IMG/VR virus record: IMGVR_UViG_3300021091_000395
Span: 1-25,000 of that record
Source of the DNA: a virus
Length of the DNA: 25,000 nucleotides
Direction: 5' to 3' (one strand)
Part shown: one piece after another, positions 1 to 25,000 of the stretch
Layout: the number at the start of each line of letters is the position of its first letter
Position numbering within the stretch: the first letter of the stretch is position 1
Translations under genes and position numbers: made by a program
The notes under the pieces: model-generated
What the model saw: only the letters and a program-made list of their open reading frames with translations
Told to the model about the DNA's origin: nothing
The model's database searches: none

Positions 1-193
1 ACGCATGACCGACTTCGTGACCCATGAGAAGATCATAAAGGTTGCCATCCATATCTTTCCAGACAGGACAGACTAGTGTGCGTGATTTCAGATCGAAATA
101 TGCGGTCTTGACTTTTTGGTGTGAGACCGTGATATTCTCAGTCGCCAAAAGTTTGGCGAGCATAGACTTGGAAGTTTGAATACTCATATTCAT
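1..193 (-). CDS. Metallopeptidase-like protein, N-terminal part only (runs off left edge)
   Basis: The first 64 codons of a gene read on the minus strand are present; the rest lies beyond position 1. The visible part ends with MGHEVGHA, in which HEVGH (residues 59-63) fits the HExxH zinc-binding and catalytic motif of metallopeptidases. Upstream of it is an LLATENITV segment and a VCPVWKDM segment that I recognise from a conserved, poorly characterised peptidase-like protein of marine T4-like phages. Two in-frame ATGs (191-193 and 185-187) could be the start; the outer one is used here. The ribosome binding site is weak. The gene lies 68 bases after the deformylase stop, with a possible sigma70-like promoter in the gap. 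The substrate is unknown, and the second half of the active site cannot be seen. Confidence 0.6.
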   Translation of the reverse strand, partial: MNMSIQTSKSMLAKLLATENITVSHQKVKTAYFDLKSRTLVCPVWKDMDGNLYDLLMGHEVGHA

Positions 194-199
194 ACAACC

Positions 200-228
200 A
201 TTATCCTATAAATTATGTATTAAGTAAA
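200..228 (-). promoter_or_regulatory. Possible sigma70-like promoter before the metallopeptidase-like gene
   Basis: Read on the minus strand, TTTACT (223-228) and GATAAT (200-205) are separated by 17 bases, matching the -35/-10 consensus at 4/6 and 5/6. Transcription would begin almost at the ATG at 193, leaving essentially no leader, which argues against it. The gene may instead be read through from the deformylase operon. Confidence 0.25.
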
Positions 229-261
229 GTGAAAAAACCTTAACAAAATCAATAACTTACG

Positions 262-924
262 TCAGTTAACAGAATATACAAACTTTTCAGGTAGATTTTT
301 CTTATCTACTGTAATCATGGGCTGATTCTCTGGTAGATTTATTGGTGCTTGTTCATTTTCCTGTTGCTGAACAAAAGCTCGCATTCTTTTTACATTTTTC
401 TTAACTTTTCGTTTTGCTTGATCAAGTTTGATTGGACTGACTTTATCAGTATATACAATCCCATCTAAGTGATCAATTTCATGTTGAACACAAACCGCTG
501 TAAGTCCATCGAACTCTTGTACAATCTCTTGACCATACATTGCTTGAAATTTTACTTTTATATGATTGTGGCGTGGAACTTTTAAATATAATCCAGGATA
601 AGACAAACATCCCTCTTGATATGTTGCTGGTGTAAGTCCATGATCTATAATCTCTGGATTAAATAATGTCCAAATCTCATTGCCCATGTTTATAACACAA
701 ACGCGATGTTTAAGTCCAACTTGATTGGCAGACAAACCGATGCCACCATAATGCTTTAGAGTTTCAGCAAGCGAGTATGCTAATGATTCGCATTCTTTGG
801 GTTCATGATCTTTATGATTCCATGTAATGGTTGGTTCGCGAAGAATTGAATCATAAAAATCTACCAATTTGAAAATTTCGTATTCAATTAAATTACCTTT
901 ATGATATTTTATCCTTTTTGACAT
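262..924 (-). CDS. def: Peptide deformylase (phage-encoded)
   Basis: This enzyme removes the N-formyl group from new polypeptides. All three family motifs are intact: GIGLSANQ (residues 61-68, consensus GxGLAAxQ), EGCLS (104-108, with zinc ligand C106) and QHEIDH (147-152, with ligands H148 and H152 and catalytic E149). The core is therefore predicted to be active. The protein is 220 residues, longer than the roughly 140-170 usual for phage and bacterial forms. It has about 25 extra N-terminal residues and a tail of about 60 residues after the core: a lysine/arginine-rich helix (165-183) followed by a Gln/Asn/Pro-rich end. The ATG directly abuts the gp46 stop codon, so the gene is the next member of the recombination operon and is probably translated by coupling. 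Phage deformylases are known from marine cyanophages, where they are thought to support host or phage protein turnover; which applies here is inference. Confidence 0.93.
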   Translation of the reverse strand: MSKRIKYHKGNLIEYEIFKLVDFYDSILREPTITWNHKDHEPKECESLAYSLAETLKHYGGIGLSANQVGLKHRVCVINMGNEIWTLFNPEIIDHGLTPATYQEGCLSYPGLYLKVPRHNHIKVKFQAMYGQEIVQEFDGLTAVCVQHEIDHLDGIVYTDKVSPIKLDQAKRKVKKNVKRMRAFVQQQENEQAPINLPENQPMITVDKKNLPEKFVYSVN

Positions 925-2634
925 TTAGTTCACCATCTGTGAGAAATTTTTAATTTTACCGAATCGTATTGTGTGTTTAAACTTGTCTATCATTTGATCT
1001 GATTTATGTGTGATGACAAACACATTCGTGCCTTCATTCATAATATTTATCAGCTTCATAAATTCTTCAGTACCATTAATGTCAAGAGAACCATCAAAGA
1101 CCTCGTCAAAAATTAATAGATTCGTATTCACACTGTTCTTTAATTTGGCGACCGACCTCCAGGTAAACAACAATGCAAGATCAATACGTTTCTTTTCACC
1201 TTCTGAGAAATTATCATAACTGAAATCATCTCGGTGACGAGACTTGATGGTCTCTTTGAACTCCTCGTCAATATTAAAATTAACGAAGAAATCCATCGCA
1301 GCCAAGTATTTGTTTACCAATTTGTTTATAATTGGTACATACTGCTTAATGATTTTCGACTTAATCCCGCCATCTTTAAGCAGCTGCGCGACAATATCGT
1401 AATTCTGTGTTTGTTCAGATACTTCTTTTCGTTTTTCGTTATGAATATGCAAATCAGTCAATAGAGTTTTACTCTGAGCCTTGAACTCTTCACTCATTGC
1501 TGGTTTGCTCTCTATTTCTCCAATCTCCGCTTCAAGTTTCTTAATATATTTTCTGATCTGGTTGCGAGAAGTATTAACACTAACAAGATCTTGTTCAAGA
1601 GATTTGAGTTCTTTTTGGATTGTTTTGATGGTATTGATTCGCTGTAGAACGGCATCACTTTCCTCCTTGAGTTTGTTTAATCCATCAGTAAGTTCTGTAA
1701 TTTTATTATTACAAGTATGCACTTTCTCTTCTTTATTATTAATCGCTTGGTCACAAGTTGGACATGTAGAATTTTTAGAATAAAATTCAATATCCTTTTC
1801 AAGTTTCTGAATATTATTCTCGATCTTTGCCTCTAAATTGTTTATCTTTTGAAAACGTTTGGCAGTAAATTCTTCATCGGAAGTTTGAGCGACAAATTTA
1901 TCTATTTCAGATTCTTTTGCCAATGCTGATGCCTCTAGTTCAGAAAGCGTCGTTGTATTTTCTATTATCTCTTGTTTCTTTGCATCAATTATATCTTTAG
2001 TATTTCTTTTAAGTTCATCTAAATGTCTTTTATGAAGTTCAATTTTACCTTTTGTAGCATCTATTAGTATTTTAAGATTACTCGCCTGATCTTTTAAAGT
2101 ATGGAGTTTATTCTTTACAATAATATTCATCGATGAGAATATTTGTATGTCAAGTAGATCTTCAATAACAGCTCTTCGATCAGAGGCTGATAGTTGCATA
2201 AATGGAGTGAAATTAGTAGATCCTAGAATAACGATCTGTGTAAATGATTTGTAGTTCATTTTAAGAATAACTTTTTCAAGATACTCTTGGTAATCCTTGG
2301 ATTTAGCATCTTGATTTAACATATCGCCATCTACATATATTTCAAATGTATTTGGACGAATACCACGAACAATTTTATATCTTGTTTTACCAACATCGAA
2401 TTCAATCTCAACCGTGCAATCTTTTTCATTGATTGAGTTTACAAGTTGAGGTTTATTGATATTTCGAAATGGCTTACCAAACAATGCAAATGTGATTGCA
2501 TCTAGGAATGTAGATTTTCCTGCACCATTCTCACCTACAATCAATGTGGTTAAATGTTCACCGAGTCGAATTTCAGTAAACAAATTACCAGTTGAAAGAA
2601 AGTTTTTATATCTAACTGTTTTAAAAAATATCAA
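925..2634 (-). CDS. 46: gp46 recombination nuclease subunit, SbcC/Rad50-type ATPase
   Basis: This is the ATPase subunit of the phage Mre11/Rad50-type complex. With gp47 it resects double-strand ends for recombination-dependent replication and host DNA breakdown. The N-terminus has Walker A GENGAGKST (residues 34-42). Two long coiled-coil stretches (about 175-285 and 300-410) flank a zinc hook, CPTC (291-294), by which two molecules dimerise. The C-terminal half carries the ABC signature FSEGEKKR (476-483), Walker B LLIFDEVFD (506-514) and an H-loop ITHK (541-544). The 569 residues are close to T4 gp46 (560). The start overlaps the gp47 stop by 4 bases (ATGA), indicating translational coupling. 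No damage to any motif is visible. Confidence 0.96.
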   Translation of the reverse strand: MIFFKTVRYKNFLSTGNLFTEIRLGEHLTTLIVGENGAGKSTFLDAITFALFGKPFRNINKPQLVNSINEKDCTVEIEFDVGKTRYKIVRGIRPNTFEIYVDGDMLNQDAKSKDYQEYLEKVILKMNYKSFTQIVILGSTNFTPFMQLSASDRRAVIEDLLDIQIFSSMNIIVKNKLHTLKDQASNLKILIDATKGKIELHKRHLDELKRNTKDIIDAKKQEIIENTTTLSELEASALAKESEIDKFVAQTSDEEFTAKRFQKINNLEAKIENNIQKLEKDIEFYSKNSTCPTCDQAINNKEEKVHTCNNKITELTDGLNKLKEESDAVLQRINTIKTIQKELKSLEQDLVSVNTSRNQIRKYIKKLEAEIGEIESKPAMSEEFKAQSKTLLTDLHIHNEKRKEVSEQTQNYDIVAQLLKDGGIKSKIIKQYVPIINKLVNKYLAAMDFFVNFNIDEEFKETIKSRHRDDFSYDNFSEGEKKRIDLALLFTWRSVAKLKNSVNTNLLIFDEVFDGSLDINGTEEFMKLINIMNEGTNVFVITHKSDQMIDKFKHTIRFGKIKNFSQMVN

Positions 2635-3686
2635 ACTGACTCCATAGAGATGGCTTCGCTGTACACATCGCGCAAGACAGCTTTTATTTTATCTGATTCT
2701 ACTGGCAATGTCAACCCATCAACATACTTGTTTAATATTGTAATCGTGTCCTCTGCTTGGTCTACATCCATCTCTACATTGGCTGTGAGCTCTGAGAAAT
2801 CTTCCACAACTGAAACTTCTAGTGGTGCTACTTTGGTAATAGTGTCAATCAAAGTATCAAACAAAAAAGAATTATTTCGTTTTTCAACAACAATTTTAAG
2901 ATACTTTCCACTCAGATGCGAATAGTCAGTATTCACAATATCATTATAGAATAGATTATCATCATTGTAATGTATCTTATAAAACATTTTATTTGGGTTC
3001 AAAATAAATGTTAACTCGCGAGTTTCTGTGTCGAAGATATGAAAGCCACGTTCATCGTTATAATCTAACCATGTAATTTCACCAGGAGTGCCCACATAAA
3101 CAATATGTCCATCACTGCTTTTGTGATGATAATGCCCACTTAACACAAGATCATATTTCTGTAAAATACTTGCATTCATACCCTCATGACTGATATTCAT
3201 TTTATCCATTTTATAGCCAGCAAGTTCATAATGACCAAAATTAATTTGATTCTCGCTGCGCTTGATGAAATCCATTATTTCTAGTTCATTGTCTTTGCAT
3301 ATCCACGGAATGATATCGATTCCCATCCAAGTAGATGGCTTGTCATAAAGAATTAAATGTTTTTCATATTCTCTTAGAAGCAGATTAGGTGAATTAACTT
3401 CGAGAGTGTTCTTGAAAAAAATATCATGATTGCCAAGTAGAACACGACACTCAATATTGTGTTTGACTAACTGATCAAAAAAGTAACGACGGCAAAGAGC
3501 GAGAGACTGAAAAGAGATATATTTCCTACGATCAAATAAATCACCCAACTGAAAGATAGTAGTAATACCATGCTTTACCAAATAAGGAAAAAAGGTATTC
3601 AAATAAAAATCTTTGTAGTAGTTATGAAAGGCAATGCTATCACCTCTCATACCAAAATGTGTATCGCCAAGGATAGCAATCTTCAC
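2631..3686 (-). CDS. 47: gp47 recombination endonuclease subunit, SbcD/Mre11-type
   Basis: This is the metallophosphoesterase nuclease partner of gp46. The two-metal active-site motifs appear in the expected order: GDTH (residues 7-10), GDLFD (48-52), GNHD (85-88), GHYE (151-154) and SGHYHH (183-188). The C-terminal 150 residues form the capping and ATPase-binding region and are less conserved. The 351 residues compare with 339 in T4. The gene overlaps gp55 upstream by 4 bases and gp46 downstream by 4 bases, so the three are one translationally coupled unit. The order 55-47-46 is that of T4-like phages. Confidence 0.96.
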   Translation of the reverse strand: MKIAILGDTHFGMRGDSIAFHNYYKDFYLNTFFPYLVKHGITTIFQLGDLFDRRKYISFQSLALCRRYFFDQLVKHNIECRVLLGNHDIFFKNTLEVNSPNLLLREYEKHLILYDKPSTWMGIDIIPWICKDNELEIMDFIKRSENQINFGHYELAGYKMDKMNISHEGMNASILQKYDLVLSGHYHHKSSDGHIVYVGTPGEITWLDYNDERGFHIFDTETRELTFILNPNKMFYKIHYNDDNLFYNDIVNTDYSHLSGKYLKIVVEKRNNSFLFDTLIDTITKVAPLEVSVVEDFSELTANVEMDVDQAEDTITILNKYVDGLTLPVESDKIKAVLRDVYSEAISMESV

Positions 3687-4219
3687 TTTACAACTTCCTC
3701 ATCTACAAACTTCTCAATACCAGCCTTCTTGGCTTTCTTAGCCTTGCGAGCATTTTCCCAATTATCAATGAACTCTGAGATATTATCATAGAGTTCGAAT
3801 TGTCTAAACGTGCCGTCTTCATTTTCATTTAATTCATATTCATCTAGAACGCCAGCTGTTTGTGTCGACTTATATTTAATATAAAGTTGTTTCTTTTCCT
3901 TTTGAATGCGTCTCAAAAATGCATAAAAAACTATTTGTGTGAAATATGCAAATGGATTATTTGATTTGGCAGGATCAAAATTTTCTACATACATGACGCA
4001 ATTTTCAATTGCATCTGCAATCATTTCATCTCTAAAGGTATATGAAATAAAATTTGGTTTATGCGAAAGATTCTCTGCGATCTTCATAAAGCACTCAGCA
4101 ACATATCGAGGGATTTGTGGTTTAGGTTTACTCTCTCGTTTGGCTTTTCTAATTGCTTGACGATATTTTGTCATTTCTTTGACAAAATCTTTATTGTTTA
4201 TATAATGATTTTTTGCCAT
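3683..4219 (-). CDS. 55: gp55 late-transcription sigma factor
   Basis: This is a minimal sigma-like factor that redirects host RNA polymerase to late promoters (TATAAATA in T4), normally activated by the gp45 sliding clamp. The 178 residues compare with 185 in T4. A segment around residues 55-120 (MIADAIENCVMYVENFDP followed by NPFAYFTQIVFYAFLRRI) is the sigma region 2-like core that grips the beta' clamp and the -10 element; its DP..NPFAY string is a hallmark of marine T4-like gp55. The tail IEKFVDEE near the C-terminus sits where T4 gp55 has its clamp-binding motif, but I infer that role only from position. Candidate target sites are listed separately before virion genes in this window. The gene starts 3 bases after the Sm-like gene. 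Confidence 0.93.
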   Translation of the reverse strand: MAKNHYINNKDFVKEMTKYRQAIRKAKRESKPKPQIPRYVAECFMKIAENLSHKPNFISYTFRDEMIADAIENCVMYVENFDPAKSNNPFAYFTQIVFYAFLRRIQKEKKQLYIKYKSTQTAGVLDEYELNENEDGTFRQFELYDNISEFIDNWENARKAKKAKKAGIEKFVDEEVVK

Positions 4220-4222
4220 AAA

Positions 4223-4642
4223 TTAGTGTACTGGTTTATCCTTTTTAGTTTTCAATGCTTCTAAGATTGAGACTACATTCTCATGAGTTTCCATATGTTC
4301 TTTAATCATTTCTCTTCTCTTTTTCAAGGTTTCTTGAAATTTAGATTGATTATTATAGAAAAAATCGCTGACGAATTCGTATTGCTCATAAAATTCTGCG
4401 CGGACTGGAGTGCAAAACATCACATCATCTAATGGAAATTCTACTTCACGTAGTTGTATAATCGATTGTGGTAAGTATTCCTGCAATGCAAGAGTTTGTC
4501 TCCCCTCTTCAAATGCAGTTTCAATCTCAACTCTCAGTGGCATCTCAATCAGAATACACTCTTCCTTATATGTTACCCATCCAACTAAATCATCAGGCAA
4601 ATTTTTAAATCGTACGAACTTTAATTCTCTTTCTTCTGACAT
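4223..4642 (-). CDS. Conserved small protein, probable Sm-like fold
   Basis: This is a 139-residue protein without catalytic motifs. Residues 10-90 form a run of predicted strands (VRFKNLPDDLVGWVTY, then CILIEMPLRVEIE, then DDVMFCTPVRAEFYEQYE). I associate this with a short family encoded between uvsW and gene 55 in marine T4-like phages, for which an Sm-like fold has been reported. The C-terminal 45 residues are a charged helix rich in Lys and Glu. The start ATG overlaps the uvsW stop by one base (TAATG), so it is co-translated with the recombination and late-sigma genes. An Sm-like fold would suggest RNA binding or ring formation, but neither the fold nor a function can be proven from the sequence alone. 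Confidence 0.7.
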   Translation of the reverse strand: MSEERELKFVRFKNLPDDLVGWVTYKEECILIEMPLRVEIETAFEEGRQTLALQEYLPQSIIQLREVEFPLDDVMFCTPVRAEFYEQYEFVSDFFYNNQSKFQETLKKRREMIKEHMETHENVVSILEALKTKKDKPVH

Positions 4643-6108
4643 TAATTTATCCTTACATTGTTTGTAGTGAATGGAAATTTTTCTTCGCTGTATATCTTCA
4701 CTCTTTCTTCATAATGTTTCAATGTAAAATTTATATAAGGTCCATACCTAAGATCATCTGCTAAATCGTAGAGTGTCGCTGCATCTTTGTTATCTCCTAA
4801 ACGTAATACGCGACCAATTGATTGCAGCGAGCGTATCTTACTCTTTGTTGGAGAAGAGAACACTATATTATGTAGGTTGCGAATGTTCACGCCTGTCGAG
4901 AAAGTGCCATAACTCGCCACAATGATTGCGTCGTTTTCTTGTTCAGTAATATGCCTCACTGCTTCACGATCCTCTGCCTCAACTCCACCATGGATAAAAA
5001 ATACTTTACGACTATTTGCTTTTTCACCTATCAGATCATATAATATCTTACCATGTTTTTCGACATAAGTAAATAAAATTAAACTATTTCCTTTAAGATT
5101 TATTGCAAGATCTCGTATAAAATTATTTCGACCTTCATGCTGTGTTAAAAAATTCATCTCATCAGGATAAGTAAATCCTTTGATCGCTTTACACACTGCG
5201 TCAGGATATTTCAATACAATACATTTGATACTGAAATTCGCTAATTGTTTGCGTTCAATTAACTCTTTTGTAGAGATGGCTTTAAACACAGGTCCGAATA
5301 ATCCTTCTAAAACCAACTTATTGACTTTACTGTCATCCAGTGTTCCTGTTGTACCAATACGCACATCACAATTGATTAGTTTAGTCATAATACTTGTCAA
5401 TGACTTTGCTTTAAATGTGTGCGCCTCGTCACCAATAATGAAGTCAAATTGCGAGAAGTATTTTTTGGGCATGTCGTATATACTTTGCCACGTAGAGATA
5501 ATTAAATCACTGTTTGGAATCTTTGTTTCACCACCAAATATTTTTTGACAATGTTTCTCCACATCCCAACCATTACTGCTCGAGTAATTTTGAAAATCAG
5601 AGTGCATTTGTGTTACAAGGTTGATTGTCGGCACGATAAGCAATCCTCGTTTCTTACCTGTGCTCAGTAACTGACGAATCATCATATAAATGATGAGCGA
5701 CTTTCCACTCGCAGTGGGCGAGACAAGCACTGTTCTTTTTTTAGTAAGACCTACACTTGACGCAAGATATTGATAGTCTCGTGGCTCTATGGGAAGTGAG
5801 AGTGCACTTGCTAGGTTTTTTGTATCGATTGGATGAAGTTCTGTCTCTTCATCAATCACTTCAAACGAATAATTTTTTTGTTTACAAAAAACCTTTATGT
5901 AACTAATTAGTCCAGTATAAATTTGTTTCGTGCGTAAGTTGAGCAGACGTATCTTTCCGTCCCAGTGTCGATTACGAAACGCTGGACTGAATTGATACCC
6001 AGGAGTCGAAAATGTAAAAAATTCAGACATCTCTTGAAGTATCGAATCTTCTGCATGAACCTGTACATATATGTTGTCAACCTTTTCAATCGCAACGTGA
6101 TCGATCAT
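4642..6108 (-). CDS. uvsW: UvsW ATP-dependent DNA/RNA helicase
   Basis: This is a superfamily 2 helicase that unwinds R-loops, drives branch migration and fork regression, and shifts T4 replication from origin-dependent to recombination-dependent mode. An N-terminal domain of about 100 residues precedes the helicase core, as in T4 UvsW. The helicase motifs are motif I PTASGKS (131-137), motif II DEAH (227-230), motif III GTTGT (252-256) and motif VI QSIGRVLRLG (429-438). The 488 residues compare with about 500 in T4. It overlaps uvsY upstream by 4 bases and the Sm-like gene downstream by 1, placing it firmly in the operon. All core motifs look intact. Confidence 0.96.
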   Translation of the reverse strand: MIDHVAIEKVDNIYVQVHAEDSILQEMSEFFTFSTPGYQFSPAFRNRHWDGKIRLLNLRTKQIYTGLISYIKVFCKQKNYSFEVIDEETELHPIDTKNLASALSLPIEPRDYQYLASSVGLTKKRTVLVSPTASGKSLIIYMMIRQLLSTGKKRGLLIVPTINLVTQMHSDFQNYSSSNGWDVEKHCQKIFGGETKIPNSDLIISTWQSIYDMPKKYFSQFDFIIGDEAHTFKAKSLTSIMTKLINCDVRIGTTGTLDDSKVNKLVLEGLFGPVFKAISTKELIERKQLANFSIKCIVLKYPDAVCKAIKGFTYPDEMNFLTQHEGRNNFIRDLAINLKGNSLILFTYVEKHGKILYDLIGEKANSRKVFFIHGGVEAEDREAVRHITEQENDAIIVASYGTFSTGVNIRNLHNIVFSSPTKSKIRSLQSIGRVLRLGDNKDAATLYDLADDLRYGPYINFTLKHYEERVKIYSEEKFPFTTNNVRIN

Positions 6109-6554
6109 CTAGCACCTTGAATAAATTTCTCCCAGCCCATATATTCTTTTAATTGCCACGTTCGATTGTTTAGTTCCTTCATAACGTTTGTACAAAATGA
6201 AGACGCCTCCTCATGATAGGCTTTCTTGCGTTTAAGTTTTGATAAATCCTCATCACCATCCAAATAAACTTGAATATCAGATTTAAGTGTAAATCGAAAC
6301 GGCTCCCAACCAAGTTCTGTCAATTCTTTTTGATCAAGTTTACCTGTATAATACATCCACTTCAATCGCTTGAGTTTGTCTAGTTCTAATCCTACTCTTT
6401 TTGCAGCAAGATTATGTACTGACAAATATTTGTTATATTTGTTATGAATAAGGGGAATACGCAAGATTTCTTTTCCAGGCTCTGTAATATCTACTTCAGA
6501 GTCTTTTTCCCATTGCGCCATGAGTTCTTCAAGAGGAGGAGTTTCAATTTTCAT
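6105..6554 (-). CDS. uvsY: UvsY recombination mediator protein
   Basis: UvsY loads the UvsX recombinase onto gp32-coated single-stranded DNA. This 149-residue protein (T4 UvsY is 137) is mostly helical and highly charged. Residues 39-71 (HNKYNKYLSVHNLAAKR followed by a lysine-rich helix ending in YYTGKL) resemble the T4 segment in which a KWL...K helix is followed by YYSGR. The C-terminal EYMGWEKFIQGAR matches the short hydrophobic tail of T4 UvsY that drives hexamerisation. Position directly upstream of uvsW is the standard T4 arrangement. It is the first gene of the left-hand operon, behind a sigma70-like promoter. The assignment rests on weak sequence likeness plus strong synteny. Confidence 0.85.
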   Translation of the reverse strand: MKIETPPLEELMAQWEKDSEVDITEPGKEILRIPLIHNKYNKYLSVHNLAAKRVGLELDKLKRLKWMYYTGKLDQKELTELGWEPFRFTLKSDIQVYLDGDEDLSKLKRKKAYHEEASSFCTNVMKELNNRTWQLKEYMGWEKFIQGAR

Positions 6555-6571
6555 ATATGAATAGAAATGAG

Positions 6572-6584
6572 TACAATGATTGTA
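6572..6584 (-). promoter_or_regulatory. 13-bp palindrome over the uvsY promoter start region
   Basis: TACAAT-G-ATTGTA is a perfect inverted repeat with one central base. It begins at the edge of the -10 element (6584-6589) and covers the likely transcription start of the uvsY operon. A dimeric repressor or activator site is a reasonable reading, but no regulator is encoded in view. Confidence 0.35.
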
Positions 6585-6612
6585 TCATACTATATTTCAT
6601 GAATGAAGACAA
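6584..6612 (-). promoter_or_regulatory. Sigma70-like promoter of the uvsY-uvsW-55-47-46 operon
   Basis: On the minus strand, TTGTCT (6607-6612) and TATGAT (6584-6589) are separated by exactly 17 bases, matching the bacterial housekeeping consensus at 4/6 and 5/6. It lies in the only sizeable gap (6555-6693) and would start transcription about 25 bases before uvsY. It lacks the (A/C)TAAATAT motif seen before virion genes, consistent with early or middle expression. The remainder of the 139-base gap shows nothing clear. Confidence 0.55.
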
Positions 6613-6693
6613 GTTACAAAAAAGGTTGACTAATTGTATTTTTGTCGATATAATAAGTATGTCTACGTTCTAAAGATACTCTATATAACTAGA

Positions 6694-7242
6694 CTATAAT
6701 AATTCGATATCGTAATATGAAAATCTAAACGATGCATTGCTTGTAATAACACCTTCGGCATTTGATCCGACGTTAAACGAAAGTGATGACAAGTAAGTTG
6801 GAAAAATATCATGAAACTTAACACGAATTCTTGGATTGTTTTTGTTTGAATAAATTGTAAGAATTCCATCTGTATATACGGCAGGTCGACGATTATTCAT
6901 TAAACTCTGCATATAAGAAGACTTTGTTACTTTTGCTAAATCAACATATTCTTTAAAGTCGGTAGGAAATGTTGCAGCGCGAATCCAATTATGAATTTCT
7001 AACCAAGAACTTAACGTTTCATTTACAAGAAATGTTGTGCTAAAGGCATCATAAACTGCTTTTTCTCCTGGCACAAATAAATCAATAAATGGTGTAAAGC
7101 GTTGAATTTCAGTCAATGAAATTCCAGGAATAGATGCATCTTGACAAAAATATGTGACGTCAGGTAATCGATCAAAGATCATCTGAAACTTATGCGGTTG
7201 AAGAAAATCTGTATTAATTGGATTTCGTGTTAATGCTGTCAT
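6694..7242 (-). CDS. Tail-tube-fold structural protein (gp19 paralogue, possible gp54/tube-initiator role)
   Basis: This 182-residue protein shares the layout of the window's own tail tube protein gp19. Both have an N-terminal block with a PG turn (IPG, residues 38-40), a central E-x-H/E-x-W segment (LEIHNWI, 81-87), and near the end F-x-D-x-FP-x-x-LS (143-152 here, 129-138 in gp19) followed by a strand ending in an aromatic pair. Related proteins recur in marine T4-like phages just after gene 23 and are annotated as virion structural proteins. In T4 the tube fold is also used by gp54 and gp48 at the baseplate, so a tube-initiating or baseplate role is plausible but inferred. It overlaps the coiled-coil gene upstream by 29 bases. 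Confidence 0.7.
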   Translation of the reverse strand: MTALTRNPINTDFLQPHKFQMIFDRLPDVTYFCQDASIPGISLTEIQRFTPFIDLFVPGEKAVYDAFSTTFLVNETLSSWLEIHNWIRAATFPTDFKEYVDLAKVTKSSYMQSLMNNRRPAVYTDGILTIYSNKNNPRIRVKFHDIFPTYLSSLSFNVGSNAEGVITSNASFRFSYYDIELL

Positions 7243-7435
7243 CTAATAGTTTCCGTAGATCGATGGTTTTTTCTCTCTCAATTAAATCAATAATAAAGTT
7301 TGTTAACTCGATTTCTTTCTTGATAAAGAATAGTTTTTTGTTTAATTCTTCTAATCGCTCAGAGTAATATTTCAATTCCTGCTTTTTTTGTTTGCGCAGA
7401 TCTTTCAAGTCTGATAAAAGAATTATCTTAGCCAT
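7214..7435 (-). CDS. Small coiled-coil protein downstream of gp23
   Basis: This is a 73-residue, highly charged protein (residues 8-60 rich in Lys, Glu and Leu at heptad-like spacing), predicted to be one long coiled coil ending in a short acidic-basic tail. The ATG at 7433-7435 is chosen. An upstream in-frame GTG (7480) would add 15 codons lying inside the terminator hairpin and is rejected. I recognise the DLKDLRxxKxxELxYY pattern from an uncharacterised protein encoded after gene 23 in marine T4-like phages. A (A/C)TAAATAT element lies just 2 bases upstream of the ATG, so its mRNA may have no leader. Function unknown; a minor virion or assembly role is suggested only by location. Confidence 0.75.
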   Translation of the reverse strand: MAKIILLSDLKDLRKQKKQELKYYSERLEELNKKLFFIKKEIELTNFIIDLIEREKTIDLRKLLDDSINTKSN

Positions 7436-7437
7436 AT

Positions 7438-7446
7438 TATATTTAG
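7438..7446 (-). promoter_or_regulatory. Candidate late promoter element CTAAATATA
   Basis: On the minus strand CTAAATATA lies between the gp23 terminator and the coiled-coil gene. Placed like a T4 late promoter, it would start transcription at or within the ATG at 7435, so it could serve the tube-like gene at 7242 rather than the first one. It shares TAAATAT with five other intergenic sites. Confidence 0.4.
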
Positions 7447-7448
7447 GG

Positions 7449-7483
7449 AAAGAAAAAGGGGTGGATCCTTTCGAATCCACCCC
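7449..7483 (-). terminator. Intrinsic terminator after gp23
   Basis: On the minus strand, GGGGTGGAT and ATCCACCCC form a perfect 9-bp stem with an 8-base loop, followed at once by TTTTTCTTT. It lies 43 bases after the gp23 stop and fits a strong Rho-independent terminator that ends the highly expressed capsid transcript. Confidence 0.93.
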
Positions 7484-7525
7484 CGAGTCACTTTGCCTTG
7501 TTATTATTATAAGTTTGGCAAACTA

Positions 7526-8866
7526 TTACTGGTTGATATTCAACACGACGAACTTACGATAGTATACGTTTGTTCCGTTCGATAGAGTACCATTACCTGC
7601 CGCTGTTGCGAATGGATTTGCTACGAGACCATAACGTGTCTTGAAGCCAACCTTTGGCTGGTATGTTGTTGGATCAACTGCACGTACCATCTGGAGTGGA
7701 ACGTATGGGCAGTAGAACAATCCAGCGTCATAAGGAGTTACTCCCTTATAACCTACCACAACATAATCTGCACCGCTGACAGAATATGGATCAACATAGA
7801 CTTTGATGCGTCCGAAGAGCACACCAGCGAATGTGTTGCCTGTATCGTCAACTACGAGATTCGTGTTGTTTGATAGTGCTGAGTTGTAATCGAGAAGACC
7901 AGTCATTGCGAGGGCTGATGCAACGTCTGTGGAGACGATGACCATGTTGCCCTTGCCGCGACGGGTGTCTTTTGCGATTTTATTAGCTGCTTGTTCGATG
8001 CGGAAAAGAAGTGACTTATACTTCTCTGCCTGCCAACGACCAGAGGTGCCACCTGCTGCATCAGATACTGTCGAACTTGATAGGTTGACAACATTTGATG
8101 TCACGCCAGTGATACCGACATTTGCAGTTGCATAGATCGTACGAACAACTTCGCGGTTGATTTCAGCAAGAATTTCAGTTGACAAAATATTTGTCAATTC
8201 TGTTTCTGCGTCGAGACCGTGAACTGCCTTTAGATCCTGGGCTAGTTCGAGCGTGTAAGCTGCTTGCAAGCCACGTGAATTGGCTGTAACAGCAACGCGA
8301 TCGATTTGGAAGCCCATACGAGCAAGTGTTGCATCTTCAGCAAAAGCTGTTGTAAAGCCAATACCCGTATTTGCAAGACCGAACACTGCAGAATTTGCAT
8401 CACCTGGATTTACAGATGTGCTAAATGCTGTTGATGTTCCGTTACCTGAATGAGTATTTGCTTCGTTGAAGAGAGCTTCACCAGCGCGAGCTGAATCTGA
8501 TGCAAATGTTGAGCGCATAGCAAAGATAAGTCCTGTTGGACCTGTCATTGGCTGCACGCCGCAGATGTCATAAGCCATTAGATTTGGAAGAGCACGACGA
8601 ACTAGACCAATAAGAACTGGATCAAATCCTGTGATTCCTGCGTTTGTTGCACCTGAGAGACCAGAGATTCCTGCAACGCCCATGGAATTTGCTGGAGCAG
8701 CTTCCCATAGGTTTTGCATTGATCGTGTCTCTTCCATAAGAGCACGTTCCTGATTTTCTAGAACGAGTGCAGTAACTGCGCGCTTGTAAGGGTCGCTGAT
8801 TGCTGGGAGTTCTGGGTGATCAAGAACTGGTGCCCACTTTTTTGCATATGTTTCGTTAATATACAT
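7526..8866 (-). CDS. 23: gp23 major capsid protein
   Basis: This is the HK97-fold major head subunit. The 446 residues are shorter than T4 gp23 (521) and typical of marine T4-like phages. Residues 60-120 (SGLSGATNAGITGFDPVLIGLVRRALP, then MTGPTGLIFAMRS) are diagnostic for the family. The N-terminal 55 residues look like the propeptide removed by gp21: L53-W54-E55 followed by AAPAN fits the L/I-x-E cleavage rule. The start has a good ribosome binding site (GAGGA 8 bases before ATG). It lies 18 bases after the gp22 stop with no promoter between, so it is co-transcribed with gp22, and a strong terminator follows. Codon use looks more GC-rich than its neighbours, as expected for the most abundant virion protein. 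Confidence 0.98.
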   Translation of the reverse strand: MYINETYAKKWAPVLDHPELPAISDPYKRAVTALVLENQERALMEETRSMQNLWEAAPANSMGVAGISGLSGATNAGITGFDPVLIGLVRRALPNLMAYDICGVQPMTGPTGLIFAMRSTFASDSARAGEALFNEANTHSGNGTSTAFSTSVNPGDANSAVFGLANTGIGFTTAFAEDATLARMGFQIDRVAVTANSRGLQAAYTLELAQDLKAVHGLDAETELTNILSTEILAEINREVVRTIYATANVGITGVTSNVVNLSSSTVSDAAGGTSGRWQAEKYKSLLFRIEQAANKIAKDTRRGKGNMVIVSTDVASALAMTGLLDYNSALSNNTNLVVDDTGNTFAGVLFGRIKVYVDPYSVSGADYVVVGYKGVTPYDAGLFYCPYVPLQMVRAVDPTTYQPKVGFKTRYGLVANPFATAAGNGTLSNGTNVYYRKFVVLNINQ

Positions 8867-8884
8867 TTAGTGTTTCCTCAGTTA

Positions 8885-11800
8885 TTAGGCTTTTGGAGCC
8901 GTTTTTGATATTGATTGAACATATCGACTCATAATATTATTTGTAATTTCTACTTCTGGTTCTTCATTAAGAGCGACTCTTTGAAGTTCCTTTACCTCAC
9001 TTTTCACTTGTACTTTAGTCGGGAAGTAGTTCTCGCGTAATACAGCGAGTTTTTCTTCATAATCACCTTCTGTGGTGAACTCCACACCCTCTGCGAGTGC
9101 CTTCATTTTCTCTGCTTGAACTGCTGTGAGTCCAGAGCAGAATGATTCTGTGACAATTGCTTTCTGAACAAAGTTAAGTTGCTCTTGAAGAGAAGCAATT
9201 GTTGCGGTCTGATCTGCAACATGTTTATGTACATTCTCTACATACTCAGCTGCTGATTCAAGTTCAGATGCAAGTGTTTCTGCAACATCAACTTTTTCTT
9301 CAGGAATCTCGATGTAGTGCTCTTGGAACAATGCACGTAAACCAGAGATAAAGTCTTCAGCGAGCTCAGCACGTAGACCTGTTTCGACAGCAACTTTATT
9401 CTCTTGCATCCATTGTTCAACAACATAGTTGAGATATTCATCAACTTGCTCTGTCAATTCGTCTTTAATTTCCTCATATGCCTGTCCTAGAACTTGGTCA
9501 TTTGAAGCAACAAGCTCTTCTAGAATTTTTTCGACACGAGATGATACAGCTGCTTCGAAGATAAGTGTGGCTTTGGCGCGGAATTCTTCAGAGAGTGATT
9601 CGCCATTAAACAGCGCATCTACATCCTCTCTCATATTGCCTTGGAACTGCTTGACCGTTTCTTTAATTGCAATCATTCTTTGCTCACGAATTTGCTCTTC
9701 GGTGAGTTCAGCTGTTTTATCTTCAGCTTCTTCATCATCTTGCATATTTTGATCAGATTGCTGAGGCATTTGCTGAGGCTTTTGCTGAGGCATTTGCTGA
9801 GGCTTTTGCTGAGGCTTTTGCTGAGGCTTGAGCCGACCTTGTGGGTTCTTTCCACTTTCGCTGAGATTTTCATTCTCATTGAATGTCTCATTTGCTTCCT
9901 CTTGATTTTCTATGTCGTTCATATTCGAATCCTCAGTGCTTTCATTTGTTGTTTTACCACGAAATAAATTTAATGCCCCTTTGGCTAAATCATAAACCGC
10001 TTGTCCAGCGGCGCCAGCTTTGGCAGCGTCTCCAAAATCTTGACCAGTTAATGCGCCGCCAATACCTGTTCGGAGACCAGTACGACCAGCCCTTTGTGCA
10101 AAATCAATAAATGCATTTCCAAGACCATATTTATCATTTCGTTGATTTGAACTTGTAGTTTGATTTGCGCTAGAGGAATCTGCAGAAGCACCTCCACCAG
10201 AGGAAGAATCGGATCTAGATCTACCTCTTCTATCAATTGGATCTGAATGCCAATCCTCTAAACTGTTATATCTACCTTGAGGTCTTGCAGCGCCATCATT
10301 TCCCTGTTGACCTGCTGTTTGCTCTGGTGGACCTGATCCTGCAGGATCAGGTCGACCTGATCCTGTACCTGAACCGCCAGCACCAGTGTTGGTAGCGCCA
10401 GCACCAGTGTTGTCAGCACCAAAGTTCAGACCCTGCTGAACTAACGTTAGCATTCTATTAGCATCAGCACCAAGATTTGTACTAGCAGCTGAACCACCAT
10501 CACTCTGCGCCTGGTACGCGACTGGTTGTGTAACTGGTCCTGAACCACCAGCTGGTTTTGAACCACCAGCTGGTTTTGAACCACTGCCATCAGATCCACC
10601 AGCACCCATTCTATTAACAGCAGCAAGAGCTTGCTTAAAATCAGCATCTAATTTTAAATTGCTTTCTTTAGTTTTACCAAGGCGTTCTCTCATTTTATAT
10701 GCATAATCTGCGCCAACATTAGGATCAACTCCGAAACCTGCAGCTAGTTGTGCACCAGATCTACGAATTGATGCTCCTGTTTTGCCATAGCGATCTTCAT
10801 CACTCATTTCAGATGGTGCTTGAAATTTGGTTCCTGTCCAGAATTTGCCTTTATTTGCACCAGTTCCCCTTTCGCCATACTTCGGTGTTGCCACTGGTGC
10901 TGCCGCTGATGTTGCTGTCGTTGCAGCAGCGTTTGTTGCAGCAGCATTTAATGTTGCTGTCGTTGCAGCAGCATCTGTTTTAGCGCGTCGACGACGTGGA
11001 CCACCCCTTTCAAATAAGTTTACAACGTATTCAGCTTGATCCTCTGATAATGAATTAATAAACTGATCTAGTTGCTCTTCATTTAATGTTGACAGTTGTT
11101 GAATGATATCTGTTTCTTCAGCAGCCATTCTATTTACTCCTCTTAATCGATCTTTGTTAGCGTTAATATCTCTCATGAAATTTCTAACTGAGTCTGGATC
11201 TTCATCGTCGTTGTCTTGATTTCTATTTTGTGCCACGCGTGTTTGTATATTCTCAGAATCATCTTGAACATTTTGATTAGATTGCTGAGGCTTTTCTCGT
11301 TTTTGTGCAGCTTGATTAAGTGCTGTTGAAGCGACGCTACCAGCAAGATCTGATCCTGTTCTTTGACCAACTGCTCCACCTGCTGCACTTGTAATATTTC
11401 CAACAACTGCATCTCTCACACTGCCGCCTTGCAGTTTAGCAGAAGCAACATCGCGTGCAAGATTACCTACAAGCTCTGACCCTGTTGCTTTTGCAATACT
11501 GCCACCAATTCCTCCAGTCACTCCACCAATCGCACCAGATTTGGCTCCTGATTTTAAGCCTGCTGAAAAACTACCGCCTGACAATTTACTTTGAACACCA
11601 CCCTGAATTGCTCCCGATATGCTTTGTTGAACAACATTTTTCGCCAAGGTTTTTAAACCTGCTTTCAAACCTGCTTTTGCGACACCACTAGCAGCGGCAC
11701 CACCAGCGCCACCAGCTGCTGCACCAGCAAAACCTAATTTTCCAGCAATTGCACCACCAATTCCAGGTAAAAGAAATCCAGCCGCAATTGGTGCTAATTT

Positions 11801-12565
11801 CTTTAAAATTTTTCCAATACTTCTTTTCTTTTTAAGGACCCATTGTCCACGTTTAAATTTCCATTTCTTACCCTTGGGTGGAGGTTCTGTTGGTTTTGGA
11901 GGGCGTCCTGTATTCGGAGCTGGTGTCGGAGCTGGTGTCGGAGCTGGTGCAGAGGCGTTAACATTACCATCAGATCCACCACCAATACTTGAATTTTCAT
12001 TATCACGTGCTGCTAATTCAGCAGGATCTGTTTCTTCATCTAAAGATGCAAGTTGAATTGTGTATACTATTTCCTCTTCATTTAATCTTTCAAAAAATTT
12101 AACTAGTTCTTCATCGGATTGTGATTCAATAAAATCTTCTAGTTGATCTGCGTCCTCTTCCAACTGCATGAATTCATCTTCAGTAAATTCTCGTTGTTTA
12201 AAATCATTAATAATCGCTTCAATGAGTAATTCTTTTGCTCCATCTTCACCATATTGTTCAATTAAATTTTCCATTAAATTATTTGATTTCTCAGGCTCTT
12301 CAGATTCAGAATTTTCCTCTGACTCTTCATCCTCGGTTGGAAGTTTCTTAATTTCTTCTGCTGGAGCTCCAGGACGACCTGGTTTTGGTGTTGCATTTAT
12401 TGATTGTGCACTCATTAAACCTGGAGACACAACATCTCCAGTCATCATTTCACCACCTAAATCATTGTGTTGTATAGCAGCCATGCGAATAGGCTCTTTG
12501 CCAGCATTCGCCAATGACGCTGCAAGAATTTCAGCTGCCGACTCGTGTAATGTTTTATGAGCCAT
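8885..12565 (-). CDS. 22: gp22-type prohead scaffold, greatly expanded (1226 aa)
   Basis: In T4, gp22 (269 aa) forms the internal prohead core and is destroyed by gp21. Here both ends look like marine T4-like gp22. Residues 1-75 have LHESAAEILAASL, a DLGG box and an EEIKKLP box. Residues 955-1226 are long acidic helices, including LSEEFRAKATLIFEAA (991-1006) and a DEYLNYVVEQW segment (1042-1052). Between them lie about 850 added residues: acidic helices (95-175), Pro/Ala linker (204-232), a strongly basic patch (231-256), Gly/Ala-rich stretch (258-420), second acidic helix (494-518), Ala/Thr, Gly/Ser/Pro and Gln-rich low complexity (530-800), a second Gly/Ala stretch (816-870), and a PQQ-repeat (913-936). 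Its own ribosome binding site is weak, whereas internal ATGs at codons 480 and 882 have good ones. No frameshift is seen. It lies between gp21 and gp23 as expected. Confidence 0.88.
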   Translation of the reverse strand: MAHKTLHESAAEILAASLANAGKEPIRMAAIQHNDLGGEMMTGDVVSPGLMSAQSINATPKPGRPGAPAEEIKKLPTEDEESEENSESEEPEKSNNLMENLIEQYGEDGAKELLIEAIINDFKQREFTEDEFMQLEEDADQLEDFIESQSDEELVKFFERLNEEEIVYTIQLASLDEETDPAELAARDNENSSIGGGSDGNVNASAPAPTPAPTPAPNTGRPPKPTEPPPKGKKWKFKRGQWVLKKKRSIGKILKKLAPIAAGFLLPGIGGAIAGKLGFAGAAAGGAGGAAASGVAKAGLKAGLKTLAKNVVQQSISGAIQGGVQSKLSGGSFSAGLKSGAKSGAIGGVTGGIGGSIAKATGSELVGNLARDVASAKLQGGSVRDAVVGNITSAAGGAVGQRTGSDLAGSVASTALNQAAQKREKPQQSNQNVQDDSENIQTRVAQNRNQDNDDEDPDSVRNFMRDINANKDRLRGVNRMAAEETDIIQQLSTLNEEQLDQFINSLSEDQAEYVVNLFERGGPRRRRAKTDAAATTATLNAAATNAAATTATSAAAPVATPKYGERGTGANKGKFWTGTKFQAPSEMSDEDRYGKTGASIRRSGAQLAAGFGVDPNVGADYAYKMRERLGKTKESNLKLDADFKQALAAVNRMGAGGSDGSGSKPAGGSKPAGGSGPVTQPVAYQAQSDGGSAASTNLGADANRMLTLVQQGLNFGADNTGAGATNTGAGGSGTGSGRPDPAGSGPPEQTAGQQGNDGAARPQGRYNSLEDWHSDPIDRRGRSRSDSSSGGGASADSSSANQTTSSNQRNDKYGLGNAFIDFAQRAGRTGLRTGIGGALTGQDFGDAAKAGAAGQAVYDLAKGALNLFRGKTTNESTEDSNMNDIENQEEANETFNENENLSESGKNPQGRLKPQQKPQQKPQQMPQQKPQQMPQQSDQNMQDDEEAEDKTAELTEEQIREQRMIAIKETVKQFQGNMREDVDALFNGESLSEEFRAKATLIFEAAVSSRVEKILEELVASNDQVLGQAYEEIKDELTEQVDEYLNYVVEQWMQENKVAVETGLRAELAEDFISGLRALFQEHYIEIPEEKVDVAETLASELESAAEYVENVHKHVADQTATIASLQEQLNFVQKAIVTESFCSGLTAVQAEKMKALAEGVEFTTEGDYEEKLAVLRENYFPTKVQVKSEVKELQRVALNEEPEVEITNNIMSRYVQSISKTAPKA
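8888..9922 (-). CDS. Possible nested short scaffold from internal start at codon 882 of gp22
   Basis: An in-frame ATG at 9920-9922 is preceded, 7 bases upstream, by GAGGA (9930-9934). This resembles the spacing used by gp23, gp18 and gp20 in this window and is better than the site before the full-length gp22 start. The product would be 345 residues, the normal size of marine T4-like gp22, and would hold the PQQ repeat plus the whole helical scaffold domain. Nested scaffold genes are known elsewhere (lambda Nu3, herpesvirus UL26.5). The use of this start is inference only. The shared stop codon is at 8885-8887. Confidence 0.35.
9734..9767. repeat. 34-bp direct repeat, copy 2, inside gp22
   Basis: This matches 11258-11291 at 31 of 34 positions. 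Both copies encode PQQS(N/D)QN(V/M)QDD. The spacing is 1524 bases, exactly 508 codons, so recombination between the copies would delete or duplicate the block without shifting frame. Confidence 0.85.
9759..9830. repeat. Six tandem 12-bp units (PQQ repeat of gp22)
   Basis: TGCTGAGGC(A/T)TT occurs six times in a row on the plus strand, the last unit ending in G instead of T. On the coding strand this gives alternating KPQQ and MPQQ units (gp22 residues 913-936) immediately before the conserved scaffold domain. The units are nearly identical, suggesting recent slippage. Confidence 0.9.
10542..10577. repeat. Two tandem 18-bp units (PAGGSK repeat of gp22)
   Basis: Two identical copies of GAACCACCAGCTGGTTTT are followed by a partial third. 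They encode a GSKPAG-type linker inside the low-complexity insertion of gp22. Confidence 0.8.
11258..11291. repeat. 34-bp direct repeat, copy 1, inside gp22
   Basis: This is the partner of 9734-9767 (31/34 identical, same orientation and reading frame). It marks the end of the first architectural unit of the gp22 insertion. Confidence 0.85.
11915..11950. repeat. Three tandem 12-bp units (PAPT repeat of gp22)
   Basis: CGGAGCTGGTGT occurs three times, the last with one change at its end. It encodes the APAPTPAPTPAP linker (about residues 206-217) just before the basic and Gly/Ala-rich part of gp22. Confidence 0.85.
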
Positions 12566-12588
12566 GAAAATTATCCGTTAAATGGTAA

Positions 12589-12598
12589 TATATTTATA
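12589..12598 (-). promoter_or_regulatory. Late promoter TATAAATA upstream of gp22
   Basis: On the minus strand TATAAATATA (12598-12589) contains the exact T4 late promoter octamer, TATAAATA. It lies in the 37-base gap between gp21 and gp22. Transcription would start near 12585, about 20 bases before the gp22 ATG, and would drive gp22 and gp23 up to the terminator at 7449-7483. Confidence 0.75.
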
Positions 12599-12602
12599 AA
12601 AG

Positions 12603-13247
12603 TTATAATCTCGATAAAAAGTTTTCAAATATTTTCAAGGAGATATCGTCTAATTGCTTCTGTTTTGCAGTCTTTATTTGATTATAATATTCATTTACAT
12701 TAAATTCCTTCACAAAACCATTGTCCCAGACCCACTCTTTACCTTCCATAATGCCTTGAACAAAAGCACCTGGAGCTGATGGATCAGCTACGATATCAGC
12801 TGCAGTTGCAAGGTAAAAGTCTGGTTGTACGATATTGACTCCATCGATCATTTTAAGAGAGCCCATACCACGCGAGGATACACCAAGAGTAGCACCAGCC
12901 TCCATAAGATTCTTAGCAATTTTACCCATTGGAGTTTCAAGAACTTTTGCTTTACCCTCGAATACATTACCATTGCGCGAAATATTGGTAATCATATGAG
13001 AGACGCGCTCTAGATTAATGGTTGGTGATTCTGGATGTCCAAGTTCACCAAAAGCTCGATTCTTATCGACGTATTCTCTCATGTAACGATTGACTTCGTT
13101 TTCAAGTACCGCAACAGGATATGAACGTCCGTTTCGATTCTTTGTTTCGGCGACAAGGAATGGACCTTGAATGTATAAAGTCTTAACACCGTTTTTCTCT
13201 TCAGTGATGACTTTAATTTCTTCGACTGTTTCTGTAATAAGTTTCAT
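12603..13247 (-). CDS. 21: gp21 prohead core protease
   Basis: This serine protease is assembled inside the prohead. It cleaves capsid and core proteins after L/I-x-E sequences and then itself. The 214 residues match T4 gp21 (212). The fold landmarks are NRNGRSYP (residues 37-44), GELGHPES with probable catalytic His71, and LGVSSRG with the nucleophile serine at 124 or 125. It starts 10 bases after the preceding core gene stop, with AGGAA 7 bases before the ATG. Likely substrates in this window are gp23 (after E55), gp22, gp67 and the basic core protein upstream. Confidence 0.95.
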   Translation of the reverse strand: MKLITETVEEIKVITEEKNGVKTLYIQGPFLVAETKNRNGRSYPVAVLENEVNRYMREYVDKNRAFGELGHPESPTINLERVSHMITNISRNGNVFEGKAKVLETPMGKIAKNLMEAGATLGVSSRGMGSLKMIDGVNIVQPDFYLATAADIVADPSAPGAFVQGIMEGKEWVWDNGFVKEFNVNEYYNQIKTAKQKQLDDISLKIFENFLSRL

Positions 13248-13257
13248 TTTTTGTTTC

Positions 13258-14337
13258 CTATACTCCGAGAGCTGCTCGTCTTCTCATTGATCTTCGTCTT
13301 TTCATAAGAGCTCGAGCCATTTTTGCTTTTCTTTTAATTTTGCCACGACGTTGGCCACGTTTGCGACGAATTCTTTCTTGCATTGACATGCGCTTGAGTT
13401 TACCACCACGAATCGTATATCCTTTTACAGCAGAGACTCTTCTACGTCTTTGCACTTTACCCTTTCTTATACGAACTCTGACAACATTTGTGCGACCTTG
13501 ACGCATTATATTGCGATTTGCTTCGCTTAATGATTCTGAATTTTCTGTAACCTCTTCATGTAATCCATAATGTGCTTGACGTAAGTCTTCAGCATCTGAA
13601 GCCATGGCCATGTCTGAACTAATTTCTCCACGCTCTAAACGTCCTTGCAAATGCGCAGCTCTACGTTCTGCTTCTTCTTGTTGATCTGGTGTTAATTTGG
13701 AAGGAGGAATTAAATTAAATTGTTGTTGTTTTTCCGTTGGTACATTTTGCGCAATAGCACGACCAGAGCGTAATGGTGAATGATTCGCATCAAAGGGGAC
13801 AAAACCTTTGATAACACCTTTTGTACCAAGATTACGCATGAAGTTTTTAAGTTTTTCTCTATTTTCTTTTTTGCCTTCCTCTATCGCAATTAATGTTTTA
13901 TATAAGTTTAATTTATGTGTAGCAATTTCATTTATTAATAAAAATATTTCTTCTTTTATATCTTCACGACTTCTATAATTTTTTAATTCTCGAGTCTTAA
14001 CGATGCGTGGATTTAACGCTTGCATTGTCTTAATACGTTTTTCATCTTCATGATTAAATGGTTCATCTTTATCATTTTCTTCATCATCTACATTCGTATC
14101 TAATTCAGAATTATCTTTTTGAGTTGAAATTTTTGCAGGTTGCTCAGCTAAAACTTTACCTAAAACATCACGTGATACAGCGTTAGCCAAATCAACACTA
14201 GTATCCGTTGGTTTTATACCAAGTTTTCTTTTTTGTTCCATCTCTTTTTGCATAATCGATCTTTTTTGATTTGCACCTTGCCTCTGCTTAAAATCGGAAT
14301 CGCCGCGATCTTCGAATTTTTCTTGATCAACATTCAT
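13258..14337 (-). CDS. Prohead core-region protein with very basic C-terminus (position of T4 gene 68)
   Basis: This 359-residue protein is charged and low in hydrophobic content. The N-terminal 100 residues are Lys/Asp/Glu-rich and probably disordered, and residues 120-170 are helical. Residues 277-359 hold runs such as KVQRRRR and RRKRGQRRGK, with IRGGKLKRMS between them. By my count, 37 of the last 87 residues are Arg or Lys and one is acidic. L270-S271-E272 just before this tail fits a gp21 site, so the tail may be released to bind packaged DNA. A similar basic tail occurs in core-region proteins of other T4-like phages. The location between gp67 and gp21 is that of T4 gp68, but T4 gp68 is only 141 residues, so homology is uncertain. 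It overlaps the preceding gene by 4 bases. Confidence 0.72.
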   Translation of the reverse strand: MNVDQEKFEDRGDSDFKQRQGANQKRSIMQKEMEQKRKLGIKPTDTSVDLANAVSRDVLGKVLAEQPAKISTQKDNSELDTNVDDEENDKDEPFNHEDEKRIKTMQALNPRIVKTRELKNYRSREDIKEEIFLLINEIATHKLNLYKTLIAIEEGKKENREKLKNFMRNLGTKGVIKGFVPFDANHSPLRSGRAIAQNVPTEKQQQFNLIPPSKLTPDQQEEAERRAAHLQGRLERGEISSDMAMASDAEDLRQAHYGLHEEVTENSESLSEANRNIMRQGRTNVVRVRIRKGKVQRRRRVSAVKGYTIRGGKLKRMSMQERIRRKRGQRRGKIKRKAKMARALMKRRRSMRRRAALGV

Positions 14338-15059
14338 TGAATTGTCTCAGTAAATTTTTTTATTTTATTAAATGATTCTTTACTTTCAAGTATCATATCA
14401 TTAAGTCGTATTTTATTTTGTTCATTTAACATTGAGTACAATATTTCAATTTTTTTAAATACATCTTTTTCTATATTAATTTCTTCGCCAGTGGCAAATA
14501 AAACAGGCACAACGTCTTCTTTTAAAAACCCTGCAGCTGCTGTTTGACTAGTGCGAGCATATGTATTTAAATCACCGAATCCTTTATCTAAATCGTAAGG
14601 GACTGGAAACGTTAATCCGTATTTACTATCAGTATACATTACAACTCGTTGGCGATTCGGAAACATGCGTATTGCTTGTCTTCGCAAAACAAGCACAGCA
14701 GGTGGATTAAATTCTTCATTTAATAGCTCTGTTTCTTCTCTCATATCGCGTAATGTACGACGTAGTTGTGGCATGGTTGTATTTACAATCGTAGCAACTG
14801 GCAATTTTAAAGCAGATACAGCATCCCTTTTTTGCGGACTCATATCTCGTAAGATTCGAAAGTGAGAATGTTTTGGATTTTTTCTTGCGCGATTAATATA
14901 ATCACTGATTGCAGAGGTAGCAAGAGAGGTATTAACACTGCTTCCCAAACGTAATGTGTTTCTAACAAGTGCAATTCTGTCACGAAGCTGGCTACCATTG
15001 GTTTTATTTGCAGCTGCAGCCTCGTCTAAATTTAACTTATCATTGTTTTGATGATTCAT
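14334..15059 (-). CDS. Conserved protein of unknown function in the prohead core cluster
   Basis: This 241-residue protein has no enzyme motifs I can name. Residues 20-75 are basic and helical. Residues 110-165 form a strand-rich core (PPAVLVLRRQAIRMFPNRQ, then VVMYTDSKYGLTFPVPYD) resembling a segment I have seen in uncharacterised proteins of marine T4-like phages. The C-terminal 60 residues are helical and Lys/Glu-rich. The start overlaps the gp67 stop by one base (TAATG) and the end overlaps the basic core protein by 4 bases, so all three are coupled. Location in the 20-67-x-y-21-22-23 cluster suggests a role in head assembly. T4 has only gp68 in this interval, so this is an extra gene relative to T4. 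Confidence 0.68.
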   Translation of the reverse strand: MNHQNNDKLNLDEAAAANKTNGSQLRDRIALVRNTLRLGSSVNTSLATSAISDYINRARKNPKHSHFRILRDMSPQKRDAVSALKLPVATIVNTTMPQLRRTLRDMREETELLNEEFNPPAVLVLRRQAIRMFPNRQRVVMYTDSKYGLTFPVPYDLDKGFGDLNTYARTSQTAAAGFLKEDVVPVLFATGEEINIEKDVFKKIEILYSMLNEQNKIRLNDMILESKESFNKIKKFTETIQ

Positions 15060-15241
15060 TATGCCTCTGTTTGTGCCTCTGTATTCATTTCTGTTGGTGC
15101 AGCAATGAAGTTCGAAGCAACCTCAACTTTTTTTACCTCTAAAGCATCAGCGACTTTTGCTGATAGAGAACTATTAAATGCCTCTACAGCCTCATCTCTG
15201 TTTCCTGAAAGAATCGCGTTTATAAATGATTCACTGTTCAT
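15059..15241 (-). CDS. 67: gp67 prohead core protein
   Basis: This 60-residue protein matches the N-terminal core of T4 gp67: SFINAILSGNRDEAVEAF aligns with the LIEAIKSNDLVAARKLF pattern, followed by SAKVADALEVKKVEVASNFI, where T4 has a similar ending IAIARNFL. It lacks the long acidic tail of T4 gp67 (80 aa) and ends instead in PTEMNTEAQTEA. The ATG at 15239-15241 is chosen because GGAG lies 6 bases upstream. An upstream TTG at 15253 would place that ribosome binding site inside the coding region and is rejected. In T4, gp67 is cut by gp21 and peptides remain in the head. It sits 26 bases after the portal stop. Confidence 0.82.
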   Translation of the reverse strand: MNSESFINAILSGNRDEAVEAFNSSLSAKVADALEVKKVEVASNFIAAPTEMNTEAQTEA

Positions 15242-15251
15242 ATATTTCTCC

Positions 15252-15261
15252 AATATTTATA
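15252..15261 (-). promoter_or_regulatory. Late promoter octamer TATAAATA before gp67
   Basis: On the minus strand TATAAATATT (15261-15252) contains the exact T4 late octamer. If transcription starts about 6 bases downstream, it would fall at about 15248, cutting into the GGAG used by gp67. It may therefore serve the genes after gp67 better than gp67 itself. Confidence 0.55.
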
Positions 15262-15267
15262 CAATTA

Positions 15268-16914
15268 TTATTGTTGCGGTTGTTGCTGTTGCTGTTGCTG
15301 TTGTTGTTCGGCGGCAGCAGCTTGTTCTGGTGCTACAGGAGGCTGGGGAGGAGCATATTGAGCCTGAATCGCCATTAATTGTTGATTCATAATGGCTTCC
15401 TCTTGAGCCTTCGTTATAGTCTCTTGTTGTTCTTCCATACGTTCATTCACTAACTGCATTTTCATTTTATCGATAGCCTCTTCATCTAGATGAAGAACAT
15501 TCTTTTGAATATATTCTTTCGAGAAATATCGACCCGTAAACTGCTCTACTTGCTGTAACAATTGCATTCTAGCGTTCATGAGATCAGCTTCTCTTAATTC
15601 TGCAAAGTTATTATCTTTTAAAAAGTCATAATGAATCTTTTCGCGAAGATCTTTCCATTCATCGATCGAAGCAATGCCTTTAAGGGCAAGTTGTCGCTCC
15701 ATAAGTTCGTCGAATAAAACAGTAAATTTTCCACGAAGTCTTTCAATAAACTTATTAAATTTAACCTCATCTCGTGTAATTTCTTGTGAGCGACCAAGCA
15801 TAAAACCTTGTCCTGCCTCTAAACGAGTAATAGGAATGTTTAATGCTTTGTAAAGTTTTTGCTCAAAATACTTAACATCTGTCATCTCACCTAAATTTTG
15901 ACCTGGAGGAAGAGTTGTAATCTCTGTTGACCTGCCCTCACCGCGTCGAGGAATCCAAAAATCTTCCATAATTGACATAAATTTACGATCGTCTTTGACC
16001 TCACCAGTTGATGAATCATAAACAACTTTGTTTCGGAACTTTGTCATAAAATCGCGCAAATATTGTTCTGCTTTAATTCGTGGCATATTACCAACATCGA
16101 TATAAAATACACGACGTTCTGGCGCACGACTTAAACGATAGATAACGACAGCATCTTCAATCATTCGAAGTTGATTTAACGGTTTAATGGCTTTATGAAT
16201 ATATGATAGAACCATTTGTCGTTTTGGATCTAGTAATCCAGAATTTACATTCACAATTGCATCAACTGCAATTTTTACTGATGCATCGCCAACATTTGTT
16301 ACAACTTGATTACCTTGTGTTGTAGTCTTATCGTTGAACAAATAAAATTCTTGCATACCAACTACCACTTCTGCACCAGTGCGTGGTTCTTTTTTCTTTT
16401 GAACCTGACGAACTTTTTTAATCTTGCGTGGATCGATGTAAACTAGTTCTTGAATGCCTAGCTGTGGTTGCGCGCGATCAACTAAAACTTGAAAAAATAA
16501 TCTTCCATCAATGTACCAATCACGAAATAAACCAGAGCCATCATTAGAAAAGTTGAGCAATTTTAACACATGCTTGAATTCGTTACGAATAGAGGTTTTA
16601 ATTTCCTCTGATAGTTCTAGATCATCAAGTATAATTGAAACTGATTTGCCTGTAACATCATGTACAATTGACTCATTTACAATTTCATCTATTGCTGACT
16701 CGAGTTCAGGTTGTAGAGACATTTCACGATAACGTGAAATTAAATCAACTTCATTTTTAAAACTGGCTTCTAGATCTAGATATGTACCAAAATATCCACC
16801 TGTGCCAAGTTCCATCGCACCATCGTCTGAGACGGGTGCGGTAATTTGTGGTTGAATATCATTCTCTGGCTTTCTTCTTATAATTTCAAAGCCAAATAAA
16901 TTAATGCCTGCCAT
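15268..16914 (-). CDS. 20: gp20 portal protein
   Basis: This is the dodecameric portal at the head vertex through which DNA is packaged and ejected. The 548 residues compare with 524 in T4. Recognisable segments include EIVNESIVHD (52 residues into the conserved N-terminal third), YIDPRKI, ERRVFYIDVGNMPR and LPPGQNLGEMTDVKYFEQKLYKALN (in two adjoining parts), which are the classic gene 20 marker regions. The C-terminus departs from T4: a low-complexity tail rich in Pro, Ala and a run of nine Gln, encoded by CAA/CAG repeats at about 15271-15310. The ATG has GGAG 6 bases upstream. It follows the small basic protein by 32 bases. Confidence 0.97.
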   Translation of the reverse strand: MAGINLFGFEIIRRKPENDIQPQITAPVSDDGAMELGTGGYFGTYLDLEASFKNEVDLISRYREMSLQPELESAIDEIVNESIVHDVTGKSVSIILDDLELSEEIKTSIRNEFKHVLKLLNFSNDGSGLFRDWYIDGRLFFQVLVDRAQPQLGIQELVYIDPRKIKKVRQVQKKKEPRTGAEVVVGMQEFYLFNDKTTTQGNQVVTNVGDASVKIAVDAIVNVNSGLLDPKRQMVLSYIHKAIKPLNQLRMIEDAVVIYRLSRAPERRVFYIDVGNMPRIKAEQYLRDFMTKFRNKVVYDSSTGEVKDDRKFMSIMEDFWIPRRGEGRSTEITTLPPGQNLGEMTDVKYFEQKLYKALNIPITRLEAGQGFMLGRSQEITRDEVKFNKFIERLRGKFTVLFDELMERQLALKGIASIDEWKDLREKIHYDFLKDNNFAELREADLMNARMQLLQQVEQFTGRYFSKEYIQKNVLHLDEEAIDKMKMQLVNERMEEQQETITKAQEEAIMNQQLMAIQAQYAPPQPPVAPEQAAAAEQQQQQQQQQPQQ

Positions 16915-16946
16915 AGTTTACTCCATTATAATAAAATCAAATAAAT

Positions 16947-17237
16947 TTATGGACCCTCACCCTTTCTTCTTCGAGTAGGTCTTACATTTATATTTCTGCC
17001 AGTGTTAGGTGCTTTAGCCACAGGAGTGAGGTTTAATGGTTTTTGATTTGGATTGGTTCTTGATGTTCCTGTGTTTCGACCACGACCACGAATTTCATCA
17101 CGAACACGCCTAACATTTCGAACTGCTCGATTTAAATTAGAGGCAGATCGTGTAATATCATTAATACCACGTGTAACACCATTTACTTTTCTAAGGAAAA
17201 TCTCTAAGAGAGACTTTTTGACAACGTTTCTTGCCAT
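16947..17237 (-). CDS. Small, highly basic protein between tail tube and portal
   Basis: This is a 96-residue protein with about 24 Arg/Lys and only 5 acidic residues. Residues 1-50 look like an amphipathic basic helix (KKSLLEIFLRKV, then ITRSASNLNRAVRNVRRVRDEI). The rest is Asn/Thr/Pro/Gly-rich and probably disordered, ending in RPTRRRKGEGP. I do not recognise a family. It begins 6 bases after the gp19 stop without a clear ribosome binding site, suggesting translational coupling. T4 has no gene between 19 and 20. Nucleic-acid binding or packing against DNA at the portal is possible from charge alone; the function is unknown. Confidence 0.65.
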   Translation of the reverse strand: MARNVVKKSLLEIFLRKVNGVTRGINDITRSASNLNRAVRNVRRVRDEIRGRGRNTGTSRTNPNQKPLNLTPVAKAPNTGRNINVRPTRRRKGEGP

Positions 17238-17243
17238 AATTAA

Positions 17244-17756
17244 TTAACCAACATTAACTTCTTGTGAAGTCCAATATTGATACTGAAATGTTACTGCATA
17301 TTCTTCGATTGCATCATTTTGATCCCAGCTAATGTCAATTGCTGAAAGATCCACAGGAAACATATCAATGAATGTATAACTCTTAATAATATCGCCCTGT
17401 TTCCCAAACTGATAAACATCAGCATCAAAAGAGTATTGAGATAAAAATGCTTCTGAAAGATTGCTCTCGTGACCAACGATTCGTGACATCCACTCTTCAA
17501 GCTGATTACGAATAATAAAATCCTCATCATTTAATACTTGAATTGTCCATTCAGGAAATACTCTATTTCCTGCCATCTTAATGCTTCTACCAAAATATGG
17601 AATTTCAATTGTTCCTATTGTAGAGCCAGGAAGCTGTGCTGTTTTTGCAGTAAAGGTAAGTTTTTCATCAAACACTGGAATGTTGACTTCAAACAGATTA
17701 GGACGTGCACCGTCAAATGGAAAATTACTTTTAAAGTCTGTAATATTAAAAGGCAT
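17244..17756 (-). CDS. 19: gp19 tail tube protein
   Basis: This is the inner tube of the contractile tail; hexameric rings stack to form the DNA channel. The 170 residues match T4 gp19 (163). Features of the family are an N-terminal NLFEVNIP strand, AQLPGSTIGTIEIPYFGR (40-57), LEEWM (86-90), and SYTFIDMFPVDLSAI (126-140) followed by a beta strand ending in QYQYW. A good ribosome binding site (AGGAG, 7 bases before ATG) and a near-consensus late promoter element lie in the 26-base gap after gp18. The window's 182-residue protein at 6694-7242 is a likely paralogue. Confidence 0.96.
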   Translation of the reverse strand: MPFNITDFKSNFPFDGARPNLFEVNIPVFDEKLTFTAKTAQLPGSTIGTIEIPYFGRSIKMAGNRVFPEWTIQVLNDEDFIIRNQLEEWMSRIVGHESNLSEAFLSQYSFDADVYQFGKQGDIIKSYTFIDMFPVDLSAIDISWDQNDAIEEYAVTFQYQYWTSQEVNVG

Positions 17757-17774
17757 TGCGTTCTCCTGACCTTA

Positions 17775-17784
17775 TATATTTATT
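17775..17784 (-). promoter_or_regulatory. Candidate late promoter element AATAAATATA before gp19
   Basis: On the minus strand AATAAATATA differs from TATAAATA by one base and overlaps the gp18 stop codon. A start site near 17771 would leave a leader of about 15 bases that keeps the AGGAG of gp19. This would allow extra tube protein beyond gp18 read-through. Confidence 0.5.
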
Positions 17785-19492
17785 AGAATCTACCAACGAC
17801 TTCTTCGAACGATACACCACTACGAACAGCGATGAAGTTTAGCTGAATAAAGTTTACACTTCGATTTGGTTTGACATATATGTCACCAATAAATTCATTG
17901 CGATCAATAACATCTGGTGTGTTGTTTGTCGAGTTACAAATAACCTTGAAGTCTGTGATTCCACGACGACCTTTCACTGTTCTCAAGAATGGCTCAACGA
18001 TTGATACAAATTGAGATCTTGTAAACTCATCGTTAAACTCAAACAATTGCGCTTTCGCGGCTCGAGAAATTGCTTTTTCTAGAGTAATAAACAAGCGGCG
18101 AACATTGATACGATCGAAAGCACTTGGCTTCGATAGCATTGTCTTATCACCAAATAAAATAGTGCCCTCACCAGCGAATGAAACAATTGGATTAATTCCA
18201 TTCTTGTATAGAACATCTCTGTCTGCTTTAGCTGGATAGTATGCAAGTTTTATTACATTTTTAATCTGGCCACGTGAGGAACCAGCTGGTGAATACCATG
18301 GATCGCGTTCTAGGTCAGTGCGCACGCATAGACCAGCAACATCTCCATTAAGTGGAATCCAACGATATGTGTCAGAATATTTGTCGTATTGATACTTCCA
18401 CCCACTATCCATCACTGCATAAGAGGATGAAACATTTGAAAGTGCATTTTTACGATAGTTGACAACATCATCAGATGCTGTTGAAGAGGTTACGTTTGCA
18501 AGTGTTGGTGATACAAATACTACGCAATCTTTACGAACTTCAGCAATATTATTGATTGCATAAAGAACTGTTGCAGGAGCAGCATCACCTGTCATAATAA
18601 GCGATACATCAATTAGATCGCTATCAATGAATTTACTGTATGCTGTTTGAACATTTCCAGCAACAACAACACCATCAGCACCAGAGGTCAATGATGATGT
18701 ATGAACTGCTGCAACATTTACGAGCTGAGCAAACGTTTTACCAGCTGCAGTTGTTCCCCACGTTGTATAAGTGTTCGTAATATCTGGATGATCTGTCCAA
18801 TAAATGTATTTTGATTTTCTATAAAGTACATCTTTATAGAAATTTGAATTACCGACGCTATCTTTTGCATCGCTTGCTTTCGATAAGAATGGAAACGTTT
18901 CTAGAACTGATCCTGCACTGCCTGTCAAAAGACCATCTTCATCAACAACCACGATGTGCATTTCGTCATTAGCTCCGCCAACTGCGCTTACATAGGCTGA
19001 TGTTCCTGGTGCAGAGTCAAAGAAATTTTTATATGTCCAAGAATTAAAGTGCGTTGTATTTGTATTTGCCCAAACACTTACTTTCAATGAATTTCCAAGT
19101 GCACCAGCATATCTTGCTGTCCATGCACCAGTGTTTGCAGTGTTTGAATTGTAAAAAGTTGTGAAATACTGATCTTCGTTTTTGATAAGAAACGATGAGT
19201 TACCTGAAGTAGTTGCAGATCTTGTATTATCACCATTTACTGCTCGAACAACACGTAAATCGTTGCCATAGTTTAAAAAATTTGTGCATGTAAAGAAAGA
19301 AATTGCCGTGTTTGTGTCAGGTTTGCCAAAAATTTCTACAAGACGAACTTCATTTTCGACCTGTCTTGCGAATTCAGCTGGACCCCATTGGAACACTCCA
19401 GCAAATGCACCAGTTGTTGTTCCTGTGGAAGGCACTACGGTTGTTAAATCTACTTCAGAGGTAACAACGCCAGGAGATACTTGAAACGCCAT
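17783..19492 (-). CDS. 18: gp18 contractile tail sheath protein
   Basis: This is the outer sheath that contracts to drive the tube through the cell envelope. The 569 residues are shorter than T4 gp18 (659), as in other marine T4-like phages, with less of the variable surface domains. The N-terminus (FQVSPGVVTSEVDLT, then GAFAGVFQWGPA) and the C-terminal third (GRRGITDFKVICNSTNN, then VDIYVKPNRSVNFIQLNF-like strands and SGVSFEEVVGRF) are the conserved sheath core. The middle (about 95-330) is Ser/Thr/Ala-rich and corresponds to exposed domains. It has a strong ribosome binding site, TAGGAG, 7 bases before ATG. A candidate late promoter element lies about 40 bases upstream. Confidence 0.97.
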   Translation of the reverse strand: MAFQVSPGVVTSEVDLTTVVPSTGTTTGAFAGVFQWGPAEFARQVENEVRLVEIFGKPDTNTAISFFTCTNFLNYGNDLRVVRAVNGDNTRSATTSGNSSFLIKNEDQYFTTFYNSNTANTGAWTARYAGALGNSLKVSVWANTNTTHFNSWTYKNFFDSAPGTSAYVSAVGGANDEMHIVVVDEDGLLTGSAGSVLETFPFLSKASDAKDSVGNSNFYKDVLYRKSKYIYWTDHPDITNTYTTWGTTAAGKTFAQLVNVAAVHTSSLTSGADGVVVAGNVQTAYSKFIDSDLIDVSLIMTGDAAPATVLYAINNIAEVRKDCVVFVSPTLANVTSSTASDDVVNYRKNALSNVSSSYAVMDSGWKYQYDKYSDTYRWIPLNGDVAGLCVRTDLERDPWYSPAGSSRGQIKNVIKLAYYPAKADRDVLYKNGINPIVSFAGEGTILFGDKTMLSKPSAFDRINVRRLFITLEKAISRAAKAQLFEFNDEFTRSQFVSIVEPFLRTVKGRRGITDFKVICNSTNNTPDVIDRNEFIGDIYVKPNRSVNFIQLNFIAVRSGVSFEEVVGRF

Positions 19493-19531
19493 GTTTATGC
19501 TCCTATAAATGGAGAAATAGAAAATCTACGG

Positions 19532-19540
19532 AATATTTAG
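19532..19540 (-). promoter_or_regulatory. Candidate late promoter element CTAAATATT before gp18
   Basis: On the minus strand CTAAATATT lies in the 65-base gap after gp17. A start near 19528 would leave a leader of about 36 bases that includes the TAGGAG of gp18. It belongs to the set of six intergenic (A/C)TAAATAT sites. Confidence 0.5.
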
Positions 19541-19557
19541 TAATTCATAATTTTGTA

Positions 19558-21192
19558 CTAGGTGCCCCAGTTTTTACCCTCCACCACGTTCCAGAGAGCT
19601 CCATCTGATACAAAAGAATTGTTGCGCTCCTCTAATACAACGGGTAAGGGCAACATTTCATCCTCGATTTGTTGCATTTGTTGCTCGTAGAGACGTTTCT
19701 TGATATTCGTGTCACTTATCTCGGAGAAAAAGTTTTGACTCGTGCACCACGAGAACAAAACAAGACACATAATCAAATCGTCATGGCTTCCCTCTTCAGC
19801 TTCAAAACTAGTTCCTCTTGCGATAAATGTGGATAACTCTGAGATAGTGTCGAAATCTGTAATAATGATTTGCTGAGATTCAATTAAATTCTTTAAAATC
19901 GAACACCCCATACGCTTCACACTCTTAGTGGTTCTCAATCCTCGACTAGATTTTGTACCATATCCCCATGTTAACGATATTCGACCTTTAAGATCAACTG
20001 TGGAAAGAATATTCTCATATTCATAGTCATCGAAAAGAGAGTCCACTACTTGCTGACCATTATCGTTTATTTCAATTAGCACATATGCATTGTTATAATA
20101 TTGCGCTATCTTTTTTATAATACTGGGATACACAAGTGGGCTTATGTTGTTATCTCTATATGTCGAAACAAGTTTATAGGGAATCGAGTTAATATCTATT
20201 ACAACAAAGGCTGAATAATCTAAGCCTTTTCCTCGACTAGTGTCAGCCACAATTAGATAGTTATGATTCGCTGCAGGTTGATCGTAAATGTTAATTCCGC
20301 TATCAGTTTTGTTTAAAGGTTTGTTAAATGCTAAACTCTTAAGCCCAGCTGCAGAGATAAGAGTTCCAGAGGAACCCATAAACTCAGTTTCGACCTCTTG
20401 ATAGTATTTTTGATCACCAAGAACTCGCCGTTGTTCATCAGCCCATCGCTGATCTCTTCCAGGAACATTTCTCCAGTTTGCCTCGATATGCATAAATCCA
20501 TTGTGACCCTCTATCGCTTCGTTCCACATTTTGTAAAAATGATTCATTCCATTTGGTGTCGAGGAGATAAGAATTTTAGATGTTTCACCTGAAGATATCG
20601 TAGGATACACAGAGGTAAAGAAATCCTCGGCAATATTACTTGGAACGAATGCAAACTCATCGAGATATAGTAAAGAGATAGAGAAACCACGAATTGCACT
20701 CGAGGCAGTCGAAGTTGCCATTACACGGCAATTATTCTCGAGTTCAATATCACCTTTATTCCAGACTCTCACACCCTGTTGAATCCAGAGTGGTAACGCC
20801 TCGTATGCAATTTTAATTCGACTTAAAATCTCACGTGCTGTCGGCGCTTTGTTGGCAAGAATGGCTACAAATTTATCATTATTGAAAAGAATGTACCATA
20901 GAATGTAACCAACAACCATCGTCGTCTTTCCAAGCTGACGACCTGCTTTGAGAATTACCTTTCGATTATTTGTAATATCATTTATCGCTTGTGTTTGAAA
21001 AGGATAAAGATTTATATTAATAAATCCTCGATCAAGCGTAATAATTTTTACATAACGCTCAATGAAAAAGATTGGATCCTCGGCGCATTTCACATATTCA
21101 CGGATTTGTTCCTCCGTGAGTGAGACTGGCATATTAACTTTTTTTAAGTTTGGATTGCCAAGATAATTTTTAACTCTAAGTGGTAGATTCAT
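19558..21192 (-). CDS. 17: gp17 terminase large subunit
   Basis: This is the DNA-packaging motor ATPase and headful nuclease docked on the portal. The 544 residues compare with 610 in T4. ATPase motifs are Walker A GRQLGKT (84-90), Walker B LLYLDEF (174-180, with catalytic E179) and the coupling motif SSTPNG (210-215). The RNase H-like nuclease domain has the expected acidic triad: D317 in VADTSRG, E374 in VLIEIND, and D471 in SHDDL. The start overlaps the end of gp16 by 17 bases and has no obvious ribosome binding site. It is kept because residues 1-20 (RVKNYLGNPNLKKVN) are conserved in the family, though M21 is a possible alternative start. Confidence 0.97.
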   Translation of the reverse strand: MNLPLRVKNYLGNPNLKKVNMPVSLTEEQIREYVKCAEDPIFFIERYVKIITLDRGFININLYPFQTQAINDITNNRKVILKAGRQLGKTTMVVGYILWYILFNNDKFVAILANKAPTAREILSRIKIAYEALPLWIQQGVRVWNKGDIELENNCRVMATSTASSAIRGFSISLLYLDEFAFVPSNIAEDFFTSVYPTISSGETSKILISSTPNGMNHFYKMWNEAIEGHNGFMHIEANWRNVPGRDQRWADEQRRVLGDQKYYQEVETEFMGSSGTLISAAGLKSLAFNKPLNKTDSGINIYDQPAANHNYLIVADTSRGKGLDYSAFVVIDINSIPYKLVSTYRDNNISPLVYPSIIKKIAQYYNNAYVLIEINDNGQQVVDSLFDDYEYENILSTVDLKGRISLTWGYGTKSSRGLRTTKSVKRMGCSILKNLIESQQIIITDFDTISELSTFIARGTSFEAEEGSHDDLIMCLVLFSWCTSQNFFSEISDTNIKKRLYEQQMQQIEDEMLPLPVVLEERNNSFVSDGALWNVVEGKNWGT

Positions 21193-21577
21193 TTTTTATT
21201 TTTTTCAATAACTCTGTTGTTGAACCGACAAATACAGCTTTGTCGACATTAATATTGGTTGGAGTTACTTCTTTTGGCTTCAGATCCTGTTGCTGTTTCT
21301 GAAGAATCATTAATTTCTCTGTTACATCAGAGAGATTTTTTATCATATTTGCAGCCACTTCGTATGCTCGAGGATGTTGTGATTCTTTTGCAACCTCTAA
21401 AATACCATCTAATGCTTCATTACCTCGCTCGATAAGATTATAATAATTTGATCGAGAATAATCAGCATCTGGATTTTCACCGTTCTCTTTAAAAATTGTA
21501 ACTGGTTTATCCTCTTTTACAGCAGGGATATAATCAGTATTCAAGATTTCTGCTAAATTTTTATCGGTTTCACTCAT
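21176..21577 (-). CDS. 16: gp16 terminase small subunit
   Basis: This is the DNA-recognition and regulatory subunit of the packaging terminase. The 133 residues are shorter than T4 gp16 (164). The central region (about 55-100) is two helices expected to form the oligomerisation coiled coil (EVAKESQHPRAYEVAANMIKN, in the order shown across residues 67-88, then DVTEKLMILQKQQQ), and RAYEVAANMIKNL is a signature I associate with gp16 of T4-like phages. The C-terminal 30 residues (VFVGSTTELLKKIKN) resemble the end of marine gp16 proteins. The placement between gp15 and gp17 is diagnostic. It begins 3 bases after the gp15 stop. Confidence 0.9.
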   Translation of the reverse strand: MSETDKNLAEILNTDYIPAVKEDKPVTIFKENGENPDADYSRSNYYNLIERGNEALDGILEVAKESQHPRAYEVAANMIKNLSDVTEKLMILQKQQQDLKPKEVTPTNINVDKAVFVGSTTELLKKIKNESTT

Positions 21578-21580
21578 AAA

Positions 21581-22582
21581 TCACGTTATGTTCGGTGCAT
21601 GATCAATATCGATATCAAATCCAAATGCAGTATTTGCATTAGCTGATATTGGATCTGGTTCAATTGTAATTCTATTTAACTGATAATCTGTCGCTGAATT
21701 ATAAGAATATAGATTGTAAGCAGCATTCGAAACTGCTCCAGTGATAGTATTTCCAGAGGTGAACGAACCGCTTATATCACTTACAACAAGTATATTAGCT
21801 GTATTATTCCAAGAACTTACGAATCCTCTTACTGAAGCTCCATCAACATTACGACCTTGATAAACCATTTCACCAATTTTAAATTGTCCTGTTCCTGTAT
21901 TTAAATTAAATCGTTTTGCTTCGTTACCTCCACTGTTAAACTCATAAGTATTCGCAGTAACTTTGCGAATAATTTCAACATTGCTCACAGGACCATATAG
22001 ATAACCCTTCATGGTAAAACCTAAATTCCATTGTAAAATTCTTAATTCTTGTGGTGGACCCTCTGTTCCACCAGAATTATAATTTACACTTTGAAGAATT
22101 AAAGGAACATCAACTGGATTTCCAACACCTACCAAATCTAATGTCATCGTATAATCTGGATTAAAGTAAGGTAAGATTTGTTCAATTAGTTGTGTGCCAT
22201 CCTCTGTATTTCGAACATAGATGAAAAGTGAAAAATTAAAGTTATATGGAGCAAGAAAGGTTGTTTTAATTGCTGTTTGGTTTAATGGTCCATACTGATT
22301 AATATATGGTGAAATTTTGCGAGTAGTATCGTAAGCGATATCGGTCAATTCAAATGACATACGAGGCAATGTGAGTTGAACACGTCGATCAAGATTTGGA
22401 TCTTGTGTAATACGCGAATAAAACTTTTCTTTTGATAGGTAATTCAATGGAACTACAATGCGTTCTAGTTCAGTAGTTCCCGCTAAGTTATAACGAAACA
22501 ATTTTAAATTATTGAACATCGAGCCGAAAGCAACGACCATCTTCCGCGTTATGCGATGATAAAAGTGTTGACCAGATAACAT
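21581..22582 (-). CDS. 15: gp15 tail sheath stabiliser / tail completion protein
   Basis: In T4, gp15 caps the top of the tail and joins it to the neck. The first 200 residues are the conserved part: HFYHRITRKMVVAFGSMFN (7-25), then a VVPLNYLSKEKFYSR stretch (43-57) and LPRMSFEL (72-79). The 333 residues exceed T4 gp15 (272). The excess is a 60-residue module (234-293) starting FKIGEMVYQG and containing RGFVSSW and ISGSF, which aligns without gaps to a segment of gp14 next door (24 of 60 identical by hand count). T4 gp15 lacks it. It starts one base after the gp14 stop. Confidence 0.93.
   Translation of the reverse strand: MLSGQHFYHRITRKMVVAFGSMFNNLKLFRYNLAGTTELERIVVPLNYLSKEKFYSRITQDPNLDRRVQLTLPRMSFELTDIAYDTTRKISPYINQYGPLNQTAIKTTFLAPYNFNFSLFIYVRNTEDGTQLIEQILPYFNPDYTMTLDLVGVGNPVDVPLILQSVNYNSGGTEGPPQELRILQWNLGFTMKGYLYGPVSNVEIIRKVTANTYEFNSGGNEAKRFNLNTGTGQFKIGEMVYQGRNVDGASVRGFVSSWNNTANILVVSDISGSFTSGNTITGAVSNAAYNLYSYNSATDYQLNRITIEPDPISANANTAFGFDIDIDHAPNIT
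21704..21883 (-). repeat. 60-residue module in gp15, shared with gp14
   Basis: This encodes gp15 residues 234-293. It aligns without gaps to gp14 residues 193-252, with shared anchors E-x-V-x-QG, RG-x-VSSW, I-x-GSF, I-x-G and SNA. It is inserted towards the C-terminus in both proteins. The similarity is at protein level; the DNA has diverged. Confidence 0.8.
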
Positions 22583-22583
22583 A

Positions 22584-23459
22584 TTATGGCTCGTCTAGTG
22601 TTCCAAATGGATTAGATTCTGTAAAGTCTAGAATATTATCTGCTTCATTTTCAAGTAGTACATTCTCTTCAAGTGCATCTGTCTGATTCTCTTGCGGATC
22701 TACGCTAGTCATCGTCCATTGCGCATTTGATTCTGAACCTTTTATAAGTGTATTTGCTGCAAATGATCCTTTGATATTTCGAATAATTAGTTTTCTAGTT
22801 GGTAAATCCCAACTTGAAACGTATCCACGTGCTGTCGCTGAAGCCAAATTGGATCCCTGAAATACAATCTCGTTATTCGTAAATGTGCTCGAGCCACCAG
22901 CTTGCATTGTAAATTCAATTCCATATGCACTTAATTGCGCAATTATATCGATCTCATTTATTCCTGTATCGAAAATTTCACCATTATAACGTAACATCTC
23001 TAGATTTAGAGAGTACATATATGGAGCAACTTTTCCTGCCTGGAAGAAATTCTTTTCCTCTTCAACAAACTTTATCTCCATTATTTTTTCTTGAATGGGT
23101 AGATAAATTAAATCGCCCTCTTTTGGAAGATTCCGAAGTGTTTTAGGTATAACTCGTTCAAATGTTCTTCGTGCTACAGTCACACGTGCTTCTTTTTGAA
23201 TTTGCAAACCAAATTTAGAAAAGAATTCTTGATTACCTTCGAAATCTTGAAATGAGTCAAGATACATATCGATCTTAAAAGCCTTTGTAAATTTTTTAAC
23301 AGAATCATCGCCAAACAATCGATCTAACTCTGATTGAGATTCTCGAGGAAGATAATAAATGTCGATACCATGATTGCGTATGGATTCGATAATCATATCT
23401 TCAATCAGTAGTTGCTCTCGAGTCGCGCCCTGATTGTTAAAATAAACTGACGTTGCCAT
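22584..23459 (-). CDS. 14: gp14 neck protein
   Basis: This head-completion (neck) protein closes the portal vertex after packaging and binds the tail. With the ATG at 23457-23459 it has 291 residues (T4 gp14 has 256). An upstream TTG (23468) would overlap gp13 and is rejected because ATSVYFNNQG right after the ATG is the family N-terminus. Conserved segments are EQLLIEDMIIESIRNHGIDIYYLPR (residues 15-39, in order), DMYLDSFQDFEG, and FSKFGLQI. Residues 193-252 are the module shared with gp15. The last 40 residues are acidic and end in NPFGTLDEP, a motif often seen at the end of marine gp14. One base separates it from each neighbour. Confidence 0.93.
   Translation of the reverse strand: MATSVYFNNQGATREQLLIEDMIIESIRNHGIDIYYLPRESQSELDRLFGDDSVKKFTKAFKIDMYLDSFQDFEGNQEFFSKFGLQIQKEARVTVARRTFERVIPKTLRNLPKEGDLIYLPIQEKIMEIKFVEEEKNFFQAGKVAPYMYSLNLEMLRYNGEIFDTGINEIDIIAQLSAYGIEFTMQAGGSSTFTNNEIVFQGSNLASATARGYVSSWDLPTRKLIIRNIKGSFAANTLIKGSESNAQWTMTSVDPQENQTDALEENVLLENEADNILDFTESNPFGTLDEP
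22704..22883 (-). repeat. 60-residue module in gp14, shared with gp15
   Basis: This encodes gp14 residues 193-252, starting FTNNEIVFQG and containing RGYVSSW and IKGSF. It is the partner of the gp15 segment at 21704-21883. Confidence 0.8.
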
Positions 23460-23460
23460 A

Positions 23461-24222
23461 TCAACCAACGCACATCATTGGAGGCTCTTCAAATACATCG
23501 CGCAGTTTACCCTCGAGCCGTTGAATCTCTTGATCTGCTTCAGCGTAAATCCTTTCTCCATTTATAACCAATCCTCCAGGTAAAGTATAATTACCATATT
23601 TTTTTAGATTAGTTCCCCATTGGCGTTTAAATAATTGAGTTGTATACTCCTTGACCCAAGAATCATTATAAACTCTTTCATAAGAATCTTGATCAACTAT
23701 TCGATTTGCGCGAAATAGTATGTACTCATTTACATTTAATTTAGAATCCCAATCTTGGAACAGATAGAGACGATTTGTCTTTTTATTATATGAAAATGGT
23801 ACATCTCCTGTAATGATCATATCAAGCATTGACAAGTGTTGGCGAGCGATATAATAATAAGCATATGATGAGGCTGTTAAACTATAGAAATCGTTTAAGC
23901 GAATTTGATAGTTAACATCAAATATGTTGAACTCATTTCCGTCTAATGAAGATACCGAGGTGCCAGAAAAAGGAAACACCTGACTTACACCAATTATATT
24001 GTCACATAAGGTGATATACTTGTTTAAAATATCAGCATTCGTTACTTTATGCCCAAGGTACATAGTCTCAGTACCATCGTAGTGATAATCTTGGAATAGC
24101 TGCAAAGCATCGTCCATACGATCGTCGAGCTGATCGTCATCAACATTTATATCGATTACAGGAAAACCAAGATTTCGGAGGCAATGATCTTTAAGTGTGG
24201 ATTTATTGGTAGGTTTCGCCAT
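23461..24222 (-). CDS. 13: gp13 neck protein
   Basis: With gp14 this protein completes the filled head and provides the tail-docking site. The 253 residues are shorter than T4 gp13 (309). Recognisable parts are LKDHCLRNLGFPVIDINVDDDQLDDRMDDALQLFQDYHYDG across residues 10-50 (an acidic, Asp-rich helix typical of marine gp13), ITLCDNIIGVSQVFPF, and NDSWVKEYTTQLFKRQWGTNLKKY near residue 185-208. The ribosome binding site GAGG is 6 bases before the ATG. A candidate late promoter sits between it and the glycosyltransferase. It is followed by gp14 after one base. Confidence 0.92.
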   Translation of the reverse strand: MAKPTNKSTLKDHCLRNLGFPVIDINVDDDQLDDRMDDALQLFQDYHYDGTETMYLGHKVTNADILNKYITLCDNIIGVSQVFPFSGTSVSSLDGNEFNIFDVNYQIRLNDFYSLTASSYAYYYIARQHLSMLDMIITGDVPFSYNKKTNRLYLFQDWDSKLNVNEYILFRANRIVDQDSYERVYNDSWVKEYTTQLFKRQWGTNLKKYGNYTLPGGLVINGERIYAEADQEIQRLEGKLRDVFEEPPMMCVG

Positions 24223-24243
24223 TTAGAACCTCGCATGTAGTAC

Positions 24244-24252
24244 TATATTTAG
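24244..24252 (-). promoter_or_regulatory. Candidate late promoter element CTAAATATA before gp13
   Basis: On the minus strand CTAAATATA directly follows the glycosyltransferase stop codon. A start near 24240 leaves a leader of about 18 bases containing GAGG for gp13. It is one of six intergenic (A/C)TAAATAT sites. Confidence 0.5.
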
Positions 24253-24999
24253 TTATTCGATCAATCTACCCTCTCGAGATGTATAAATTCGATCAGGATC
24301 CATGTGAGCAAACTGCTCCCAATTAGGCTCGCCCTCTAATATTCTTTTACCAGTCGTCTCCTCGCCGATATGCTCAATTATATTTTCGCCTCGAGAATTT
24401 TTTAATGTGGCAGAATACATCTGATGAAAATGGTCTAGATAAACCATTATCATTCCTTCATTAATATTAAACTTCCAATAATCTTGGAATGGATATTCGA
24501 TAATATTCTTACGATATAAACTAAAGATTATCGGAAAAGTCTTTGTATTTTTGCTATAGTAAAATTGCTTGAATTGCGTATCGCTCGATTCAATAGTTGA
24601 TGGCTTCTCATTAAAGTACCATGGTTGTCGTTGTAAAACAACCGAGGCAATTTTAGATTCTGACTCGAGACATTCAATCAGATCGTCGACTTTAATTGGT
24701 TCTTTTAGAATTACGTCATCCTCTTGATGAAGAACGTAATCTACATCCATACCTCGGAGCGAGGAGAAGAAATCCGACCAATTTACCGATAGTCCTTTAT
24801 TAACTGAATTTCTCCATATCTCAAATCTATAGCGTTTACCAATCAAATCAAAGATCGCATCATTGCGTGTTCTTGGATAATCATCGACAATAATCTTTCG
24901 AACCTCATGATTTCCATAGTCTAAATTAGACAATGAGTTAAGTGTCGGAAACAGATATCGAATCCTGTTGCAAGAAAAGATTACATGAAGAATCTTCAT
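24253..24999 (-). CDS. GT-A-type glycosyltransferase (family 2-like)
   Basis: This 248-residue enzyme is predicted to transfer a sugar from a nucleotide-sugar donor. The start KILHVIFSCNR is the typical first strand of GT-A folds. VDDYP (38-42) and a NKGLSVNW segment (67-74) fit nucleotide binding, and HQEDDVIL (91-98) supplies the acidic DxD-like metal site. Similar proteins occur next to gene 13 in marine T4-like phages. The acceptor is unknown: virion glycoprotein, phage DNA and host surface glycan are all possible. T4 DNA glucosyltransferases have a different (GT-B) fold, so DNA modification is less likely. The ATG lies one base from the window edge, so its ribosome binding site and a possible earlier start cannot be checked. 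Confidence 0.75.
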   Translation of the reverse strand: MKILHVIFSCNRIRYLFPTLNSLSNLDYGNHEVRKIIVDDYPRTRNDAIFDLIGKRYRFEIWRNSVNKGLSVNWSDFFSSLRGMDVDYVLHQEDDVILKEPIKVDDLIECLESESKIASVVLQRQPWYFNEKPSTIESSDTQFKQFYYSKNTKTFPIIFSLYRKNIIEYPFQDYWKFNINEGMIMVYLDHFHQMYSATLKNSRGENIIEHIGEETTGKRILEGEPNWEQFAHMDPDRIYTSREGRLIE

Positions 25000-25000
25000 T

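Follow-up and report, generated by a model that had tools for sequence, protein, structure and literature searches.

The window, a 25,000-nucleotide stretch of an uncultured viral genome (IMG/VR record IMGVR_UViG_3300021091_000395, positions 1 to 25,000), carries on its minus strand a T4-type head cluster in which the order gp20-67-(68 position)-21-22-23 was present when compared with T4 and its relatives. The enlarged gene g359 (13258..14337), with a very basic C-terminus, and the gene of the gp21 prohead protease (12603..13247; Peptidase_S77) precede gene 22 (8885..12565), which is followed by that of the major capsid protein gp23 (7526..8866), whose ribosome-binding site (RBS) reads ACTGAGG-N9-ATG. 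Gene 22 is a single unbroken frame of 1226 amino acids (aa), and the plus-strand reading of the same positions contains many stops. A T4-type late promoter motif, TATAAATA (12591..12598, minus strand), was found 32-33 nt upstream of the gene 22 start in the seven lineages compared. Exact matches to it in the window were two, a number no higher than chance, and it is the position that is conserved.

Both ends of the protein are those of a gp22. The C-terminus matched the T4_CASP family of Pfam (PF25623; residues 978-1218, 8912..9634, E 5.9e-60) and phrog_237 (residues 888-1222, E 8e-70), while residues 1-75 (12341..12565) correspond to the ordinary gp22 N-terminus of sister phages (M.KTLSESAAEIL.AS...DLGG); a tblastn search with residues 1-96 against 50,697 phage records gave no match at E<=1. 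As this normal N-terminus is kept at the front of the giant protein, fusion of a separate upstream gene to gp22 was ruled out. The first-pass annotation, which described two gp22 ends separated by a central insertion and no frameshift, is thus borne out. The T4 family of gp22 (PF25623, phrog_237) shares with the giant the C-terminal core and the place between gp21 and gp23, and T4 gp22 also has an N-terminal site of the L/I-x-E↓(A/S) type (MLKEQLIAE↓A), which is presumably the Glu-Ala bond at which it is reported to be cut (PMC9026906). Unlike the 269-aa T4 protein, the giant has a predicted, conserved internal start and approximately 880 residues separating N-terminus from core, which exceeds the spacing in its relatives by some 800.

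The expansion had been estimated as about four-fold, which holds against T4 (approximately 4.6 times), but related phages are a fairer yardstick and give approximately three-fold. The gp22 of HTVC008M, S-H38, Melnitz-3 and Mosig has 306, 340, 392 and 410 aa, respectively, and that of the nearest normal lineages (L044-L050, L052 and L053) 360-450 aa. Among 80 loci with the core domain, 72 contained complete ORFs (median 404 aa), and the only two longer than 600 aa belong to the giant family. Complete normal gp22s span 320-531 aa, a range that excludes the long form and includes the 345-aa product predicted from the internal start.

Giant gp22 was found on 24 records, a count that, like the 18 used below, includes the window and its three near-copies, and complete giant ORFs ranged from 1112 to 1388 aa. 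The window protein was unchanged on the three near-identical contigs, which differed from the window by 1, 2, and 34 bases over 9.8, 15.7, and 11.5 kb, respectively; one of them starts at the window's own first base and may be the same virus reassembled. Many other contigs carry the protein in diverged form. In a tree of the core domain, the giants formed one clade (support 100/100) nested among normal relatives of 360-450 aa. Given these 24 records, nine aligned variants, the single frame and the one clade, an assembly artefact or chimeric contig, the latter named earlier as a refuting condition, is ruled out for practical purposes. The other earlier concern, that related genomes might hold the insertion as separate genes, was answered likewise: in the loci recovered through the insert modules, some of which are on contigs ending within the gp22 ORF, the modules sit inside this ORF. 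On the sequence evidence, giant gene 22 is a lineage trait, confined to a single branch among uncultured phages of the T4-like type.

The modules described by the first-pass annotation (acidic helices, Pro/Ala linker, basic patch, Gly/Ala stretches and Gln repeats) were all found, and all are encoded on the minus strand. Residues 76-190 (11996..12340) form acidic helical module 1, with a net charge of -35, followed by a Pro/Ala linker with a basic patch (residues 191-257, 11795..11995, net charge +13) and a Gly/Ala-rich module (residues 258-430, 11276..11794); the most hydrophobic stretch of the protein covers residues 256-282. Acidic helical module 2 (STLNEEQLDQFINSLSED; residues 480-522, 11000..11128) is followed by fast-evolving Ala/Gly/Ser linkers (residues 523-830, 10076..10999), within which a KYGERG / MSDEDRYGKTGA patch is common to the window and the diverged giant L005, and by a second Gly/Ala-rich segment (residues 831-872, 9950..10075). 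An AlphaFold prediction, which had been proposed as a check, was uninformative for residues 84-545 (mean pLDDT 40.4).

It could be argued that the insert expanded neutrally or as low-complexity sequence, has no cargo role and is tolerated because the scaffold is removed. Complete giant lengths vary as given above, short tandem repeats occur (blastp self-comparison revealed no internal repeat), and between the window and L005 the dN/dS of the insert outside acidic module 1 was 0.40-1.16, with several parts at 0.8-1.2 and acidic module 2 at 1.0 with few changes. However, acidic module 1 is constrained (dN/dS approximately 0.25, against 0.20 in the core), all seven aligned inserts have acidic 1, Gly/Ala and acidic 2 in this succession, and every giant-clade member of the core-domain tree has retained the insert. 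Moreover, all seven giants compared have a hydrophobic segment whose 19-residue mean hydropathy (1.41-1.88) exceeds the maximum of 77 normal gp22s (1.27). We therefore regard neutral expansion as improbable, even though the Pfam and solved-structure searches without convincing relatives would agree with it.

In these searches, the window insert alone had no match at E<=10 among the 50,697 phage records and that of L034 none at E<=1. One scan of genome contigs recovered no relative, and when seven inserts were scanned against Pfam and PHROG nothing convincing appeared beyond phrog_167 and weaker matches, such as that of the L025 insert to phrog_5115 (E 0.0022). The phrog_167 (tape measure) match of the L032 insert (E 3.8e-7) extended across a stretch rich in Gly and Ala and is probably due to composition. 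By profile search no convincing solved-structure relatives were found; the matches with protein A chains, at best E 1.4e-5, were judged a chance likeness of helices. The modules are nevertheless not entirely without known counterparts. In each of the normal gp22s L052 and L053 there is one acidic EEL helix in the style of the insert, and the insert of the giant L036 had weak matches in 23 phage records, of which the 20 listed all fall in the same short segment (query 477-549), located in annotated records inside lysin, peptidase or unnamed proteins. This hydrophobic module matched phrog_18972 (E 1.5e-5) and the endolysin family phrog_34252 (E 2.4e-5), with an hhalign probability of 97%, scores that a Gly/Ala-rich composition can inflate, and it appears to resemble modules inside phage virion lysins. 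No such lysin-module match to PHROG was obtained with the window insert, and a second hydrophobic module (L134) gave only two weak matches (E 0.4-0.6). Literature searches, which covered open-licence papers, revealed no description of a giant gp22 or of a nested gp22 start.

Just upstream of the core, an in-frame TGAGG-N8-ATG was present exactly once, at the homologous place, in each of the 18 examined giant records extending as far as the core, which, being one clade with several near-copies, are not independent; the same arrangement occurred in one of 77 normal gp22s, a few of them truncated at the 5' end. Each of the nine aligned giant ORFs contains it a single time and in frame, and none has it on the antisense strand. 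In the window, the predicted RBS core TGAGG lies at 9931..9935 and the ATG (Met882) at 9920-9922, both on the minus strand, giving a predicted short gp22 of 345 aa (8885..9922, stop included). In complete ORFs the predicted short product has 285-345 aa, includes all of PF25623 and is without the conserved gp22 N-terminus. The residues encoded at the site differ by lineage (EDSN, EESN, EELH, EGQT) and the 8-base spacer has seven versions, while TGAGG and ATG are invariant; within residues 864-898 only E878 and M882 are invariant in the nine giants. Conservation thus tracks the Shine-Dalgarno (SD) bases and not the peptide: TGAGG and its distance from ATG are the same whether the residues are EDSN, EELH or EGQT. 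Among nine invariant Glu columns of the insert region, only 878 is GAG in all nine giants, and GAG makes up 22-32% of the Glu codons in the six giants counted; the codon argument alone is modest, because GAG is likewise the sole codon at five of the invariant Glu columns located closer to the C-terminus (957-1190).

Predicted anti-SD pairing at the internal site (-5.9 to -6.2 kcal/mol) compares with -6.1 for the gp23 start of the window, and the TGAGG core is found in the gp23 RBS of every giant record where it is readable and of the sister L044. In all seven lineages the RNA around the internal ATG had less structure than is average for the gene, at or below the 10th percentile in five of them; L005, at percentile 0.52, is unremarkable in this respect. 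When the SD rule was relaxed, some in-frame internal candidate appeared in 18 of the 77 normal gp22s, the near relative L045 among them. The SD of the giant's own start (-5.9 to -6.9) equals or exceeds that of the internal site in six of seven lineages, the window alone having a weaker one (-3.3). As the own start is mostly as strong, the sequence does not mark the long form as minor. In none of the seven lineages did TATAAATA occur within the ORF upstream of the internal start, so there is no support for a late promoter dedicated to the short form. Overall, the comparative evidence suggests that the conserved internal start would yield a predicted scaffold of normal size from the same gene.

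The same features could be read otherwise, the long form being the only scaffold, its insert digested by gp21, and TGAGG-ATG a conserved peptide or cleavage signal instead of a start. The good RBS of the long ORF in most lineages and the conserved promoter motif are in line with this, as are the absence of this internal start from most normal gp22s, the Asn-Glu found directly upstream of the site in seven of nine giants, and the fragmentation that T4 gp22 undergoes (PMC9026906). Against it are the conservation of SD bases without that of the peptide and the matter of space. T4 packs approximately 580 copies of gp22 (PMC9958956), and at that number the long form, of 130 kDa each, would amount to approximately 75 MDa, a very crowded prohead, while the internal protein of the mature T4 head is approximately 18 MDa (PMC7697877). 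We consider this explanation somewhat unlikely. To the packing problem raised by the first-pass annotation, the internal start, which it had missed, would add a further solution to the ones that it named (an insertion that is minor, cleaved or a cargo).

Cleavage by gp21 takes place after L/I-X-E (PMC9026906), and sites of this type are invariant in the nine giants at residues 6, 101, 135, 161, and 175, which is weak evidence since L/I-x-E is common in acidic helices. The N-terminal gp21-like site predicted from sequence, LHE↓S (residues 6-9), was found in all nine, and 63 of 75 gp22s have the broader pattern [LIVMF]-x-E-[ASTG] among their 32 N-terminal residues (background expectation, 0.46 per protein). 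The giant N-terminus M.HK(S/T)LHE↓S could be a propeptide, but normal gp22s have a similar one.

The protein of g359 has 302-401 aa in the giant clade versus 91-142 aa in eight normal relatives, one of them open, and is probably another protein of the prohead core or an internal protein of the head. Its enlargement alongside gene 22 suggests a remodelling of the whole core, which would also fit a long scaffold that sets a larger or differently shaped head, as a ruler or by core volume, and carries no cargo. Hydrophobic modules, one of them akin to virion lysin modules, would be odd in a ruler, however, and the longest giant contig met (49 kb) is short of a complete genome; we give this possibility little credence. 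The explanations considered here overlap, and their odds need not sum to one.

The reading that we prefer, with a probability of roughly 0.6, is that gene 22 is a nested two-product gene whose long form carries modules into the prohead, where gp21 frees fragments of it. From an mRNA made at the predicted late promoter, ribosomes starting at codon 1 would produce the 1226-aa long form, and those starting at Met882 behind the internal TGAGG the 345-aa short form, which has the size of an ordinary gp22 and would be the bulk scaffold supply. Through the common C-terminal core the long form would co-assemble with the short one, and its N-terminal modules (acidic helices together with basic segments and hydrophobic ones rich in Gly/Ala) would thereby be drawn into the prohead. 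There, gp21 would cut it at L/I-x-E sites at the N-terminus and within and after the first acidic module, and the released fragments would remain in the head and might be ejected with the DNA. The ORF, its homologues, their single clade, the conserved internal RBS and ATG and the conserved promoter motif are seen in the sequences, and the synthesis of both products, their ratio, the packaging, the cleavage and the ejection are what we infer in this scheme.

Parts of this scheme have counterparts in known phages. In lambda, the C protease and the Nu3 scaffold are nested in frame in one gene. The giant gene is similar in that one gene and one frame give a long product with the scaffold as its C-terminal part, but the long product of lambda bears a protease and giant gp22 acidic and hydrophobic modules. 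An internal translation start is annotated in the T4 record for gene 21, a neighbour of gene 22 in the head cluster, although this gene encodes a protease and not a scaffold, and only 22 codons are skipped. The proposed fate, from prohead core through gp21 cleavage to possible ejection, is that of the T4 proteins IPI-IPIII and Alt, which have a capsid targeting sequence, are cut by gp21 and are ejected with the DNA (PMC9026906). These use a short targeting propeptide, whereas the giant would use a covalent scaffold domain, and Pfam or PHROG families of IPI-IPIII or Alt were not among the matches of the seven inserts. The head of SPN3US holds more than 40 MDa of ejection proteins, some processed by a gp21-like protease, and so offers a parallel for a capacity of tens of MDa of ejected protein (PMC7411985). 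Its abundant ejection proteins gp53 and gp54 have N-terminal propeptides, and the account available to us describes no scaffold fusion (PMC7411985).

As a rule, scaffold proteins are small, transient and generic. The combination, in a conserved T4-like lineage, of a scaffold of 1112-1388 aa with a conserved internal start suggests that large modules may be added to a scaffold while the ordinary product is retained. The likeness of the L036 module to virion lysin modules makes an ejected, membrane-active cargo possible. We put forward, as a tentative possibility, that the scaffold serves as a delivery vehicle, in which plain scaffold would be mixed with scaffold-tagged, fast-remodelled membrane-active modules that gp21 frees and that are ejected into the host. 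If this were true, the ejected modules would help DNA entry or host take-over, and scaffold fusion would be a second way, in addition to the capsid targeting sequence, of obtaining internal head proteins. Giant gp22 provides a concrete test of the tolerance of the T4-type core to foreign protein and of whether nature loads capsids by scaffold fusion, which bears on the evolution of ejected proteins and on capsid loading with laboratory T4.

Gene 22 of the window (8885-12565, minus strand) lies in a T4-like head cluster, also on the minus strand, consisting of gp20, a gp67-like ORF, two ORFs of 241 and 359 aa (g241 and g359) that occupy the gp68 position, gp21, gp22 and gp23. By their order and resemblance to relatives, the ORFs beyond gp23 would be uvsY, uvsW, gp55, gp47 and gp46. 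A second TATAAATA motif (15254-15261, minus strand) was found directly upstream of the gp67-like ORF, and a glycosyl transferase family 2 ORF (24253-24999, minus strand; PF00535, E 1.5e-6) runs to the window end. As the first-pass annotation had proposed, gene 22 is a single uninterrupted frame of 1226 codons whose ends are those of gp22. Residues 978-1218 matched the gp22 core domain (PF25623), and the N-terminus (M.KTLSESAAEIL.AS...DLGG) is common to giants, as we call gp22 genes with a long central insert, and normal relatives; the insertion therefore separates the ancestral N-terminus from the ancestral core. The phage records closest by gp23 showed 54-56% identity, and four annotated records among these nearest phages had gp22s of 306-410 aa.

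The giant gp22 is real and a trait of a lineage. An identical protein was encoded on three other contigs, which had 1, 2 and 34 base differences relative to the window, one of them beginning at the identical base, and which therefore represent the same virus population. The 34 differences of contig L002 were spread over 11.5 kb, with five of the first six listed clustering at 7153-7168 (about 7150-7170), close to its contig end; an end artefact of assembly may account for them. Searches with the core, acidic module 2, the N-terminus and the hydrophobic module retrieved diverged giants, with complete ORFs of 1172, 1112, 1196, 1200, 1201, 1202, 1388, 1235, 1231 and 1146 aa, besides open ones. 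Altogether 24 records, window included and several being near-copies, encoded the giant gene; 18 reached the core domain and six stopped short, one of them after 134 residues. A chimeric contig, which the earlier annotation had named as a refuting outcome, is thus dismissed. A core-domain scan confirmed 594 relatives, and among the best 80 kept, a set biased to close relatives, 72 loci had complete ORFs (median 404 aa) and only two exceeded 600 aa, both giants; lengths were counted from the first start codon, a few being over-long. In a tree built from 83 core domains (8 from giants, 70 from normals and 5 references, after dropping six loci and exact copies), the giants formed a single clade (support 100/100) whose sister is L044, a normal gp22 of 408 aa; L045-L050 branch next.

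The insert begins with acidic helical module 1 (charge -35), which a Pro/Ala linker with a basic patch (+13) connects to a Gly/Ala-rich segment; acidic module 2 and variable linkers come next, and a second Gly/Ala segment and a Gln/Pro linker lead into the core. Structure prediction of residues 84-545 gave no usable model. Residues 256-282, in the Gly/Ala-rich segment, are the only stretch of the window gp22 with mean hydropathy above 1.3. Such a stretch was present in all seven giants examined (1.41-1.88), and none of 77 normals reached 1.3. Each of the normal-length gp22s L052 and L053 holds a single acidic EEL helix in this style (L052: LTEEEMDEYLDSLSEEELEALAAEVESL), so native gp22 segments may have been multiplied to give the acidic modules. 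Between the window and L005 (3736-7254), dN/dS was 0.20 in the core and 0.25 in acidic module 1; the Gly/Ala segments gave 0.40-0.52, and values of 0.7-1.2 were obtained for several linkers and for acidic module 2 (1.0 in the latter, with few changes). Segmental dS values as far apart as 0.04 and 1.7 suggest that the gene is a recombination mosaic. The dS values for gp23 (0.07), gp21 (0.35), the basic linker (0.04) and the Gly/Ser linker (1.7) point to recombination inside the head cluster.

An in-frame TGAGG (9931-9935, minus strand) precedes by eight bases an internal ATG, Met882 (9920-9922, minus strand). This TGAGG-N8-ATG arrangement occurred once in the region upstream of the core in 18/18 core-reaching giant records, and in only one of 77 normals, a few of which are cut at the 5' end. 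That one, L100 (489 aa), carries it at residue 158, with a predicted product of 332 aa, and is a possible independent internal start. TGAGG and ATG were constant across seven spacer versions and four peptides (EDSN, EESN, EELH, EGQT). In nine aligned giants, residues 864-898 were invariant only at E878 and M882, and of the nine Glu columns invariant within the insert, position 878 alone had GAG throughout, GAG making up 22-32% of Glu codons; it must be noted that five further all-GAG columns nearer the C-terminus (957-1190) leave this codon argument, taken alone, modest. Shine-Dalgarno (SD)-like sequences precede 9-15% of codons by chance, and a looser rule gave some internal candidate in 18 of the 77 normals, a number of them near the N-terminus, at which the start has probably been annotated too far upstream. 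The anti-SD pairing of the internal site (-5.9 to -6.2) was similar to that of the window gp23 start (-6.1). The gp23 ribosome-binding site of L044, and of the giant records in which it was readable, likewise contains the TGAGG core, at nine or ten bases from ATG. RNA folding at the internal site was weak, at percentiles 0.02-0.19 in six lineages and 0.52 in L005. The predicted product has 345 aa in the window and 285-302 aa in other complete ORFs. Because the giants belong to a single clade and some are near-copies of one another, these sites are not independent.

From sequence comparison, the giant gene is an expanded T4 gp22 scaffold gene, probably with two products; literature searches surfaced no account of a giant or nested gp22 gene. 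The first-pass annotation doubted that such a scaffold would fit the prohead. At the T4 copy number, given as ~580 (PMC9958956), a 130-kDa gp22 would amount to ~75 MDa vs. the ~18 MDa of internal protein stated for mature T4 (PMC7697877), although a giant phage is described as holding >40 MDa of ejection proteins (PMC7411985). With a short form from Met882 the difficulty would go. The short form would serve as bulk scaffold and the long form, from codon 1, as cargo, joined in through the core common to both. T4 gp22 is reported to be cut by gp21 after L/I-X-E (PMC9026906). Such sites were invariant in the nine giants at residue 6 (LHE|S), at 101, 135, 161 and 175, which fall within and behind acidic module 1, and repeatedly across the core. 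Thus, gp21 could release the central part of the long form, with the caveat that acidic helices often contain this motif. In 6/7 lineages the SD of the long form equalled or exceeded the internal one in strength, so the long form is not necessarily minor.

A guess at the function of a cargo can be drawn from L036. A hydrophobic Gly-rich module in its insert (about residues 577-650 of its gp22) resembles modules inside endolysin/peptidase-type proteins of cyanophages and other T4-like phages (tblastn E 0.03; phrog E 1.5e-5 and 2.4e-5; hhalign 97%), some of these proteins being encoded next to a baseplate hub gene. This likeness points to a link with the cell envelope, but no lysin-type match was obtained for the modules of the window itself. 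In addition, g359 (13258-14337, minus strand), between the 241-aa ORF and gp21, has 302-401 aa in giants. Among normals it could be identified in eight, one of them 5'-open, and measures 91-142 aa there; the similarity lies mainly in the basic C-terminus (GYTIRGGK.KRM...SLRKR.SLGL). Two prohead-cluster genes, g359 and gp22, were enlarged together in the giant clade, and the enlargement of g359 supports a remodelled prohead core.

Follow-up and report, generated by a model that had tools for sequence, protein, structure and literature searches.

A small predicted beta domain inserted in the gp14 and gp15 neck proteins of a T4-like phage and in other virion proteins of its relatives

Neck proteins gp14 and gp15 of a T4-like phage each carry a segment that we consider, with a probability of roughly 0.6, to be a homologous copy of an undescribed accessory beta domain of about 70 residues, inserted into several virion proteins and bracing or shielding the head-tail joint. 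The stretch of DNA analysed (the window) comprises 25,000 nucleotides, positions 1 to 25,000 of IMG/VR virus record IMGVR_UViG_3300021091_000395.

Neck genes and their module copies

The nearest isolates by portal protein, at about 50% identity, were Pelagibacter phage Mosig, Methylophilales phage Melnitz and marine cyanophages. The genes concerned and the module copies were located as follows, and genes 14 and 15 were followed by the usual order gp16-gp17-gp18-gp19-gp20.

23461..24222, minus strand: gene 13 homologue (head-tail adaptor); phrog_211, E 4e-41
22584..23459, minus strand: gene 14 homologue (head closure Hc2 / neck protein), 291 aa; phrog_460, E 1.8e-78; PF11649 T4_neck-protein, E 2.5e-36
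22689..22904, minus strand: module copy in gp14, residues 186-257 (ATG numbering), by pairwise homology with the gp15 copy
21581..22582, minus strand: gene 15 homologue (tail sheath stabiliser / tail terminator), 333 aa; phrog_227, E 2.6e-62; PF16724, E 3.1e-58
21689..21904, minus strand: module copy in gp15, residues 227-298, by pairwise homology with the gp14 copy; pLDDT 84-90 in the full-length model

The gp14 homologue scored 125.9 bits against PF11649 (curated cut-off 25) and aligned with T4 gp14 residues 29-184; its start was taken as ATG 23459, an in-frame TTG at 23468 being also possible. The gp15 homologue scored 197.3 bits against PF16724 (curated cut-off 25) and matched T4 gp15 PDB chains by sequence and by fold, with 9mkb as the best fold match (E 1.8e-8) from a model whose core is low-confidence.

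A sequence-only reading of this DNA had aligned gp14 residues 193-252 with gp15 residues 234-293 and counted 24 identities over 60 ungapped positions. With gp14 numbered from ATG 23459 this count was exact, and the span given for these residues, 21704-22883, was correct. The ungapped homology was found to be longer, covering 72 residues (gp14 186-257 and gp15 227-298), with E values of 1e-13 by blastp and 3.7e-14 by phmmer, and a local score of 139 as against 36 +/- 5.6 in 5000 shuffles (maximum 75, z about 18). Chance or low complexity is a vanishingly improbable source of the resemblance, being contradicted by the blastp E value, the shuffle z of 18 and the 72 ungapped positions; judged by sequence, the two modules are true homologues, though old.

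That genes 14 and 15 adjoin and have the module in common would fit a recent duplication or gene conversion between them, yet such an origin is very unlikely, since the codon-aligned DNA identity of the two copies is only 47% (29 +/- 3 for shuffled codons), and the gp14 and gp15 copies split on the module tree at 99/97 across the clade. Because they form separate groups, each is taken to have descended vertically. AU tests of alternative module groupings rejected none (p 0.29-0.42) and did not single out a donor; an ancient duplication is compatible with them.

Identity was 56% in the gp14 module and 74% in the gp14 core, and 48% and 67%, respectively, in gp15, which indicates that the module is under weaker constraint than the cores and diverges faster. 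A scan of the window with the module HMM returned the gp14 and gp15 copies only; the virus record being 25 kb long, the baseplate genes fall outside it. A module search of the gene 13 homologue gave no significant match. Exact repeats sought at the module borders reached 11 bases at most, which is not meaningful.

Several other frames in the window were noted, all on the minus strand. A glycosyltransferase family 2 frame (24253-24999) lies immediately upstream of gene 13, amid structural genes. Two tail-tube (gp19, phrog_45) paralogues are present (17244-17756 and 6694-7242), the second lying right behind the major capsid gene, a position at which Mosig likewise has a second 'tail tube protein' frame and cyanophages have gp3. 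Between the portal and prohead protease genes are frames of 359 and 241 aa (13258-14337 and 14334-15059) with no PHROG match at E <= 0.001. A gp22-like scaffold frame of 1226 aa (8885-12565) matches the head scaffolding protein only over residues 888-1222, and about 880 residues form an N-terminal extension; the gp22 gene of S-PM2 has 1179 bases.

Predicted fold and occurrence in other virion proteins

A small beta domain had been proposed from the sequence, and AlphaFold prediction, from an alignment that left out annotated-phage rows, agreed: the isolated module was predicted at pLDDT 91.7 and pTM 0.77, with five short strands (9-12, 21-29, 34-41, 49-52 and 58-60 of the 72-residue model). 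Unrelated folds had been named as the outcome that would speak against a common module, and the prediction did not come out against a shared fold. In the full-length gp15 model the module was the best-predicted part (pLDDT 84-90); the core was poor (pLDDT 61) because the alignment was shallow, and too weak for placing the module.

The model has the approximately 60 residues and five short strands of SH3-like small beta barrels (Sm, KOW, Tudor, MreC beta domain). Its comparison with the PDB gave no match at E <= 0.001, and the best fold matches, at only E 0.3-3, were MreC, T4-like gp7, PWWP, Sm and NusG KOW, small beta barrels among them. Among predicted viral structures ten matches were obtained at E <= 0.001, of which the named ones were cyanophage virion proteins, one labelled gp14. 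The module sequence profile found nothing significant in the PDB, and neither Pfam nor NCBIfam holds a family for the module, which is unnamed in the domain libraries searched. Weak Pfam matches (HicB-like, tRNA_Me_trans_M) and weak NCBIfam matches were rejected, as they fell far below the cut-offs.

An HMM scan for further copies, which the sequence-only reading had proposed, found them in related phages, both in baseplate proteins and in giant virion proteins. A 172-kb relative (G013) carries five, in gp14, gp15, a 1105-aa gp7-like protein (phrog_17744), a 534-aa gp8-like protein (phrog_438) and a 1069-aa virion-region protein, and an 86-kb relative (G005) carries six, distributed over proteins of these same types; the gp7- and gp8-like carriers of both are baseplate wedge proteins. 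Giant cyanophage virion proteins with the module have 6,376 residues (Syn33) and 6,935 residues (S-SSM4). Overall, the carriers comprise gp14, gp15, gp7-like and gp8-like proteins, the giant structural protein of cyanophages, and a further virion protein described as phrog_358 or VrlC-region, some of the non-neck copies being weak (domain E 1e-3 to 1e-6). Weaker copies were also found in the gp7-like protein (875-1016 residues) of Mosig, Melnitz and HTVC008M. As far as they were read, gp14 and gp15 of Mosig and Melnitz have no module; the whole-record scan of HTVC008M gave copies in the gp7-like frame only, its gp14 and gp15 lying outside the stretch read.

In cyanophages (S-PM2, Syn19, Syn33, S-SSM4, S-CAM9 and Bellamy) the same module occupies the same place, the C-terminal region of gp14 (PHROG 460, head closure Hc2), with a loop that differs from the one here (EVVTG..TSG.TAEV versus EIVYQG.SLA.ATAKGYV). 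It was previously known only as unlabelled sequence within the PHROG 460 family. Of the 50,697 records in the phage collection, about 350 matched at E up to 1, and all of these were from cyanophages or marine. Recurrence in several virion proteins, together with the insertion pattern, supports the earlier suggestion of a mobile structural module in T4-like phages of marine or other aquatic origin.

Insertion sites, gain and loss, and role at the joint

T4 had been described as lacking the module, and no copy was found in its 76-101 kb structural region or in the whole records of T4 and Vibrio phage K571. Homology to T4 stops at residue 184 of 256 in gp14 and at residue 219 of 272 in gp15, and at the module position the T4 chains continue with unrelated linker or tail sequence. 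The module is, as had been claimed, an insertion relative to T4, and also relative to relatives with an empty site. It lies between the core and the conserved tip DILDFxExNPFG in gp14, and between the core and the conserved segment IxPxPxxAxxxxFGF in gp15.

22602..22643, minus strand: gp14 arm-tip motif ADNILDFTESNPFG, residues 273-286, from alignments; kept with or without the module
21614..21670, minus strand: gp15 C-terminal segment ITIEPDPISANANTAFGFD, residues 305-323, from alignments; present also in module-less gp15

Empty gp15 sites with conserved flanks were found in Syn33, Melnitz and five contigs (L239, L243, L250, L253 and L186). In Syn19, S-CAM9, Bellamy and AG-345-E15, nearly the same gp15 C-terminal segment holds a second type of small-domain insert (motif LTVxRG...H..G), which sits about 10 residues further on than the module, ahead of DDFGF; no sequence relation between the two was detected in these searches. 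Some cyanophage gp14 arms add GxGYxxxPxV repeats ahead of or within the module. Because of the second gp15 insert type and these gp14 repeats, both arms are regarded as insertion hot spots. Loci of the LTVxRG...H..G insert in gp15 include L133 12179-13207, L163 2504-3583, L166 2492-3493 and L164 653-1681. The gp14 of Syn33 (L137 42112-43284) has GxGYxxxPxV-type repeats that appear to split the module, a nested insertion.

Among 120 distinct gp14/gp15 pairs, the module was present in both proteins in 105, in gp14 only in six (five cyanophages and L186), in neither in nine, and in gp15 only in none. Close contigs had it in every complete gp14 and gp15, the six listed exceptions being truncated or broken frames. 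The gp15 frame of L128 (2896-3911) is in two overlapping pieces, one of 168 aa and a later one bearing the module, from a frameshift or sequencing error. On the gp15-core tree the distribution of the gp15 copy is accounted for by a single gain, in the common ancestor of the clade to which the window belongs, and a single loss, that of L186. The state of L186 is read as a loss because this contig is nested within the module-bearing clade, its sister L175 having the gp15 copy (support 100/96 and 100/98). Its gp15 is in frame with both flanks kept, and its gp14 retains the module; the gp15 junction was seen in one contig, and no second assembly holds it. With so few changes on the tree, dependence is only weakly indicated by the lack of gp15-only pairs. 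Nearly all of the clade has retained the gp15 copy, an indication that it does something beyond adding bulk.

T4 gp15 is hexameric. So is gp14 (PMC12270204). When the tail docks in T4, gp14 residues 178-256 rearrange, and in the virion they touch gp15 residues 203-245 (PMC12270204). The cores being homologous, the T4 gp14 C-terminal arm and gp15 C-terminal segment are the chain segments that correspond to those here (PMC12270204), and by sequence both module copies fall within stretches matching the T4 contact segments. Position and contacts of the module were inferred from T4 because the PDB sequences searched include no structure of a module-bearing neck. With gp14 and gp15 both hexameric, about twelve module copies would surround the head-tail joint of each virion.

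A direct clamp, in which gp14 and gp15 modules bind one another as a ring of paired barrels and replace the T4 arm contact, is suggested by the location of both copies in segments that touch in T4 (PMC12270204), by the absence of any gp15 module without a gp14 module in the 120 pairs, and by the retention of the gp15 copy across nearly the whole clade. Nonetheless it appears quite unlikely: cyanophages and L186 have the gp14 copy without the gp15 copy, the count of zero in 120 goes back, in essence, to a single gain on the tree, and the module also occurs in baseplate proteins, far from the neck. Similarly doubtful is the fuller proposal that the facing copies form a twelve-barrel collar locking head to tail, from a domain of other virion proteins recruited twice. 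An obligate module-module pairing of gp14 with gp15 is, on the distribution of copies, disfavoured because the cyanophages and L186 keep one copy without the other; an optional pairing would be compatible with that distribution.

The accessory role, which we prefer, would leave the essential gp14-gp15 contact to the conserved arm tips, and joining as such would not need the module. The module would then serve as a rigid knob that braces or shields the head-tail joint, and it may play the same part in baseplate wedges. Its distribution offers a natural experiment: for the same joint there are phages in which both proteins bear the module, others in which one does, and others in which neither does.

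Comparison with phage Ig-like domains, and names transferred with the module

The original study behind the reviewed phage Ig-like domains is reportedly that of Fraser et al. 2006. These are small beta domains, often dispensable, which phages exchange and which occur on several classes of virion protein; weak surface or carbohydrate binding has been proposed for them (PMC9022992; PMC9230969). The module is like them in behaviour, not membership, in that it occurs in several functional classes of virion protein. It differs in being carried by neck proteins, which are outside the five classes listed for Ig-like domains in review (PMC9022992; PMC9230969), and in sitting in-frame within an arm, unlike Ig-like domains at the very end. 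Searches with Ig/FN3/Big profiles gave no Pfam match for either copy or the consensus, and none in NCBIfam, and no Ig-like entry, such as an Ig sandwich fold would be expected to match, was among the 50 best PDB matches of the 72-residue, five-strand model. The findings are best explained by a promiscuous accessory domain resembling phage Ig-like domains in behaviour, without sign of an Ig fold. Phage virions would thus have, at the head-tail joint, a second kind of promiscuous add-on domain, apparently not of the Ig type.

By analogy, the modules might be an outward-facing decoration that weakly binds polymers of host or particle surfaces and helps adsorption. Promiscuity across virion proteins and divergence faster than that of the cores are consistent with this, as is the same pattern in phage Ig-like domains, which are dispensable for tube formation (PMC9022992; PMC9230969). 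No match to a carbohydrate-binding family or fold was found, however, and in T4 the corresponding segments are turned towards another protein (PMC12270204), so that we regard decoration as a tentative alternative, improbable beside the bracing or shielding role.

The module also bears on existing annotation. The gp14/Hc2 names of a giant cyanophage protein and of a gp7-like family are probably misannotations, transferred via the common module, and if so both call for correction. In metaG-MbCM1 (JN371769.1 64240-64434 and 95887-96744), the label 'gp14 neck protein' is attached to a giant structural protein encoded a long way from the neck genes, and the true gp14 is called 'hypothetical'; phrog_3465, the gp7-like family of HTVC008M, is labelled 'head closure Hc2'.
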